A program made the translations under genes and the position numbers. The notes below the pieces were generated by a model. That model did no database searches. It was not told where the DNA came from and was given only the letters and a program-made list of their open reading frames with translations. A stretch of 64,000 bases of DNA from Eubacterium limosum (GTDB taxonomy: Bacteria > Bacillota > Clostridia > Eubacteriales > Eubacteriaceae), in NCBI RefSeq assembly GCF_000807675.2, contig NZ_CP019962.1:1550001-1614000 (forward strand). Reading direction: 5' to 3'. Positions 1 to 64,000 of this stretch are shown here, one piece after another; position 1 is the first letter of the stretch; every line of letters begins with the position of its first letter.

Positions 1-1332
1 ATGAGAACCGATAAGATTCATATTTCCCTTAAACTGTCCTCTGGGATAGTTTTCGTAGAGTGACATCATTAAACGTGCGATTTCCCGGGAGCCCTTATCG
101 CCCATCATAAAGTTAATGAGCGCATCGCGAAAAGGATAATTCATGACTGCGTCCAGCTCATGGCCATAAAAATACCGGCGTAAAATGCCATAAGCCACTT
201 TTCTGGAGGCATCCTCCCAGACCTCACCAATGAGGACGGCGTCGTCTTTTTCCTGTAACATGGCGGTTTTTATCCCTTCGATGAATTCATCCGGGAGTTC
301 GTCGGCGACATCCAGCCGCCATCCTGAAGCACCGGCTTTAAGCCATCTTCGGATCACTGAATTTTCATTTTCAAAAATAAAATCCTTATATTCAGGCGTT
401 AATTCTTCAACGTTGGGCATTGACTTAACACCCCACCAGCATTCGTATTCGTTTGGATAATCGTTAAAGCGGTACCAGGAATAAAAAGGAGAATCCATTG
501 ACTGATAAGCTCCCAATCCGGGATAATTTCCGTATTTGTTAAAATAAATGCTGTCGTCTCCGGTGTGGCTGAATACGCCATCTAAAATGATGCGTATGCC
601 GCGCTTTTTTGCCTCTGCACATAGTTGTTCAAAAAGTTCTGTGTTGCCGAATTCCGGGGCAATATGGAGATAATTTGCGGTATCATACTTGTGGTTGCTG
701 CTGGATTCAAAAATGGGATTGAGATATAAGATTGTAATATTCAGTTCTTTTAAATAATCAAGCTTTTCAATGATTCCCTGAAGGGTACCGCCAAAAAAAT
801 CCCAATACTCAATATTTCCCTGACCATCGCGAAAATAATGAGGACTGTCTCCCCAGTTTCCATGAATAAGCGACTGCTTTTTATATTGGGGCTCGAAGGT
901 TTTTTTTTCGCCCTTGTTAAAGCGGTCGGGAAAAATTTGATACATGATCCCCTCAGTGTACCATGCGGGCATTTCGCGGACCTTATCGTAGAGTGTAATC
1001 TGATAGGACGGCGGAAAGGCTTCGTAAATCTGCCCCTCGCCGCCCAAGGTATCATTTTGTGTGCCGTAGCAGTAACTGTGGCCTTCGTGTTCATAACAAA
1101 AATCGTACCATAAAACACCTGGCTGGTCGGGTAATGTGAGTGTGTACTCCATCATGTCAGGGAATTTCGATGGTACCATAGCGTAAAAGTGTTCGATTGA
1201 ATTGTAGAATGTCCTTAATTTAACATTTACAGCGTGTGTGGCATAAACACGAATTGTAACCTGGGAGCCTGCCGGAAGTGCTCCGAAAGGCTCCTTAAAT
1301 CTTAAATCCCAGGAATTGTGTCTAAAATTCAT
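1..1332 (-). CDS. GH13 alpha-glycosidase (neopullulanase-like), 3' end outside window
   Basis: The first 444 residues of a glycoside hydrolase family 13 enzyme read leftward and run off the window. The N-terminal part (about 1-120) is a beta-domain, followed by a catalytic barrel beginning near YQIFPDRF. Region I reads DGVFSHTG, a WWG motif typical of neopullulanase/cyclomaltodextrinase follows, the nucleophile is Asp341 in GWRLDVADE and the acid/base is Glu370 in GEVWED. The visible sequence stops at GSH, so the third catalytic Asp would be the next residue. The ATG at 1332-1330 overlaps the glgA stop by one base (TAATG), suggesting translational coupling at the end of the glycogen operon. 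It probably trims or degrades glycogen or maltodextrin in the cytoplasm (no signal peptide). Exact specificity cannot be told. Confidence 0.9.
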   Translation of the reverse strand, partial: MNFRHNSWDLRFKEPFGALPAGSQVTIRVYATHAVNVKLRTFYNSIEHFYAMVPSKFPDMMEYTLTLPDQPGVLWYDFCYEHEGHSYCYGTQNDTLGGEGQIYEAFPPSYQITLYDKVREMPAWYTEGIMYQIFPDRFNKGEKKTFEPQYKKQSLIHGNWGDSPHYFRDGQGNIEYWDFFGGTLQGIIEKLDYLKELNITILYLNPIFESSSNHKYDTANYLHIAPEFGNTELFEQLCAEAKKRGIRIILDGVFSHTGDDSIYFNKYGNYPGLGAYQSMDSPFYSWYRFNDYPNEYECWWGVKSMPNVEELTPEYKDFIFENENSVIRRWLKAGASGWRLDVADELPDEFIEGIKTAMLQEKDDAVLIGEVWEDASRKVAYGILRRYFYGHELDAVMNYPFRDALINFMMGDKGSREIARLMMSLYENYPRGQFKGNMNLIGSH

Positions 1333-2765
1333 TATGATAATTTACCTGTTACTTTCTTATAATAGTATAAATAGGTTTCGGCGGAAATTTTCCAGTCAAA
1401 ATTTGATTTTGATGCGTTAGTCATGAGGGTCTTCCACAGCTCGGGCTCGTCATAGTACAGGCCGACAGCCCGCTGGAGTGTAAAGAGCATATCATGTGCG
1501 TTGTAGGTGGCAAAACTAAAGCCATTGCCCTCTTTTGTTTCTTCGTCAAAATAGTGGACGGTGTCCTTTAGGCCGCCTGTTTCCCGAACAACGGGGACGG
1601 TGCCGTAGCGCATGGCGATCATCTGTGACAAACCGCAGGGCTCAAATTTTGAAGGCATCAGGAACATATCGCTGGCAGCGTATATTTTTCGCGAAAGGTC
1701 TTCATTAAAGTCAATAATGGTAATCATTTTATCCGGATAGGTATAGGCAACCTCTCGCAGCATGTTTTCGTACTGGGCGTCTCCAGTGCCAAGCACGACC
1801 ATTTGGATGTTCATCTGAAGAATTTCATGAATGACAGCAGCCACGAGATCAAGTCCTTTTTGCTCAACCAGACGTGTGATCATGGAAATCATCGGAATCT
1901 TTGGATTAACCGGAAGCCCGAGATAATCCTGAAGCGCTGTCTTGTTTTCTGTTTTCTTTTTGTATGAACGTGTGTAAGGCACAAAGAGCGCTGGGTCAGT
2001 CTGAGGATTATAGACGGTTTCGTCAATTCCGTTTAGAATGCCCACGGTTTTGTAACTGATATCACGCATCACGCCATCAAGACCTTCGCCATAGTACGGG
2101 TCTTTCAGTTCCTCGGCGTAAGTTGGGCTGACCGTGGTTACCAGATCGGAGGTGTAAAGCGCGCCCTTCATCAAGTTTAGTTTGCGGTAGAACTCCATGG
2201 CAGCCGGAAAATAATCCAGATTCAAGACGCCTTTAAGGTCATCAAAACCGTAGAGACCCTGATATTTCATATTGTGGATGGTAAAGACTGCTTTTGTGTT
2301 CAGGTAATGCCACTGATACTGTTCCTTGAGCAGGAACGGGATCAGGGATGTCTGCCAGTCATGACAGTGGAGCACATCCGGATAGAAATCAATGTAGGGG
2401 ATGGACTCGAGCACTGCGCGGCAGAAATAAACAAAGCGTTCACCGTCATCGTAATAGCCATACAGATTTGGACGGTTAAAATAATATTCATTGTCAAGAA
2501 AATAGTAGATGACGCCGTCCATTTCATATTGCTGTATACCCACATACTGGTCGCTCAGCCCAACCTTGACGTAGAAGATGTCAATAAGCTTAAAATCTTT
2601 TTTATATTCTTCGGGAATACAGGCGTATTTTGGAAGAATAACACGGATATCGGTTTGATCCTTTGGAAAGGCCTTTGGCAATGAGCCGATCACATCACCT
2701 AAGCCGCCGCTTTTGGCAAAGGGATAAGCCTCGGTAGCGGCAAACAAGATTTTTAATTTATCCAT
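1332..2765 (-). CDS. glgA: Glycogen synthase (ADP-glucose, GT5)
   Basis: 477 residues, normal for bacterial GlgA. It transfers glucose from ADP-glucose to the non-reducing end of alpha-1,4-glucan in the cytoplasm. The ADP-glucose-binding KSGGLGD motif sits at residues 18-24 after a first beta strand (ILFAATEAYP). The C-terminal GT-B half has the family signature PSKFEPCGLSQ followed by RETGGLKDTV. It starts 2 bases after the glgD stop and overlaps the downstream GH13 start by one base, so it is part of one transcript with glgB-glgP-glgC-glgD. Nothing is missing or truncated. Confidence 0.97.
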   Translation of the reverse strand: MDKLKILFAATEAYPFAKSGGLGDVIGSLPKAFPKDQTDIRVILPKYACIPEEYKKDFKLIDIFYVKVGLSDQYVGIQQYEMDGVIYYFLDNEYYFNRPNLYGYYDDGERFVYFCRAVLESIPYIDFYPDVLHCHDWQTSLIPFLLKEQYQWHYLNTKAVFTIHNMKYQGLYGFDDLKGVLNLDYFPAAMEFYRKLNLMKGALYTSDLVTTVSPTYAEELKDPYYGEGLDGVMRDISYKTVGILNGIDETVYNPQTDPALFVPYTRSYKKKTENKTALQDYLGLPVNPKIPMISMITRLVEQKGLDLVAAVIHEILQMNIQMVVLGTGDAQYENMLREVAYTYPDKMITIIDFNEDLSRKIYAASDMFLMPSKFEPCGLSQMIAMRYGTVPVVRETGGLKDTVHYFDEETKEGNGFSFATYNAHDMLFTLQRAVGLYYDEPELWKTLMTNASKSNFDWKISAETYLYYYKKVTGKLS

Positions 2766-2767
2766 TG

Positions 2768-3880
2768 TTATATAACCATTCCTTTACTTAATACAATCGG
2801 GTTATCCTTTGTTCCGACCAGTGATGCGTTATCACGAATCTTAACGTCTTTATCAAAAATAACGTAGTTCAGTTTAACGTTATTTCCAATTTCGGCTTTC
2901 TGCATAATAATGCTGTTGGAAATTTCGCTGCCGTAACCGATTTTACTGTCACGGAAGAGAACACTGTGGTAAATTTTCCCCTCAACCTCACAGCCACTGC
3001 CGACGATGGAGTTGCGAACCACGGCCTCATTTTGATAAAGTGTCGGGTGGTTGTCCTTGATTTTGGTATGGATGGAGTTTTCGCTCAGAAAAAGCTCTTT
3101 CATGATGTCGAATTCCAGAAGATCCATATTGGCTTCGTAGTATTTGGCCAAGTCGTGTACGCGGTTAATATAACCGGTATGCGGAGCGCCGTATACGCGA
3201 AGGGTATCCAGATTGGTCTTGATCATATCCATCAAGTCCCATTCACCGGTACGCTCACCAAGTTCCATTAAATCCAGAAGGACCGATTTTTTTATAATCA
3301 TCATATCTGCATAGCAGTGGTCCGTCATTTTTTCCTTTTGGTAATGGATGTTGGTAATACGGTATTTATCAAATTCTAAAAAGACATCGTTGTTTTCAAA
3401 GGTAAAGCTTGGCTGTACTTTTTTAAAAATCAATGTGACATCGCTGTTGTTTGTTTTGTGGATTTTATAGGACGCGTTAAAGCTGAAGCTGGTTACCAGA
3501 TTTGGCGCCGAGATAACCACATCTTCATCACTGCTGTGCTGCAGGAATGCGCGGTTATTGTACAGATCGCGAAGGTTGATTTTCATGAGATTACCAAACC
3601 GGACACTGCTGCTGCCTGCCAGGATAGACAAGTCCTGAGTTTTACGGCTTAAGGACCATTCCTTTCCTGTTCCCAGGTGGTCGATAAGAGAACTGTACTT
3701 ATGAGAGCCAACGACACCGACATGGGAAATGCCGGAATTGACCATATTGGACAGGGTAAAGTCGATCATGCGGTAACGGCCGCCAAAGGGCAGCGTACTG
3801 ATACTGCGGTGCTGGAGTAATTCATTGAGGTCTGAGTTATCGCCGTCTACATTTAAAATAATACCAATTGCTTTTTTCAT
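2768..3880 (-). CDS. glgD: GlgD, regulatory subunit of ADP-glucose pyrophosphorylase
   Basis: 370 residues, homologous to GlgC in the next gene but altered at the active site. GlgC has the nucleotide-binding loop [14 protein letters not shown]; the corresponding stretch here is ILNVDGDNSDLNELLQHR, lacking the GGxGxRL signature, while the following FGGRYRMIDFTLSN is kept. The C-terminal part is a left-handed beta-helix (repeats such as IVGSGCEVEG and SIIMQKAEIG). In Firmicutes GlgD pairs with GlgC to form a hetero-oligomer in which GlgD is largely non-catalytic and modulates GlgC. The ribosome site AGGAGGTGC lies just before the ATG. It sits 13 bases after glgC and 2 before glgA. Confidence 0.95.
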   Translation of the reverse strand: MKKAIGIILNVDGDNSDLNELLQHRSISTLPFGGRYRMIDFTLSNMVNSGISHVGVVGSHKYSSLIDHLGTGKEWSLSRKTQDLSILAGSSSVRFGNLMKINLRDLYNNRAFLQHSSDEDVVISAPNLVTSFSFNASYKIHKTNNSDVTLIFKKVQPSFTFENNDVFLEFDKYRITNIHYQKEKMTDHCYADMMIIKKSVLLDLMELGERTGEWDLMDMIKTNLDTLRVYGAPHTGYINRVHDLAKYYEANMDLLEFDIMKELFLSENSIHTKIKDNHPTLYQNEAVVRNSIVGSGCEVEGKIYHSVLFRDSKIGYGSEISNSIIMQKAEIGNNVKLNYVIFDKDVKIRDNASLVGTKDNPIVLSKGMVI

Positions 3881-3893
3881 TTTTGAGCACCTC

Positions 3894-5018
3894 CTATGAA
3901 TTTAAAACGTGAATTTCTGCCGGGTTGTCACTTTCAGCAGCCACCAGACGGACATCACTCTTAACGTAAGCTCTTGAACCAACAATGCAATTTTCCAGAT
4001 GTGCGCCATCCTCAATGATTGCGCCGGTATGGACAATTGAATTTTTGAGAACTGTGTTTTTCCCAACGATAATATCGTGGGAAATAATGGAATTTTCGAC
4101 TGACCCGAAAATAACACATCCATCGCAGATCAGACTGTGTTTTACTACTGCGTCTGGCCCGATAAACTGCGGGTGGCGGCTGGTATTATTCGAGAAGATT
4201 CTGAAATTCCGGTCTGTCAGGTCAAAATCACAGGCTGGATTGAGTAAATCCATATTGGCGTCATAGTAGCTCTGGATGGTTCCGACATCTTTCCAGTATC
4301 CGGAGAAGGGATAGGCGAAGATACGTTTTCCTTCTTCGTGGAGCATCGGAATGACATTATGTCCAAAGTCATTTTCTGAATCTGGGTTTTCAGCGTCTTC
4401 AATTAAAGCCTTGCGCAGGACATCCCAGGTAAAGACATAGATCCCCATTGAGGCTTTGTTGCTCTTTGGTTCCGGGGGCTTTTCCTGGAATTCCAGGATA
4501 CGTTTTTCGTCATTGGTATTGACAATTCCAAAACGATGGGCCTCATCCCAGGGGACATCCATCACTGCGATGGTGAGGTCAGCGGATTTTTGTTTATGAA
4601 AATTAACCATATTGGAGTAATCCATTTTATAGATATGGTCGCCGGACAGAATGAGCACATACTCTGGATCAAAGCTGTCGATAAAGTCAATATTTTGGTA
4701 GATGGCATCTGCTGTTCCATTATACCAGCGTCCGCCCTTTTGCCCCATATAGGGTGGGAGAATACGAACACCGGCGCCAACCTTGTCAAGAGACCAGGCG
4801 CTTCCGTCACTGATATAATTGTTCAGGATATAAGGACGGTATTGGGTGAGGACACCCACGACGTCGATGTCAGAATTCATACAGTTGCTTAATGGAAAGT
4901 CAATAATACGGTATTTACCGCCGAATAAAACGGCAGGCTTAGCGTTGTTAAATGTGAGGGATCCCAGGCGGCTTCCTTGTCCTCCAGCTAGGAGCATAGC
5001 GACACATTCGGTATTCAT
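3894..5018 (-). CDS. glgC: Glucose-1-phosphate adenylyltransferase, catalytic subunit
   Basis: 374 residues. It catalyses ATP + glucose-1-phosphate to ADP-glucose + PPi, the committed step of glycogen synthesis. The N-terminal nucleotidyltransferase domain has [10 protein letters not shown] at residues 10-19 and [14 protein letters not shown]; a substrate-binding region reads FGIVNTN and later IQEKPPEPK-like ([10 protein letters not shown]). The C-terminal left-handed beta-helix starts near residue 290. The start overlaps the glgP stop by 4 bases. Together with GlgD it should form the GlgCD complex. Confidence 0.96.
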
Positions 5019-7462
5019 AATATTTCCTCCTCGTAAATGAATGATTTGATTTTCCAGATTTCTCTCTGATAATCGGCAATAGAGCGGTCACTTGAGAACA
5101 TTCCGGAGTGTGCAATATTGACAGCTGACATTTGCAGCCATCTTTTTTGATCTCTGTATACGGCACTCGAGGTTGACTGGATGTCCGCATAAGAGGCAAA
5201 GTCTTTAAGTACAAAATAGGTGTCGTTATGAATCAAAAGTGAATCATAAATCGACTGGAAGGTAGAAGTTTTGCTGAAAAATCCATTAATCAGCTGTTCC
5301 AAAACCTCCTGAACCCGCGGATCGGATTCATAAATGTCCAGGGATCGATAGCCGCCATGGGCATTGTAATTTGCAACCTCCACATCGGAGAGGCCAAAGG
5401 TAAAAATATTATCCATTCCCACAGCTTCAGCGATCTCGACATTGGCGCCATCCATTGTGCCGAGTGTAACGGCACCGTTCATCATAAATTTCATGTTTCC
5501 GGTACCAGAGGCTTCCTTGCCCGCAGTGGAAATCTGCTCAGAAATCTCGGCAGCGGGGTAGATCATCTCGGCAGAAGAAACATTAAAGTTTGGGACAAAA
5601 ACGACCTTTAAGCGGTCATTAACAGCGGAATCGTTATTCACCTTGTCAGCAATGACATTGATCAGACGGATGACCTCCTTGGCATAATAATAGGATGGCG
5701 CCGCCTTGCCGGCAAAAATATAGGTTTTTGGGACAAAATCCATATTTGGATCTGCCCTGAGCGCATTATAAAGATACATAATGTGCAGAGCGTTCAGCAG
5801 CTGCCGTTTATACTCGTGAATACGCTTGACCTGAATATCGAAGATCGAATCCGGGTTCAGCCGAATTCCCTGGGATTTCTTGATATATGCTGCCAGGCGG
5901 GCTTTGTTTCCGTGCTTGACAGCTCCCAGCTTTTCACAGAAAGCGGCGTCAGCTGCATATGGAAGCAGCGCCTCCAGGCTGGATAGTTTGTTTGGCATTG
6001 TCCAGCTGTCACCAATGGTTTCATTGAGCAAGGTTTTTAGCTGCGGGTTGCTGCCCATTAAAAAACGTCTTGGCGTTACGCCGTTGGTCACAGAATGAAA
6101 ACGCTCCGGGAAAACAGCATAAAAATCCTTGAAAGTTTCCTCATGGAGAATTTTACTGTGCAGCTCCGCGACACCGTTGACAGAATGGCTGCCAATAATG
6201 GCCAGATGTGCCATATGGACCTGGCCGTCCTTTAAAATGGAAATAGCATAATTGCGCGCCTCCTGGTCTGGGTAAAACCAGTTCATATCATTGACAAAAC
6301 GGCGGTTGATTTCTTCGATAATCTGGTAGACACGGGGAAGCAGTTCCTTTACCATGTCAATGGGCCATTTTTCCAGCGCTTCAGGCAGTACGGTATGGTT
6401 TGTGAAGCTGATGGATTTAACGGTCATATCCCAGGCCTTATCCCACTCATAATTTTCTTCATCAATGAGAATCCGCATGAGCTCTGGAACGCAGAGGGCA
6501 GGATGTGTATCATTGATATGGATACAGATTTTATCGGCAAAACCGTCCATTGATCCGTGATTAAATTTTTTATAACGCCGCACAATCCGTTTCAGCCCGG
6601 CACAGACAAAGAAATATTCCTGTTTGAGACGAAGCTGTTTTCCCTCAAAGCCATTGTCGTTAGGGTATAAAATCTGACTGATGGCCTCGGCCTCAGACCG
6701 CCTTTGCATAGCTTTTAAAAAGTGGCCCTGATTAAAGGTGGAGAGGTCAAAATCTTCTACGGGCTGGGCACTCCAGAGACGAAGTGAATTGACGGTTTTG
6801 TTGTGATAGCCCTGAACAGGGACATCATAGGGGACTGCCAATACTGGCTCGTAGTTCTCATGGATAAAAACCAGCTTGCCATTGACCATTTCAGTCCGGA
6901 CATTCCCTTTATATTTCACAACAACAGACTTATCGGGCTTGGCGATTTCAAAAGGATAACCGTTTTTCAGCCAGTTGTCTGCAACCTCAACCTGTTCACT
7001 GTTGATGATCTTCTGTTCAAACAGACCAAATTTATAGCGGATTCCATTTCCGTGCCCGGGAAAGCCCATGGCAGCGGTTGAATCCAGAAAACAGGCCATG
7101 AGCCGGCCCAGACCACCGTTGCCGAGTGCGGGATCGTGCTCTTTTGCCTGAATGGCTTCGTAATTAAGCCCTAGCTCACGGAGCACCTCAGGCACAACAT
7201 CGTCCCACCCGAGATTGTTAATATAAGCCTTTAGCAGCCGGCCGATCAGAAACTCGATGGAGAAAAAATAGATTTGCTTTTCTTCCATTTTGTGAAGGCG
7301 GCTGTTGTTGGCGGCCCATTCGGCGGTGATTTCTTCCATGACCAGTTCAGATAATGCTTCATACTGGTGCTGTGTGGTCGATTCGGAGAAATCTTCGCCG
7401 GAAACTTCTTCTACTTTTTTTATAAATGCTTTTTTAAAGCTTGCTTTTTCAAGTGTTTTCAT
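5015..7462 (-). CDS. glgP: Glycogen phosphorylase
   Basis: 815 residues, the usual size of the GT35 family. It releases glucose-1-phosphate from glycogen chain ends with inorganic phosphate. The pyridoxal-phosphate lysine is Lys658 in the signature [15 protein letters not shown]. Other family blocks are [14 protein letters not shown] (about residue 113-126), [14 protein letters not shown] and [12 protein letters not shown]. The gene begins 20 bases after glgB and overlaps glgC by 4 bases, so synthesis and breakdown enzymes are co-transcribed, as in many Firmicutes. Confidence 0.97.
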
Positions 7463-7482
7463 CCGGTGTCCTTTCCAGACTG

Positions 7483-9498
7483 CTATTTTTTCGTCTTAAC
7501 AACGGATTTGGAAGCATTATCCTTTGAGGTCTGTGCCTTAGCAGATTTTTTTACAGTCGACGCTTTTGATTTTTTATCCGAAACAGCAGTTTTGGATGAA
7601 GAAGCTGTCTTTGTTTTTTTAGCAGTGATTTTCTTTTTTGCTTTTGACGCAACGCCCTTTAACACGATTGCCGCGGACGGCGGTATGCTGAGCGTCACGC
7701 TGTAAGGCTGGTTATGACATGGGGCGTCCTGGGCTTTAGCAGTCTTTTTGACCGTGAAGCCGGACCCGCCATATTTTGGATCGTCGGTGTTGAAAACCAG
7801 ACGGTAGGTCTTTTCAGCAGGTACACCAATCTGAAAATTGGTGTAGGTTAAAGGGCAGAAGTTGATCAGAATGATCAGATCATCTTCTGGATGCTTGCCC
7901 ATCCGTCTGAAAACAAGAATGCTCTGGCCGTTGTTGTCGGCATCGATCCACTCAAAGCCGTCCCAGCCGTGATCCTTTTCCCAAAGCGCATTTTCCCGGG
8001 CGTAGAATTTATTCAGGTCTTGCATGAAGTCTTTGGTTTGACGATGCCTGTCATAGTCCAGCATGAACCATTCAAGGGATTCGTAATAGCGCCATTCGGT
8101 GAACGGTGCGAACTCATTTCCCATAAAGGTAAGCTTTTTACCGGAATGAAAATACATATACGCATATAAAAGCCGAAGCTGGTCAAATTTCATTTCATAT
8201 GGACCAAACATTTTATCAACGATTGATTTTTTGCCATGGACAACCTCATCGTGTGACAGGGGCAAAATAAAGTTTTCGCTGAACGCATAGGCCATTGAGA
8301 AAGTCAGTTTTGAATGGAACTGATTTCTGCAGTATGGGTCTGTTTCCATATAAGAGAGGGTATCGTGCATCCATCCCATATCCCACTTCAGGTTAAAGCC
8401 AAGGCCTCCTTCGTCCACAGGCCAGCTGACCTTGGGATAAGCGGTTGATTCCTCAGCGGCCATAATGGCAAATGGGAAATACTTGAAAATTGCTGTGTTC
8501 AGTTTTCTCAGGAAATCAACCGCTTCAAGACTGTCATTTCCACCAACTTTATTGCGGCGGTATTCATCGTTATAGCCATAGTTTAAATAGATCATGCTTG
8601 CCACGCCGTCAATGCGCAGCCCGTCGATATGGTATTGGTCAAACCAGAAATAAGCGTTTGAGATTAAAAAGGTCAGCACTTCTGGTTTGGCAAAGTCAAA
8701 TTCCATGGTGCCCCATTGAGGGTGCTCAGTCGCCTCATAAAGGTTTGTACCATCAAGCTTATAAAGACCGTGTGCATCCTTGCAGAAATGCCCTGGAACC
8801 CAGTCCAGTATAACACTGATCCCCGCCTGATGGCAGGCGTCAATAAAATGCATTAAACCCTGAGGCTCGCCATAGCGGCTGGTCGCAGCAAAGTAGCCGG
8901 TCAGCTGGTATCCCCAGGATCCGTCAAAGGGATGCTCCATAATGGGCATCAGCTCTACATGCGTATAGTGCATATCCTTAAGATAGGGGACAAGTGTGCC
9001 AGCAAGCTCGTAATAGCTCAAGGCAGTTCCATCCTCATGGGTTCTCCAGCTGCCGAGATGAACCTCATAAATATTAACAGGTTTCGGCTTAGAAGCGGCT
9101 TTTTTGCGCTGCTCAAGCCATTTGTTGTCCTTCCAGCTGTAACCCTCCAAATCCCAGAGAATAGAGGCTGTTTTAGGCTTGACCTCGGAATAAATACCAT
9201 AAGGATCTGATTTATAGACGTTTTCCCCATGACATTGCGTAATGCGGTATTTGTAGAGCTCACCTTTATTCAAATCAGGAATGGTGCATTCCCATACACC
9301 GCCAGAGTCTTTCTGTAAAAGCATTGGATGAGCGTCGGGATTCCAGTCATTAAAATTGCCAACGACTGAAACAGCTTGAGCGTGTGGTGCCCAGAGTCGG
9401 AAAACGACACCTTTATCTGTAAAATGAGCGCCAAAAAATTCGTAGCTTTTCAGATAAGTTCCCTCGTGAAAAAGATGGTACGCGATTTTAGGTTTCAT
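7483..9498 (-). CDS. glgB: 1,4-alpha-glucan branching enzyme with lysine-rich C-terminal tail
   Basis: 671 residues from the ATG at 9498; a TTG two codons upstream lies closer to the AAAGGA site and is possible. The order is: an N-terminal CBM48-type domain (LWAPHAQAVSVVGNFNDW), a GH13 barrel with the nucleophile Asp in DGLRIDGVAS, the acid/base Glu in AAEESTAYP and region IV SHDEVVHGK, then an all-beta C-domain ending at VLKGVA. It creates alpha-1,6 branches in glycogen. The odd feature is the last ~55 residues: a tail made almost only of Lys, Ala, Ser and Thr (19 lysines by my count), not part of the enzyme fold and resembling histone-H1/HU-type basic tails. This is the first gene of the glycogen operon. 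Confidence 0.96.
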   Translation of the reverse strand: MKPKIAYHLFHEGTYLKSYEFFGAHFTDKGVVFRLWAPHAQAVSVVGNFNDWNPDAHPMLLQKDSGGVWECTIPDLNKGELYKYRITQCHGENVYKSDPYGIYSEVKPKTASILWDLEGYSWKDNKWLEQRKKAASKPKPVNIYEVHLGSWRTHEDGTALSYYELAGTLVPYLKDMHYTHVELMPIMEHPFDGSWGYQLTGYFAATSRYGEPQGLMHFIDACHQAGISVILDWVPGHFCKDAHGLYKLDGTNLYEATEHPQWGTMEFDFAKPEVLTFLISNAYFWFDQYHIDGLRIDGVASMIYLNYGYNDEYRRNKVGGNDSLEAVDFLRKLNTAIFKYFPFAIMAAEESTAYPKVSWPVDEGGLGFNLKWDMGWMHDTLSYMETDPYCRNQFHSKLTFSMAYAFSENFILPLSHDEVVHGKKSIVDKMFGPYEMKFDQLRLLYAYMYFHSGKKLTFMGNEFAPFTEWRYYESLEWFMLDYDRHRQTKDFMQDLNKFYARENALWEKDHGWDGFEWIDADNNGQSILVFRRMGKHPEDDLIILINFCPLTYTNFQIGVPAEKTYRLVFNTDDPKYGGSGFTVKKTAKAQDAPCHNQPYSVTLSIPPSAAIVLKGVASKAKKKITAKKTKTASSSKTAVSDKKSKASTVKKSAKAQTSKDNASKSVVKTKK

Positions 9499-9631
9499 AG
9501 TCAATCAGTCCTTTCTTAATTACAGGTTATATTATTGATTGTATAAGAATACTTTAATTAAATATAGTTTAACATAAAAAAGTATAAGAATGTTTTTATA
9601 TAGGTTAATTTAAGTAAAATCTTTTTAATAT

Positions 9632-9659
9632 ATTGTACCATGAAATTTAAATTTGTAAA
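9632..9659 (-). promoter_or_regulatory. Candidate promoter of the glycogen operon
   Basis: On the minus strand, TTTACA (9654-9659) and TACAAT (9632-9637) are separated by 16 bases, about 130 bases upstream of glgB. The AT-rich leader between 9505 and 9630 has no gene. The -35 begins only 5 bases after the stop of the upstream YihY gene. Confidence 0.4.
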
Positions 9660-9663
9660 CGTT

Positions 9664-10482
9664 TCATCGAGAAAAAAATACATTTATTTTTCCACCCAAA
9701 TTTAAAATGACACAAACGAAATAAATTCCAACTAAAAGTGCAAATAATCCACCAAAATTGCCGTATAGCAGGGTGTATTTAGTCGAATGGTTCATAAACA
9801 TTAAGAAAATACGGAAGGCTATATTTATGCCAAGAGTTGAAAAGACAGCGCCTGGAAGTCCCTGCACAAATCTCAGACGGCGGTCTGGTGCTAAAACATA
9901 AACGCAGGTAAACAGAAATATACTTGTAACTAGCGAAAAAATAAGCGTAAATATATTCATTAAAATAATATTAAACTGATCAATGCCTAAGCGTACAAGA
10001 ATATACTCACTGATCGCTTCGCTGAAGACATAGGCTGAAATGATAAGGATGATGGAAATGGCAAATAGAATTGTGAAGAGAAAAGATAAAAGCCAGATTT
10101 TTAAGTGGCTTCTGCTCTCCTGATTACCATAGTTTTGGTTCATTCCCGTCATGATCGCTCTAGCAGCCAGTGTTGCAAAGAAAAAGGTGAATAAAACTAA
10201 AATATAATTGTTGTCTTCAAGGTTTCTGGTAAGCGTGTCAATTAAGGTGCGGACATAATCGTAGGAGAGCTGGGGAAGATACTCTTTTAGAATATCAAAA
10301 AGATAATCTTTAAACTGCACAATAAAGCGGCCGACAAAATTGATTAAAAAGATAATCAGCGGAAAGAATGCCATGATAATATAAAAGGACATCTGGGCAC
10401 AGATACCCCAAAAGTCTGTCCTGTCCATATCCTCTGCCATAAAAATGATGAATTCGGTGAGCTTTGATGTTTTATTCTTCAT
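9664..10482 (-). CDS. YihY/BrkB-family inner membrane protein
   Basis: 272 residues with about six hydrophobic segments. The N-terminal block (FWGICAQMSFYIIMAFFPLIIFL) and the middle block PDRRLRFVQGLPGAVFSTLG match the UPF0761/YihY/BrkB family, formerly annotated as ribonuclease BN. The real function of the family is unsettled; a transporter or lipid-related role has been suggested. It starts 3 bases after the stop of a paralogue and is surely co-transcribed with it. Confidence 0.88.
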   Translation of the reverse strand: MKNKTSKLTEFIIFMAEDMDRTDFWGICAQMSFYIIMAFFPLIIFLINFVGRFIVQFKDYLFDILKEYLPQLSYDYVRTLIDTLTRNLEDNNYILVLFTFFFATLAARAIMTGMNQNYGNQESRSHLKIWLLSFLFTILFAISIILIISAYVFSEAISEYILVRLGIDQFNIILMNIFTLIFSLVTSIFLFTCVYVLAPDRRLRFVQGLPGAVFSTLGINIAFRIFLMFMNHSTKYTLLYGNFGGLFALLVGIYFVCVILNLGGKINVFFSR

Positions 10483-10485
10483 GGT

Positions 10486-11328
10486 CTACCTTCCAATCTT
10501 CTTCAGCAAAAATAAATTGACGACACAGCCAAAGGTTAGAATAATGCAAAAAACATACACGACGATAATTAAAGAAAAAGGACCTTCGAGGGAATTGAAC
10601 AGGCTCTCTATCTGTAAATGATTTTTTATAAAAGCCTCATAAAGCCCAATGATGGAGAGCCAGCCCAGACTTACAAACACGCCACCCGGCAATGAGAAAA
10701 AGAAAGACATCCGGACAGACGGTGTATACATATAGATGGCGGTCACAAGCAAAGCGATGATCGCGCTGATATAAATCAGGGTAAAGCCCTGCCAGAATTT
10801 AATAAAAATATCTGAAAGATTCAGGTACTCAAAAAAGGAGGTCGATATTTTCTGGGTAAAGATATATAGATAAAAAACCACTAAAATTAGAATAACAAGA
10901 ATAACCAGATAAAGAATAGCCAGCCCCCAGACCAGAAAATAGTTGCGCTTTTCCGGTATCAGCATTACTTTGTTAATGGTTAAGATCAAAGAGCGGACAG
11001 CACAAACTGAAGCGTAAAGAATAAAGAAGCCAAAGACAATATTGGCCCAATGGGAGGTTTGGGGCCCGGCGGCGTTTGCAGCAGCCGTGTTAAACATTTC
11101 ATCTAAAAAACCGGGAAACAAAACTTTCAGGCTCTCAAGCACCTGATCGTTGAGACCCTGGGCAAACCAGCTGAAAAAATTATAGATCAGCATGATAAAA
11201 GGAATAAAAGCCAGCAAAACTCGATAAGAAAGCTGTGCGGCAAGGTTAAGGATGCTGTAATTTTTTTTATGATTTTTTACAAAAAAGTAGAATTCATATA
11301 AGAGCTTCATTGGACTTATTTCCTTCAT
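10486..11328 (-). CDS. YihY/BrkB-family inner membrane protein (paralogue)
   Basis: 280 residues, a tandem paralogue of the gene that follows it. The shared blocks are LAAQLSYRVLLAFIPFIMLIY near the N-terminus and TPSVRMSFFFSLPGGVFVSLGW in the second half, with about six membrane spans. Conservation of the PGxxF block in both copies argues that both are functional, possibly as a heteromer. The function is not established. Confidence 0.87.
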   Translation of the reverse strand: MKEISPMKLLYEFYFFVKNHKKNYSILNLAAQLSYRVLLAFIPFIMLIYNFFSWFAQGLNDQVLESLKVLFPGFLDEMFNTAAANAAGPQTSHWANIVFGFFILYASVCAVRSLILTINKVMLIPEKRNYFLVWGLAILYLVILVILILVVFYLYIFTQKISTSFFEYLNLSDIFIKFWQGFTLIYISAIIALLVTAIYMYTPSVRMSFFFSLPGGVFVSLGWLSIIGLYEAFIKNHLQIESLFNSLEGPFSLIIVVYVFCIILTFGCVVNLFLLKKIGR

Positions 11329-11343
11329 TTGTGATTTAGAATA

Positions 11344-11373
11344 ATTATACCACGAAAAAGAAATCTATAACAA
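11344..11373 (-). promoter_or_regulatory. Candidate promoter of the YihY pair
   Basis: On the minus strand an extended -10 TGGTATAAT (TATAAT at 11344-11349) lies 15 bases upstream of the start codon, with TTGTTA (11368-11373) 18 bases further upstream. The short leader fits this placement. Confidence 0.5.
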
Positions 11374-11541
11374 TGAGATTATCAAACTAAAAGAATGTTT
11401 AAAAATGAAGTATACAATTTTGATTTATCTAAAATACTGTATTCATATAGATTGAAATTTTCTGAATAAAGATAAAATGAAGATTCTTTGGTAAAATCAA
11501 ATACTTTAATTGGATAAATTTTGAAAGAACAAAAAATAAAA

Positions 11542-11570
11542 TTGCATATTTGAGTATTTTTTGATATACT
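11542..11570 (+). promoter_or_regulatory. Promoter-like sequence ahead of the pseudogene/aconitase
   Basis: TTGCAT (11542-11547), a 17-base spacer and TATACT (11565-11570). It would have driven the now broken synthase gene and may still feed aconitase 0.6 kb downstream. The 11374-11540 stretch is AT-rich and holds no gene I can support. Confidence 0.45.
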
Positions 11571-11602
11571 AAAAACAAAATTTGAAGGGATGTGACCGTA
11601 TA

Positions 11603-12090
11603 ATGCTGAAAAATATAGAAAGCGGACAAAACGTTTCGGCAATGGACGTGTTGGAGACTCAATTATATCAAGAGGTGTTTCCCTATGAAGAGATCCCTAA
11701 AATATTGATTTATACACGTTTTTATTCTTTATAATCTGCCGGAAACCATCTGGATTACGGATACCACTTTCCGCGACGGACAGCAGTCCACGCAAATGGT
11801 CTTTTGAAGGATGAGTCGATTTGCAATTCCTTTGATACCGATAAGTTTCTGAAACGTCCAGTGGTGGTTAAGGTCAACCAAAGCTCTGGAGCGGCAGGAA
11901 TTGCAGCATGGATCAATACTCATTATCATTTGGCGGGTTTGGAAAAGTGGAAAAACACGATCTCCGGATAGCTGAGGTGAAGCACTGGATTAATGATGTA
12001 TATGAGGTGGGCAGAACGGAGGCCATCAGCAACGCTGAGATTGAACAACAGGTGAGAAAAAGCTTTTACTACAGGTATTCATCAGTTTAG
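11603..12090 (+). pseudogene. Decayed isopropylmalate/homocitrate/Re-citrate-synthase-family gene
   Basis: Three colinear fragments in different frames. Fragment 1 (from ATG 11603) reads LYQEVFPYEEIPKI and then hits a stop. Fragment 2, in another frame, reads NLPETIWITDTTFRDGQQS, the N-terminal catalytic signature of the family. After a large internal deletion comes NGLLKDESICNSFDTDKF, then VVVKVNQSSGAAGIAAWINTH. Fragment 3, after another frameshift, reads GKVEKHDLRIAEVKHWIND and VGRTEAISNAEIEQQV to a stop at 12090. These match the start and end of the long clostridial IPM-synthase homologues that include Re-citrate synthase, from my memory of the family. Most of the TIM barrel is gone, so it cannot be active. 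It sits 64 bases before aconitase, the next step after citrate synthase. Confidence 0.8.
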
Positions 12091-12098
12091 TCTGGTAA

Positions 12099-12129
12099 AA
12101 TAATACATATATGATGTATAATAATACAT
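12099..12129 (+). promoter_or_regulatory. Direct repeat overlapping a -10 box before aconitase
   Basis: The 10-mer AATAATACAT occurs at 12099-12108 and again at 12120-12129, 21 bases apart (two helical turns). The second copy overlaps TATAAT at 12117-12122. No good -35 is seen. This could be an operator and promoter for aconitase; the evidence is only the pattern. Confidence 0.3.
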
Positions 12130-12154
12130 GAATTAATTTTGAAGGAGATAAAGA

Positions 12155-14077
12155 ATGGGATTAACTTTAACTGAGAAGATTATTAAAGATCACTTGGTGG
12201 TAGGTGAAATGGTCAAAGGGACAGAAATCGGCATCCAAATCGACCAGACATTGACACAGGATTCCACCGGAACCATGGCGTATATGCAGCTGGAGGCCAT
12301 GGAGGTACCAAGAGTTAAAACAAAACGCTCATTAGCTTATATTGACCATAATATGCTTCAGGAAGGCCCTGAAAATATGGATGACCATATCTATATTCAA
12401 ACCGTTGCTAAAAAACATGGTGTCTATTTTTCAAAACCTGGCAATGGAATTTGCCACCAGGTTGAAATTGAACGCTTTGGCGTTCCGGGACAGACACTGC
12501 TGGGCTCCGACAGCCATACTCCGACAGGCGGCGGGATTGGTATGCTGGCCATTGGCGCCGGCGGCCTGGATGTAGCGGTGGCCATGGCAGGCGGTGAATA
12601 CTATATCACCATGCCAGAAGTGGTAAAGGTAGAATTGACTGGGAAACTGCGCAAGGGCGTCTCTTCCAAAGATATCATTCTTGAAGTGCTCAGACAATGT
12701 ACGGTAAAGGGCGGTATCAATAAAGTTTTTGAATATACTGGAGACGGTGTAAAAACACTGACCGTGCCGGAACGCGCGACCGTAACAAATATGGGCGCAG
12801 AGCTCGGAGCGACAACCTCTGTTTTCCCTTCAGATGACATGACAAAAGCCTTCCTTGAGGCTCAGGGAAGAGGCGAAGATTTCACAGCGCTGTCCGCAGA
12901 TTCCGACGCTGTGTACGATCAGGTTGTAAAAGTAGATTTAAGCACGCTGGAGCCATTGACAGCCTGTCCACACAGCCCAGATAAGGTTGTTAAGGTTTCT
13001 GAAATTGAAGGACTCAAGGTAAATCAGGTAGCTATCGGAAGCTGTACGAATTCCTCATGGCTTGATTTGATGAAAGTAGCAGCTATTTTGAAAGGGCAGA
13101 CCGTTGCAGAAAATGTGCAGCTGGTCATTGCGCCAGGCTCCAAACAGGTTTTGACCATGCTGGCAGAAAACGGCGCGCTGGCCGATCTTCTGAATGCCGG
13201 TGCCAGAATTCTTGAATGTGGCTGCGGACCATGTATTGGTATGGGGCAGGCGCCGTGTACAGACGGTGTGTCGCTCAGAACCTTTAACCGTAATTTTAAG
13301 GGGAGATCTGGGACCGTCAGTGCAGACGTGTATCTTTTAAGCCCGGAAACCGCTGCGATTTCAGCTGTTAAGGGTGTGCTGACAAATCCCCTCGGTAAAG
13401 TTGAACTGCCGGATATCGAAATGCCAAAAGATTTTCTGATCAATGATAACGCGGTAGTCCCGCCGGCGCCTGAGGGTGAAAGGGTTGAAGTTATTAAGGG
13501 ACCAAATATTAAGCCATTCCCGCTTGCCAAGCCACTTGCAGATACAGTGGAAGGAAAAGCTTTGATCGTCGTGGAGGACAACATCACAACAGACCATATC
13601 ATGCCCTCCAATGCGAAGCTGTTACCGTACCGCTCGAATATCCCATATCTGGCGGATTATTGTCTGGCACCCTGTGATCCGGAATTTCCGCAGCGCGCAA
13701 AGGATAATCATGGCGGCTTCATTATCGGCGGACAGAATTATGGGCAGGGCTCGAGCCGTGAGCATGCCGCTTTAGCGCCTGTTTATCTCGGGATTAAAGG
13801 GGTTATCACAAAATCTTTTGCCCGTATTCATAAAAATAATCTGATCAATAATGGTATTTTGCCGATGGTGTTTGAGAATGAAGCAGATTATGATAAGATT
13901 TCTCTGGGAGATGATCTGATGATTGATAACGCCAGAGAACAGGTAAATACCGGAAGAATTGTTTTGAAGAATAAAACGAAAAATGAAGAATACCCGCTGT
14001 TAATCGAAGTGTCTGAACGCCAGAAAGAAATGCTGCAGGCCGGCGGTCTGATCAATTTGATGCGGAGCAAGAATTAA
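12155..14077 (+). CDS. Aconitate hydratase
   Basis: 640 residues, the short single-chain type of aconitase. It interconverts citrate and isocitrate through cis-aconitate using a [4Fe-4S] cluster. Cluster ligands are Cys297 (GSCTNSSW), Cys357 and Cys360 (CGCGPCIGMG). The substrate-binding loop GSDSHTPTGGGIG is near residue 117, and the C-terminal swivel domain has EDNITTDHIMPSNAK and GQNYGQGSSREHAAL. The ribosome site GAAGGAGAT is 8 bases before the ATG. Its upstream neighbour is a broken synthase of the citrate/homocitrate family. No isocitrate dehydrogenase lies here, so its partner enzymes must be elsewhere. A strong terminator follows. Confidence 0.95.
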   Translation: MGLTLTEKIIKDHLVVGEMVKGTEIGIQIDQTLTQDSTGTMAYMQLEAMEVPRVKTKRSLAYIDHNMLQEGPENMDDHIYIQTVAKKHGVYFSKPGNGICHQVEIERFGVPGQTLLGSDSHTPTGGGIGMLAIGAGGLDVAVAMAGGEYYITMPEVVKVELTGKLRKGVSSKDIILEVLRQCTVKGGINKVFEYTGDGVKTLTVPERATVTNMGAELGATTSVFPSDDMTKAFLEAQGRGEDFTALSADSDAVYDQVVKVDLSTLEPLTACPHSPDKVVKVSEIEGLKVNQVAIGSCTNSSWLDLMKVAAILKGQTVAENVQLVIAPGSKQVLTMLAENGALADLLNAGARILECGCGPCIGMGQAPCTDGVSLRTFNRNFKGRSGTVSADVYLLSPETAAISAVKGVLTNPLGKVELPDIEMPKDFLINDNAVVPPAPEGERVEVIKGPNIKPFPLAKPLADTVEGKALIVVEDNITTDHIMPSNAKLLPYRSNIPYLADYCLAPCDPEFPQRAKDNHGGFIIGGQNYGQGSSREHAALAPVYLGIKGVITKSFARIHKNNLINNGILPMVFENEADYDKISLGDDLMIDNAREQVNTGRIVLKNKTKNEEYPLLIEVSERQKEMLQAGGLINLMRSKN

Positions 14078-14090
14078 ATAAAGGTTATAA

Positions 14091-14125
14091 AAAATCCCTT
14101 TGGTATTTAACCAAAGGGATTTTTG
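14091..14125. terminator. Rho-independent terminator between convergent genes
   Basis: Perfect 13-bp stem (14092-14104 with 14110-14122), 5-base loop, A-run before and T-run after. It ends aconitase and, by symmetry, can serve the minus-strand LCP gene. Confidence 0.9.
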
Positions 14126-14137
14126 TTTGCGTTTTGC

Positions 14138-14283
14138 TTATTCCGCACTGTCTGTACTCTCGTCAGGCGTGCCGGAAGTGGATGAATCGCCTGATGGCGT
14201 ATAATCCTCAGACGGAGGTGCATAATCTGAGTTATCAGAGCTGTTATCAGAATTATCGTATGAGTTGCTACCAGAACTGTCTA
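14138..14283 (-). other. Orphaned low-complexity tail of the LCP gene (other frame)
   Basis: Immediately after the LCP stop codon at 14281-14283, the -1 frame reads an open 47-residue Ser/Asp/Asn-rich stretch (starting DSSGSNSYDNSDNSSDNSDY and ending STDSAE) to a TAA at 14138-14140, close to the terminator. Loss of one base in the AATTAGAC context would explain it, since restoring a C after AATT gives NNSDSSGS in frame. It is probably the former C-terminal tail of the LCP protein, separated by a frameshift, or a sequencing error. Confidence 0.6.
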
Positions 14284-15402
14284 ATTGTTGTCGATTGATG
14301 GTGTTGGCTCGGTTGACTCATTTTCGTTTGAAGAGTTAGTTGTATAGTCCTGATAAGGAGCATTTGGGTCAATGGTGATGCCTGTTGAGCCCCCGGTTCT
14401 GTCTGCAATGTTGTTGCTGATCTTCATAAGCTGATCTGTAGGAGTATAGGTATCTATATCATATAAAAATTTATGAAGCACAACAGCATTGTCTGCCAGT
14501 GTGTTCGGTACCAGATACCAGACTTCATCAATCATATCGCCAAAGGAAAGCTCGTCAGTAGGAACCCGGAAATCTAAAAATGTTTTGTTTTCAAGTGCCA
14601 TAAAAGCTTTGGCGTAAGTTGTCATTTCCTGTAAAGATAAGGATGTGGTTACATATGGGTACACCTTGCTTAACAGGTTGAGACCGGTAAAGATATCGAC
14701 ATTGAACGCCTTCTGGACAATTTGTTCAACGACCTCGCGCTGGCGCTGAGTACGCATATAGTCACTGTCACTATAGCGGTTTCGGCAGAATGCAAGGGCT
14801 TGAACACCGGTAACCGTCTGTACACCCGTATGCTCCAAAAATGGGTCGTTCTTTTTGACTTTGTCGTTCACGTCCATGATATATTGATTGGTCCAATAAA
14901 GAATAGACTCATCAGCAATGTTTACGTCAACACCACCCAGAGCATCTACAGTATCAACGAGACAGTCAAAATTAACAGTCACATAATCTGAGATATTTAA
15001 GTCAAAATTTTCGTTTAAAGTTTTAACTGCGAGGGCAGCACCGCCGTAATCATAGGCGGCATTGATTTTTTCATAGCTTACATCATTTTTTTTGCTTTCA
15101 GGTATTTTAACCATTAAATCACGCATGACGGAGGTCACTTTAATATTACCAGTTTTAAAATTAAGTGTGGCAATCATGATGGTATCGGAACGGTCACCGT
15201 CAACATCGTCACGGCCATCGAGACCAAAAACAGCGATGTTTACAACATCCTCATCCAATAAATCGTTGATGTTAAGCTCGCTTTCGTCCAATTGCTCGCC
15301 GGCAATCCCATGCAAAATGCTAAAGCCATACACGGCACCGCTGCCAACTACGATGATCAGGCAGGCCAAAACGATGCACAGTACTTTCTTTTTTAATGTC
15401 AT
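14281..15402 (-). CDS. LytR-CpsA-Psr (LCP) wall-polymer ligase, tail probably frameshifted
   Basis: 373 residues from ATG 15402, chosen because GAGAGGA lies 8 bases before it and the membrane anchor (VLCIVLACLIIVVGSGAVYGF) follows at once; an upstream extension in frame has no ribosome site. The LCP domain carries the conserved acidic/arginine block FGLDGRDDVDGDRSDTIMIA, then VTSVMRDLMV, and QRQREVVEQI. LCP enzymes transfer lipid-linked wall polymers onto peptidoglycan outside the membrane. It stands divergently from rfbD, the first rhamnose gene, and closely resembles the second LCP gene at 40.6-41.8 kb. The C-terminus after the domain is Asn/Ser/Glu-rich and appears shortened by a one-base shift. 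Confidence 0.92.
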   Translation of the reverse strand: MTLKKKVLCIVLACLIIVVGSGAVYGFSILHGIAGEQLDESELNINDLLDEDVVNIAVFGLDGRDDVDGDRSDTIMIATLNFKTGNIKVTSVMRDLMVKIPESKKNDVSYEKINAAYDYGGAALAVKTLNENFDLNISDYVTVNFDCLVDTVDALGGVDVNIADESILYWTNQYIMDVNDKVKKNDPFLEHTGVQTVTGVQALAFCRNRYSDSDYMRTQRQREVVEQIVQKAFNVDIFTGLNLLSKVYPYVTTSLSLQEMTTYAKAFMALENKTFLDFRVPTDELSFGDMIDEVWYLVPNTLADNAVVLHKFLYDIDTYTPTDQLMKISNNIADRTGGSTGITIDPNAPYQDYTTNSSNENESTEPTPSIDNN

Positions 15403-15533
15403 ATAAAATCCTCTCAAAATTTTAATAATACATATTGTGTGTAAATCAGAACATAAAGGCAATTTAAGCTTATTAATTATAACATAATTTTGATACAAAT
15501 TGGATACATTTTTAAGAAAATTAAGAAAAAAAA

Positions 15534-15562
15534 TAGACAAATAAAGGCTTGTGCAGTATAAT
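15534..15562 (+). promoter_or_regulatory. Promoter of the rhamnose operon
   Basis: TAGACA (15534-15539), a 17-base spacer and a perfect TATAAT (15557-15562), 45 bases before rfbD. This intergenic region also must hold the divergent LCP promoter, where a TATAAT is visible on the minus strand without a clear -35. Confidence 0.65.
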
Positions 15563-15607
15563 AATATAGATTTAGTCCGCATAAAAGAATAAAAAAAGGT
15601 GAAATAT

Positions 15608-16471
15608 ATGAAAGTACTTGTAACAGGAAGCAACGGCCAGTTGGGCCGGGAATTAAGTATTCAGCTTAAAGACAAAAATATTAATTTTGTCGGTTATGAC
15701 ATCCCCGAATTTGATATTACAGATAAAGCTGCAATCAGTGAGATCATTACCAAGGAAGAACCAGATGTGATTATTAACTGTGGCGCCATGACAAATGTGG
15801 ATGGCTGTGAAACAAACCGGGAAGCTGCCTTTAAAATAAACGCAGACGGCCCCAAAAACCTGGCTGAGATTGCAAAAGAAAAAGATATTGTTTTAGTACA
15901 GGTTTCAACAGATTATGTCTTTGACGGTGAAGGGATTGCCCAAAATGGACAGCTTCGCCCCTATGTAGAAACAGACCCTGTTGACCCTAAAACAGTGTAC
16001 GGCGACAGTAAAGCCGCAGGTGAAAAATATGTGGTAGAGGCGATGGATAAATACTTCATTGTCCGTACAGCCTGGCTCTATGGTGATGGCAACAACTTTG
16101 TGAAAACCATGCTGAGACTGGCGGAAAATCATCCTCAGCTTACCGTGGTCAGTGATCAGGTGGGAACACCTACCAGCACGGTTGATCTTGCCCGGGCAAT
16201 CATTGAACTGATCCAGACCAATGCCTATGGAATTTATCACGGAACCTGTGAAGGCCAGTGCAGCTGGTATGATTTCGCGGTTGCTATTTTTGAGAAAAGC
16301 GGTGTAAAGATTGATGTTAAGCCAGTCAGCTCAGAGGAATACGCAAGCCCAACTCCCAGACCGCATTATTCTGTGTTAAGAAATAAGGGGCTGGAAGATT
16401 TGAAAATCAATGTGTTCAGACCATGGGAAGAAGCATTGTCTGAATACTTAAAATGGTTAAAAGAAAATTGA
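15608..16471 (+). CDS. rfbD: dTDP-4-dehydrorhamnose reductase
   Basis: 287 residues from ATG 15608 (AAAGGTG 7 bases upstream; a GTG three codons earlier has no better site). An extended SDR with the NAD(P)H loop TGSNGQLGREL at residues 6-16, the STDYVFDG block and the catalytic YxxxK (YGDSK). It performs the last step of dTDP-L-rhamnose synthesis. It is the first gene of a four-gene set rfbD-A-C-B; placing the final-step gene first is common in clostridia. Confidence 0.95.
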   Translation: MKVLVTGSNGQLGRELSIQLKDKNINFVGYDIPEFDITDKAAISEIITKEEPDVIINCGAMTNVDGCETNREAAFKINADGPKNLAEIAKEKDIVLVQVSTDYVFDGEGIAQNGQLRPYVETDPVDPKTVYGDSKAAGEKYVVEAMDKYFIVRTAWLYGDGNNFVKTMLRLAENHPQLTVVSDQVGTPTSTVDLARAIIELIQTNAYGIYHGTCEGQCSWYDFAVAIFEKSGVKIDVKPVSSEEYASPTPRPHYSVLRNKGLEDLKINVFRPWEEALSEYLKWLKEN

Positions 16472-16495
16472 TTGAATAGAGTTAAGGAGAGATAT

Positions 16496-17377
16496 ATGAA
16501 AGGAATTATTTTAGCCGGAGGGTCCGGAACACGTCTGTATCCCATCACCCGCGCAGTATCCAAGCAATTATTGCCAATTTATGATAAGCCGATGATTTAC
16601 TATCCGCTGTCGACGTTGATGCTGGCAGGAATTAAGGATATTTTGATTATTTCCACCCCCCATGATTTACCGATGTTTGAACGTTTATTTGGAACGGGTG
16701 AGGAGCTGGGATTAAACTTCTCATATAAAGTTCAGGAAGCGCCGAACGGCCTGGCAGAAGCCTTTATTATCGGCGAAGAATTTATTGGGGACGATAAGGT
16801 TGCGCTGGTTTTGGGCGACAATATTTTTTATGGACAGGGTTTTACAAAGTCGCTTGCCGCCGCGGCAGAGCTTGAAAAAGGCGCTGTGATCTTTGGCTAT
16901 CCGGTAACAGACCCAGAGCGCTATGGCGTCGTTGAGTTTGCAGAGGATGGCAGCGTTATTTCCATTGAGGAAAAGCCAACAGAACCAAAGTCCAATTTTG
17001 CAGTGCCGGGTCTTTATTTCTATGATAACGACGTGGTGGAGATTGCCAAGAACATTAAGCCCTCACCGAGAGGAGAGCTTGAAATTACAACGGTTAATGA
17101 GACCTATCTGAAACGCGGTGATTTAAAAGTTGAGCTTTTCAGCCGTGGGATGGCGTGGCTGGATACCGGTACGCATGACAGCCTGATTGAGGCATCTAAT
17201 TTTGTGGAAACCATTCAAAAACGCCAGGGCCTTTTTGTTTCCTGTGTGGAAGAGATTGCCTACACAAAAGGATTTATCAATCGGGAACAGCTTCTGAAAC
17301 TGGCAGATCCCCTTAAAAAAACAGCCTATGGACAGTACTTAATCAACCGGGCAAACGAGAAAAGAGGAGTGAACTAA
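16496..17377 (+). CDS. rfbA: Glucose-1-phosphate thymidylyltransferase
   Basis: 293 residues from ATG 16496, preceded by AAGGAGAG; an in-frame TTG upstream overlaps the previous gene and lacks a site. The nucleotide-binding signature [13 protein letters not shown] and the family blocks [15 protein letters not shown] and [10 protein letters not shown] are intact. It makes dTDP-glucose from glucose-1-phosphate and dTTP. Its stop overlaps the rfbC start (TAATG). Confidence 0.96.
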
Positions 17378-17937
17378 TGGCAGCCATAACAGTGACAAAA
17401 ACTCAGATTGAAGGACTGGTAATTGTTCAGCCCTCCGTTTTTGGAGATGAACGCGGTTACTTCATGGAAACCTACAATAAAGAAGAATTTGAAAAGCAGG
17501 GCCTCGACATGACCTTTATTCAGGACAATGAATCAAAGTCTAAAAAGGGCGTGTTGAGAGGGCTCCACTTTCAAAGAAAATACTCCCAGGGAAAACTGGT
17601 ACGCTGTACCCAGGGCGCTGTATGGGATGTGGGGGTCGACCTGAGAAAAGGATCACCAACCTACGGTGAGTGGGCCGGTGTTGAGCTGAGCGCAGAAAAT
17701 AAAACCATGTTCTACATTCCAGAAGGTTTTGCCCATGGTTTTGTTGTCTTATCAGACGAGGCCACCTTCAATTATAAATGTACCAATTTATACGCACCGG
17801 AATACGACGGGGGTATTCGATGGAATGACCCGGATATCGGTGTTGAATGGCCCATTGAGGGCCTGGAACTGCTGTTATCCGAAAAAGATCAGAAACAGCC
17901 GTTTTTAAAAGATATCAAAGATACATTAGAATTTTAA
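17377..17937 (+). CDS. rfbC: dTDP-4-dehydrorhamnose 3,5-epimerase
   Basis: 186 residues, the normal RmlC length. Cupin fold with the catalytic His64 in LRGLHFQ and the conserved blocks FYIPEGFAHGF and GGIRWNDPDI. It epimerises the 4-keto sugar at C3 and C5. It is translationally coupled to rfbA through a one-base overlap and lies 14 bases before rfbB. Confidence 0.96.
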   Translation: MAAITVTKTQIEGLVIVQPSVFGDERGYFMETYNKEEFEKQGLDMTFIQDNESKSKKGVLRGLHFQRKYSQGKLVRCTQGAVWDVGVDLRKGSPTYGEWAGVELSAENKTMFYIPEGFAHGFVVLSDEATFNYKCTNLYAPEYDGGIRWNDPDIGVEWPIEGLELLLSEKDQKQPFLKDIKDTLEF

Positions 17938-17951
17938 GAGGAGTTTAAAGA

Positions 17952-19058
17952 TTGAAAACAGTATTAGTGACCGGCGGCGCCGGATTTATTGGTTCGAACT
18001 TTGTAAAATATATGCTGGACCAGCATAAGGATTATAAGATTGTCAATCTGGATTTATTAACCTACGCGGGAAATCTGGAAAATCTGACTGATATTGAAGA
18101 TAATCCGAATTATGAATTTGTGAAAGGGGATATTGCGGATCGCCCTTTTATCAACGATTTATTCAAAAAATACAATTTTGATTTAGTGGTCAACTTTGCC
18201 GCCGAATCCCACGTGGATCGCAGCATTGAAAACCCGGAAATCTTTGTGCAGACCAATGTAATGGGGACCCAGGTTCTGCTGGACGCCGCAAAAAATCTCT
18301 GGCAGACAGGAAAAGACGAAAACGGCTATCCAACTTATCGTGAAGGCGTAAAATACCTTCAGGTATCTACCGACGAAGTTTATGGTGCCCTTGGAAAAAC
18401 AGGCATGTTTACCGAGACAACACCGATCCAGCCAAACAGTCCTTATTCTTCGTCCAAAGCTGGCGCGGACCTCCTGGTACGAGCCTATGGAAATACTTTT
18501 AAATTTCCAATGAATATTACCCGCTGCTCCAACAACTACGGTCCTTACCAGTTTCCGGAAAAGCTGATTCCACTCATGATTTCCAATGTGGTTGAGCTTA
18601 AGAATCTGCCAATTTACGGAGATGGCATGCAGATCAGGGACTGGCTGCATGTAAAAGACCACTGCAGCGGTATTGATACTGTGCTTCACAAAGGCCGTCT
18701 GGGTGAAGTGTATAATATCGGCGGAAACAACGAAAAGGCCAATATTGAAATTGTCGACCTGATTATTGCCAATGTCAAAGAAAAATTAAGCAATGACCAG
18801 TATAATGGTATCGATACGGATGCTTCAAAGATTTCAGATGATCTGAAAATCCATGTGGAGGACCGTTTAGGCCATGACCGCCGTTATGCCATTGATAACA
18901 CAAAGATTACAACCGAGCTTGGCTGGTCGCCATCCTATACCTTTGAACAGGGCATTGTTGAGACCATTGACTGGTATTTAAACAATCAGGATTGGCTAAA
19001 ACAGGTGAAGTCCGGCGGATATCAGGAATACTATGAGAAGATGTATTCTAAGAAGTAG
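17952..19058 (+). CDS. rfbB: dTDP-glucose 4,6-dehydratase
   Basis: 368 residues from a TTG start at 17952 with AGGAG about 10 bases upstream. The NAD loop is TGGAGFIGSNF (residues 7-17). The catalytic triad region STDEVYG holds Thr140, Asp141 and Glu142, with Tyr165 and Lys169 in YSSSK. It makes dTDP-4-keto-6-deoxyglucose. It is the last of the higher-GC rhamnose genes; a 23-bp inverted repeat and then AT-rich genes follow. Confidence 0.96.
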   Translation: MKTVLVTGGAGFIGSNFVKYMLDQHKDYKIVNLDLLTYAGNLENLTDIEDNPNYEFVKGDIADRPFINDLFKKYNFDLVVNFAAESHVDRSIENPEIFVQTNVMGTQVLLDAAKNLWQTGKDENGYPTYREGVKYLQVSTDEVYGALGKTGMFTETTPIQPNSPYSSSKAGADLLVRAYGNTFKFPMNITRCSNNYGPYQFPEKLIPLMISNVVELKNLPIYGDGMQIRDWLHVKDHCSGIDTVLHKGRLGEVYNIGGNNEKANIEIVDLIIANVKEKLSNDQYNGIDTDASKISDDLKIHVEDRLGHDRRYAIDNTKITTELGWSPSYTFEQGIVETIDWYLNNQDWLKQVKSGGYQEYYEKMYSKK

Positions 19059-19072
19059 AAAAATGAGATAAC

Positions 19073-19123
19073 TTAAATTAGATGAACTTACCTAATTAGC
19101 TTAGGTAAGTTCATCTAATTTAA
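19073..19123. repeat. 23-bp perfect inverted repeat at composition boundary
   Basis: Arms 19073-19095 and 19101-19123 are perfectly complementary with a 5-base loop (TTAGC). The sequence after it is AAGAAGAATTTT, so there is no T-run directly behind the stem and it is not a canonical terminator. It could attenuate transcription between the rhamnose genes and the exporter, or mark a past insertion boundary. It begins 14 bases after the rfbB stop and ends 24 bases before the next start. Confidence 0.85.
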
Positions 19124-19147
19124 AGAAGAATTTTCTGGAGGAAACAA

Positions 19148-19954
19148 TTGAGTGAGAATAAAGTACAGAGTACAGGTTTAAGAGCTTATTTTGAAAAGTT
19201 TTATAAATATCGACATTTATTGAAGGAATTAGTTTCGCGTGATATTAAAATAAAGTACCGCCGTTCAGTTTTAGGAGTTGCATGGAGTGTTCTAAATCCA
19301 TTGTTGATGATGCTGGTAATAACCGCTGTTTTTTCAACTATTTTTAAATTTCAAGTTGAAAATTTTCCTGTTTATTATTTAACAGGTTCATTAATATTCG
19401 GATTTGTTACAGAAGCAACAAATAATTCAATGACATCAATCATTGATAATGCTCCATTAATTAAAAAGGTTTATATTCCCAAATATATATTTCCATTAGA
19501 AAAAGTTAGTTTTGCCTTTGTTAATGCGTTATACTCTTTGATTGCTGTTTTTATTATTATGATTATTTTGAGAGTTCAGGTTAGTTGGACCATAATTATG
19601 TTGCCAATCCCATTGATTTATACTTGTATTTTTGCGACGGGTTTAAGCTTGATTTTAGCCACTTTAAATGTATTTTTTAGAGATATTGGACATTTATATA
19701 GTGTTTGGACAACCGCGTGGATGTACCTAACACCGATTATTTATCCAGAAGAAATTTTGCCTGGGATAATGAAAACAGTAGTACATTTTAATCCTATGTA
19801 TTATTATGTTAATTATTTCCGTCAAGTAGTATTATATGGTACAGTTCCAAACCTTACAGATAATCTATTATGTATTGGTATTGGTATTGTTTTCTTGGTC
19901 TTAGGATTATGGGTCTTTAAAAGTAATCAGGACAAATTTATTTTACATATATAA
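19148..19954 (+). CDS. Polysaccharide ABC exporter, membrane subunit (Wzm/TagG type)
   Basis: 268 residues from a TTG start with CTGGAGGA upstream. An ABC-2 type permease with about six membrane spans. The N-terminal cytoplasmic block ELVSRDIKIKYRRSVLGVAW is a signature of O-antigen, teichoic-acid and rhamnan exporters, as are the spans around NPLLMMLVITAVFSTIF and YLTPIIYP. With the ATPase that follows 15 bases later it should move an undecaprenyl-linked polymer to the outer face of the membrane. By position after rfbDACB it corresponds to RgpC/GacD of streptococci (inference). Confidence 0.92.
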   Translation: MSENKVQSTGLRAYFEKFYKYRHLLKELVSRDIKIKYRRSVLGVAWSVLNPLLMMLVITAVFSTIFKFQVENFPVYYLTGSLIFGFVTEATNNSMTSIIDNAPLIKKVYIPKYIFPLEKVSFAFVNALYSLIAVFIIMIILRVQVSWTIIMLPIPLIYTCIFATGLSLILATLNVFFRDIGHLYSVWTTAWMYLTPIIYPEEILPGIMKTVVHFNPMYYYVNYFRQVVLYGTVPNLTDNLLCIGIGIVFLVLGLWVFKSNQDKFILHI

Positions 19955-19969
19955 AAATGAGGTGTTTAT

Positions 19970-20707
19970 TTGAACGAAAAGATTATTCAGGTTAATAATG
20001 TTTCGATGAAATTTAATATGTCAAATGAGAAGTTTGATGGAATTAAGGAATATTTTATCAAACTGATAAAACATGAATTGTATTTTAAAGAGTTTACAGC
20101 ATTAAATAATGTAAGTGTTGATATAAATAGAGGAGATGTTTTTGGGATTGTTGGCTTGAATGGGTCAGGGAAAAGTACTTTATTAAAAGTAATTTCTGGA
20201 ATACTAAAACCATCGTCCGGTTCAGTACAAGTACAAGGAAGTATTTCTCCACTGATAGAATTAGGTGCGGGATTTGATATGAATTTGACAGCAACAGAAA
20301 ATGTGATGTTAAATGGTCTTGTTTTAGGCTATTCTAAACAGCAAATGCTCGATAAAATGGAGGAGATAATTGAGTTTTCTGAATTGCAGCCGTTTATGGA
20401 TGTAGCAGTTAAAAATTTCTCGTCTGGCATGATTGCCAGATTAGGGTTTGCAATCGCAACATCAGTGCAGCCAGAAATTTTAATTGTTGATGAGATTTTA
20501 TCTGTTGGAGATTTTTTATTTCAGCAAAAATGTGAAAAAAGAATGAATGAAATGATGGCGGGGGGGACAACAGTGTTAATTGTTTCTCATTCCATTGAAC
20601 AAATTGAGAGATTATGTACAAGAGTTATGTGGTTGGATAAGGGAAATGTCATTATGATTGGAGGAACTAAAGAAGTCTGTGATGCGTATAAACGGGAAAG
20701 AAAATAA
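19970..20707 (+). CDS. Polysaccharide ABC exporter, ATPase subunit (Wzt/TagH type)
   Basis: 245 residues from a TTG start. Walker A GLNGSGKST, signature FSSGM, Walker B ILIVDEIL followed by SVGDFLFQQKC, which is typical of the Wzt/TagH subfamily. The length leaves no C-terminal carbohydrate-binding domain like the one in E. coli O9a Wzt, so chain-length control is probably not via this subunit. It forms the exporter with the preceding permease. Confidence 0.93.
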   Translation: MNEKIIQVNNVSMKFNMSNEKFDGIKEYFIKLIKHELYFKEFTALNNVSVDINRGDVFGIVGLNGSGKSTLLKVISGILKPSSGSVQVQGSISPLIELGAGFDMNLTATENVMLNGLVLGYSKQQMLDKMEEIIEFSELQPFMDVAVKNFSSGMIARLGFAIATSVQPEILIVDEILSVGDFLFQQKCEKRMNEMMAGGTTVLIVSHSIEQIERLCTRVMWLDKGNVIMIGGTKEVCDAYKRERK

Positions 20708-20751
20708 ACTTAGTTGATTTTACAACAATAGTGGAAATGGATAGATAAGTA

Positions 20752-22902
20752 ATGAAAAAAAAAGAAAAATTTCAAGAAGAATTTTGGATTGAAAATAAAA
20801 AATTTAAAACCACCAGTTATATTGCCGAACGACTGAAAGCTAAATATAATAAAAAAGAAAAGTTGTTTTTATTTAGTATTGATACGATTGAAAATAATAA
20901 GGAAGATAAATCGGTTTTGATTAGGGGATGGGGGTTGTGTACATTAACGTTTACTCCGCTACAATATTTAGTGCAAAAAGAAATAAAAAAGAAGGCAAGC
21001 TTTAAAAGAGTTGTTCGCACAGATGTAAATGAAGCTTTTTCTCTCGATGAAGATTTAAAATCCGGTTTTGAAATTAAAATTGAAAACTATAAAGTTGATA
21101 AATATTTTGAATTGGTTTTGAAAACGGAAAATGGCGTTATTTTACCTATAAAAGTAAATAAAAAAAAGATTGAACGTGTGTCAGTTTCGGAGATTATACG
21201 TAATACTAAAAATGATATAAAAAATGAAGGAATTAAAGAAACAATCACTAAATTTAATTACAAAAGAAGAACGAAAGAATGGAGCGATTTTGGATATTGG
21301 ATTTATAAAAATGAAAAATATAGCATTGACAAAGTAAAAAACGATATTGTCAATTTTCAATTTTTGCCGAAAATATCTATTGTGGTACCAGTTTATAATG
21401 TTGAAGAACGATGGTTAAGATGCTTTATTAATTCGGTAATAAACCAATATTACATAAACTGGGAGTTATGTATAGCTGATGATTGTTCACCATCTCCACA
21501 TGTGAAGAAAGTGTTGGATGAATATCAATTGAAAGACCATCGAATCAAAGTTCTCTATCGGCATGAAAACGGACATATTTCGGAGGCTACAAATAGCGCA
21601 ATAAGTTTAGTGACAGGTGACTACGTTGGTTTTATGGATAATGATGATGAATTATCCCCTTTTGCTTTATATGAATATGTGAAAGCCATAAATGAGGACT
21701 CTAGACGTGACTTTATATACTGTGATGAAGATAAAATAGATACTAGAGGAAAGAGATTTGATCCTTTTTTCAAGTCTTCATGGAATAGCGAGTTATTACA
21801 TAACCATAATTATATAACACATTTTGTACTTGTTAAGAAAAGCTTACTTGACAGAATAGGATTGTTAAAATCTGAGTACAATGGAAGCCAGGATTATGAC
21901 TTTATTTTAAGGGCAACTGAGAATGCAGAATCCATACATCATATTCCAAAATTGTTATATCATTGGAGGACAATAGAAGGTTCGGTTGCGTTTAATCCTC
22001 AGGCAAAGATGTATTGCTATGAAGCTGGGAAAAAAGCTTTGGAGGATTCTTTAGAAAGACATCATATTAAAGGTAAAGTGGAATTAGGAAAATTTTATGG
22101 AACATATAAAACGCAATTTGAGTTTGAGACAGAACCCAAAATTACAATTATTGTATTGCTGGAAGAGAATGAGATAAGTACTGTGCTTGGTAAGCTTGAA
22201 AATAGCATAGAATATAGCCAAATTGAGTTTGTTTTTGGAATTAAGCGTGAAGATGCAAGTGATCAAGCTGACGAAAGATATAAAAATAAATCAAATATAA
22301 TTAAAGTCTATAAAAATTGTGATAATAATGAATTGAAAAATTATTGTGCAGAGATAGCAACGGGAGAATATTTACTATTTTTAGAAAAACATGTTGAGAT
22401 TATAAGTGGAAATTGGATAAAAGAATTGATTAATTTTAGTTATAATAAAAAGATTGGTATTTCAGGAGTGAAAATTGTCGACGCAAAAAATAAAATTTTA
22501 AATGTTGGAATGAATTTTGATGTAAATGGCAAGATAAGATATTCGCACCAAGGCTGTGAAGATGACGGAGAGTATAAGGGATATTATTACCGAATCGTAG
22601 CTCCACAGTATGTTTTTTCAGTAAGTGATGACTGTCTCTTGATTAAAAAAGATGTTTTTCAATTAATTGGTGGGTATGAAAAGGGATGGTCTTTTCCACT
22701 TTCAGCGATTGATTTATGTGTAAAAGTAAAAAAACAAGGTTATAGTGTATTGTTCAATCCATTCGTTAAAGTAAAACAGACGTATAAACATAAACTTTTA
22801 GAAGAAAAAAATGAATTGAATCGTTTTAAAGAAAAATGGTCCTTAGACGATTTAATAGATCCATATACAAATATTAATTTAGTAAAAAGAGAGTTAAGAT
22901 GA
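20752..22902 (+). CDS. Large two-domain glycosyltransferase; second GT2 domain degenerate
   Basis: 716 residues, cytoplasmic. Residues 1-160 form a Lys-rich N-terminal region with beta character (IENNKEDKSVLIRGWGLC), shared with the next gene. A GT2 domain starts near residue 206 (KISIVVPVYNVEERW), with the metal-binding motif Asp296-Asn-Asp-Asp-Glu300. A second GT2-like domain starts near residue 463 (KITIIVLLEE), but where the paralogue has NNDTE this protein has LEKHVE (544-549), so its second site lacks the DXD acids and is probably inactive. It overlaps the next gene by 4 bases. Likely a rhamnan-type chain-extending enzyme comparable to streptococcal RgpF-like or multi-domain proteins; the sugar is not known. 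Confidence 0.85.
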   Translation: MKKKEKFQEEFWIENKKFKTTSYIAERLKAKYNKKEKLFLFSIDTIENNKEDKSVLIRGWGLCTLTFTPLQYLVQKEIKKKASFKRVVRTDVNEAFSLDEDLKSGFEIKIENYKVDKYFELVLKTENGVILPIKVNKKKIERVSVSEIIRNTKNDIKNEGIKETITKFNYKRRTKEWSDFGYWIYKNEKYSIDKVKNDIVNFQFLPKISIVVPVYNVEERWLRCFINSVINQYYINWELCIADDCSPSPHVKKVLDEYQLKDHRIKVLYRHENGHISEATNSAISLVTGDYVGFMDNDDELSPFALYEYVKAINEDSRRDFIYCDEDKIDTRGKRFDPFFKSSWNSELLHNHNYITHFVLVKKSLLDRIGLLKSEYNGSQDYDFILRATENAESIHHIPKLLYHWRTIEGSVAFNPQAKMYCYEAGKKALEDSLERHHIKGKVELGKFYGTYKTQFEFETEPKITIIVLLEENEISTVLGKLENSIEYSQIEFVFGIKREDASDQADERYKNKSNIIKVYKNCDNNELKNYCAEIATGEYLLFLEKHVEIISGNWIKELINFSYNKKIGISGVKIVDAKNKILNVGMNFDVNGKIRYSHQGCEDDGEYKGYYYRIVAPQYVFSVSDDCLLIKKDVFQLIGGYEKGWSFPLSAIDLCVKVKKQGYSVLFNPFVKVKQTYKHKLLEEKNELNRFKEKWSLDDLIDPYTNINLVKRELR

Positions 22903-25028
22903 AAAAAAAGCAAGGAGAAAGAATCAAATATTTTATTGATAGTATTTTAAAAGATGAAGAAAAGGGGTTGCTGACAATACAAGGTTGGGCTTTTGATCTT
23001 TTAAAAAAAGATTCTGTAACGATCGATATTAAAAGCAATGAGAATTTAGAAGAAATTATTATAAGAGAAAAATATCGGACAGATATCATTGAGAAATATA
23101 ATTTGAATAAAGAAGCTTCAACAGGTTTTTTTATTACATTAAAAGTAAAAGATTTTTCAGGGATTATCCCAATCAAATTCTGTTCTGAAAATGATATTGT
23201 AACTTTCCAAGTTTATCCCCGAAAAAAGTATAAAAACTATAATTCAGTAACAGGATCTTCTTCTTATCCTATTATTATGATTAGAAGAGTGTTCGGATAT
23301 TTAAAACGAAACGGATTAAAAAATACAATAAAACGCATAAAAATTGAAAAAAATAAACGCAATATAAATTATGAAAAATGGATAGCAGACAATGAAAAGG
23401 ACAACTCGATTGTGGAAGAATCATTAAGTTATACTCCTTTAATATCTGTTGTAATGCCCGTTTATAATGTTGAGGAGAAATGGCTTGTTTTATGTATTAA
23501 ATCTGTGATAAATCAAACTTATAATAATTGGGAGTTGTGTATAGCGGATGACTGTTCTACGAAACCACACATTAAGAAAATATTAGACCAGTACAGTCAG
23601 ATGGATTCAAGAATAAAGGTGGTATATCGAACAGAGAACGGACATATTTGTGAAGCGACGAATTCAGCAATAAAAATTGCTAATGGGGAATATGTTGCTT
23701 TGTTGGACAATGATGACGAACTGTCTCCTAATGCACTCTATGAGATAGCAAAGGTCTTGAATGTAGATCCAACATACGATTTAATCTACAGTGATGAAGA
23801 TAAAATAGATAAAAATGGTAAACGAAGGGATCCGGCCTTTAAATCAGATTGGGCACCTGATACACTTCTTTCTACGAATTATATTAGTCATTTAGGTGTA
23901 TACCGTAAAAATATTATTCAACAGATTGGCGGTTTTAGAAAAGGTTATGAAGGAGCGCAAGATTATGATCTTGTTTTGAGATTTACTGAAAAAACAGACA
24001 GGATAGCTCATATATCTAAAATATTATATCACTGGAGAATGTTAGATTCTTCGACAGCTGTAAATCAAGACTCTAAAGGTTACGCGTTTGAAGCGGGATT
24101 AAAGGCACTTCAGGATGCAATGGCGCGCCGTGGTATAGAAGCATTTGTGAAGCATGGCGCGAGCCCAGGCTTATACGATGTTTACTATAATGTAGCAAAA
24201 GAAGAACTGGTGTCAATCATTATACCAACAAGAGATAATGCAAATGACTTGAAGAAATGTATTGATTCAATCTTTAAAAAGACAACTTACCCAAAATATG
24301 AAGTGATTATTGCTAACAATGGCAGCAGAGAAAAAGAAACGACTGATTTATTGGAATTGTATAAGGAAAAATATGATAATTTTAAAGTTGTAGACATAAA
24401 TATTCCTTTTAATTTTTCTAAAATAAATAATATCGCGTCAGACCATGCAAATGGAAAGTATTTGTTGTTTTTGAATAATGATACGGAGGTTATCAATAAT
24501 AATTGGCTTAGTAATATGGTTTCATTCGCACAATTTGAGCGAATCGGTGCTGTTGGAGCAAAACTATATTATCCGGACGATACCATTCAGCATGCTGGTG
24601 TTATCGTTGGGCATAGTGGTGTCGCAGGCCATGGTCATGTGGAATTTCCTAAAGGAGATCTAGGATATTTTGGGCGGTTAGCGATTAATTGCAATTATTT
24701 AGCTGTCACAGCTGCATGTATGATGGTTAAAAAAGAAGATTTTAGCAGAATCGGTGGGTTTAATGAAGGATTGGCGGTAGCTTTTAATGATGTTGATTTG
24801 TGTATTCGCTTATATGAAGCTGGTAAAGTAAATGTTTGGTTACATGAAACGGAGTTATATCATTTTGAGTCAAAATCCAGAGGCGCTGAAAATACATGTG
24901 AAAAACAGAAAAGGTTTGATGAAGAAGAACGTTATATGCATAAAAAATGGAAAAAGTATATAAAAAATGACCCGTATTATAATCCGAATTTGTCATTGAA
25001 GTATGGAGATTATTCATTGAAAATATAA
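22899..25028 (+). CDS. Large glycosyltransferase with two intact GT2 domains
   Basis: 709 residues, a tandem paralogue of the preceding gene (start overlaps its stop, ATGA). The N-terminal domain again has a GWAFD beta motif. GT2 domain 1 begins near residue 181 (LISVVMPVYNVEEKW) with Asp270-Asn-Asp-Asp-Glu274. Domain 2 begins near residue 437 (VSIIIPTRDNANDL) with Asn526-Asn-Asp-Thr-Glu530 followed by the family block GAVGAKLYYPDDTIQHAGV. Two active sites in one chain suggest it alternates two linkages in a repeating unit (inference). AT-rich codon use like its neighbours. Confidence 0.88.
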   Translation: MKKKQGERIKYFIDSILKDEEKGLLTIQGWAFDLLKKDSVTIDIKSNENLEEIIIREKYRTDIIEKYNLNKEASTGFFITLKVKDFSGIIPIKFCSENDIVTFQVYPRKKYKNYNSVTGSSSYPIIMIRRVFGYLKRNGLKNTIKRIKIEKNKRNINYEKWIADNEKDNSIVEESLSYTPLISVVMPVYNVEEKWLVLCIKSVINQTYNNWELCIADDCSTKPHIKKILDQYSQMDSRIKVVYRTENGHICEATNSAIKIANGEYVALLDNDDELSPNALYEIAKVLNVDPTYDLIYSDEDKIDKNGKRRDPAFKSDWAPDTLLSTNYISHLGVYRKNIIQQIGGFRKGYEGAQDYDLVLRFTEKTDRIAHISKILYHWRMLDSSTAVNQDSKGYAFEAGLKALQDAMARRGIEAFVKHGASPGLYDVYYNVAKEELVSIIIPTRDNANDLKKCIDSIFKKTTYPKYEVIIANNGSREKETTDLLELYKEKYDNFKVVDINIPFNFSKINNIASDHANGKYLLFLNNDTEVINNNWLSNMVSFAQFERIGAVGAKLYYPDDTIQHAGVIVGHSGVAGHGHVEFPKGDLGYFGRLAINCNYLAVTAACMMVKKEDFSRIGGFNEGLAVAFNDVDLCIRLYEAGKVNVWLHETELYHFESKSRGAENTCEKQKRFDEEERYMHKKWKKYIKNDPYYNPNLSLKYGDYSLKI

Positions 25029-25047
25029 AACTTTGTATACATTGTTT

Positions 25048-25075
25048 TTGGTTGAATCTAAAATACGTTTATAAT
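25048..25075 (+). promoter_or_regulatory. Candidate internal promoter before the UDP-glucose dehydrogenase gene
   Basis: TTGGTT (25048-25053), 16-base spacer, TATAAT (25070-25075), 32 bases before the start codon in a 79-base gap. Confidence 0.45.
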
Positions 25076-25107
25076 GTTTTTTGATGTGTAGAAAAGAGGA
25101 ATAGATA

Positions 25108-26274
25108 ATGAAAATAGCTGTAGCAGGAACTGGCTATGTAGGGCTTAGTATTGCTGTGCTTTTAGCGCAACATCATGAAGTCACAGCTTTGGATATTATT
25201 GAAGAAAAAATTGATATGATTAATAATCGTAAATCGCCCATTAAAGATAAAGAAATTGAAAAATATTTAAGAAATAAAGATCTTCATTTAAGAGCTACTT
25301 CTAAGAAAAAAGAAGCTTTTGATAATGCTGACTTTGTAATTGTCTCTACACCTACTAATTATAGTTATGAAAAAAACTTTTTTGATACTTCGAGTGTAGA
25401 AGATATTGTTCGATCGGTAGAGGCAATCAATCCAAATGCTTTAGTAGTCATAAAATCAACAGTACCTGTCGGTTTTACTGAAAATATAAAAAAAGAATAC
25501 AACGTAGATAATATTATTTTTTCTCCGGAATTTTTAAGAGAAGGAAAGGCACTATACGATAACCTTTATCCTACAAGGATAGTAGTAGGTGAAAAGAGTA
25601 AAAGAGCAGAATTATTTGCATCATTATTACAGGAAGGAGCCATTAAAAAAAATATTCCATTACTATTTACAAGAAGCACGGAAGCCGAAGCAATTAAATT
25701 ATTTGCAAATGCTTATTTAGCGATGCGAGTATCATTTTTCAATGAATTGGATACTTATGCAGAAATAAAAGAATTGAATGCAAATGATATTATTGAAGGA
25801 ATTGGTTTAGATCCAAGAATTGGGAATTATTATAATAATCCGTCATTTGGCTATGGCGGATATTGTTTGCCTAAGGATACCAAACAATTATTGGCTAATT
25901 ATAATAATATTCCTCAGAATATAATGACTGCTATTGTGGAAAGTAACCAAACCAGAAAGAATCATATAGCAAAGATGATTTTAAAAAGAAGTCCTAAAGT
26001 AGTGGGGTTTTATCGTTTAACAATGAAATCCGGGAGTGATAATTTTAGAGATTCGTCAATTTTAGGAATAATAAAAATTATTAATAATGAAGGTATAGAA
26101 GTAATTATTTATGAACCAACATATCAAAAAGACAAATTTTATCATAACAGGGTAATTAATAGTCTTGAAAAATTTAAAGAACTTAGTGATGTAATTGTAG
26201 TTAACCGAATGAATAAAGAATTAAAGGATGTTGAAAAAAAAGTATATACAAGGGACTTATATAATAAGGATTAG
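25108..26274 (+). CDS. ugd: UDP-glucose 6-dehydrogenase
   Basis: 388 residues, matching the short Ugd type. Rossmann motif [15 protein letters not shown] at the N-terminus, the STVPVGFT block, and the catalytic Cys253 in [11 protein letters not shown]. It oxidises UDP-glucose to UDP-glucuronate with two NAD. This implies that the polymer made here contains a uronic acid, or a pentose derived from it. A related UDP-ManNAc dehydrogenase activity is less likely given the length and the GYGGYC motif. Confidence 0.9.
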
Positions 26275-26285
26275 GGGATATTAAC

Positions 26286-27488
26286 ATGCCAAAAGTAAGC
26301 ATAATAATGCCAAACTATAATGGTGAAAGTAGCATTAAAAAATCAATACAGAGTGTCTTGGAACAGACGTATGATGATTTTGAATTAATTATAGTTGATG
26401 ATAACTCTATTGATGGATCGAAAGAAATGATTGATTCTTTTAATGACGAAAGAATAAAAAAACATTATTTAGTTAAAAATCGACATGTTGCTTATACCGT
26501 GAATGAGGGATTTAAAAAAGCTAAAGGCCAGTATATTGCTAGAATTGATAGTGATGATATTTGGAAAAAAAATAAGTTGCAAAAGCAAGTTGAATTTATG
26601 GACTCTCATGCTGAATATGGAGCATGTTTTACTCGAGTACATATAATAAATAATAACGATAATATTTGTGATGATGAGAATAGAAATATATATAATCTAT
26701 TTAATAAAGAGCCAAATAAAACTCAAAAGGAATGGGTTCGTTATTTTTTCGAAAATGGGAATTGTTTATGCAATCCATCTTCAATAATAAGAAGGTCTTT
26801 GCTCGATAAAATTGGAATAAATTATAATATAGCATATGTGCCGGCGCAGGATTTTGAGTTATGGACTAGATTAATCAAGAAAGCGCCTATTTATATTTTA
26901 GATGAAAAATTAACTTTGTACCGCTGGACAAATTCTGAAAGCCAAATTAGTGGGAATGATAAGAGCAGTGAAATTGCTTTTTTTAATGTCCATACAATGA
27001 TTAAAAGAAATTATTTCGATGATATGTCAAATGAAGAGTTTATTTATTTTTTTAAGGATGCTTTTGTTAATCAAAACTCCAGTTCAGAATTGGAATTAGA
27101 AATTGAGAAAGCCTACTTGCTTTTAAATTGTGTAAAAACAACTAATATGAAATGGTTAGGATTTGAAAGGTTTGAAAAAATATTAAATATTCCAAATAGC
27201 ATTGAACTTTTGGAAGAAAAGTACAAATTTGATTTGAAAAGTTATTATAAAGAGTATCGTAAAAGTAGTTTAAATGATGTTGTTATGCAAAGAAATAGTG
27301 ATGACTTAGAAAAAAAAATTAGTAATTTGAATCTTAAAATAGAAATGCTCGAAAAAAATCTTTATGATTTTAGATTAGAAGTTGAAAGAAACAAATTGGA
27401 ATTAGCGAATATGATAAATTCGAAATCTTGGAAAATAACAGCGCCATTTAGAAAAATAATGAAAAAGTTAAAAAATAATCAGTGTTAG
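26286..27488 (+). CDS. GT2 glycosyltransferase with C-terminal coiled coil
   Basis: 400 residues. The GT2 domain covers about 1-220, with KVSIIMPNYNGESSI at the start and the metal site Asp88-Ser-Asp-Asp91; the acceptor-side block is VPAQDFELWTRL. Residues about 335-375 form a charged heptad-like coiled coil (DDLEKKISNLNLKIEMLEKN), and the protein ends in a Lys-rich amphipathic tail (SWKITAPFRKIMKKLK) that may touch the membrane. It is 11 bases after ugd, in the same operon. Sugar specificity unknown. Confidence 0.85.
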   Translation: MPKVSIIMPNYNGESSIKKSIQSVLEQTYDDFELIIVDDNSIDGSKEMIDSFNDERIKKHYLVKNRHVAYTVNEGFKKAKGQYIARIDSDDIWKKNKLQKQVEFMDSHAEYGACFTRVHIINNNDNICDDENRNIYNLFNKEPNKTQKEWVRYFFENGNCLCNPSSIIRRSLLDKIGINYNIAYVPAQDFELWTRLIKKAPIYILDEKLTLYRWTNSESQISGNDKSSEIAFFNVHTMIKRNYFDDMSNEEFIYFFKDAFVNQNSSSELELEIEKAYLLLNCVKTTNMKWLGFERFEKILNIPNSIELLEEKYKFDLKSYYKEYRKSSLNDVVMQRNSDDLEKKISNLNLKIEMLEKNLYDFRLEVERNKLELANMINSKSWKITAPFRKIMKKLKNNQC

Positions 27489-27817
27489 TAAAGATGAACG
27501 CTGCATAATAGAAAATAATTTTTGTTATAAAGTATTGCATTAGAAGAAAAATTTGAATTAGATTTCTTTTATTCTGGTTTTGCAAGTATTAAAATTTTAA
27601 AAATTGAACTGATTGGTGTAACTAGTTGTTTTTATATTAATCATATGTTAACTATTAGACGTAATTAAAAATATAAAGAGTAACTATCAAAATTCAATAG
27701 GCTTGAGAGTTTTTAAATAATCTCACTGAAATATAGTATAAAAAAGAGCATAACTATTTATCTTATTCAGAAAATATAAAGATAATTTATTGAAACAATA
27801 AAGAAATACAGAGGAGA
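27489..27817 (+). other. Gene-free AT-rich gap
   Basis: 329 bases of very AT-rich sequence. I see no ORF with a ribosome site, no strong hairpin and no convincing promoter; only the GAGGAG ribosome site of the next gene at its end. Confidence 0.6.
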
Positions 27818-29725
27818 ATGATGAAAAAGTATTTTTATGAAAATTTACTGAAAGACATAGGTGTTTTTATAGTAATATTGCTTCTTTCTGTTTTAGTGGA
27901 AGTATTTTTCTTTAATCGTTTATACTTTGCAGTACCAGAAGATGATAGAGTAATTAGAACGATAGAGGATAGCGACATAGAACTAAATGATTTGATATAC
28001 GAGAATGGAAGTTACACTGTAATTGGAAAAGAACCAAGTATATCATTCAAAGGAAATAATGTAGTCTTATATTTAAATATTCAAACTGAGACGAATAAAA
28101 GCATTTTTTATATTGAGACGTTAACGGATGACGTTTATCCAAGAACTGCTCAAAAATTTATGCCTGACATCGACTCAAATTCGTTTATAAGAATTGGCAA
28201 GCCGCTTAATGAAGTAAAGTTAAAGATTTTAGAAAATGCAGAGACTGCACCAGTCGAGGGTTTTTCTTTTTCAATTGATAAAATAATAATAGATAATACA
28301 TTTGAATTTAATATATTTAGATTTATTTTTTTAAGTACTTCAATATTTGTTTTATTTGTATTGGTTAAATACAGAAAATACTTGGTAAAAAATTTGCATA
28401 TATCATTCATTATTATTGCAATTTACTGTGGGCTAAACATGTCTTTTTTAACGCCTCCATATCAAACTTTTGATGAGAGAGAGCATTTTAACAAGTCCTA
28501 TCAAATTGCATCTTTTGATTTAGGGGGAGCGGATGAGCAACCCATTGGCTGGCCAGGAAACATTGAACAATTTTTTTCATATAATGGAAATAGTGCAACT
28601 TATAACAATTATAAAGAAAAAATAGAATTGGTTAAAGAATTTAGAAATACGGATTATTCACAAAAAGAATTTCATAATTCTACAGCAGCAAATTATTTAC
28701 CTACTGCGTACGTTTTTTCAGCTATCGGGATTTTCCTGGGGAAACTGTGTCATTTTCCTTTTATTGCTACGTTTTATTTGGGACGTCTAACTTCGTTGCT
28801 AGGCTATTCTATAGCAATGTTTTTTATTATTAAAAAGGTAAAAGTGATTAAAAATATATTTTTTGTTTTAGGCCTTTTTCCGGGGATGATGTATCATGTG
28901 TGTGCGTATTCTGCTGATGGGATTACTTATGTTTCGGCATTAGCTGTTGTAGCTATATTTATCAACCATTTTAAAGAAAAAAATGAAGGCATAACTTGGC
29001 CGAAGGTTTGTTTATTTATTTTTTTATTGAGTTTATTAATAACTTCAAAAATGACTTATGCACCATTTTGTTTACTATATCTAGCAATTCCTCAAAAAAA
29101 GTTTCATGGGCAATATAAATTTTTTTATAAGCTGACTGTTATTATTTCAGCAGGGTTAGTTATGATGGCCAATTTTGTTTATTCTAATAGCGTGGGTTTA
29201 AACTTATGGGCTCCACCTGGTACAAGTGTTTCTGGTCAAATAGGATTTATATTTGGGCATTTGTTCAAATATATACTTATCTGCTGGAGATACGTTGAAG
29301 GGTCTTTTTTATCTTATTTTACAAATCCGATTGGTTCTTTAGCATATTCGGGAAATTTGGCCTCAATATATATTTTTGCGGTATTAATTCTTTTATTTTT
29401 AATTGCAACTATTGATAATGATGGGCCGATGTTTGAATTAACAATAAAAAATAAACTATGGATACTTTGTGCTATTATCTGTTCGTGGGGTCTGACTATT
29501 ACTGCTTTGTATTTGACATACGTACCCGTTGGAGATGTTACAGTAGTTGGCATGCAAGGGAGATATTTTGCACCGTTAATTATTTTAGTTCTAATGCTTT
29601 TTAATAATAACAATATAAATATATCTAAAAAAACGAAGAGATACTTGAATGGGTTTTGTATATGGACAATGTTTCTAGTTATTTGTATTGCAAATTTTCA
29701 ATTATTAAATATGTATAATATATAG
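27818..29725 (+). CDS. DUF2142 multi-spanning membrane protein (GT-C-like)
   Basis: 635 residues. One N-terminal span, an extracytoplasmic beta region (about 35-165), then around ten further spans. The DUF2142 hallmark PPYQTFDEREHFNKSY lies after the second span, a region that in GT-C fold enzymes carries catalytic acids facing outside. The family is poorly characterised but is regarded as membrane glycosyltransferase-like. ATG 27818 and ATG 27821 are both possible after GAGGAG. In this locus it could transfer an undecaprenyl-phosphate-linked sugar to the polymer outside the cell (inference). Confidence 0.8.
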   Translation: MMKKYFYENLLKDIGVFIVILLLSVLVEVFFFNRLYFAVPEDDRVIRTIEDSDIELNDLIYENGSYTVIGKEPSISFKGNNVVLYLNIQTETNKSIFYIETLTDDVYPRTAQKFMPDIDSNSFIRIGKPLNEVKLKILENAETAPVEGFSFSIDKIIIDNTFEFNIFRFIFLSTSIFVLFVLVKYRKYLVKNLHISFIIIAIYCGLNMSFLTPPYQTFDEREHFNKSYQIASFDLGGADEQPIGWPGNIEQFFSYNGNSATYNNYKEKIELVKEFRNTDYSQKEFHNSTAANYLPTAYVFSAIGIFLGKLCHFPFIATFYLGRLTSLLGYSIAMFFIIKKVKVIKNIFFVLGLFPGMMYHVCAYSADGITYVSALAVVAIFINHFKEKNEGITWPKVCLFIFLLSLLITSKMTYAPFCLLYLAIPQKKFHGQYKFFYKLTVIISAGLVMMANFVYSNSVGLNLWAPPGTSVSGQIGFIFGHLFKYILICWRYVEGSFLSYFTNPIGSLAYSGNLASIYIFAVLILLFLIATIDNDGPMFELTIKNKLWILCAIICSWGLTITALYLTYVPVGDVTVVGMQGRYFAPLIILVLMLFNNNNINISKKTKRYLNGFCIWTMFLVICIANFQLLNMYNI

Positions 29726-29810
29726 AAATACGAAATATCAACAAGAGGTGGATGCTTTTGAGCAGAAATTTAAATCTATTCAGAATACCATACACCTCTT
29801 TTTATCATAG

Positions 29811-29840
29811 TTGTACTACTACAATAAAATATGTTATTAT
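29811..29840 (+). promoter_or_regulatory. Candidate promoter of the amidase gene
   Basis: TTGTAC (29811-29816), 18-base spacer, TATTAT (29835-29840), with a strong AAGGAGGT ribosome site at 29881-29888. Just upstream, AAGAGGTG and CACCTCTT bracket about 38 bases and are followed by T-runs, a possible weak terminator of the DUF2142 gene. Confidence 0.35.
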
Positions 29841-29894
29841 TATTTTCTAGAGTAGGGTAGCTTATTCTAAATTTTCAAGAAAGGAGGTATAAAA

Positions 29895-32750
29895 TTGTTG
29901 AAAAATAGTGTTTTGGGAAAGGTTAAAATTATTGGAGTGTTTTTAATGACCTTTTTTCTGCTTTTTCTTTGTTTTTCTTCTTATCCAATAAGCGCAAAGG
30001 TTCCTACAATTGTAATTAATCCAGGACATTTAGTAGGCAGGGATTCTGGTGCGGTTAATAATAATAATAATATACAAGAAGCAACTTTGAATGCAGAACT
30101 AGCATCTAAAGTTGCTGAAAAATTGAAAGATATAGGATATGATGTTTTTTTGACTCATCCAGTCACGGGATGTTCGATCCCAGCTTTATTAACTACGCAG
30201 CAAGTAATTGATGGATATAATTCTAATTCATCTTTAAAAACAATTGGAGATGCAATTAATAGCAAAAACCCAGATCTTGCAATTAGTATACACCATAATT
30301 CTGGAGGAAATGCCAGTGGGTATGAATTTTACTGGAGTAGCTATCGGGCTGGAATTGATAACACTGACATATATAAAGTTTATGGACTTTGGGGAAATGG
30401 TGATTTTTCTTGGAGAGATAAATCTCCTTGCAATGCTGCGTTAAAATCGAAAGATTTTGCAGAATTACTTAAAGCTAACTTTTCTGGTATAGGAATTCCA
30501 TTTAGGAATATTATTGAAAGAGATGATTATATTCCAGCGCACACAAAATGTCCATCTGTTCTTATTGAAGCTGGATTTGTTTCTAACGATAATGAATCAA
30601 GAAAACTTGCTGATAATACTTATCAAAATGATGAAGCAAATAGAATTGTTAAAAGTATAAAACAGTTGTTTGGTGAAGTTGCTGTAAAAGCTTCAGGAAT
30701 AGTGACGAGTGAAAGTTCACAAGTTAACAACAATGTTTTTTCAGTCAATGCTGAACAGTTGAAAATGGAAGGAAGCAACATTTCAGGTGTGTCATTTGAA
30801 GTATACAAAAATGGAAAGATAGTTTGGTATGATGGTATATATAAAAGTGCAGATAAGTTTACTGCTAATGTACCTACGAAGGACTTTAATTATGAAACTG
30901 GTTTATATGGTATAAATGCATATGTTAAAGATTCTTTAGGAAATCATTACCGATTAGGAACAACATTTGTAACAGTAGCAAATACAAAGATAACAGGGAA
31001 AGTAGAACGCCTTGAGAGCGAGACAACAGGGAACAGCTTCCAGATAAAAGCACTTGACTTAAGCCCGGCAGAGCAGGTGAGCGGAGTATCGTATGAAGTG
31101 TACATAGGAGACCGCGCGACTTGGTATGCAGGAGAGAAACAGGCAGACGGAAGTTATTTAGGGACAGCGGATATTGGAGATTTTGACAACATACGTGGAG
31201 AGTATAAAATAAACGTATATGGAAAAGACCAGAATATGGTGCACTACAAAATTGGTGAAACGACAGTACAGGTTAAAAAAGCTGCAAATACAAAGATAAC
31301 AGGGAAAGTAGAACGCCTTGAGAGCGAGACAACAGGGAACAGCTTCCAGATAAAAGCACTTGACTTAAGCCCGGCAGAGCAGGTGAGCGGAGTATCGTAT
31401 GAAGTGTACATAGGAGACCGCGCGACTTGGTATGCAGGAGAGAAACAGGCAGACGGAAGTTATTTAGGGACAGCGGATATTGGAGATTTTGACAACATAC
31501 GTGGAGAGTATAAAATAAACGTATATGGAAAAGACCAGAATATGGTGCACTACAAAATTGGTGAAACGACAGTACAGGTTAAAAAAGCTGCAAATACAAA
31601 GATAACAGGGAAAGTAGAACGCCTTGAGAGCGAGACAACAGGGAACAGCTTCCAGATAAAAGCACTTGACTTAAGCCCGGCAGAGCAGGTGAGCGGAGTA
31701 TCGTATGAAGTGTACATAGGAGACCGCGCGACTTGGTATGCAGGAGAGAAACAGGCAGACGGAAGTTATTTAGGGACAGCGGATATTGGAGATTTTGACA
31801 ACATACGTGGAGAGTATAAAATAAACGTATATGGAAAAGACCAGAATATGGTGCACTACAAAATTGGTGAAACGACAGTACAGGTTAAAAAAGCTGCAAA
31901 TACAAAGATAACAGGGAAAGTAGAACGCCTTGAGAGCGAGACAACAGGGAACAGCTTCCAGATAAAAGCACTTGACTTAAGCCCGGCAGAGCAGGTGAGC
32001 GGAGTATCGTATGAAGTGTACATAGGAGACCGCGCGACTTGGTATGCAGGAGAGAAACAGGCAGACGGAAGTTATTTAGGGACAGCGGATATTGGAGATT
32101 TTGACAACATACGTGGAGAGTATAAAATAAACGTATATGGAAAAGATCAGAATATGGTGCACTACAAAATTGGTGAAACGACAGTACAGGTTAAAAATAA
32201 TTTAACAAATATTATGGCTAACTTACATATAAGTTCAAATCAGTTAGTTGAGCTTTACAATTCGTCAGGTAATACCTTCCCATCATATTACACAGAAAAT
32301 GGAAGAAACGTAGACCTTAACCGTTTCGCACAACTTTACATCGAAGAAGCAAACGCCGAAGGCATTCGTGCAGACGTAGCTTTTGCTCAAGCCATGAAAG
32401 AAACCGGTTGGTTAAAATTTGGTGGTCAAGTAAGCATTAGTCAATTCAATTTTGCTGGCCTTGGGGCTACAGATGATGGCGCTGCGGGCATGAGTTTTGC
32501 TCAGAAATATGGAGACAATGAAAATGGTATCCGCATGGGAATTCGTGCGCAGATACAACATTTGAAGGCTTATGCATCAACAGAACCTTTAAATAATGCT
32601 TGTGTTGATGAAAGATTTAACTTGGTTAAGCGAGGCTGCGCCCCATATGTTGAATGGTTAGGACAAAAAGAAAATCCTAATGGATATGGATGGGCAACCG
32701 GAGCAAACTATGGTCAGGGAATTATTGACATTATGAACAGAATTCCATAA
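29895..32750 (+). CDS. Secreted N-acetylmuramoyl-L-alanine amidase with repeats and glucosaminidase domain
   Basis: 951 residues from TTG 29895 (TTG 29898 also fits AAGGAGGT). A signal peptide (hydrophobic 11-30, cleavage near ISA-K, residue 34) precedes an Amidase_3 domain to about residue 257, with zinc ligands His45, Glu62 and His133 (SIHHN) and catalytic Glu225 (LIEAGF). A diverged repeat (about 262-361) and four almost identical 102-residue repeats (363-770) follow; these match the GBS Bsp-like type (SGVSYEVYIGDRATWY). The C-terminal part (about 771-951) is glucosaminidase-like (FAQAMKETGW, NFAGLGA). It should cut both the peptide stem and the glycan strand of peptidoglycan outside the cell. 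Base composition changes at the domain borders, pointing to a mosaic gene. Confidence 0.9.
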   Translation: MLKNSVLGKVKIIGVFLMTFFLLFLCFSSYPISAKVPTIVINPGHLVGRDSGAVNNNNNIQEATLNAELASKVAEKLKDIGYDVFLTHPVTGCSIPALLTTQQVIDGYNSNSSLKTIGDAINSKNPDLAISIHHNSGGNASGYEFYWSSYRAGIDNTDIYKVYGLWGNGDFSWRDKSPCNAALKSKDFAELLKANFSGIGIPFRNIIERDDYIPAHTKCPSVLIEAGFVSNDNESRKLADNTYQNDEANRIVKSIKQLFGEVAVKASGIVTSESSQVNNNVFSVNAEQLKMEGSNISGVSFEVYKNGKIVWYDGIYKSADKFTANVPTKDFNYETGLYGINAYVKDSLGNHYRLGTTFVTVANTKITGKVERLESETTGNSFQIKALDLSPAEQVSGVSYEVYIGDRATWYAGEKQADGSYLGTADIGDFDNIRGEYKINVYGKDQNMVHYKIGETTVQVKKAANTKITGKVERLESETTGNSFQIKALDLSPAEQVSGVSYEVYIGDRATWYAGEKQADGSYLGTADIGDFDNIRGEYKINVYGKDQNMVHYKIGETTVQVKKAANTKITGKVERLESETTGNSFQIKALDLSPAEQVSGVSYEVYIGDRATWYAGEKQADGSYLGTADIGDFDNIRGEYKINVYGKDQNMVHYKIGETTVQVKKAANTKITGKVERLESETTGNSFQIKALDLSPAEQVSGVSYEVYIGDRATWYAGEKQADGSYLGTADIGDFDNIRGEYKINVYGKDQNMVHYKIGETTVQVKNNLTNIMANLHISSNQLVELYNSSGNTFPSYYTENGRNVDLNRFAQLYIEEANAEGIRADVAFAQAMKETGWLKFGGQVSISQFNFAGLGATDDGAAGMSFAQKYGDNENGIRMGIRAQIQHLKAYASTEPLNNACVDERFNLVKRGCAPYVEWLGQKENPNGYGWATGANYGQGIIDIMNRIP
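30981..32197 (+). repeat. Four 306-bp tandem repeats inside the amidase gene
   Basis: Units start at 30981, 31287, 31593 and 31899, each 306 bases (102 codons). By eye they are identical except one synonymous change, T at 32147 where the others have C. The last unit departs from the pattern in its final few bases. Such identity indicates very recent amplification or ongoing gene conversion, and copy number is likely to vary between isolates or be mis-assembled. Confidence 0.97.
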
Positions 32751-32758
32751 ATTAAACA

Positions 32759-32800
32759 AAAACCTGTAAGACGTCAAAATCTTACAGGTTTTATTTTTTA
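32759..32800 (+). terminator. Rho-independent terminator of the amidase gene
   Basis: Arms AAAACCTGTAAGA (32759-32771) and TCTTACAGGTTTT (32780-32792) with an 8-base loop, followed by a T-rich tract. Confidence 0.92.
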
Positions 32801-32975
32801 GTAAAATCATCGGATCAAGTACTAAACCTATCTATTTTTTAAAAAGAGTATTAATTAAGAGTATAACATAAAGATTTATAATGAAACAAAAGAGGTTAAC
32901 AATTATTTTGGAGAAATAATTACTAATGTCGATTAGATTTTGCTGATTCGTTTTTAGATATCAAAGATTTCAATC

Positions 32976-32984
32976 TGTGGATAA
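32976..32984 (-). promoter_or_regulatory. DnaA box 1 (exact)
   Basis: TGTGGATAA on the plus strand, i.e. the exact consensus TTATCCACA on the minus strand. It stands 18 bases before an AT-only tract. Confidence 0.6.
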
Positions 32985-33095
32985 CCCTGCACTCAGGAAT
33001 AAGTATATATATAATAATATATTATTTATAATATTATTAATGGCGGACATATATGACCGCGATTCTGCCGCTATTTTGGCGATTTTGGCATTATC

Positions 33096-33113
33096 GCGGA
33101 CAGATCTGTCCGC
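33096..33113. repeat. 18-bp perfect palindrome in the DnaA-box region
   Basis: GCGGACAGATCTGTCCGC is its own reverse complement. It is GC-rich in an AT-rich setting, as expected for a dimeric protein site. Module B has a shorter counterpart, CGACAC-AG-GTGTCG at 33440-33453. Confidence 0.8.
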
Positions 33114-33133
33114 TTTACAATTTTTGACACCAT

Positions 33134-33142
33134 TTATCCACA
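33134..33142 (+). promoter_or_regulatory. DnaA box 2 (exact)
   Basis: Exact TTATCCACA on the plus strand, opposite in orientation to box 1, closing module A. Confidence 0.6.
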
Positions 33143-33514
33143 AAATACTGGAAAATAAAAATTCTTAAAAAATGCCTGAATTAAGAAGAGAAAGAAGCAA
33201 AAAGGAGAATCATGAACATGAGAAAAAAAGCGCTTAAACGCATGCTCATGCTTGAAATTTGATAATGTATGGTTGCTGGTTAACATACAAATGTCAATGA
33301 TAAGTAAAATATTAAAAATCATCATCACAGATTTTAAAAACAAGGGGAACTGTTTTTTGAAACAGAAGAAAGCAGGCAGCGGCCCCCTTTATTAATATAT
33401 AATAATATATAAAAATTATAATGTTATAGTTATTTATGTCGACACAGGTGTCGGTGATTTCGCGTCCATTTTCGCTTTTTTGCCTAAATTGCCGACATAT
33501 ATGACGGTTACGCC

Positions 33515-33536
33515 TGTGGATATCTTTTTATCCACA
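33515..33536. promoter_or_regulatory. DnaA boxes 3 and 4, inverted pair
   Basis: TGTGGATAT (33515-33523, one mismatch, minus) and exact TTATCCACA (33528-33536, plus) face each other. Together with flanking bases they make a 10-bp inverted repeat (33513-33522 with 33529-33538). There is no T-run, so it is not a terminator for the plus strand. Confidence 0.6.
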
Positions 33537-33632
33537 GGGAAAAAATAAAGCTTATTGCATTAAAAATATCCGTTTAGAATTTTATTGCATCCTTCATTTA
33601 TCTAGGATATGATAATACCATGGAGAATGTAT

Positions 33633-34607
33633 ATGAGTAAAGAAATATCAGTTGTTATCCCTAATTTTAACGGGGAAGCGTTTTTAGAAAATTGTCTCAA
33701 CAGTTTGAAAGAGCAGTCTTTCAAAGATTTTGAGATCATTATTGTCGATGACTGCTCGACCGACGATAGTCTGATTATCTTAAAGAATCATCCAGAGATT
33801 CGGCTGATCCTTAATGAAAAAAATTCTGGATTTGCGGTTTCCGTGAACAATGGCATTCGCGCTGCCAGGGGCAGATATGTGCTGCTGCTAAACAATGATG
33901 TGGTGGTGGCAGATGATTTTGTTGAAAAGCTCTATCAGGCTATTGACAAGGATAAACGGATATTTTCCGTTTCTTCACGGATGATTCGCTATTATGAACG
34001 CGATAAAATCGATGATACCGGAGATTTTTATAATATCTTAGGCTGGGCTTATAAACGCGGTGATGGGAAGAACGTTTCCCGATTATTGAAGCCAACCAGT
34101 ATTTTCAGTACCTGCGCCGGCGCAGGCATTTACAGAAAAAGCATTTTTGATGAGATCGGCTTGTTTGACGAACATTATTTTGCCTACCTTGAAGATGTGG
34201 ATGTCTCTTATCGAGGACGCATTTACGGCTATAAGAATCGTTATGAGCCATCTGCCATCTGTTATCATATCGGCAGCGCGACAACAGCGGATGGCAATAA
34301 GTATTCAGAATTTAAGGTTAAAATTTCGGCCAGGAATAATATCTATACGGCCTATAAAAATATGCCTTTTTTACAGATGATGATCAATTTTATTTTTTTA
34401 GCGTTGGGTTTTTTAATCAAGGGCGCAATGTTTTCTGTGTCAGGATATGGAAAGACTTATTGGTCTGGTATTAGAGAAGCCTTTTTAAGTTTAAATAAAG
34501 TTCGGAAAACACCCTTCAAAATGGGCCATATTCTTAACTATATCAAGATAGAGGGGATGTTATTCTGTAATGTATTCCGATATTTATTTGAAAAAATATC
34601 GAAGTAA
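33633..34607 (+). CDS. GT2 glycosyltransferase, membrane-attached
   Basis: 324 residues from ATG 33633 (GGAGA 6 bases upstream; an upstream in-frame ATG at 33609 has none). GT2 fold with SVVIPNFNGEAFLENCL, VDDCSTDDS and the metal site Asn87-Asn-Asp89. The acceptor-side block is FDEHYFAYLEDVDVSYRGR. A hydrophobic segment near residues 245-270 (INFIFLALGFLIKGAMF) suggests membrane attachment. It resembles rhamnosyl- or other sugar transferases of wall-polymer clusters. Its GC content is higher than the genes before the DnaA-box region. Confidence 0.87.
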   Translation: MSKEISVVIPNFNGEAFLENCLNSLKEQSFKDFEIIIVDDCSTDDSLIILKNHPEIRLILNEKNSGFAVSVNNGIRAARGRYVLLLNNDVVVADDFVEKLYQAIDKDKRIFSVSSRMIRYYERDKIDDTGDFYNILGWAYKRGDGKNVSRLLKPTSIFSTCAGAGIYRKSIFDEIGLFDEHYFAYLEDVDVSYRGRIYGYKNRYEPSAICYHIGSATTADGNKYSEFKVKISARNNIYTAYKNMPFLQMMINFIFLALGFLIKGAMFSVSGYGKTYWSGIREAFLSLNKVRKTPFKMGHILNYIKIEGMLFCNVFRYLFEKISK

Positions 34608-34686
34608 GGCAAATGGAAGATGCAAATTTGTTACATTTATGATATACTGTTAAAATTGACAAGAAGTATGTACGAATGGAGCATTT

Positions 34687-35544
34687 ATGGATTTATCAAT
34701 TATTATTGTTAATTATAAAACAGCAGAATTGACCACTAATTGTCTGGCTTCAGTTTATGAGAGCCATTTGCAGGAGGTCGACTTTGAGGTGATCGTCGTG
34801 GATAATGCTTCTTGTGATGGCAGTATCGAAGCCGTTGAAAGAAAGTTTCCACAGGTGAGCATCATTAAAAACAAAGAAAACCTGGGCTTTTCAAAGGCGA
34901 ATAATATTGGTATTCACAAAGCAAAGGGAGAGTATATTCTGCTGTTAAATTCAGATACAATCGTCGAGCCGAATACCCTTAAGAAGTCGTTGGATTTTAT
35001 AAAAACAAGACCCCAGGTGGGAGCGTTAGGCTGCAAAGTGCTTCTGGAAAATGGCCAGCTAGACGCAGCGTGCAAGAGAAGCTTTCCGACGCCGGCTAAC
35101 GGTTTTTACCATTCACTTAAGCTGGATAAACGCTTTCCCAAAAGCCAGCGGTTTGGTGAGTACAACCTGACCTTTGTTAATCCGGATAAAATATGTTCAG
35201 TGGATTGCGTAATGGGGGCGTTTATGCTTGTTCCCCGGAGTGTGATCGACCGTGTCGGGCTGCTGGATGAGGATTATTTTATGTACGGTGAGGATATTGA
35301 CTGGTGCTACCGCATTAAGCAGGCTGGATATCAGATCATTTATTATCCGGAAGTACGTATCTTTCATTATAAAAAGGCCAGCGGAATTGGGAAACGCAAT
35401 CCTAAAGTGATCGAAGCGTTCTATGATTCAATGATTATTTTTTATAATAAACATTATCAGGGGAAATACAGTAAAGTTACAACAGGTACTGTATTTCTTG
35501 GAACGAAAATAATGAAAAAAATTGCGTTGGCAAAAAACCGATAA
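34687..35544 (+). CDS. WbbL-like rhamnosyltransferase (GT2)
   Basis: 285 residues. It opens SIIIVNYKTAELTTNCL, has VVDNASCDGS, the metal site Asn88-Ser-Asp90, and FMYGEDIDWCYRIKQAGY, all typical of the WbbL/RfbF group that adds L-rhamnose to a lipid-linked primer sugar. Given the dTDP-rhamnose genes in the same region, transfer of rhamnose onto GlcNAc- or hexose-PP-undecaprenol is likely (inference). It lies 20 bases before the initiating sugar-phosphate transferase gene. Confidence 0.88.
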   Translation: MDLSIIIVNYKTAELTTNCLASVYESHLQEVDFEVIVVDNASCDGSIEAVERKFPQVSIIKNKENLGFSKANNIGIHKAKGEYILLLNSDTIVEPNTLKKSLDFIKTRPQVGALGCKVLLENGQLDAACKRSFPTPANGFYHSLKLDKRFPKSQRFGEYNLTFVNPDKICSVDCVMGAFMLVPRSVIDRVGLLDEDYFMYGEDIDWCYRIKQAGYQIIYYPEVRIFHYKKASGIGKRNPKVIEAFYDSMIIFYNKHYQGKYSKVTTGTVFLGTKIMKKIALAKNR

Positions 35545-35564
35545 TCTAAGAGGAGGTAAAAGCT

Positions 35565-36962
35565 GTGATAAAAAGTAATCAACATTTTTTTAATTTTCTG
35601 CTGGTTGTTTTTGATGCTGTTGTCGTCAGCGGCGCGCTTCTTTTGGCCTGGTATATTCGGTTTGTTTCTCCATTTTTTACGGATGGCGTCCGCACAATGC
35701 ATTTCGAGGCTTATGTTGGTCTGTTGATTTTTATCATACCTGTTTACCTGATTTTGTTTCTTATATTTGGTTTGTATAAACCATATCGGAAGCAGCGCTT
35801 TTTTAAAGAGTGCCAGGAGATTATATTGTCTAATGTCATTGGAATTTTAATCGTAATGGCAGTTTTATATACAGAGAAGAGCATCCACTTTTCAAGGTAT
35901 ATGCTCGGACTTTTCTTTCTGTTCTCCATTGTAATCATGTCTCTGGAGCGGGGAACCATTCGAAAAGTTCTTCGAATGATGCGTGAACGCGGTTATAACA
36001 TTAAATATATTATCATAGTGGGGGCCGGCGCTCTGGGACAGGCTTTTGCGGATAAAGTATTAGGAGACCGGCAGCTCGGCTACAAAATTTGCGGTTACGT
36101 TGACGATTATTATCCGAAGAGTGATAAAAATGGTCTGCCGATTTTGGGAACCACAAAAGAAATGAATGATATACTGGAAGAATTTCGTGTGGATGAAGTC
36201 ATTATTGCGCTGCCAAATACCAGCTTTAAGCGCATCAATGATGTGATCGACAAATGCGAGTATCAGGGTATAAAAACACAGGTTATCCCAGATTACTTTA
36301 ATCTGGTCCAGGGCTCCAGGCCAGCCTTTGATGAGCTTGACGGTATCCCGTTGATTAACACGCGGTATATACCGCTGGATGAGCCCTTTAATAAGTTTGT
36401 CAAAAGGGCGCTGGATATTCTTTTGTCGGGCACATTTTTAATCGTCTTTTCATGGCTCTATCTGATTTTAGCGATTCTGGTTAAGGTAACCTCTCCAGGA
36501 CCTGTTATTTATAAGCAGATCCGCGTGGGCATGAACAGAAAGGAATTTTATATCTATAAATTCCGCTCAATGCGAAATGATATTCCAGAAAAGGGCGATC
36601 AGCTCTGGACCACCGAGGATGACCCGAGAAAGACGAAATTTGGCTCCTTTATCCGGAAAACAAGTCTGGATGAGATTCCACAGTTTTTTAATGTGTTAAA
36701 GGGAGATATGAGTATTATCGGCCCAAGACCAGAGCGGCCGTTCTATGTGCAGCAGTTTAAAGATGAAGTGCCCAAGTATATGATTAAGCATCATGTAAGA
36801 CCGGGAATTACCGGCTGGGCACAGGTAAACGGATGGCGCGGGGATACTTCAATTGTGGAGCGGATTAACTGCGATATTGAGTATATTGAGAAGTGGTCGC
36901 TGTTGCTGGATGTGAAGGTGTTTTTTATGACGTTTGGGGCACTGGTTAAGAATGCTTATTAA
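35565..36962 (+). CDS. Undecaprenyl-phosphate sugar phosphotransferase (WcaJ/RfbP type)
   Basis: 465 residues from a GTG start with AGAGGAGG upstream. Four N-terminal membrane spans, a Rossmann-like domain (IIIVGAGALGQAFADKVLG, residues about 145-165), one more span and the C-terminal bacterial sugar-transferase domain with VTSPGPVIYKQIRVG, KFRSMR, LDEIPQFFNVLKGDMS, IGPRPERP and GITGWAQVNG. It transfers a sugar-1-phosphate from a UDP-sugar (usually glucose or galactose) to undecaprenyl phosphate and so starts a repeat unit. It is the only chain-initiating enzyme seen in the window. Confidence 0.94.
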   Translation: MIKSNQHFFNFLLVVFDAVVVSGALLLAWYIRFVSPFFTDGVRTMHFEAYVGLLIFIIPVYLILFLIFGLYKPYRKQRFFKECQEIILSNVIGILIVMAVLYTEKSIHFSRYMLGLFFLFSIVIMSLERGTIRKVLRMMRERGYNIKYIIIVGAGALGQAFADKVLGDRQLGYKICGYVDDYYPKSDKNGLPILGTTKEMNDILEEFRVDEVIIALPNTSFKRINDVIDKCEYQGIKTQVIPDYFNLVQGSRPAFDELDGIPLINTRYIPLDEPFNKFVKRALDILLSGTFLIVFSWLYLILAILVKVTSPGPVIYKQIRVGMNRKEFYIYKFRSMRNDIPEKGDQLWTTEDDPRKTKFGSFIRKTSLDEIPQFFNVLKGDMSIIGPRPERPFYVQQFKDEVPKYMIKHHVRPGITGWAQVNGWRGDTSIVERINCDIEYIEKWSLLLDVKVFFMTFGALVKNAY

Positions 36963-36989
36963 AATTTGAAGGAGAGTATAAAAAAGTAG

Positions 36990-37343
36990 ATGATTTATTT
37001 CGCTGTATTTATTTATTTGTGTTGCAGTGTTGGTGGTTTAACGTTGGTTAAAGTGGGAGCAGAACATAATAATTTTGCTCTGAATCCTGGATTTTTTAAT
37101 TTATCATTATCATACGCAACTTTAATTGGATTATGCTTGTATATGATAAGTTTTGTAATGTGGATAGTAATAGTGCAAAAGTTTAATTTAAGCTATATTC
37201 AACCTGTTACAACTGGATTATCGTATGTTTTAATTATTGCGGCATCCATTTTTATTTTAAAAGAGAGCATTTCTCTATTTCAGTGGATTGGATTAGGGTT
37301 TATCCTAATCGGTGTAGTTTTTATGAATTTAAAAGTGCAGTAG
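36990..37343 (+). CDS. SMR/EamA-type four-helix membrane protein, putative lipid-sugar flippase
   Basis: 117 residues with four hydrophobic helices; the C-terminal block YIQPVTTGLSYVLIIAASIFIL plus QWIGLGFILIGVVFM is typical of the small multidrug resistance/ArnE fold. Linked within 10 bases to a polyprenyl-phosphate sugar synthase-like GT2 and a DUF2304 protein, it is better read as a flippase for undecaprenyl-phosphate-sugar than as a drug pump (inference from context). AT-rich composition starts again here. Confidence 0.8.
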   Translation: MIYFAVFIYLCCSVGGLTLVKVGAEHNNFALNPGFFNLSLSYATLIGLCLYMISFVMWIVIVQKFNLSYIQPVTTGLSYVLIIAASIFILKESISLFQWIGLGFILIGVVFMNLKVQ

Positions 37344-37353
37344 GAGAGAAGTT

Positions 37354-38082
37354 GTGAATAAAGTATTAATGATCGTTCCGGCTTATAACGAAGAATTAAA
37401 TTTAGAAACAGTAGCGGAAGATATAAAAAATAATTTTAATGAGGCAGATATTCTGTTTATTAACGACTGTTCTATGGATAACACGCTAAATGTGATAAAG
37501 AGAATAGAAGGAATCTTTTATTTAGATTTACCTATAAATTTAGGATATTCCTATGCAGTGCAGACAGGGCTTAAATATGCTGTGCAAGAAGGCTATGAAT
37601 ATCTTGTTCAATTCGATGGTGATGGACAGCATTTGGCTTCGGAAGCAAAAAAAATGTACGAGTATGCATTAGAGACTGAGGCAGATATTGTTATTGGTTC
37701 TCGTTTTTTATCAACAACGAACTACCAGCATTCGTTTTTTAGAAAGGTGGGGACAAAACTTTTTCAAATTATCATTAAAATGTTAACAGGGAAAAAGATA
37801 TATGATCCTACTTCAGGATTGCAAGTTTTAAAAAGAAAAGTTTTTACTCCTTTATCTAAAATTTTTGCTTATCCAGAATTTCCGGATGCTAACTTGTTAA
37901 TAGAGTTAATATATCAAGGCTATACTATTGAGGAAATATCTGTACAAATGAAGAATAGAGAGTTTGGGGAGAGTATGCATGGTGGAGTTATAAAACCGAT
38001 TAAATATATGCTGAAGATGTTTTATTATATATTGGTAGTATTTTTCAACAATTTAACAGGTAAAAAGAAGGTGAGCAAATGA
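37354..38082 (+). CDS. Polyprenyl-phosphate glycosyltransferase (GtrB/DPM1-like GT2)
   Basis: 242 residues from a GTG start. MIVPAYNEELNLETV at the start, INDCSMDNT, the metal site Asp88-Gly-Asp-Gly-Gln-His93, and SRFL are typical of dolichyl- or undecaprenyl-phosphate sugar synthases. The C-terminus is hydrophobic but has no GtrB-style double span. The enzyme should charge undecaprenyl phosphate with a single sugar for use outside the membrane. It overlaps the DUF2304 gene by 4 bases, the pairing found for GacI/GacJ in group A streptococcus. Confidence 0.88.
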   Translation: MNKVLMIVPAYNEELNLETVAEDIKNNFNEADILFINDCSMDNTLNVIKRIEGIFYLDLPINLGYSYAVQTGLKYAVQEGYEYLVQFDGDGQHLASEAKKMYEYALETEADIVIGSRFLSTTNYQHSFFRKVGTKLFQIIIKMLTGKKIYDPTSGLQVLKRKVFTPLSKIFAYPEFPDANLLIELIYQGYTIEEISVQMKNREFGESMHGGVIKPIKYMLKMFYYILVVFFNNLTGKKKVSK

Positions 38083-38444
38083 TAACGCGTGTATTTTTTA
38101 TTATAGTTGCAGTTGTTTTAATGATGTATATTTATCATAATGTAAAGAAAAATACACTATCACAAGATGAAAGTATTCTTTGGGTAATTGGTGCTGTAAT
38201 TATATTAATATTAAGCATTTGGCCTAATATAATAATTTGGCTTGCAAATATAATAGGGATCGCTTACCCACCGTCATTATTGTTTTTGGTAACATCTGTA
38301 TTTTTAGTTTTATTTCTTTTTAGAAATAGTCAGCAGATTAGTATTCTAAAAGAAAAAAATAAGGAATTGATACAAGATTTGACTTTATTAGAAAAACGTG
38401 TCCGAGATTTAGAAATAAATAAGCGGGATGGTAATAGAAATTGA
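38079..38444 (+). CDS. DUF2304 small membrane protein
   Basis: 121 residues. Three hydrophobic helices (about 3-20, 35-60, 65-85) and a C-terminal charged coiled coil (ISILKEKNKELIQDLTLLEK). The pattern with ESILWVIGAVIILILSIWP matches DUF2304. The streptococcal relative GacJ binds and stimulates its polyprenyl-phosphate sugar synthase partner. It overlaps both neighbours by 4 bases, so the trio is tightly coupled. Confidence 0.83.
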   Translation: MITRVFFIIVAVVLMMYIYHNVKKNTLSQDESILWVIGAVIILILSIWPNIIIWLANIIGIAYPPSLLFLVTSVFLVLFLFRNSQQISILKEKNKELIQDLTLLEKRVRDLEINKRDGNRN

Positions 38445-39217
38445 ATAATCATACATTTGTAATTTGTGCTTACCAAGAATCACCGTATCTTGAAGTGTGC
38501 TTAGAGTCTTTAATGAAACAATCAATCCAAAGTAATATTATAATTGTAACATCTACAGAAAATCAGTTTATTAGAAATATAGCAAAAAAACATAAGATTT
38601 CAATGTTTTCTCATAATAATGGCGGTATAGGGCAAGATTGGAATTTCGGGCTAAAGATGGCAGAAACAAAGTATGTAACATTAGCTCATCAAGATGATGT
38701 CTATGATGAAGAATATTTAGCTTTTGTTATAAATGTTTTTAATAAATATAGTGATGCATTGATAGCTTTTACGGATTATCATGAATTAAGAAATGATCGA
38801 ATTATCTCAGATAATAAAAATTTAAAAATAAAAAGAAAATTATTGTTTCCGTTAAGACTTAGTGGAAAAAACTATTTGTTCAAAAGAGCGGTTTTATCTT
38901 TTGGAAATCCTATATGTTGTCCTTCAGTAACATATAATAAAATGCTTTTAAAAAATTTTTCTTTTGATTTAAATTGGAGTACAAACTTAGACTGGGATGC
39001 TTGGGAGAATTTATCACGAAAAAAGGGAAGGTTTGCTTATATAAACAAACCACTAATGTTACATCGTATTCACAAAGGGAGTGAAACGTCTACTACTATA
39101 ATAAATAATCAACGAGCAGAAGAAGATTTGAAAATGCTCTGTAAATTCTGGCCCTCAGATATAGCCAGATTTATTTTCAAACAATACACTAAAAGTGAAA
39201 AAAGCAATGAAATTTGA
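38441..39217 (+). CDS. GT2 glycosyltransferase
   Basis: 258 residues from a TTG start that overlaps the preceding stop (TTGA). A GT2-A domain with FVICAYQESPYLEVCL, GGIGQDWNFGL and the metal motif in LAHQDDVYDEEYL. C-terminal DLNWSTNLDWDAWENLSRK holds the usual acceptor-side acidic block. Short and without membrane spans. It is the last gene of the plus-strand run. The sugar is unknown. Confidence 0.82.
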   Translation: MNNHTFVICAYQESPYLEVCLESLMKQSIQSNIIIVTSTENQFIRNIAKKHKISMFSHNNGGIGQDWNFGLKMAETKYVTLAHQDDVYDEEYLAFVINVFNKYSDALIAFTDYHELRNDRIISDNKNLKIKRKLLFPLRLSGKNYLFKRAVLSFGNPICCPSVTYNKMLLKNFSFDLNWSTNLDWDAWENLSRKKGRFAYINKPLMLHRIHKGSETSTTIINNQRAEEDLKMLCKFWPSDIARFIFKQYTKSEKSNEI

Positions 39218-39553
39218 TTAAGGGGATTTGTAAAGTTAATTTAAAAAAATTGATGTTATAATTGAGAGTGTTATACTTTGATCTCTGTGACTTGAAATAT
39301 TTTGATTTAATTATTTATAAAAGAACTATAGAAATGTATAGCATTTAACTGCAGATTATTGTATTAAGGTTTTGCTGTATTATTTTAATTTATGTTTAAA
39401 TTTTAATTTGGATAATATGCTATCTAAACATAGTCTTTGAAAGTTCTATCAATTATTTTTTTGCTGTTTTTTATTGGTTGAGGGAGATAATTGCCTTTTT
39501 ATATAGTAAAGTTCTTGTTGCGACAAGTTGTTTATAAAACCAGATATATTAAT
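39218..39553 (+). other. Gene-free AT-rich gap before galE
   Basis: 336 bases, AT-rich, with no ORF carrying a ribosome site and no recognisable RNA or repeat. It may be a remnant of an older gene but nothing can be aligned by eye. Confidence 0.5.
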
Positions 39554-39598
39554 AAAAATTGAAGTGATGACTTTATAATCGTCATCACTTCAATTTTT
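39554..39598. terminator. Bidirectional terminator between convergent genes
   Basis: 18-bp perfect stem (39554-39571 with 39581-39598), A-run on the left, T-run on the right. It separates the GT2 gene and galE, whose stop is 3 bases away. Confidence 0.92.
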
Positions 39599-39600
39599 AG

Positions 39601-40566
39601 TCAACAATTTTTATAAATCCAAGCCGTCTCAATAATCTTCTCAACATCCGTATAAACTGGCATCCATCCAAGCTCTGTCTTTGCTTTTTCGCTGGACGCT
39701 ATTGAGCATGCAATATCCCCATCACGGCGTGGGGATATTTTTGTTGGGATTGGATGGCCCGTAACTTTTCTTGCTGCTTCAATCATTTCCAACACCGAAA
39801 ATCCCTGGCCATTACCCAGATTATAGATTGCACTTTCATTTTTCAATAATTTGTTAATTCCTAAAATGTGTGCATCCACGAGGTCTACGACATGAATAAA
39901 GTCACGGATTCCTGTCCCATCTTTTGTATCATAATCATTGCCGAAAATACCGATAAAATCGCGTTCACCGGAAGCAACTTCTAAAATGATAGGGATTAAA
40001 GCAGTGTTTTTCTTTACATTCTGCCCAATTGGATATTTTTCATGTGCGCCGGCTACATTGAAATAGCGAAAAACACAATAATTTAAGCCATAAGCTTTTC
40101 GACAATCGTCTAAAATTCGTTCTACAAACACTTTTGTTGCACCGTAAGGGCTGATGGGGTCCAGCGGATCCTTTTCTTCAACAGGAACTTTTTCAGTATT
40201 CCCATAAACAGCAGCTGTGGAGGAGAAAATGATGTTTTTCACATTGTTTTCTAACATTGTTTGAAGTAACGAGATAGTACCATAAACATTATTGTCATAA
40301 TATTTAAGAGGATTTTTTTCACTGTCAGCTACAACAATATCTGCTGCAAATTGCATGACAACATCAATTTTTTCTTTTTTGAAAATTTTATCTAAATCTT
40401 TTTTATTTCTTATATCACATTGATAAAATGGGGCTCTTTTATCAACAGCCCATTGATGTCCAGTTGATAGGTTATCAACAACGACTACATCATATTGTTT
40501 ATCCAACAGCTGTACAACAGCGTGGCTACCAATGTAGCCAGCGCCTCCGGAAACTAAAACTTTCAT
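39601..40566 (-). CDS. galE: UDP-glucose 4-epimerase
   Basis: 321 residues, a normal GalE. NAD loop SGGAGYIGSHA at residues 6-16, catalytic Tyr141 and Lys145 (SPYGATK), and the block VFRYFNVAGAH. It interconverts UDP-glucose and UDP-galactose (possibly the GlcNAc/GalNAc pair), providing precursors for wall or exopolysaccharide. It follows the second LCP gene after 30 bases and probably shares its transcript. Confidence 0.95.
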   Translation of the reverse strand: MKVLVSGGAGYIGSHAVVQLLDKQYDVVVVDNLSTGHQWAVDKRAPFYQCDIRNKKDLDKIFKKEKIDVVMQFAADIVVADSEKNPLKYYDNNVYGTISLLQTMLENNVKNIIFSSTAAVYGNTEKVPVEEKDPLDPISPYGATKVFVERILDDCRKAYGLNYCVFRYFNVAGAHEKYPIGQNVKKNTALIPIILEVASGERDFIGIFGNDYDTKDGTGIRDFIHVVDLVDAHILGINKLLKNESAIYNLGNGQGFSVLEMIEAARKVTGHPIPTKISPRRDGDIACSIASSEKAKTELGWMPVYTDVEKIIETAWIYKNC

Positions 40567-40596
40567 TTACACTACTCACTTTCTTAAATTAATTTT

Positions 40597-41835
40597 CTAC
40601 CACACAGACTCAATCTCATCACTAATATCCTGAGCCGTTCCTGATGGCGTATAATCTGTCTCATAAACAAACTGATACCATTCCTTAATATTATCTACCA
40701 GGGTGACAGGGAATACATAAGATACATCGCCAAGCATGCCGGTATCGACATAACCTTCGGCTGGAATTTGTTCTTGATGGATGGCATGATCTTTCATGAA
40801 CATGACATTGCCGGCGTATTTGAGAATCTCTATTTTGCTTAATGAGGTTTCAACATAGGGCATAACTTTTGTTAGCAAACTGTATTGTTCCAATGGGTTT
40901 AAGTCCATTGCCTTAGCCATGACCTGTTCAAAAACCTTTCTCTGACGAAGTGTACGGTCGAAGTCTCCGTTTCCAACGTAGCGGACACGACAGTAGGCCA
41001 GTGCCTGGCTTCCGTCTACAACCTGTGATCCTGTACTTTCAAGGAAAGGAGAGTTTGTTTTCACTTTATCATTGACATCCATCAAATACTGATTAACCCA
41101 ATAAAGCTCATCTTCATTTTCAATATCAATGGTGACGCCGCCAACGGCGTTTACCATTGCAACCATGGCAGTAAAATCAATGGTCACATAATCGGTGATG
41201 GCGGTATCAAAATTCTGGTTGATGGTTTTAAGCGCCAGCTCGGGGCCACCAAAGGAATAGGCGGCGTTGAGCTTGTCGTAGCCGTAATCTTTATTGATGT
41301 ATACGTAGGTATCCCGCATTAATGAAGTTATTTTCAGTTTATTATGTTCGAAATCGGCCGAGGCAATCATCATGGAGTCGGACCGGCTGCCATCCACGTC
41401 GTCACGCCCATCGACACCGAAGATCGCCACATTGACAATGCGGTGGTTCAGAGCCATATTGGCGGCGTTTGAACTGATATTATATTGGGAGACCTTTCCG
41501 GTCAGATCTTTGTTTAAATTGCCAAATTTGATGACAGTAGCGGCATATGCTCCTGCTCCGATCAACAGCACAAGAAGTAAAATTAATGCTTTCTTAAAAA
41601 ATCCTCTTTTTTTTCTGCGTTTTTTGGGTAAAGTATCATTAGAACTGCGTCTTCGTTCATCGATTCTCTGTGGTGGGCGGGATGGACGGGAAGAATTGCT
41701 TCTGGAACCCTGGCTCTGAGATGGCCGGCTGTTTCCAGAACGTCCTGAAGGGCGCGAAGGCGCCTTTTTTGAAGGGGAAGAGGGCCGTTCGCCACTTCTT
41801 CGGTTTCCAATAACGCTTTTGTTTCGTTTTTCCAT
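40597..41835 (-). CDS. LytR-CpsA-Psr (LCP) wall-polymer ligase with basic cytoplasmic tail
   Basis: 412 residues; GAGAGG lies 7 bases before the ATG. The first ~75 residues are Ser/Arg/Pro-rich and basic (RPSGRSGNSRPSQ), ending KKRRKKRGFFKK just before the membrane anchor (ALILLLVLLIGAGAYAATVI, about 83-105). The LCP domain has FGVDGRDDVDGSRSDSMMIA, LMRDTYVYI and RTLRQRKVFEQV. It ends DYTPSGTAQDISDEIESVW. It is a close paralogue of the LCP protein at 14.3-15.4 kb, so the two frame the polysaccharide region. Confidence 0.94.
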   Translation of the reverse strand: MEKRNKSVIGNRRSGERPSSPSKKAPSRPSGRSGNSRPSQSQGSRSNSSRPSRPPQRIDERRRSSNDTLPKKRRKKRGFFKKALILLLVLLIGAGAYAATVIKFGNLNKDLTGKVSQYNISSNAANMALNHRIVNVAIFGVDGRDDVDGSRSDSMMIASADFEHNKLKITSLMRDTYVYINKDYGYDKLNAAYSFGGPELALKTINQNFDTAITDYVTIDFTAMVAMVNAVGGVTIDIENEDELYWVNQYLMDVNDKVKTNSPFLESTGSQVVDGSQALAYCRVRYVGNGDFDRTLRQRKVFEQVMAKAMDLNPLEQYSLLTKVMPYVETSLSKIEILKYAGNVMFMKDHAIHQEQIPAEGYVDTGMLGDVSYVFPVTLVDNIKEWYQFVYETDYTPSGTAQDISDEIESVW

Positions 41836-41886
41836 GGGGACCTCTCAATTGCTAATTAAATATGTTTTTCTCTTTATGACTGTGTT

Positions 41887-41895
41887 ATTATACCA
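41887..41895 (-). promoter_or_regulatory. Extended -10 for the LCP-galE unit
   Basis: TGGTATAAT on the minus strand (TATAAT at 41887-41892), about 52 bases before the LCP start; no clear -35. Confidence 0.45.
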
Positions 41896-41964
41896 TAATG
41901 GAGAAAAATAATAAAATTTCAATGATATTTTTTGACAAAGACATTATACTTTTACTAAGAATTT

Positions 41965-41973
41965 TGTTATAAT
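41965..41973 (+). promoter_or_regulatory. Extended -10 for the divergent coiled-coil gene
   Basis: TGTTATAAT on the plus strand (TATAAT 41968-41973), 76 bases before the next start. A TTGACA lies nearby (41931-41936) but too far for this -10. Confidence 0.4.
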
Positions 41974-42049
41974 AGACTATGAATAAATATTAAACCTTAA
42001 AAAGCAGTGCCGAAAATGGTAATAGAAAGAAAATAGGGAGTGGACTTGT

Positions 42050-42616
42050 ATGGATAAGAATACCCAGGATAGAGGACAATCTTTTGACCGTGTAGAGTCA
42101 CGTATTGAGCTTCTGGAAAAGCAGCTGATGGAAAAAGATGAGGAATTAAAAAAATTACTCAATGTGTCAAAGGACAAGGATGAGAAGATTGCGAAACTGC
42201 AGGAGGGTGTTGATGGAGAAATGAGGGACACGTTCGTGCCGGTGTTTAAGGAATCATCCGAAGAGCAGGAGTGTCCGTGCGGCGATGATGAGCCGGAAAG
42301 TCATATCGACGACAGTGATATGCCCGACGGCTTGAAGAAGCAGATCAAGGTCATTGAAAAACGGGAACAGATGGTCAAGGAAATGCTGGATGTTCTTGAG
42401 GATGCTTTTGATGTGCTGAAACAGAGAAACGAAGCTTTGAACAAAAAAGAAGAGACCCTCAATCGAGAATACCTCAAGCTATTGGAAATTGAATCGATGT
42501 ATAAGGGAACAGACAAGCTTGCAGATTCTTTAGGTTCGGTACTTCCATCCTTTGGTTTGAATGAGCAGAAGGACAAAAATACGGAAGCGGTTACCGAAGA
42601 AAATATTGAGGAGTGA
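42050..42616 (+). CDS. Acidic coiled-coil protein, function unknown
   Basis: 188 residues, soluble, no signal peptide or span. Two coiled-coil segments (about 10-55, RIELLEKQLMEKDEELKKLL; and about 95-150, VLKQRNEALNKKEETLNREY) flank an acidic middle with a small CPCGDDE cluster near residue 75. I do not recognise a family. It ends 4 bases before a membrane protein that also ends in a coiled coil, so the two may bind each other. Divergent from the LCP-galE unit. Confidence 0.75.
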   Translation: MDKNTQDRGQSFDRVESRIELLEKQLMEKDEELKKLLNVSKDKDEKIAKLQEGVDGEMRDTFVPVFKESSEEQECPCGDDEPESHIDDSDMPDGLKKQIKVIEKREQMVKEMLDVLEDAFDVLKQRNEALNKKEETLNREYLKLLEIESMYKGTDKLADSLGSVLPSFGLNEQKDKNTEAVTEENIEE

Positions 42617-42620
42617 AGAT

Positions 42621-44135
42621 ATGGCAGAAAAAAGTGAAAAATTAGGATTACTACTGCTTTTTGATTGTATTGCAGTTATTTTATCAACATACGGTGTTTT
42701 GTTACTCTTTCAGTTTGTAAGCCACGATGTGGATACAAATGTCATGATTGTTTCCTGTTTCTTTGCGGGAATTAAAATTTTGATGATGGGGATTGGCGAT
42801 ATTACAGGTCTGTCGAAAAAATTGGTTATCGCGATTGTGTTTATCGTCGTGGCTGACATTATTGTTTTTGGGATCAATTACTTTATGGCCTTCAGTATAT
42901 CATCAAAATTATTGCTGATCACTGCAGTAGCAGACATTGTGGTTATTCTGATCAGTCACTTAATCTGGGGAAAAGTATTTGGTGTTTCAGGACACAGCGA
43001 AAAAAAGGAACGAAAAGAATGGCTCAGCAATCGTGACGAAGACCAGGACGAAGAAGAATATGATGATATTTTCGAGTCTCTGGTTACAAAAGACGGTAAC
43101 ACAGATGAGATTGACACTGCGGCCGTAAATGCAGGGATTGAAGAGCCCTACGAAGAGGAAGAATCTTTATTTGAGGACGATGAAGAGTTCGAGGATGAAG
43201 AATTTGAAGATTTTGAGGATGAAGAGCTCTTTGAAGAATATGACGAAGACGAAATTGAAGAAGAATACTTTGAAGAAGTTGAGGAATCCATTGAGGAAGC
43301 TGATGAAGAAGAGGATGATGAGGACACCTATCTTGACGAGGAAGCCTTTAAATCTCTTTTGATCAATGACGATGACCTGACGAACCTTGAGCCTGAGGAA
43401 ATCGACAATGATGATGTTGAACAGATAGTTGCAGAGGAAGAGCAGTCTGAAGAAGTCGTTGATGAAGAATCTGAGACAGAAGCAGCAGAAGAAATTGAAG
43501 AAGAGCCAACCGTTGATGAAAAAGCTGCTGAGGATGTTCAGGAAGAAGAGGCAGATGATAATGAGGCCGTTTCAGTGGCCGATCTCTTCGGCGCCGGGGC
43601 AGCTTCTGCTGATCAACTTGACAGCGCGATATCGCCAGAGCAGAAAGAAGATTTTGCCGCCATCGAAGAACGTTTAGGCGCGCTACTTACAGAGATTAAT
43701 TCTTCGACTAAAGGAACTGAAAAGCTTCAGAAAACAGTTAGCGACTTTAAGCAGGAGCTGGACAATTTAACGCCAATTACAACGGATACCGATATTTTGA
43801 AAACAGGTGATGTTATCCGCGATAAGCTTAAAACAATTATTGACAAGCAGTTTATCGTTGATGAGGTTCTGGATGACTTGATCCGCCTGTCTAAACAGAT
43901 CAATAAACGGATTGATGATCTGGATACCATCGAAGCGGATCTTACCCGCCGTAAGGAAATCCTGGATCAGAAGGAGCTCATGTATATGAGCCGTAAACCG
44001 GTTGAATTTGAGGATGTCGAGGTACAGATTTTACCGGATGAGGTACTGCTCGAGAGTGATGATTCTGAAATTATCATTGACCAGGGAGACCTTGAAGCCA
44101 TTAAGCAGTACTTAAAAGAGCATCCTGATTTATAA
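42621..44135 (+). CDS. Membrane protein with long acidic linker and coiled-coil C-terminus, unknown
   Basis: 504 residues from ATG 42621 (GAGGAG upstream; the in-frame upstream codons lie inside the previous gene). Four membrane helices in residues 1-120, then about 200 residues extremely rich in Glu and Asp (e.g. EEEESLFEDDEEFEDEEF), then a helical coiled-coil part (about 355-455, ending RRKEILDQKE), and a last segment with VEVQILPDEVLLESDD. No family recognised. The acidic linker could be a disordered spacer from the membrane to a cytoplasmic partner such as the preceding coiled-coil protein. Confidence 0.75.
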   Translation: MAEKSEKLGLLLLFDCIAVILSTYGVLLLFQFVSHDVDTNVMIVSCFFAGIKILMMGIGDITGLSKKLVIAIVFIVVADIIVFGINYFMAFSISSKLLLITAVADIVVILISHLIWGKVFGVSGHSEKKERKEWLSNRDEDQDEEEYDDIFESLVTKDGNTDEIDTAAVNAGIEEPYEEEESLFEDDEEFEDEEFEDFEDEELFEEYDEDEIEEEYFEEVEESIEEADEEEDDEDTYLDEEAFKSLLINDDDLTNLEPEEIDNDDVEQIVAEEEQSEEVVDEESETEAAEEIEEEPTVDEKAAEDVQEEEADDNEAVSVADLFGAGAASADQLDSAISPEQKEDFAAIEERLGALLTEINSSTKGTEKLQKTVSDFKQELDNLTPITTDTDILKTGDVIRDKLKTIIDKQFIVDEVLDDLIRLSKQINKRIDDLDTIEADLTRRKEILDQKELMYMSRKPVEFEDVEVQILPDEVLLESDDSEIIIDQGDLEAIKQYLKEHPDL

Positions 44136-44143
44136 AATCAAAC

Positions 44144-44176
44144 AAAAGGCTATTGGATTTTTCCAATAGCTTTTTG
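44144..44176 (+). terminator. Rho-independent terminator
   Basis: AAAAGGCTATTGGA pairs with TCCAATAGCTTTTT (one G-T pair), short T loop, T-run after. Confidence 0.88.
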
Positions 44177-44233
44177 TTATGTTTGACGTCGATTTGGGTA
44201 AAAAATTTAAAGAATTTTATACCGAACTTAAGC

Positions 44234-44262
44234 TTGTTTTTTTAGAGTTTAAGCAGTATAAT
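44234..44262 (+). promoter_or_regulatory. Upstream promoter of the amino-acid ABC operon
   Basis: TTGTTT (44234-44239), 17-base spacer, TATAAT (44257-44262). Confidence 0.5.
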
Positions 44263-44295
44263 TATTATTTACCCTGAGTCGGAGATTTTTTTTCG

Positions 44296-44324
44296 TTGCG
44301 TATTTTCTGAAAAAATGATATACT
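44296..44324 (+). promoter_or_regulatory. Proximal promoter of the amino-acid ABC operon
   Basis: TTGCGT (44296-44301), 17-base spacer, TATACT (44319-44324), 37 bases before the start codon. Two promoters in tandem would allow dual control. Confidence 0.5.
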
Positions 44325-44361
44325 TTTAACAATAAGTATCTATAATCCAGGAGGAAAAGAA

Positions 44362-45141
44362 ATGAAGAAACTCAAAATGTTTGGTATTTTGGCATTAGCC
44401 GCAGTAATGACTTTTTCTTTGGCTGCTTGTTCAAGCGGCGGAAGCTCAAGCGGAAGTGACGGGGCAAAAAAATATATCATTGCAACCGATACAACCTTTG
44501 CGCCATTTGAATTTGAAGATGAATCCGGTAACCGTGTAGGTATCGATATGGATTTATTAAAAGCGATTGCTGAAGATCAGGGCTTTGAATATGAGCTGCA
44601 GCCACTTGGCTTTGATGCGGCTGTTACCGCTCTTGAATCAGGACAGGCCGATGGCGTTATCGCTGGTATGAGTATTACCGAAGAACGTCAGAAAAAATAT
44701 GATTTCTCTGATCCTTATTTTGATTCAGGCGTTGGTATGGCTGTAAAATCTGACAATGACACCATTAAATCTTACGATGATTTAAAAGGAAAAAATGTCG
44801 CGGTTAAGAATGGTACTGAAGGCTCTAAGTATGCTGAATCCATTAAAGACCAGTATGGCTTCACCATTACCTCTTTCCCGGAATCTGCAAATATGTATGA
44901 AGATGTTAAATCAGGTAACTCTGTAGCCTGTTTCGAAGATTACCCGGTACTAGGCTATGCAATCGCAAAAGGCCAGCCATTAAAATTAGTTGGTGATTTA
45001 CAGGCTGGTAATTCTTACGGGTTTGCTGTACAGAAGGGTAAGAATGCAGAATTGCTTGAAATGTTCAACACTGGCTTAAAGAACATGAAAGACAATGGTA
45101 AATATCAGGAAATTTTAGATACTTACATCAAAACAAATTAA
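44362..45141 (+). CDS. Polar amino-acid ABC transporter, substrate-binding lipoprotein
   Basis: 259 residues. A lipoprotein signal with lipobox LAAC (Cys22) followed by a Ser/Gly linker, then a SBP_bac_3 domain: TFAPFEFEDESGNRVGIDMD, ALESGQADGVIAGMSITEER and YDFSDPYF. It captures a polar amino acid (glutamine, arginine or cystine class) outside the membrane. GGAGG precedes the ATG. It heads a complete three-gene transporter. Confidence 0.93.
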   Translation: MKKLKMFGILALAAVMTFSLAACSSGGSSSGSDGAKKYIIATDTTFAPFEFEDESGNRVGIDMDLLKAIAEDQGFEYELQPLGFDAAVTALESGQADGVIAGMSITEERQKKYDFSDPYFDSGVGMAVKSDNDTIKSYDDLKGKNVAVKNGTEGSKYAESIKDQYGFTITSFPESANMYEDVKSGNSVACFEDYPVLGYAIAKGQPLKLVGDLQAGNSYGFAVQKGKNAELLEMFNTGLKNMKDNGKYQEILDTYIKTN

Positions 45142-45179
45142 TAATTTAATGGCCTAAAATAATTCCAGGAGGTTTTTGA

Positions 45180-45845
45180 ATGAGTATTTTTGAATTATTT
45201 GCTCAAACCTATCCTCGTTTATTACAAGGTCTTTGGATGACGATCGAACTGACCCTGGTATCGCTGCTGATTGCGGCGGTGCTAGGGCTTCTCTTTGGTT
45301 TGTTATCTGTTTCAAGGACTACTTTTTTACGGGGAATTTCACGTGTATACATTGATATTATCCGTGGTACACCATTAATTGTACAGGTATTTTTTATTTA
45401 TTTTGGGATACCAAGCGCACTGAATATGCGTTTAGATGCCTTTATAGCTGGTGTTATCGCATTGAGCCTGAATGCCGGCGCCTATACCGCGGAAATTGTC
45501 AGAGGCGGGATTCAGTCCATTGACAAAGGGCAGATGGAGGCAGCCAGAAGTCTTGGCCTTCCCTACACTATGGCAATGCGCAGAGTCGTTTTACCTCAGG
45601 CGATCAAAACAATGATCCCGGCGATTGTAAATCAGTGTATTATCACATTAAAGGACAGCTCTTTGGTTTCTGTTATTGGTTTAGCAGAATTAACCCAGAC
45701 TGGACGTTTAATCATTGCCAATAATTTTGAATCCTTAAAAATGTGGATTATCATTGGTGTCATGTATTTTATCCCGATTATGATTCTGTCAAAGGTTTCG
45801 AGTCATATTGAAAGGAAGATGAGCTATGGCAAAAGTAAAAATTAG
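45180..45845 (+). CDS. Polar amino-acid ABC transporter permease (HisM/GlnP type)
   Basis: 221 residues, about five membrane spans. The EAA loop [22 protein letters not shown] and the early motif [15 protein letters not shown] are typical. It forms the pore, probably as a homodimer since only one permease gene is present. Its last 20 bases overlap the ATPase gene. Confidence 0.93.
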
Positions 45846-46554
45846 TAATCTCAAAAAGAGCTTTGGTGATTTAGAGGTTTTAAAGGACATTAATCTGGAG
45901 GTAGAGGAAGGTGAGGTCATCTGTATTATCGGCCCGTCAGGCTCTGGTAAAAGCACAATGCTGCGCTGCATCAATGCGCTTGAAGAGGCAACCAGTGGTA
46001 CGATCGTGGTGGACGGCAACGAGATAACCGGAAACCATGCAAATATTAACCTCTACCGCCGGAATATCGGAATGGTATTCCAGCAGTTTAACCTTTTCCC
46101 CAATATGTCTGTTTTAAAAAATATTACCTTTGCGCCGGTCGCTTTAAAAATTATGGATAAGGCTAAAGCAGAGGAAGTAGCACAAGGACTTTTAAAAAGG
46201 GTTGATATGGTCGCTAAGGCGGACGCCTATCCAGGGCAGCTCTCCGGTGGACAGCAGCAGCGTGTGGCCATTGCCAGGGCGCTGGCAATGAACCCGGATG
46301 TTATGCTGTTCGATGAACCAACAAGTGCTCTTGACCCGGAAATGGTTGGAGAAGTTCTCAATGTAATGAAACAGCTGGCACACGAAGGGATGACCATGGT
46401 TGTGGTTACCCATGAAATGGGCTTTGCCAGAGAGGTTGCAGACCGTGTTATCTTCATTGATGAAGGTTATATTGTGGAACAGGGACCACCAAGTGAAGTG
46501 TTTGGAAATCCACAGAACGAAAGAACCATTAATTTCTTGAATATGGTCCTGTAA
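45826..46554 (+). CDS. Polar amino-acid ABC transporter ATPase (GlnQ/HisP type)
   Basis: 242 residues. Walker [10 protein letters not shown], signature LSGGQQQR, Walker [15 protein letters not shown], and the H-loop TH in VVTHEMGFA. Energises the transporter with the two preceding genes. The start lies inside the permease gene, so translation is coupled. Confidence 0.95.
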
Positions 46555-46597
46555 AAAGGAACCGTCTTTTAACTGCAAAAGACGGTTCCTTTTTTTG
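46553..46597 (+). terminator. Strong terminator of the amino-acid ABC operon
   Basis: 18-base arms (46553-46570 and 46577-46594), AAAAAGGAACCGTCTTTT against its complement, 6-base loop, seven-T run; it begins within the stop codon of the ATPase gene. Confidence 0.95.
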
Positions 46598-46606
46598 TGC
46601 TGTCAT

Positions 46607-46641
46607 CTGAAAAACGCCCCGTTGTATTACATCGGGGCGTT
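46607..46641 (-). terminator. Terminator of the minus-strand GT2 gene
   Basis: AACGCCCCG (46613-46621) pairs with CGGGGCGTT (46633-46641). Read on the minus strand the stem is followed by TTTTTC. Confidence 0.85.
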
Positions 46642-46647
46642 GATAGT

Positions 46648-47892
46648 TTATTTATTAAGCTGTAATTGTGAGAGCTTCAAGCTCTGAGTATGTTCGATCG
46701 GTTCCCAGGTTTCAATCGGCTTGACAAAGCAGAGGACATTAATCGGTATCCATGAAAACAGGAAGAACCAGAAAGAGAAAAATGCTTTGCCGGCGACTTC
46801 TTTTATTTTGTGGTGTTCAAGCTTAACGACCATTGCGGTAAAGAGGAAGCTGATAATAACACCGCCGACACCAAAGAGAATGGCAAAGGTGAGGGCATCA
46901 GACCAAACCTGTGTGTTAATGAGTAAAAGTGTCAGTACAACGAATGAACAAATTGTATAGATGCTGGTTAAAACCTGCATGAACGGAGCAAGAAGATATA
47001 AGATCATATCCACGCACATCCAGTTACGCGTTTTTTTGAAGTTTTCCCATAAGGGAGCTGAGTACTGTGAAAAACACTGGATCGTACCGGTAGACCAACG
47101 CTTGCGCTGCTTCCAGGAGGTTTCAAAGGTAATGGGGTGTTCGTCGAAGGTAAGGGCTTCAGGAACCCATGCGACGCGATACCCCTTCATAATGGATTGA
47201 GTGGTAAACTCAATATCCTCAGTCATACTGAAGGTTCTGAAACCGCCATCTTTTAAGACTTCGCGGGAAACCATAAAGCCGGTTCCGTTTAAAGCGGCGG
47301 ACCAGCCGATCCCCTGTTTTGCAAGGTTCATAAAGCGGTTTAATGTCCAGTAAAAAATGGATTGACAGCCTGAGATCCAGGAGTCTGTTGGGTTTTTGCT
47401 GTCGCGGTAGCCCTGAGCAATTTTTTCTCCGTCACATAAAGCATTGTTCATTGCAGAGAAGAAATTTGGATCAACCAGATTATCAGCGTCAAAAACGCAG
47501 AAAGCATCAAAAACGTCATTGTCTGCAAAGGTAGCATCAAAAAACTGTTCTAAAGCAGCGCCCTTTGAGCGCACTTCAGAGGTACAGTGGAATATTTTTG
47601 CGCCGTGTTTCCGGGCTACCTCTTCAGTATTATCTGTACAGTTATTTGGAATAACGTAGATATCAAATAAATCCTCTGGATAATTCTGTTCTTTTAACGT
47701 ATCGATCAGATTCCCAATAACAAGGGATTCGTTTCTTGCGGCAATAACCGCGCACATGCGATTTTCAGGGGCATGCTGGTTGAACTTTGTGTGTTTACGG
47801 TATCCGGATATCCCTACGATTAAATAATAAATACCATAAGCAAAGAAAGGGACACCTAAAAGGAAAAGTAAAACATAAATTGTATCGACCAT
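46648..47892 (-). CDS. Processive-type GT2 membrane glycosyltransferase
   Basis: 414 residues from ATG 47892 (GAGG 5 bases upstream; the in-frame TTG at 47916 has none). One N-terminal span, a cytoplasmic GT2 domain with Asp135-Ala-Asp137, Thr-Glu225-Asp226 and the Gln262-Arg-Lys-Arg-Trp266 (QxxRW) motif, then three to four C-terminal spans. The D, DXD, ED, QxxRW set is that of polymerising enzymes such as PgaC, hyaluronan and cellulose synthases. It probably makes and extrudes a beta-linked polysaccharide or a glycolipid. It stands alone, without pga- or bcs-type partners. Confidence 0.87.
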   Translation of the reverse strand: MVDTIYVLLFLLGVPFFAYGIYYLIVGISGYRKHTKFNQHAPENRMCAVIAARNESLVIGNLIDTLKEQNYPEDLFDIYVIPNNCTDNTEEVARKHGAKIFHCTSEVRSKGAALEQFFDATFADNDVFDAFCVFDADNLVDPNFFSAMNNALCDGEKIAQGYRDSKNPTDSWISGCQSIFYWTLNRFMNLAKQGIGWSAALNGTGFMVSREVLKDGGFRTFSMTEDIEFTTQSIMKGYRVAWVPEALTFDEHPITFETSWKQRKRWSTGTIQCFSQYSAPLWENFKKTRNWMCVDMILYLLAPFMQVLTSIYTICSFVVLTLLLINTQVWSDALTFAILFGVGGVIISFLFTAMVVKLEHHKIKEVAGKAFFSFWFFLFSWIPINVLCFVKPIETWEPIEHTQSLKLSQLQLNK

Positions 47893-48340
47893 TTTATCCT
47901 CACTCGTTTCTTTCAAAATTTGAATTTAAACATGCCGCACTGTGTTGCGTTGAAAAGTCACTGTGTGGCATTTCTGGACAGTCTTCTTAAACTGTTAATA
48001 TTCTATCATCATCTCAAAAACGTAGCAAGACAAAATTTAAAATATTCATAAAATTTTAAGGAAATGGAAAGGTTCATTTAATATAATGCCTTATTTACAT
48101 GATGAAAATCGATTACAAACCTTTTAAGATATTGATAAATTTAAAAAAGGCTTAAAGGCGGAGGATTGGCGTTAAGGATTAAAAAAGAAAATGTCAATCA
48201 TTTTAAGTGCGTATTTTTGAAAAAACTTGGTTCGTTATTTTTAATGTGATAAAATAAAGCTACACAGGCGAAGATATGACGGTCTGTGAATAAATTAGAC
48301 GCTGCATCTTTAAAAAGAGCGGCAGTTAGGAGTTTTTATT
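47893..48340. other. Gene-free region with a promoter and short structured leader
   Basis: 448 bases between divergent genes. Apart from the promoter at 48227-48255 I see only a possible leader structure in 48263-48330: CACAG/CTGTG, and CTGCA-TCTTT...AAAGA-GCGGCAG just before the ribosome site. It does not match a riboswitch class I can recall. Confidence 0.5.
48227..48255 (+). promoter_or_regulatory. Promoter of the ECF S-component gene
   Basis: TTGGTT (48227-48232), 17-base spacer, TAAAAT (48250-48255); an ~80-base leader follows. Confidence 0.5.
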
Positions 48341-48934
48341 ATGTCACAGGTAAACAAAAAGACTGCACAGATGACACAGCTTACATTGCTGATCGCCATA
48401 CTGGTGGTACTTACCTTTACCCCACTTGGTTTTATTCAGATTCCTCCGGTTGCAATTACAATTTTGCACATTCCGGTGATTATCGGCGCTATTGCTATGG
48501 GGCCGGTTTGCGGTGGTATTTTAGGTTTGGCCTTTGGTATTCTAAGTATGCTTAAGGCTACATTTATGGGTGTTTCACCGGTAGATCTGATGTTTTCACC
48601 TTTTGCAAGCGGAGCCCCGATTCAATCTCTGGTTATGTGTATTTTGCCGAGAGTTTTGTTGGGGGTGATTGCAGGAGTGCTGTATGAAGCTTTAAAAAGC
48701 CGGCTGAGCAATGATGCTTTAAGCATAGGCATCAGCGCGGGTATAGCAACCTTATGCCATACAATCATGGTTATGGGGTGCTTATGGTTTTTCTTCAGCG
48801 CAATTCCGTTAAAGGAAGTTTTTTTAACCATTGTGGGCGTAAATGGTTTACTTGAGCTTGGCGTTGGCATTGTTATTACGATTGCCGTGTGTAAGCCATT
48901 AATGAAGTATTTGAAAACGAGAGTTGCTGTATAG
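48341..48934 (+). CDS. ECF transporter S component (vitamin/cofactor uptake)
   Basis: 197 residues with about six membrane helices. The N-terminal block LTFTPLGFIQIPPVAITILH and the HIPVIIGAIAMGPVCGGILG segment are typical of ECF S components, with some likeness to the pantothenate-type. The substrate cannot be told from sequence alone. S components use a shared EcfA/A'/T module, which is not encoded here, so it must come from elsewhere in the genome. It lies 19 bases before a P1 peptidase gene and likely shares its transcript. Confidence 0.85.
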   Translation: MSQVNKKTAQMTQLTLLIAILVVLTFTPLGFIQIPPVAITILHIPVIIGAIAMGPVCGGILGLAFGILSMLKATFMGVSPVDLMFSPFASGAPIQSLVMCILPRVLLGVIAGVLYEALKSRLSNDALSIGISAGIATLCHTIMVMGCLWFFFSAIPLKEVFLTIVGVNGLLELGVGIVITIAVCKPLMKYLKTRVAV

Positions 48935-48953
48935 CATCAGAAATGAGGTAACA

Positions 48954-49925
48954 ATGCAGGAAATAAACCTTAATGATATTGAAAATATCCGAATCGGCCA
49001 TGCGCAGGATATAGAAGGCGGGACAGGGTGCACCGTGATTATCAATGAACAGGGTGCACCTACAGGGCTTGATGTAAGAGGCGGAGGACCAGCCTCCAGA
49101 GAGAGTGAGCTTTTGAACCCGGTAGCTGCTGCCCAGGGAATCCATGCTGTTTTGTTAAGCGGCGGCTCTGCCTTTGGTCTGGACGCCGCCGGTGGCGTCA
49201 TGCAGTATCTGAGTGAGCGCAACATTGGCTTTGATACGGGTGTGGCAAAGGTACCGCTTGTCTGCCAGTCGTGTATTTTTGATTTGGTTGTCGGCAAACC
49301 GAATGCGTACCCAGATAAAGCGATGGCCTATCAGGCATGCCTAGATTCAGAAAACAGAAAAAGCATACAGAACGGTAATATTGGAGCCGGAACAGGTGCG
49401 ACCGTTGGCAAATATCGAGGAGTCCAGACGATGATGAAATCAGGCATTGGGACCTATGCCGTTAAGCTTGGCGATTTAAAGGTAGGTGCTATTGTCTCGG
49501 TCAACGCCCTCGGGGATATTTTTGATATTGAAAGCGGTGATAAGCTGGCAGGGATGCTCTCAGCAGACCTTTCTGAATTTGAGGATACCGAAGCCGCCAT
49601 GTATGAGGATATTTCCTGCAAAGAGAATCTGTTTACTGGAAACACAACCATAGGTGCTGTGATTACCAATGGGAAATTTAATAAGGTTGAAGCAAAAAAA
49701 ATAGCAGCAATGACCCATAACGGTTACGGACAGGCCATAAGGCCTGTCCATACCACAGCGGACGGCGACAGTGTCTATGTCATGTCTGTGGGCGAGGTGG
49801 CTGCAGATATTAATGTGGTTGGAACACTGGCGGCACGCGTGATGGCGATGGCCATAAAAAAAGCAGTGCTCGAAACAGAACCATTATATGGGTTGAAAAC
49901 AGCGTCAATGCTGTTACATAAATAA
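48954..49925 (+). CDS. P1 family (DmpA/BapA-type, S58) peptidase
   Basis: 323 residues from ATG 48954 (GAGG 7 bases upstream; an upstream ATG overlaps the S-component gene). Family blocks are VRGGGPASRESELL, HAVLLSGGSAFGLDAAGGV, GNIGAGTGATVGK, and NTTIGAVITN, where Asn230-Thr231-Thr232 marks the usual autoprocessing/nucleophile position. These N-terminal-nucleophile enzymes cleave N-terminal residues, including beta-alanyl or D-amino peptides. Cytoplasmic. Confidence 0.9.
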   Translation: MQEINLNDIENIRIGHAQDIEGGTGCTVIINEQGAPTGLDVRGGGPASRESELLNPVAAAQGIHAVLLSGGSAFGLDAAGGVMQYLSERNIGFDTGVAKVPLVCQSCIFDLVVGKPNAYPDKAMAYQACLDSENRKSIQNGNIGAGTGATVGKYRGVQTMMKSGIGTYAVKLGDLKVGAIVSVNALGDIFDIESGDKLAGMLSADLSEFEDTEAAMYEDISCKENLFTGNTTIGAVITNGKFNKVEAKKIAAMTHNGYGQAIRPVHTTADGDSVYVMSVGEVAADINVVGTLAARVMAMAIKKAVLETEPLYGLKTASMLLHK

Positions 49926-49941
49926 ACGAAGGAGCATTTTC

Positions 49942-50766
49942 ATGGCAATAAAAATGATCGTTACCGACTTGGATGGCACGCTTTTAAACACTCAGAATAC
50001 AATCTCTGAGAAAAACAAAGCAGCTTTTAAAAAAGCTAAAGAAAAAGGGATCATTCCTGTAGTGGCAACAGGCCGGATTGATAAAGAAGGCTGGTTTGCC
50101 GCCGAAGCCATTGGAGGGACCGATTATATGCTCTCCGGTAATGGCGGCGTGGTTCGAGACTATAAAAAAGATATTGTGATCTTTGAGGATGCTCTTTCAA
50201 AAGAGATTATCAGACAGATAATTGAGCTGGTGGATCAGTACGATGGCATTTTTGTCCAGGCGCATACCATTCATGGATGTGTCTGTACAAAAAAAACATT
50301 TCCTGAAATGCCAACAGCAGGATGGGCCGATGAATATGTACGTCAATTTAAGGAACAGCAAATTGTGGTTGAGGATATCGAGGACTATTTAGATAAAAAC
50401 CACTTGGAGGTCAGTAAATTTGTCATTTCATCCACCGACTTTGATAAATTGGATGAAGTCCAGAAAAGGGCGGGTGAAATTGTGGATTTAGTACCCTTGC
50501 GCCCAATGAACTATTGCCTTGAATGTATTCCAGAAGGGGTTGATAAAGGGTTAGGACTCACAAAGCTTTGCGAATATCTGGGAATAAGCCTTACAGAGGT
50601 CATGGTAATAGGAGATAGTGACAACGATTTGGAAATGATCGAAATTGCAGGAACAAAAATTGCCATGGGAAACGCTTATGACTGTGTCAAAACAATTGCG
50701 GACCATATCGTTTCTACAAATGATGAAGATGGTGTGGCAGAGGCCATTGAAAGATTTGCATTATAG
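49942..50766 (+). CDS. Cof-type HAD phosphatase
   Basis: 274 residues. HAD motif I TDLDGTLLN with nucleophile Asp9 and acid Asp11, motif III lysine in DKGLGLTKL, motif IV GDSDNDLEMIEIAG. The C2-type cap lies between. Such enzymes dephosphorylate sugar phosphates, flavin or cofactor phosphates. 16 bases after the P1 peptidase gene, so in the same unit. Substrate unknown. Confidence 0.92.
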   Translation: MAIKMIVTDLDGTLLNTQNTISEKNKAAFKKAKEKGIIPVVATGRIDKEGWFAAEAIGGTDYMLSGNGGVVRDYKKDIVIFEDALSKEIIRQIIELVDQYDGIFVQAHTIHGCVCTKKTFPEMPTAGWADEYVRQFKEQQIVVEDIEDYLDKNHLEVSKFVISSTDFDKLDEVQKRAGEIVDLVPLRPMNYCLECIPEGVDKGLGLTKLCEYLGISLTEVMVIGDSDNDLEMIEIAGTKIAMGNAYDCVKTIADHIVSTNDEDGVAEAIERFAL

Positions 50767-50807
50767 AAAAACAAAGCGTCACGCTGCCCGTGGCGCTTTG
50801 TTTTTTT
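50767..50807 (+). terminator. Terminator whose stem encodes the end of the opposite gene
   Basis: ACAAAGCGTCAC pairs with GTGGCGCTTTGT (one G-T pair), then seven T. The stem also encodes the last residues and stop codon of the minus-strand DUF488 gene. Confidence 0.9.
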
Positions 50808-51168
50808 GAAAAAGTATTGTGTTCAAATAATCGGCCAGAATAACGGCCTGGTTTTGTTCCTTATTGTTTGCAGAATAGATTAAAGTAACATTTTCTTCCT
50901 TCAGACGTTTCTTCAAATCGGATAGAAAAGTTTTGACAGCCTGATTATTTTTAAGTTCTTCCAAATATTGCGATTTAAAGCTTTCGTATGAATCTTTTCC
51001 AGAATGAAAACGCCGGATCAATTCTTTGCTGGGAGCAAGTTCCTTTTTCCATATATCGACATTGGCGCTGGAGTGAGTAAATCCTCTGGGCCAGTAGCTG
51101 TCTACTAAAACGCGGTACCCATCCATAATGTTTTTGGGTTCATAGATGCGTTTTGTTTCAATCACCAT
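50779..51168 (-). CDS. DUF488 family protein (YeaO-like)
   Basis: 129 residues from ATG 51168 (AAGGAAG upstream; an in-frame TTG six codons earlier lacks a site). The DUF488 signature is RIYEP, VLVDSYWPRGF and DIWKKELAPSKELIRRFH. Members are small cytoplasmic proteins without settled biochemistry. The 3' end lies within the terminator of the convergent HAD gene, giving the residues KAPRAA. Confidence 0.88.
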   Translation of the reverse strand: MVIETKRIYEPKNIMDGYRVLVDSYWPRGFTHSSANVDIWKKELAPSKELIRRFHSGKDSYESFKSQYLEELKNNQAVKTFLSDLKKRLKEENVTLIYSANNKEQNQAVILADYLNTILFQKNKAPRAA

Positions 51169-51230
51169 GATCACTTCCTTAATCAATTAGAGTATTCTTA
51201 TAAAAAATATACCCAAGTTTGACATAAAAT

Positions 51231-51259
51231 TTGCTTTCTTTTGTTTTTTAGTTTATAAT
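51231..51259 (+). promoter_or_regulatory. Promoter of the DEAD-box helicase gene
   Basis: TTGCTT (51231-51236), 17-base spacer, TATAAT (51254-51259), 30 bases before the ATG. Confidence 0.6.
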
Positions 51260-51289
51260 TAGATGTTATGTATTTAGAAAGGAAGTTAT

Positions 51290-52933
51290 ATGAAATTTAG
51301 AGAACTAGAGATTAACGAGCAATTGCTCAGGGCAATTGATGATATGGGATTTGTTGATATGACAGAAATTCAGGAACGCGCAATTCCCCGTTTGATGGAA
51401 GGCGGCGACCTTATTGGTAAATCCCAGACAGGAACAGGAAAGACTATGGCCTTTGCGATTCCTGCCATAGAGAAGATTGATCCAGAACTCAGAAAACCGC
51501 AAGTGCTGGTGTTGCTGCCGACACGTGAGCTGGCGCTGCAGGTTTCTGAAGAATTCAGAAAGGTTTTAAAATACAGCCACAGCATTAAAGTTGTTGCAGT
51601 GTTTGGCGGCGCTTCAATTGAAAACCAGATTCGTGATCTGAAATCCGGAGCACAGATTGTAGTAGGCACACCAGGACGTGTCATGGACCATATGCGTCGG
51701 AAAACTTTAAAATTCAACGCACTTACAATGGCAGTGCTGGACGAGGCGGATGAAATGCTGAATATGGGCTTCAGAGAGGATATTGAGCTCATTTTAGATG
51801 CGGTAGACCATGATGTTCAGACCGTTTTATTTTCGGCTACAATGCCAAAACCCATTTTAAAGATAGCGGAAACCTACCAGAAAAATCCGACAATGATTGA
51901 AATTTCGCCTAAAACAATGGTAGCGCCAAGTATTGAGCAGAAGTATTTTAATATTTCTGACCAGAATAAGTTTGAAGCTTTAACCCGTTTATTGGATGTC
52001 TATAAACCTCAACGCTCACTTATTTTCTGCAACACCAAACACTATGTTGACGAAATTACTGAAAATCTGCAGGAACTGGGGTATTCCGTAGACAAAATTC
52101 ATGGCGATATGCGCCAGGTATCTAGACTCAATGTCTTAAAACGCTTTAGCCAGGGGCGGCTGAAAATTTTAGTAGCCACCGATGTAGCGGCCAGAGGGAT
52201 TGATGTTGACGATGTGGATATTGTTTTTAACTACGATGTACCAGACAACGAAGAATACTATGTACACCGTATTGGCCGTACCGGACGTGCGGGGAAGAGC
52301 GGTCTTTCACTGACACTTGCCCGTTCAAGGGATCAGTTTAAACTGCGAAAAATAACCGATTATACCAAGAAAAGCATCGAACGCGATTTAATTCCGACCA
52401 GTGAGGTGATCAATGATATTAAGATCGCCCATTTCAAGGAACGTTTTAAGCTCAAAGCCGAAAAGGGAGAACTGGAACGTTACATTGCGATCATTCAAGA
52501 ACTTGAAGAAAAGGGCTACGAAGCAGAATTTATCGCTGCGGTTCTTTTACAGGCGCAGCTTCCTTTGTCAGATGCGGAAGATTTAAATACTGAGTTTAAA
52601 AAACGCGGGCGCCGTGAAGGCAGACGTGAAAGAGATGGAAAGCGCCGCAGAGAAGTAAAGGGCAGTAAAGGAAAATCCTTTGGCCCAGAAAAGACAAAAC
52701 GTCTTTTTATCAGTGTTGGTGAGAAAGACAAAGTGCAGAAAAGAGATATTCTCGGCGCTATTTGCGGCGAGTGTAATATTGCGTCTTCGGCAGTTGGAAA
52801 TATTGATATGTATAATAAATTTACCTTTGTGGATGTGGATGTGGATGTCGCCAAAAAAGTAGAAAAAAAACTGAATGGTAAAATGATCAAAGATAACAAA
52901 GTAAAAGTTGAAATTTCCAAAAAGAAAAAATAA
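51290..52933 (+). CDS. DEAD-box RNA helicase with DbpA-type RNA-binding domain
   Basis: 547 residues. Q-motif near residue 25, Walker A SQTGTGKT, PTRELA, DEAD at 151-154, SAT, HRIGRTGRAG; then a basic linker (RRERDGKRRREVKGSK) and a C-terminal DbpA RNA-binding domain (about 470-545, KRLFISVGEKDKVQ). The layout matches DbpA/DeaD/CshA-type enzymes that remodel rRNA during ribosome assembly and at low temperature. GAAAGGAAG precedes the ATG. Confidence 0.94.
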   Translation: MKFRELEINEQLLRAIDDMGFVDMTEIQERAIPRLMEGGDLIGKSQTGTGKTMAFAIPAIEKIDPELRKPQVLVLLPTRELALQVSEEFRKVLKYSHSIKVVAVFGGASIENQIRDLKSGAQIVVGTPGRVMDHMRRKTLKFNALTMAVLDEADEMLNMGFREDIELILDAVDHDVQTVLFSATMPKPILKIAETYQKNPTMIEISPKTMVAPSIEQKYFNISDQNKFEALTRLLDVYKPQRSLIFCNTKHYVDEITENLQELGYSVDKIHGDMRQVSRLNVLKRFSQGRLKILVATDVAARGIDVDDVDIVFNYDVPDNEEYYVHRIGRTGRAGKSGLSLTLARSRDQFKLRKITDYTKKSIERDLIPTSEVINDIKIAHFKERFKLKAEKGELERYIAIIQELEEKGYEAEFIAAVLLQAQLPLSDAEDLNTEFKKRGRREGRRERDGKRRREVKGSKGKSFGPEKTKRLFISVGEKDKVQKRDILGAICGECNIASSAVGNIDMYNKFTFVDVDVDVAKKVEKKLNGKMIKDNKVKVEISKKKK

Positions 52934-52961
52934 AATTTGTTAAAAGTGAGGGGGAAGTGTT

Positions 52962-54329
52962 TTGGTGGAAGAACAACAGTTACAGCATGAAAACAAAATG
53001 GGGACGATGCATATCCCCCAATTACTTTTTAGTATGGCTCTGCCAGCAATCATCTCGATGTTTGTACAGGCAATGTACAACATCGTAGACAGCGTCTTTG
53101 TCGCGCAGACAGGGGAAAATGCTCTCACCGCTGTTTCTCTTGCGTTTCCAGTACAGATGCTGATTGTATCCTGCTTTGTAGGTATGGGTGTAGGGATCAA
53201 TTCCGGTATTTCTAGGCGCCTTGGTGAAAAAAAACACCGCGAGGCAGAAATGGTAGCGGAACATGGCTTTCTGGTCGCAGTGATTTTATCTTTAGCTGCA
53301 GCCATTTTAGGCGCTGTTTTTTCAAATATTTTTGTAAAAATGTTTACGGACAACCCAGAAATTATTAAGGGATGTACAGATTATCTGCTGATTGTTACAA
53401 TTTTCAGCTTTGGGAGCATTATTACGCAGGCTGGTTTCAGCACACTGCAGGGCTCAGGCGATATGATTCAGCCAATGATCGGTCAGCTGATCGGGGCAAT
53501 CACGAATATTATTCTGGATCCGATTATGATTTTCGGTCTACTGGGCTTTCCGGCTCTGGGGGTTACAGGAGCTGCCATCGCGACAGTTACTGGCCAGATC
53601 ATTGCAATGGTCTATATTTTGATTGTAGTCCTAAAGCGGAAAAAGAACCTTTTAAAGCTTCATTTTCGTTCTTTTAAATACCGCGGAGCAATCATGAAAG
53701 ATATCGCTGTGGTAGGGCTTCCGTCTGCGATCATGCAGGGGATTGGTTCCTTCATGGTGACAGGCTACAACTTGATTCTGGCTGGATATGGCATGACCGC
53801 TGTGGCGGTTTTCGGGGTTTATTTTAAAGTGCAATCCTTCATTTTTATGCCGATTTTTGGGCTTGGACAGGGAGCAATGCCCATTTTTGGGTATAATTAC
53901 GGAGCTCAGAATGCAAAGCGGTTTAAAGAGACATTAAAGGTCTCTATTCTGACGAGCTTGGTCATTATGTTTGTCGGGGTTCTTTTGTTCCAGCTTTTCC
54001 CAGCTCAGATTTTTATGCTTTTCAATGCGTCAGAAGAAATGACGGCGATTGGGATTAATTGCTTCAGAGCAATAAGCCTGGCATTTCCGCTTGCGGGGAT
54101 ATCCATTATGCTCAGTACTTCTTTTCAGGCAATGGGAAAATCCTATCTCAGTATGATTTCCTCTTTCTTGAGACAGATGATTTTTTTACTGCCCTTTTCC
54201 TATCTGTTCTCTTTGATCGGAGGCCTGGATACGGTCTGGTATGGTTTTATCGTTTCTGAGATTGCCTGCCTTGTTTTTGAAGTTATCGTGTACCGGCATT
54301 ATAAAAAGAAAGTTTTAGACCGCTGGTAA
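52962..54329 (+). CDS. MATE family efflux transporter
   Basis: 455 residues from TTG 52962 or GTG 52965 after GAGGGGGA. Twelve membrane spans in two halves. Characteristic segments are FSMALPAIISMFVQAMYNIVD near the N-terminus and IFGLGQGAMPIFGYNYGAQ at the start of the second half. A Na+- or H+-driven exporter of cationic drugs or metabolites. It follows the helicase gene by 28 bases; its own terminator follows. Confidence 0.93.
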   Translation: MVEEQQLQHENKMGTMHIPQLLFSMALPAIISMFVQAMYNIVDSVFVAQTGENALTAVSLAFPVQMLIVSCFVGMGVGINSGISRRLGEKKHREAEMVAEHGFLVAVILSLAAAILGAVFSNIFVKMFTDNPEIIKGCTDYLLIVTIFSFGSIITQAGFSTLQGSGDMIQPMIGQLIGAITNIILDPIMIFGLLGFPALGVTGAAIATVTGQIIAMVYILIVVLKRKKNLLKLHFRSFKYRGAIMKDIAVVGLPSAIMQGIGSFMVTGYNLILAGYGMTAVAVFGVYFKVQSFIFMPIFGLGQGAMPIFGYNYGAQNAKRFKETLKVSILTSLVIMFVGVLLFQLFPAQIFMLFNASEEMTAIGINCFRAISLAFPLAGISIMLSTSFQAMGKSYLSMISSFLRQMIFLLPFSYLFSLIGGLDTVWYGFIVSEIACLVFEVIVYRHYKKKVLDRW

Positions 54330-54341
54330 AATGATTCGTTG

Positions 54342-54367
54342 AAGGATGCTGAAGAGCATCCTTTTTT
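54342..54367 (+). terminator. Rho-independent terminator
   Basis: AAGGATGCT (54342-54350) pairs with AGCATCCTT (54355-54363), GAAG loop, T-run. Confidence 0.9.
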
Positions 54368-54449
54368 ATTTTTATACAAAATAAAGGAATTGTCACTGTA
54401 CAAAAATATTTTGCTTTGGGTATAATTTAAGTATACGAGGAGGAATTCA

Positions 54450-55589
54450 ATGAAAATTTTATTAGTTATGGACCAATTTGATCATACCAACAATGGCACC
54501 ACAATGTCAGCAGTCCGCTTTGCAGAATCATTGAAAAAGCATGGGCATGAAGTGAGAATTGTCAGTACAGGAAAGGAAAGCCCTGACAAATATATGGTGC
54601 GTTCATATCATTTTCCCCCTGTTGTCAAACAGATTATTCAGAATCAGGGCATGACATTGGCGAAGCCTAGCAGGGAAGTTCTGAAAAAGGCTATTATATG
54701 GGCGGATATTGTCCATTTTTTAATGCCTTTTCCACTTTCGATCCAGGGTGCTAAAATTGCAAGGGAGTTGTCTGTCCCCGCAACAGCGGCCTTTCATGTG
54801 CAACCGGAAAATATTACCTACACGTTGAAAATTAATAAAGTAGAAAAAATTAATACAGCCTTGTATCAGGGCTTCAAGAATATTTTTTATAACCAATTTT
54901 CACATATTCACTGTCCCAGTAATTTTATCGCAGAAGAACTGCGTAAAAATGGTTATACAGCAAAGCTGCATGTTATCTCAAATGGTGTCGATCCGGATTT
55001 TTATTTCCGTAAGATTGATAAGATTCCGTTGCTCAGGGGTAAGTTTGTGATTTTAATGGTTGGCCGCCTGGCCAATGAAAAAAGACAGGATCTGCTCATA
55101 GAAGCAGCGGGGTTATCTAAATACAGGGACCAGATATGCTTGATATTAGCAGGACAAGGACCAAAGAAAAAGTTCTACGAGAAAGCTGGAGAAAAACTGC
55201 CAAATAAGGTTCTTATTGATTTTTTTGACAAGGAAAAGCTGCGTGATATCATTGCAATGAGCGATCTTTATGTTCATACAGCAGATGCTGAAAGTGAGGC
55301 GATCTCCTGTATTGAAGCATTTTGTAGCGGGCTGGTACCAGTTATCTCCAACAGTCCTAAATCAGCAACCTCTCAGTTTGCTTTAAATAACCGATGCCTC
55401 TTTAATGCAGGTGACCCTTACGATTTGGCTGCTAAAATTGATTATTTTATTGAACATCCTAAAGAAAAAAGGCTTTTAGAAAAAGAATATGCAGTATACG
55501 GTAAGCAATATAATATAGAGGACTGCGTTTATGAGATGGAAGAAATGTTTAAGGAGGCTATTGACGAGTATGATACAATACGAGGCTGA
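54450..55589 (+). CDS. GT4 glycosyltransferase (glycolipid-synthase-like)
   Basis: 379 residues, GT-B fold. MKILLVMDQFDHTNNGTTMS at the start, VGRLANEKRQDLLIEA in the middle and the donor-site Glu block DAESEAISCIEAFCSGLVPV. Related enzymes transfer glucose or mannose to diacylglycerol or to phosphatidyl-inositol; the fact that an acyltransferase gene overlaps it by 20 bases supports a membrane glycolipid role (inference). A promoter is not obvious beyond TTGGGTATAATTTAAG at 54416-54431. Confidence 0.86.
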   Translation: MKILLVMDQFDHTNNGTTMSAVRFAESLKKHGHEVRIVSTGKESPDKYMVRSYHFPPVVKQIIQNQGMTLAKPSREVLKKAIIWADIVHFLMPFPLSIQGAKIARELSVPATAAFHVQPENITYTLKINKVEKINTALYQGFKNIFYNQFSHIHCPSNFIAEELRKNGYTAKLHVISNGVDPDFYFRKIDKIPLLRGKFVILMVGRLANEKRQDLLIEAAGLSKYRDQICLILAGQGPKKKFYEKAGEKLPNKVLIDFFDKEKLRDIIAMSDLYVHTADAESEAISCIEAFCSGLVPVISNSPKSATSQFALNNRCLFNAGDPYDLAAKIDYFIEHPKEKRLLEKEYAVYGKQYNIEDCVYEMEEMFKEAIDEYDTIRG

Positions 55590-56265
55590 AAATTTGGTCG
55601 AAAATGTTATTACTGAACGCGATGAAGATAAACGATACTTTGAGAATCGTTTTGTTTTAAGAAAAATAGCATTGACCCTACTGCCTTTATATAATCGCAT
55701 AATGTTTGGTCTCACGGTCTCAGGAGAAGAGAATTTAGCTGATGTCAGCGGCGGGATGGTAACAATCTGTAACCATGTTCATACACTGGACTGTACGATG
55801 GTAGCCGGTGTTTGCAGGCAGCATCGGATGTATTTTCCAACCTTGGATGAAAATCTGAAAATGCCCTTTGTGGGGCATTTGGTTGATGACCTGGGTGGAA
55901 TACCGATTCCAGGGAAGCTTTCTGAATTCAGGGGCTTTATGGAAAGAATAGAGGCAACCTTGAGTCAGGGGGACGCCGTCCATCTTTTTCCGGAAGGAAG
56001 TCTGGAGCCATATTGCCCTATTTTACGGCCTTTTCAAAAAGGTGCATTTACGTTTGCGTATGACGCTGAGGTTCCACTGGTGCCTATGGTATTGACTTAC
56101 AGATCTGTAAATGGGGTAAGAAGCCTGCTTCGGAAAAAACCGCTTCTGCATTTAGAAATTTTAAAGCCGGTTTATCCAGATGTTAACAATAAGAGAAGCT
56201 ATGAAATCCGGCGTCTCTTAGAGAAATGCCGCTTGGAAATGCAAAAAATTTTAGAAAACAAATAA
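55570..56265 (+). CDS. 1-acyl-glycerol-3-phosphate acyltransferase family (PlsC-like)
   Basis: 231 residues from ATG 55570; TTG 55561 is an alternative closer to AAGGAGG. The LPLAT motifs are HX4D (NHVHTLD), a GGIPIPGK segment, FPEGS and VPLVPMV. It transfers an acyl chain to a lysophospholipid or a glycolipid precursor at the membrane. It overlaps the upstream GT4 gene by 20 bases, which indicates coupled translation and a joint lipid pathway. Confidence 0.88.
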   Translation: MIQYEAENLVENVITERDEDKRYFENRFVLRKIALTLLPLYNRIMFGLTVSGEENLADVSGGMVTICNHVHTLDCTMVAGVCRQHRMYFPTLDENLKMPFVGHLVDDLGGIPIPGKLSEFRGFMERIEATLSQGDAVHLFPEGSLEPYCPILRPFQKGAFTFAYDAEVPLVPMVLTYRSVNGVRSLLRKKPLLHLEILKPVYPDVNNKRSYEIRRLLEKCRLEMQKILENK

Positions 56266-56290
56266 CCCCGGAGAAGTTCTCCGGGGTTTT
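56264..56290 (+). terminator. Rho-independent terminator
   Basis: AACCCCGGAGA pairs with TCTCCGGGGTT, 3-4 base loop, T-rich tail; it begins at the stop codon of the acyltransferase gene. Confidence 0.92.
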
Positions 56291-56309
56291 GCTTTTGCTT
56301 GAATATGGA

Positions 56310-56696
56310 TTAAACAGTTGCCATCCATAATCCATGTAGGTTACAATATTCATATGCAGCGATCACTTCATCACCAGGTGTTAAAGCGAAAACAGCCTTT
56401 GGTTCGCCGCCGATTTCCAGACACTTACGCTGACCGCCTTCTTTAGTTTCAAGATAAATCCAGGCGATATGATGTTCTTCGAGCATTGGATGTGGAACAC
56501 TGCCGACTTCAACAGTGACGGTATTTCCATCGACTTTGATTACTGGAACGTGTTTTTCCTGAGCTGCATCGACGGTATTAGGAGTTAAAACTTCCATCGG
56601 ATCACCACAGCAAACCGGTGTTACGCCGCTGTCTTCAACAACACCAAAGATGTTGCCGCAATGTCTACAGATATAAAATTTTGGTTTTTTGCACAT
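56310..56696 (-). CDS. Desulfoferrodoxin (superoxide reductase, 2Fe type)
   Basis: 128 residues. Desulforedoxin-like centre I with Cys10, Cys13, Cys29 and Cys30; centre II ligands His49, His69, His75, Cys118 and His121, with the conserved Glu47-Lys48 pair. It reduces superoxide to peroxide without making oxygen, in the cytoplasm of anaerobes. All metal ligands are present. Together with rubrerythrin 0.9 kb away it forms a superoxide-to-peroxide-to-water route. TAGGAGGTC precedes the ATG. Confidence 0.96.
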   Translation of the reverse strand: MCKKPKFYICRHCGNIFGVVEDSGVTPVCCGDPMEVLTPNTVDAAQEKHVPVIKVDGNTVTVEVGSVPHPMLEEHHIAWIYLETKEGGQRKCLEIGGEPKAVFALTPGDEVIAAYEYCNLHGLWMATV

Positions 56697-56772
56697 AATA
56701 AAGACCTCCTATAGTCCAAATATAATTTTGAGCAGTCCGTGTAACCCACTTATCCGCTTAATGATATAATTA

Positions 56773-56781
56773 ATTATACCA
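56773..56781 (-). promoter_or_regulatory. Extended -10 for superoxide reductase
   Basis: TGGTATAAT on the minus strand (TATAAT 56773-56778), 77 bases before the start; no good -35. Confidence 0.45.
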
Positions 56782-56857
56782 CAATTTTTAAACTTTAAAC
56801 GGAAAATGCCTATAAAATTTTGTTGAAAATAAGAATAATATCAAGAAAGGAATAACT

Positions 56858-57475
56858 ATGGAAAAGAAATGGTTGGCGTGGGCAAAGCAGCTTCAGTCAA
56901 TTGCGCAGGCTGGTTTGACTTACTCTACAAATAAATACGACAGAGAACGCTTTGAACAAATTCGGGAGATGTCTGTTGATATTTTAAATAATTATACCGA
57001 TGCGGGCGCAGAAAAAATCAGAGATCTGTTTTGCTTTGAAACAGGATACCAGACGCCGAAGGTTGATGTGCGGGGGGCAATTTTTAGACAGGACGCAATT
57101 CTTCTGGTAAAGGAAAGTATTGACGGCTGCTGGTCAATGCCAGGCGGATGGGCGGATATAGGGTTATCTGTTAAAGAAAATATCGAGAAGGAAGCCCGTG
57201 AGGAGGCTGGCCTGCATGTGGTTGCTAAAAAATTGGTCGGTGTATTCGACTGGGTAAAAAATGTTGATCTGCCCAATCCTTTTGCGATTTACAAAACGGT
57301 TATGCTGTGTGATGTCATTGATGGTGCATTCCAGAAGAATATCGAGACTGAAGATGCCCGGTATTTTGATTTGGATCATTTGCCGGAATTATCAAGAGGC
57401 CGTACGACGGAAACGTTGATTGAGCTCTGCTATAAGGCATCACAAGATAATGCTTTTGTTCCAATTATTGATTAA
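56858..57475 (+). CDS. Nudix hydrolase with N-terminal helical extension
   Basis: 205 residues. An N-terminal helical region of about 65 residues (WLAWAKQLQSIAQAGLTY) typical of the Nudix_N_2 group precedes the Nudix fold (VDVRGAIF). The Nudix box spans 97-119, with Glu112, Glu115 and Glu116; the first Glu of the textbook box is Leu103, so the metal site is slightly unusual. Members act on ADP-ribose or CDP-choline-type nucleoside diphosphates. GAAAGGAAT precedes the ATG. Confidence 0.9.
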   Translation: MEKKWLAWAKQLQSIAQAGLTYSTNKYDRERFEQIREMSVDILNNYTDAGAEKIRDLFCFETGYQTPKVDVRGAIFRQDAILLVKESIDGCWSMPGGWADIGLSVKENIEKEAREEAGLHVVAKKLVGVFDWVKNVDLPNPFAIYKTVMLCDVIDGAFQKNIETEDARYFDLDHLPELSRGRTTETLIELCYKASQDNAFVPIID

Positions 57476-57493
57476 CTTTTTTCAAAATTAGCC

Positions 57494-57522
57494 TTGACAA
57501 TTTGTTTGATAATTGTTATATT
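57494..57522 (+). promoter_or_regulatory. Strong promoter of rubrerythrin
   Basis: Perfect TTGACA (57494-57499), 17-base spacer, TATATT (57517-57522). The region TTGATAATTGTTATATTATAA is loosely like a PerR/Fur box but the symmetry is imperfect. Confidence 0.7.
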
Positions 57523-57527
57523 ATAAT

Positions 57528-57546
57528 CGTTCCTAATTAAGGAACG
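57528..57546 (+). promoter_or_regulatory. Hairpin at the predicted 5' end of rubrerythrin mRNA
   Basis: CGTTCCT (57528-57534) pairs with AGGAACG (57540-57546), loop AATTA. It begins about 6 bases after the -10, so the stem would form at the very 5' end of the transcript. It may stabilise the mRNA or be an operator. Confidence 0.5.
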
Positions 57547-57592
57547 CTAGGATTAAATAAAATCTATAAGATTCAAGAGAGGTATTTTGAAC

Positions 57593-58132
57593 ATGGAATT
57601 AAAAGGATCAAAAACTGAAACGAATTTATTAACTGCCTTTGCTGGTGAATCTCAGGCCCGCAATAAATATACTTATTACGCAGAAAAAGCCAGAGAAGAA
57701 GGCTACAGTCAGATTGCAGAATTATTTGAAGAAACAGCTACAAATGAAAAAGAACATGCAAAATTGTGGTTTAAAATTGTACACGGTGATGAAATCCCAG
57801 ATACAGCTACAAACTTAAAAGACGCAGCAGCTGGCGAAAACTATGAATGGACTGATATGTACGCTACTTTTGCTAAGGAAGCAAAGGAAGAAGGTTTTGA
57901 TAAAATTGCCTTTTTATTCGAAGCAGTTGCTAATATTGAAAACCGTCATGAACAGCGTTATTTAAAATTATTAAACAATGTTGAAGAAGGAACTGTTTTT
58001 GAAAAATCAGATAAAGTGCTCTGGCAGTGTATGAAGTGCGGTTACGTTTATGAAGGCACAAAAGCTTTAAAAATGTGTCCTGTATGCAAGACAAGCGGAG
58101 CAGATTTCCAGATTTTATCTGAAAACTACTAA
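57593..58132 (+). CDS. rbr: Rubrerythrin
   Basis: 179 residues from ATG 57593; TTG 57587 is an alternative. The four-helix diiron domain has ExxH pairs ([16 protein letters not shown] with Glu52 and His55; ENRHEQR). The C-terminal rubredoxin domain has [10 protein letters not shown] and CPVCK, the four Cys that bind one Fe. It is an NADH-linked peroxidase of anaerobes. The strong promoter suggests abundant expression. Confidence 0.96.
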
Positions 58133-58159
58133 GAGGATTAATTAGACGGATTTTATATA

Positions 58160-58192
58160 AAATCTCCCGAAATATTCGGGAGATTTTTATTT
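58160..58192 (+). terminator. Rho-independent terminator of rubrerythrin
   Basis: AAATCTCCCGA (58160-58170) pairs with TCGGGAGATTT (58176-58186), loop AATAT, T-rich tail. Confidence 0.92.
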
Positions 58193-58208
58193 TTAAAAGA
58201 GTATAGTA

Positions 58209-58217
58209 TGGTATAAT
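58209..58217 (+). promoter_or_regulatory. Extended -10 for the small hypothetical gene
   Basis: TGGTATAAT (TATAAT 58212-58217), 31 bases before the start codon; no clear -35. Confidence 0.45.
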
Positions 58218-58248
58218 AAAAACGAGAAAACCTTGGAGGAGTTATTTA

Positions 58249-58551
58249 ATGACTGAGTCGGAAATTAAAACCTTGTTTTTAGATATTGTAGGAACTTTAA
58301 ATCTTTGTCGTGATGTTAATATGGAAACACCGACCGGAGAAGTGGTCGAATATGGTATGACAATTACGGATACCGCCTTTATCACTTACCGGGAAAGCAA
58401 CCGGACGCTGCATTTCTATGTTGATGGAAATGAATTGCTTGTTTTGAATGAATCCAGTCCGCTTCTTTACATGATGCGCGAGCTTTTTGTGGAGGTAGAG
58501 GACGGAGACCCAAAGGAACTGACAAGAGCACGACTGAGGGTTTTGGAATAA
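58249..58551 (+). CDS. Small conserved-looking hypothetical protein
   Basis: 100 residues, acidic, soluble, no Cys pairs or spans. Alternating strands and helices (FITYRESNRTLHFYVDGNEL) suggest a compact alpha/beta fold. TTGGAGGAG precedes the ATG and codon use matches the neighbours, so it is probably real. No family recognised. Confidence 0.75.
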   Translation: MTESEIKTLFLDIVGTLNLCRDVNMETPTGEVVEYGMTITDTAFITYRESNRTLHFYVDGNELLVLNESSPLLYMMRELFVEVEDGDPKELTRARLRVLE

Positions 58552-58554
58552 AAT

Positions 58555-58587
58555 AAAAGGACGAGCCTAGAGAGCTTTCGTCCTTTT
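58555..58587 (+). terminator. Terminator reaching into the opposite gene
   Basis: AAAAGGACGA (58555-58564) pairs with TCGTCCTTTT (58578-58587). The right arm encodes the last residues of the minus-strand Nudix gene. Confidence 0.85.
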
Positions 58588-59136
58588 AATTATTTTTTGG
58601 TAAATGGGGAGCATGTGCTCTTCACTGCTGTATTTTTTGATGCTTTCAAGAGGAAGCCAGGCAACATCGCTGTTTTCATCAGGCTTAATGGTTAATGGAA
58701 GACGGTCATCAGCAGTAAGTGAAAAAGCAACCGATAAATGCAGATGTGTGCTGATGTAGTTTTCATTTTTGAAGTGACCAAAAACTGGTAAAACATCCAG
58801 GCTGATTATTTTTTCTGAAATAGGTTTTAAGTTTTTGATGCCGGTTTCTTCCTCTGCTTCTTTGATCGCTACAGATAAAAGATCAGCACACCCGTCGGCG
58901 TGGCCGCCGCTCCATGACCACGACTTGTAAAGATTATGAAAGACCATCAAGCATTTGTCGCGGCGCGGGTTAAAAATAAAACCTGAGCCTGTTAGATGTG
59001 CCACAGGGTTTTTTCTTGTCAGAATCGTATCCGGATATTTTTCCATTAAGCTTATAAAGATTTTTTTGTCCCTAAACTCCTGTTCGGTGTTGGGGATATA
59101 ATCTATTATTTGTTGATAAAGACTTTTTAAATCCAT
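58567..59136 (-). CDS. Nudix hydrolase
   Basis: 189 residues. The Nudix box reads GGHADGCADLLSVAIKEAEE followed by ETG, with the EAEEETG acids intact. The N-terminal ~45 residues are helical; the part after the box (LDVLPVFGHFKNENYISTHLHLSV) resembles the group of Nudix proteins annotated as putative 8-oxo-dGTP or isopentenyl-PP-like hydrolases. Substrate not known. It starts 10 bases after the ArsD-like gene in the same direction, so the two form one unit. Confidence 0.88.
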   Translation of the reverse strand: MDLKSLYQQIIDYIPNTEQEFRDKKIFISLMEKYPDTILTRKNPVAHLTGSGFIFNPRRDKCLMVFHNLYKSWSWSGGHADGCADLLSVAIKEAEEETGIKNLKPISEKIISLDVLPVFGHFKNENYISTHLHLSVAFSLTADDRLPLTIKPDENSDVAWLPLESIKKYSSEEHMLPIYQKIIKRTKAL

Positions 59137-59146
59137 CTTAATTAGA

Positions 59147-59458
59147 TCAGTTGGTTTCGCCGGAGAACCATTTTACGAATTCAAGAGCAGAAGGGTACTC
59201 CCGCATTTTTACAATTTTGTCGTTCACTAAAGTAACCGGCAGAACGCTGTTTCCCTTTTCTACCAATAGAGTTCCGACTGTACGGTTTTCCACAAATGCG
59301 TTGGGATCCATTGTGAGGTTATGTCTTACAATATCCCAGCCATCGTCCGCAAAAGAAGCGACCATATCATTGATCCGCGCGAGATCGGCATTTTCTCCCA
59401 TTTGGCAGACACCGTCAACACAAGTTAATTCAGGTTCAAAGATTTCTATTTTAGCCAT
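59147..59458 (-). CDS. ArsD-like metallochaperone, orphan
   Basis: 103 residues, thioredoxin-like fold. KIEIFEPELTC followed by VDGVC, then DPNAFVENRTVG and LPVTLVNDKIV fit the ArsD family. Of the three arsenite-binding cysteines of plasmid R773 ArsD (12, 13, 18), Cys13 and Cys18 are kept and residue 12 is Thr. No arsA, arsB, arsR or acr3 is nearby. It may deliver or sense another thiophilic metal, or act as a small thiol protein (inference). Confidence 0.82.
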   Translation of the reverse strand: MAKIEIFEPELTCVDGVCQMGENADLARINDMVASFADDGWDIVRHNLTMDPNAFVENRTVGTLLVEKGNSVLPVTLVNDKIVKMREYPSALEFVKWFSGETN

Positions 59459-59490
59459 TTGATTTCTCCTGTATAATTTAGTATGGTTCT

Positions 59491-59519
59491 ATTTTAAACC
59501 ATTTTTTTAAAATTGTTAA
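59491..59519 (-). promoter_or_regulatory. Promoter of the ArsD-like/Nudix unit
   Basis: Minus strand: TTAACA (59514-59519), 17-base spacer, TAAAAT (59491-59496), 33 bases before the start. Confidence 0.55.
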
Positions 59520-59550
59520 GAGGAAATAATCGTTTTTTCTAAAAAAGTCA

Positions 59551-59579
59551 TTGACAAAAATAATCAGGTATTGTATTAT
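59551..59579 (+). promoter_or_regulatory. Promoter of tRNA-Ala
   Basis: Perfect TTGACA (59551-59556), 17-base spacer, TATTAT (59574-59579), 16 bases before the tRNA. Confidence 0.7.
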
Positions 59580-59595
59580 AGCATAGTCAGCTTAC

Positions 59596-59671
59596 GGGGG
59601 CATGGCGCAGTTGGGAGCGCGTCTGACTGGCAGTCAGAAGGTCAGGGGTTCAAGTCCCCTTGTCTCCACCA
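59596..59671 (+). tRNA. tRNA-Ala (anticodon GGC)
   Basis: 76 bases including an encoded CCA. Acceptor arm GGGGGCA/TGTCTCC contains the G3-U70 pair that identifies alanine tRNAs. The anticodon arm TCTGA-CTGGCAG-TCAGA gives GGC, reading GCC/GCU. T arm AGGGG-TTCAAGT-CCCCT. Flanked by its own promoter and terminator as a single-gene unit. Confidence 0.97.
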
Positions 59672-59682
59672 TTTTGATTTTT

Positions 59683-59713
59683 AGAACCGTCATTGACGGT
59701 TCTTTTATTTTTT
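59683..59713 (+). terminator. Terminator of tRNA-Ala
   Basis: AGAACCGTC (59683-59691) pairs with GACGGTTCT (59695-59703), 3-base loop, T-rich tail. It also borders the minus-strand gene that ends at 59718. Confidence 0.9.
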
Positions 59714-59717
59714 GATA

Positions 59718-59963
59718 TTACCATTTACAAAAGCGGGTCATTTGATCGACAAAAAATTGATTGATGATAACATTGCCTTTATTTACTTTAAAATGGAAGA
59801 AATCCTGTAATTCATCAATGTAGTCAAGTGTATGTGAATCAGTGGCGATATTGATAATGGCCGCTTTATCATCAGGTACATTTTCTTTAATGCGATCTCT
59901 ATATTCCAGATATAATTTTTTAGCATAGTCTTGGGCAGTAGGCGATAATTTTCGGTATTGCAT
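59718..59963 (-). CDS. Small hypothetical protein
   Basis: 81 residues from ATG 59963, chosen because AAAGGAG lies upstream; the longer in-frame ORF starts without a site and would run into the promoter region. Helical, charged (TAQDYAKKLYLEYRDRIKEN), with a C-terminal FFVDQMTRFCKW. No family recognised; the size and helices would fit a small regulator or adaptor. Confidence 0.65.
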   Translation of the reverse strand: MQYRKLSPTAQDYAKKLYLEYRDRIKENVPDDKAAIINIATDSHTLDYIDELQDFFHFKVNKGNVIINQFFVDQMTRFCKW

Positions 59964-60143
59964 TTTCCATTCTCCTTTCAAGTTTAAATCGTCTGTTTTA
60001 AGCTGATTATGGGTTTTATGCGGTAAGATAATCAAAATTGATTCGGAGAGCATAAGCGTCTTGTTATACTTTATATCCTGTTGATAATAAGAATAACCCA
60101 TTTAAGCGAAATTAAGAATTAACCAAGTATGAAGGAGGATGTT

Positions 60144-61079
60144 ATGATTATCAGTGCCAGCCGTAGGACAGATATTCCTGCTTTTTTCTCAGAGTGGTTC
60201 TTTAAAAGACTTGAAGAGAAATATGTTTATGTTCGAAATCCTTTTAATTACAGATTAATTTCAAAAATCAGTCTGACGCCTGAAGTCGTTGACGGAATTG
60301 TTTTCTGGACTAAAAATGCTGTTCCAATGCTTCCAAAACTAAACAGATTAGGGACATTTCCTTTTTATTTTCATTGGACGCTAAATCCTTATGGAAAAGA
60401 TATTGAGCCGCACATTCCTTCTAAAAATGACATTTTAATTCCAGGATTTAAAAAACTGTCAATTCGATTGGGAAATGACAGGGTAATCTGGCGTTATAAT
60501 CCAATCGTCTTTACGGACAAATATACTGCTACATATCATCTTTACTATTTTGAAAAACTGGCAAAGAGGCTGAGTGGTTATACGCGACGTTGTATTGTAA
60601 GCTTTCTAGATTATTATGAGGATACGAGACAAAACATGCGTGGCCTTGGGCTAACCGACAAGACAGATGCGGAGAAAATAGATTTGATTCATAAATTTGC
60701 AGACATTGCTCAAAAATACCATATTGATCTGGAAATATGTACAGACAGACAAAAACCTGAAGGGGTCAAAATGGCTTGCTGCATCGATAAGACCATTTTT
60801 GAGCGGATACAGGGATATCCCATAACTCTGGGGAAGGATCCGGGACAGAGGCCGGAATGCCGATGTATGGAGAGCATTGATATAGGAATGTATGATACCT
60901 GCGGTAATGGTTGCCTTTATTGTTATGCTAACCACAGTAAAAAAAAGCTGTTATATCATCAAAAACACCATCATCCCGAAAGCCCCTTAATCATTGGAAA
61001 GGTGGAGGAGGATGATATTATTAAGGAGAGAATAGTATCCTCCGGTAAAGAATATCAGATGAGATTTTTGATCAATTAA
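60144..61079 (+). CDS. DUF1848 family protein (radical-SAM-like, predicted Fe-S)
   Basis: 311 residues from ATG 60144 with AAGGAGG 6 bases upstream; the earlier in-frame ATG overlaps this site. Starts MIISASRRTDIPAFFSEWF, then VVDGIVFWTKNAVPM, features of DUF1848. A cysteine cluster near the C-terminus (CRCMESIDIGMYDTCGNGC and then LYCYAN) can bind an Fe-S cluster, placed C-terminally rather than at the N-terminus as in classic radical-SAM enzymes. The biochemical role is not established. Confidence 0.86.
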   Translation: MIISASRRTDIPAFFSEWFFKRLEEKYVYVRNPFNYRLISKISLTPEVVDGIVFWTKNAVPMLPKLNRLGTFPFYFHWTLNPYGKDIEPHIPSKNDILIPGFKKLSIRLGNDRVIWRYNPIVFTDKYTATYHLYYFEKLAKRLSGYTRRCIVSFLDYYEDTRQNMRGLGLTDKTDAEKIDLIHKFADIAQKYHIDLEICTDRQKPEGVKMACCIDKTIFERIQGYPITLGKDPGQRPECRCMESIDIGMYDTCGNGCLYCYANHSKKKLLYHQKHHHPESPLIIGKVEEDDIIKERIVSSGKEYQMRFLIN

Positions 61080-61114
61080 AAAACCTCTGCGCGATCCAGC
61101 GCAGAGGTTTTTTA
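61080..61114. terminator. Bidirectional terminator
   Basis: AACCTCTGCGC (61082-61092) pairs with GCGCAGAGGTT (61099-61109), A-run before and T-run after; the patatin stop codon is at its right edge. Confidence 0.92.
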
Positions 61115-62449
61115 GGTTGGCGTTTTTATCATTTGATGGATATAAATTAACAGCAAAATTGAGAGTACAAACTCTGGAGTGAATTTTTTTATGAGAGCAT
61201 TTAAACGGAAAAGTGGCATATCCTGTCTTGCGCCCACAAATAAAACATAGAAGGTGATAAAATCAAGAATGGTTGTTGGTTTATAGTCGATGGGGCAGTC
61301 TTTAAAAGCGTCTTTAATGGTGCTTTCTTTTTTGATCAAGGACAGGTTGGCTTTGGTCAACGCATTAAGAGCATTGAGTAAGGCTGGCAGATACTGATCC
61401 ATTGTGTAATATTCCATCCTTTTTACTCCCAGTGATTTACCTGTAATTTCTAACAATGCCATCAGAAGCGGCTCATCCTCAGGATAATTTGTGTTTCGAA
61501 TGATGGCGCTAATGGCCGCTAAAATTGACGGTTTATCTGAATCGACGGGGATACTGAGCAGATGGGCTACCTTTTCACGGGAGATTTTATCTTGAAGAGG
61601 TGTTCCAATAAAGCGGTCAAGCCGGTCATAGAGCTTTCGCTGACGGCTCATATCAAAGTAATAAAATTTCCCTTTTGCGGCTTTAAAAGTCTTTAAGCAG
61701 TCGAGATGTCCCATTGTAATGTTGTTAAGGATTGTTTTTTGATCAAATTCAAGCGTCATACCAAGATATTCAGAATTATTGATGACCTTTAGGTTGATAT
61801 CTTTATTTTTTATTTTCTGTTTAACGCCAAGAGCTGGAAATTCAACAGAAATAATATCATTATAGCCATTTTCGGCCATAAAATTTATGGGGACATTATC
61901 ATAAAAGCCGCCGTCAAGATAGGTGGTGCCATCAATTTCCTGCTTCTGGAAAACCGGGAAGGCAGCACTGGCGAGTAAATAATCAATCAGCTGCCCTTCA
62001 GGAATGTCCTCAATCATCAATTTGATGGGGGAAAGTGTATTCAAACGGACGGTTACAAGTCCAAGGCGTATTGAAGATTTGCGAATTGTGTCTTCTGATA
62101 TAAGTTTTTGAAGGTTTTCGCGTAAAGGGGTGGTGTCAAATCCGCCATGAAATAAATCATTTAAAAAAGATAATCTAAAAAAGTCAAAACTGGTTTTGGA
62201 CCATTGCTCAACATATTTATTGGTCATATGTGTATTTAGGTTGAGAACTTGGTTAATGGTCAGATTTGACCAGAAGTCAAGCGCCTTGTCAAAGTCATTT
62301 TGGGCGATAACCGCCGCGTTTAATGCACCTACAGAGGTTCCGATCACACAAGGGGTCTCAATTTTCATTTCACGGAGAGCCTGCCATACTCCGATTTCAA
62401 AAGCACCTTTTGTTCCGCCGCCGCTAAGAACTAAACCATATTCTTTCAT
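61112..62449 (-). CDS. Patatin-like phospholipase
   Basis: 445 residues. Oxyanion loop SGGGTKGAFE (residues 9-18), nucleophile Ser39 in GTSVG, catalytic Asp179 in DGG. The Ser-Asp dyad is complete. The C-terminal ~200 residues are helical and not part of the patatin core; the last 40 are hydrophobic (LDFITFYVLFVGARQ; FVLSILLLIYIHQM) and may attach to the membrane. A lipid acyl hydrolase of unknown substrate. It lies 18 bases after a membrane-protein gene in the same direction. Confidence 0.92.
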   Translation of the reverse strand: MKEYGLVLSGGGTKGAFEIGVWQALREMKIETPCVIGTSVGALNAAVIAQNDFDKALDFWSNLTINQVLNLNTHMTNKYVEQWSKTSFDFFRLSFLNDLFHGGFDTTPLRENLQKLISEDTIRKSSIRLGLVTVRLNTLSPIKLMIEDIPEGQLIDYLLASAAFPVFQKQEIDGTTYLDGGFYDNVPINFMAENGYNDIISVEFPALGVKQKIKNKDINLKVINNSEYLGMTLEFDQKTILNNITMGHLDCLKTFKAAKGKFYYFDMSRQRKLYDRLDRFIGTPLQDKISREKVAHLLSIPVDSDKPSILAAISAIIRNTNYPEDEPLLMALLEITGKSLGVKRMEYYTMDQYLPALLNALNALTKANLSLIKKESTIKDAFKDCPIDYKPTTILDFITFYVLFVGARQDMPLFRLNALIKKFTPEFVLSILLLIYIHQMIKTPT

Positions 62450-62467
62450 GTTAATTCTCCTGTCATG

Positions 62468-63340
62468 CTATAAAAAAGGGTAATGGGTGGTATTGGTATA
62501 CAGACTGTTGGTAATCCGGTTAATTAAGCTATGGCCTTGAAAAACAGCCAGACCAATTACAGGAAGTAGAAAGATCATAATGATGCCAAGCGCGCCAAAA
62601 ATAATACCAAGGATGGCGAACAGAGCAGAGGCATTTTCCTTTTTTATTTCCTGATAAGATAGGATACCGAAAATGATGGCACAAACACCAATCCAAAAAC
62701 CACCACAGGCGAGGCTGGAAAGCATTGAGAGGATACCGAGACAAAAGGACAAAACAGCCCGGGGATTTTGAGCGCAGGGTGTTGTCATTGGAATATCAGT
62801 ATAGTCTGGAGTTTTATCCCTCAAAGAAAACCAGAAAAATGGAATGGTAACCGGAAAAATAATACTCAGTACCAGATAAAGTGTTGCGTTTTTGGGATTA
62901 TAAATTCGGTAAAGCCAGTAATAAGCTGAGTATTCATAGATAGCGATCAGAATACCGGCAATAAACAGAAAGATCCACCCAACAAAAGGAATCAGTGTTA
63001 CGGTATTGCTTAAAAGTGTGGACACACCGGATAAAAGCGGCAGTATAATGGCAGCATAGGGGATATGAAGTGAACCGATAGACACTTGATCGTTAATGAG
63101 TGCGCCTAATAAATACCGGTTTGCCATGGGAATCCAGGCAATCCATGGATAGCGCAGATTTCTTTTTTTAGCAAGTGTATAGAGACTTATCCCTTTAAAA
63201 ATATAGGCAATAATGGCAAAAATACATGCAAATATCATAATACAGAGACAGATTACAATGATAATGCCAATAAAAGCACCGAGGGCATCATAATTGTAAA
63301 AAGAATCACCGAAATCGTAATAATCATAATAGTAATCCAT
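62468..63340 (-). CDS. Multi-span membrane protein with DUF4190-like C-terminus
   Basis: 290 residues. A Tyr-rich N-terminus (MDYYYDYYDFGDSFYNYD), then about four spans. Its core GISLYTLAKKRNLRYPWIAW and LYLVLSIIFPVTIPFFWFSLR is shared with the next upstream gene. A second part (about 195-280) has three further spans with AVLSFCLGILSMLSS and GILSYQEIKKENAS, like DUF4190. Function unknown. GGAGGTTC precedes the ATG. Confidence 0.8.
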   Translation of the reverse strand: MDYYYDYYDFGDSFYNYDALGAFIGIIIVICLCIMIFACIFAIIAYIFKGISLYTLAKKRNLRYPWIAWIPMANRYLLGALINDQVSIGSLHIPYAAIILPLLSGVSTLLSNTVTLIPFVGWIFLFIAGILIAIYEYSAYYWLYRIYNPKNATLYLVLSIIFPVTIPFFWFSLRDKTPDYTDIPMTTPCAQNPRAVLSFCLGILSMLSSLACGGFWIGVCAIIFGILSYQEIKKENASALFAILGIIFGALGIIMIFLLPVIGLAVFQGHSLINRITNSLYTNTTHYPFL

Positions 63341-63400
63341 TGATGAACCTCCTTTAAATAGGTATTAAGTTTATTGTAATGTATTTTAAAGATGAATGCA

Positions 63401-63450
63401 AAAAATAATGTGAATACCCAGAGGATTTCCACTGAGATATTCACATTTTT
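63401..63450 (-). terminator. Terminator between the two membrane-protein genes
   Basis: TGTGAATA (63409-63416) pairs with TATTCACA (63438-63445), with an inner CAG-GGA/TCC-CTG stem; on the minus strand TTATTTTTT follows. Confidence 0.75.
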
Positions 63451-63942
63451 TTAAGAAAAGCTATACTCATAAGGTTCCCTGTTACGAATAACGAAAGGAA
63501 AAATCGAAAGCATAAAAGGAAAAATGATACTGAGTACGAGAAACAGTACTGCAGAATCCGAATAATATAATTTATATAATCGGTAGTATGCGGCATAGTT
63601 GTATACAGCGATTGCAATTCCAATAATCCAGCCGAAAAAAGGAATTGCAATCAAAGCGCCGCTGCAGATAGACGCAATGGGTAAAATCACCTGTGCATAA
63701 GGGATTTTAAGCGAGCTGATTGTCACTTTTTCACCGATAATTTCGCCTAATATAAAGAGTTTAATAATCGGAATCCAAGCTAACCATGGATACTCGATAT
63801 TTTTTTTCAAAGCCATGGTATAGAGCCCAAAGCTGGAGAAAATGTATAGAGCGATTGGTATAAGACAGATAAATAGGACGGTAAGGATACCGAGCCCTGC
63901 CACAAACGCCACTAAACTGGCGACGAGCGAAGTTTCAAGCAT
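63451..63942 (-). CDS. Multi-span membrane protein (paralogue of its neighbour)
   Basis: 163 residues from ATG 63942 with AAAGGAGG about 8 bases upstream. About four spans; GLYTMALKKNIEYPWLAW and LFLVLSIIFPFMLSIFPFVI repeat the core of the preceding-numbered gene, without the Tyr-rich N-terminus and the DUF4190-like part. Both may be predicted as DUF5684-type small membrane proteins. Function unknown. Confidence 0.78.
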   Translation of the reverse strand: MLETSLVASLVAFVAGLGILTVLFICLIPIALYIFSSFGLYTMALKKNIEYPWLAWIPIIKLFILGEIIGEKVTISSLKIPYAQVILPIASICSGALIAIPFFGWIIGIAIAVYNYAAYYRLYKLYYSDSAVLFLVLSIIFPFMLSIFPFVIRNREPYEYSFS

Positions 63943-64000
63943 GTTCAACACCTCCTTTGTTAACCGTATCATTGTATCCTAGATGAAACAAAATTACAAA

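Follow-up and report, generated by a model that had tools for sequence, protein, structure and literature searches.

Two modules carrying DnaA boxes lie in a gene-free stretch ahead of a glycan gene block in Eubacterium limosum ATCC 8486. They belong to a conserved, dispersed family of repeats, and no description of such a module turned up in our searches of the literature. The window, as the whole stretch of 64,000 nucleotides analysed here is called, covers positions 1,550,001-1,614,000 of C1, the single contig (4,422,837 bp) of its genome, G000. What was first seen in it is real, yet is not a one-off and is probably not a second origin. The family has a fixed geometry, is kept in relatives, is linked to genes for short DnaD-like proteins, and has half-sites whose class co-varies with one residue of those proteins. 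Reading from sequence, each module may be a control site for dimers of the DnaD-like proteins together with DnaA, the window copies being without an operon of their own; we hold this reading tentatively, at just under an even chance. The genomes compared, all five of the genus, are G000, G001 (Eubacterium callanderi FD), G002 and G003 (other species of the genus) and G004. The window site is made up as follows (window positions; strand where there is one).

32759-32792, both strands: terminator-like hairpin past the preceding wall-hydrolase gene (two found, against a shuffle mean of 0.4)
32976-32984, minus: left DnaA box of module A, exact TTATCCACA, conserved in G002 and G003
33004-33041: A/T tract of module A, 38 nt of pure A/T (33002-33041 identical, 40/40, in G000, G002 and G003)
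33044-33059: palindrome 1 of module A, CGGACATATATGACCG, half-site class G
33097-33112: palindrome 2 of module A, CGGACAGATCTGTCCG, 53 bp from palindrome 1, core of the perfect 18-mer 33096-33113
33134-33142, plus: right DnaA box of module A, exact TTATCCACA, 23 nt past the 12-bp core of palindrome 2
33388-33422: A/T tract of module B, 35 nt of pure A/T (G003 differs, 40/49 over 33384-33432)
33415-33442, minus: promoter-like site of module B, TCGACA-16-TATAAT, 11/12, its first hexamer overlapping palindrome 1, reading towards the A/T side
33439-33454: palindrome 1 of module B, TCGACACAGGTGTCGG, half-site class C
33492-33507: palindrome 2 of module B, CCGACATATATGACGG, 53 bp from palindrome 1
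33515-33523, minus: DnaA box of module B with one mismatch, exact in the G002 orthologue
33528-33536, plus: DnaA box of module B, exact TTATCCACA
33633-34607, plus: GT2 glycosyltransferase gene downstream of the modules, heading a block conserved in G002 and G003

The first-pass annotation had picked out three exact copies of TTATCCACA and one with a single mismatch, two nearly pure A/T tracts, an 18-bp palindrome (GCGGACAGATCTGTCCGC, 33096-33113) and the word GACATATATGAC once in each of modules A and B, all in a gene-free region. Every one of these is present, the tracts being those of 38 nt and 35 nt, and 32751-33608 has no ORF of at least 80 aa. To them can be added a second palindrome in each module and the membership of both modules in a dispersed repeat family. 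The description of the site as a non-canonical DnaA-box locus gains support from the sequence, the same 9-mer being found at the genome's own oriC, with DnaA as its putative ligand. When 32751-33608 was shuffled with its dinucleotides preserved (n=3000), exact TTATCCACA was absent from 2976 shuffles, occurred once in 24 and at least twice in none. Pure A/T runs of at least 30 nt number seven in 559,540 scanned bases of G000; two are the window tracts, and a third belongs to the module at 3912075. Promoter-like sites in 32700-33700 number 9, against 6.8 in shuffles.

Modules A and B are flanked by an amidase/glucosaminidase gene, with the terminator-like hairpin at its end, and by a block of GT2 (33633), GT2 (34687) and bacterial sugar transferase (35565) genes. 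The last box of module B lies 96 bp before the first GT2 start, which was placed by eye at 33633 behind a Shine-Dalgarno-like GGAG, the mechanical ORF start being 33609. The wall-hydrolase gene on the other side contains four 306-bp tandem repeats, 99% alike, at window 30978-32197, which encode its GBS_Bsp-like repeats; its orthologues in G002 and G003 match at just 68% and 46% over the N-terminal part.

Used as a DNA query, 32940-33600 matched paralogues in G000 as well as orthologues in the relatives. Once aligned, the copies start with an A/T tract, which is followed by palindrome 1, some 37 nt and palindrome 2, and in most of them by a DnaA box. The palindrome centres stand 53 bp apart in 24/24 aligned copies. 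An exact box lies at most 110 bp from the palindromes in 21 of these, and the other three (L019, L020, L034) have no box within 110 bp, even with one mismatch. A profile built from the aligned copies finds nine strong modules in G000, all at E <= 6.5e-15: 321986, 1583005 (A), 1583401 (B), 3119705, 3381698, 3595182, 3912075, 3958747 and 4239135. With the best 150 candidates scored per genome, 31 modules reach E <= 1e-6 in G000-G003 (9, 6, 9 and 7) and none does in G004, where the best E is 0.06. Among 67 genomes of the order, searched with stricter filters, four genus members match, together with a weak match (E 1e-4) in one of the 62 genomes outside the genus. The same profile found no module at oriC in G000. 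Searched as a DNA pattern, the G-class core gave 14 stretches, four in Eubacterium callanderi FD and ten single ones in unrelated draft genomes, which by our own rough estimate is about as many as chance would give, in a collection that may leave out the window's own genome. Searching the whole genome for nothing but the palindrome was of no help (226 per strand at no more than two mismatches, against 303 for the reversed control). Helical phasing of the right box was also considered, from spacings of 12, 22-23 and 34 nt past palindrome 2, and was dropped, other copies having theirs at 31, 9 or 18.

The first-pass annotation had named a lack of the modules in every close relative as an argument against its interpretation. 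This is not what is seen, as both A and B are present in G001, G002 and G003; neither was found in G004, an assembly of 2.2 Mb and 80% completeness. Across G000, G002 and G003, the modules are invariant at 296 of 324 positions and the intervening spacer at 182 of 239 (p = 8e-7), and the 95 nt past module B are as conserved as the modules themselves (90/95). G003 differs to the left of module A, where an alignment made by force gives 18/48, and on that side the homology therefore begins with the edge of the module. Within G000, module B is 85% identical to the 3958747 module, and module A 77-79% identical to those at 3912075 and 3595182. A promoter-like TCGACA-16-TATAAT or TATTAT at palindrome 1, scoring 10-11/12, is shared by module B and the 3958747 group (7/24 copies) and would read towards the small ORF of the home operon. 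Such a score is reached by at most 8 of 300 mononucleotide shuffles, and the other 17 copies, all of class G among them, have no promoter-like site above 9/12 there in the home direction.

Six of the nine G000 modules sit within an operon that recurs, each in the gap separating a short DnaD-like gene from a 70-codon gene. The typical order is Bro-N/ANT or related genes, short DnaD-like gene, module, 70-codon gene, sigma-70-type gene, DUF1659, DUF2922 and Peptidase_M15_3. The 70-codon gene has 14 matches in G000, while the DnaD-like protein has 18, 16, 17 and 17 in G000-G003, none in G004 and two weak ones in the remaining genomes. A module lies within about 60 bp in 19 of the 20 closest DnaD-like matches (E<=1.3e-30), the exception being a G003 gene that contains two stops and has been separated from its module by an insert. 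None of the other 48 DnaD-like genes adjoins a module at E<=1e-6; one of them, G002:1824503, has a sub-threshold match beside it (E 0.08). Measured from stop to stop, the frames of the 20 closest run to 137-175 aa and nearly all the others are longer (187-409; one of 105). We found no paper pairing DUF1659 with DUF2922, none on the YvrJ family, and none combining five of the six subjects Eubacterium, antirepressor, DnaD, sigma factor, capsular and surface polysaccharide.

The cassette proteins are of about 132-153 aa. PHROG DnaD-like matches at E<=0.01 were obtained for 7/14 members, Pfam HTH_36 stayed below its cut-off, and the likeness to DnaD-like helicase loaders is weak and extends over a stretch the size of a winged helix. 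Single Pfam scans of six cassette proteins found no DnaB_2 domain, which the host DnaD/DnaB-type protein has, and a profile comparison of a cassette protein with that host protein gave no match. This weak, wing-helix-sized likeness and the missing DnaB_2 suggest that the cassette proteins load no helicase, which would favour regulation over initiation. The box near the end of the DnaD-like gene reads TGTGGATAA in some home operons (V-D-K/N) and TTATCCACA in others (S-Y-P-Q), and at 3381263 it lies past the stop codon. That it is kept in either orientation, in different codons or beyond the gene, speaks for a role at the level of DNA, and it seems to be the DNA rather than the peptide that is kept.

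Where are these operons found? According to gene maps and Pfam, 10/14 small-gene loci follow surface-glycan clusters or surface-type protein genes:

3958747, 3595182, 4239135, 3381698, 4120205: after surface-glycan clusters
321986, 2964342, 2892824, 1098939, 1703360: after surface-type protein genes
3119705, 373315, 3058780, 2586615: without such surface neighbours

Three of these labels, those of the 2892824 protein, the WxL-like protein of 321986 and the flippase of 3381698, were given by eye and have no Pfam match. The relatives have different glycan genes next to the operon at the orthologous loci. The operon and its distal flank are kept in five of eight such loci (L093, L094, L095, L097, L098); the operon is cut at or past DUF1659 in L096 and L099, and L100 was seen without its far end. 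The operon family is genus-specific, examples from G000 being L035, L037, L038, L040 and L110.

The half-sites fall into two classes. In 22/24 aligned copies all four share their position-2 base (NGGACA or NCGACA), the exceptions being L022 and L032, and the window has one module of each class, A being G and B being C, both free-standing. In five further modules, divergent or broken, four half-sites of one class occur in 0/5: they read C,C,T,C, G,G,T,G and G,T,T,G, with two beside broken genes (the five genes being two Ala-type, one Ile-type and two broken). Among 18 intact gene-module pairs, which form seven paralogue groups, the class tracks one position of the adjoining short DnaD-like protein, the residue ahead of RYR, or of RHR in two, in what is putatively its recognition helix. 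Arg in this place goes with all-G modules (8/8), Ile or Met with all-C modules (6/7, the other being C,C,T,C), and Ala with mixed modules (3/3). The protein encoded at 3594762 is of the Arg type and the one at 3958917 of the Met type. The tree shows just one or two class switches, so that the match between helix and base does not represent many independent events, and the apparent co-variation is suggestive rather than large-sample.

How such a module might work can be outlined. The four like half-sites, on one face of the helix (53 bp being about five turns), would hold two dimers of the short DnaD-like protein, the flanking boxes would hold DnaA, and the A/T tract would be the bendable or meltable part. 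Bound as dimers to the palindromes, the cassette proteins may touch DnaA on the boxes, without loading helicase. In the home operon the site, with the DnaD-like gene on one side and the small-ORF and sigma-factor genes on the other, would autoregulate the operon in touch with DnaA and hence with replication. Modules A and B of the window would be bound in trans by proteins made from operons elsewhere, and would control the conserved glycan block. Binding of the palindromes, DnaA on the boxes and the regulatory role are all predictions from the DNA and its neighbouring genes. In B. subtilis, the N-terminal domain of DnaD is reported to interact with domain I of DnaA, and its C-terminal tail to bind single-stranded DNA (PMC10201434). 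Several observations speak against this reading. Orientation varies: the home small ORF starts on the A/T side of the module, and the gene that follows the solo modules lies on the box side. Three of the 24 copies have no nearby box, 17 have no good promoter-like site, the 3912075 solo is missing from G003, the stretch past module B is conserved to the same degree as the modules, the five further modules have no uniform half-sites, and the likeness of the proteins to DnaD is weak.

A wider version, which we find possible though doubtful, would make this a Eubacterium-specific system: domesticated DnaD-type proteins and DnaA, acting on the modules, would switch surface operons according to the cell cycle or state of replication, and free-standing compound sites such as modules A and B would let both classes drive a single glycan locus in trans. 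It supposes recognition helices that have diverged into specificity classes, Arg reading G and Ile or Met going with C. If the whole chain holds, surface variation would be linked to replication control, and natural pairs of protein and site would be at hand for reading specificity in DnaD-type winged helices. Most of the modules are found at loci responsible for the variable surface of this gut acetogen, and E. limosum ATCC 8486 is reported to be genetically accessible (PMC10795377).

Among the competing explanations, the one that survives best, though we think it rather unlikely, is that of a relic without function or a small mobile element: a unit running from box to box would have been copied from the home operons, or would have stayed behind on their deletion, and would be conserved only because the species are close. 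The homology of the solo modules to the home-operon copies does stop near the boxes, and the inverted boxes at both ends of module A resemble short terminal repeats. Exact boxes on both sides are found in module A of G000, G002 and G003 and in the third solo module, 3912075, of G000 and G001; inverted ends of this kind, together with multiple copies, would be expected of a MITE-like unit, but the left box is missing from module B and from several home copies, and in home-operon copies it has one mismatch at best. The 3912075 solo is present in G000, G001 and G002, and in G003 the left box alone is retained, which makes that copy dispensable. Against this explanation, the modules are better conserved than the spacer between them, and both A and B retain their boxes and four half-sites of one class in G000, G002 and G003. 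By eye we noticed no target-site duplication, and the G003 site could reflect either a loss or a pre-insertion state. The idea that the 3912075 solo is itself a deletion relic of an operon was dropped, the 26-nt match behind it being a hairpin present elsewhere in L036 too. That hairpin word, GATACGCCGTTTCGACGTATC, stands before a T-run at L036:7224-7249 and recurs at L036 2039-2070 and inside a Bro-type gene at L037:6104-6129.

Clusters of DnaA boxes outside oriC are commonly interpreted as titration sites. For the modules this appears unlikely: the boxes would store or convert DnaA and time oriC in the manner of a DBC, datA or DARS, and the palindromes would hold an architectural partner. 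Such a role would fit exact boxes that are kept in relatives, above all in module A and in the 3912075 solo of G000 and G001, which have them on both sides, unlike the home copies. Exact TTATCCACA occurs 126 times in G000, against 22 for the reversed word, and five places have at least three exact boxes within 600 bp among 100 of the 126, where an even spread would give 0.02 such triples:

G000:C1:508174-508460: dense cluster, no module match
G000:C1:861715-861938: dense cluster near DnaI-like and DnaD/DnaB-type genes, no module match
G000:C1:1317445-1317653: four boxes in 209 bp after a gene read as pyrG, no module match
G000:C1:1582976: the window site
G000:C1:2788973-2789105: dense cluster, no module match

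Box clusters away from oriC are thus a feature of the genome and not of the window site alone. Equal box density elsewhere, which the first-pass annotation had named as an argument against its own interpretation, is therefore partly the case, four other clusters being found among these 100 of 126 boxes. Six DnaA-box clusters outside oriC have been reported in B. subtilis (PMC13220808, PMC5295017), and these DBCs (Okumura et al. 2012, as cited in PMC5295017 and PMC13220808) resemble the modules in having several consensus boxes in non-coding DNA away from oriC. The modules differ from them in being repeated with a fixed architecture, in their two phased palindromes and A/T tract, in their tie to a winged-helix gene and in their mostly surface loci; in what these two papers say of DBCs, no such partner is mentioned. 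E. coli datA, DARS1 and DARS2 are likewise chromosomal loci outside oriC, and act on DnaA (PMC13220808), whereas the modules recur nine times and mostly travel with an operon. Titration also leaves the linkage to the DnaD-like genes and the half-site classes unexplained, and a module has only one or two boxes against the four within 209 bp at 1317445. Moreover, the 3912075 solo of G002 has the right box alone. We found no paper pairing Eubacterium limosum with DnaA box.

Could the site instead be an origin or the remnant of one, with an A/T unwinding tract, initiator-bound palindromes and window copies acting as weak secondary origins? We consider this improbable. In a phage or plasmid replication module the initiator gene comes first and then its origin, and the anatomy of the home copies, a DnaD-like gene directly before palindromes, A/T tract and DnaA box, fits that pattern; the DnaD-like genes beside modules also match phage helicase-loader or replication-initiation families. 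Unlike in such a module, we noticed neither a helicase loader nor any phage structural gene in the cassettes, and there are 16-18 DnaD-like copies per genome in G000-G003. At the B. subtilis oriC, too, a DnaD-type protein comes together with DnaA boxes and an unwinding region, in the DnaA-DnaD-DRE arrangement (PMC10201434), while the modules are not at dnaA, no DnaB_2 was found in the six cassette proteins scanned, unlike in the host DnaD/DnaB-type protein, and double-stranded palindromes replace the single-strand DRE. The window site, at about 1,583,000, is some 0.89 Mb from oriC, where dnaA lies at 689,799, and the 20 window ORFs scanned include no replication or integration gene, the surrounding genes being of glycan and wall.

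A second origin, as had been proposed, gains no support from the GC skew, which shows no inflection at 1.583 Mb and is positive on both sides, in 16/16 4-kb blocks of the window. Skew is positive in most sampled stretches from 0.76 to 3.74 Mb (near zero at 1.31 and 2.95 Mb) and negative in those from 3.82 Mb through zero to 0.69 Mb, so that of the two sampled strand switches one falls at oriC, near 0.69 Mb, and the other in the interval 3.74-3.82 Mb. The skew makes an origin at the window site less probable and does no more than that, since an origin in rare use would not show in it. For E. limosum ATCC 8486 the published ori is at 689,833 and ter at 3,794,077 (PMC5651825), and the unequal replichores seen here, of about 3.1 and 1.3 Mb, agree with both. 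At oriC of G000, two exact boxes lie on either side of dnaA, and a DnaA-trio unwinding motif was noticed by eye. Among 100 of the 126 boxes, TTATCCACA lies 20 times on the plus and 3 times on the minus strand before oriC, and 16 and 49 times at 0.69-2.9 Mb, a bias that shows TGTGGATAA to prefer the leading strand.

The related suggestion, that the site is the origin of an integrated replicon, fares unevenly. Sites next to phage-type DnaD-like genes are homologous to the modules, so replicon ancestry is possible. Against it, 12 module-operon proteins compared with the window (tblastn) gave chance-level matches alone (best E 0.13), and phage and plasmid DNA collections held no match to the site. 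A search of phages with two operon proteins yielded no relatives in the records, and the plasmid records gave just remote DnaD-domain proteins, in three plasmids. A structured RNA leader or riboswitch-like element is hardly credible: palindromes with a run of paired changes between them would suit it, but the consensus fold, which covers the strand other than the one transcribed in home operons, reaches -4.07 kcal/mol with 8 pairs, all between palindromes and explained by the shared half-sites, and Rfam matches nothing in the window apart from a tRNA at 59596.

Several mobile elements were seen near the operons. Two viral-contig matches were at first taken for phage relatives and turned out to be host operons beside recombinase genes: serine-recombinase-like genes (by eye) adjoin the home-operon DUF1659 in L141 (1588-2982) and L142 (7921-9300), and also in L099 of G002 (5970-7364). 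The L141 and L099 copies of DUF1659 are shortened, and the L142 copy stops close to the recombinase, which gives the gene the look of a site where prophages integrate. Integrase-like genes (by eye) are found near three module-less cassettes only (L103:3408-4319, L105:8151-9161, L107:3458-4537). Finally, in L177 (G003:C2:368000-387900), a filamentous-phage-like insert at about 8070-14640, with a Zot-family gene and an rve/HTH_38 transposase-like gene, splits a module between its palindromes, and AAAAGCCTGCCTAA is repeated at both ends of the insert.
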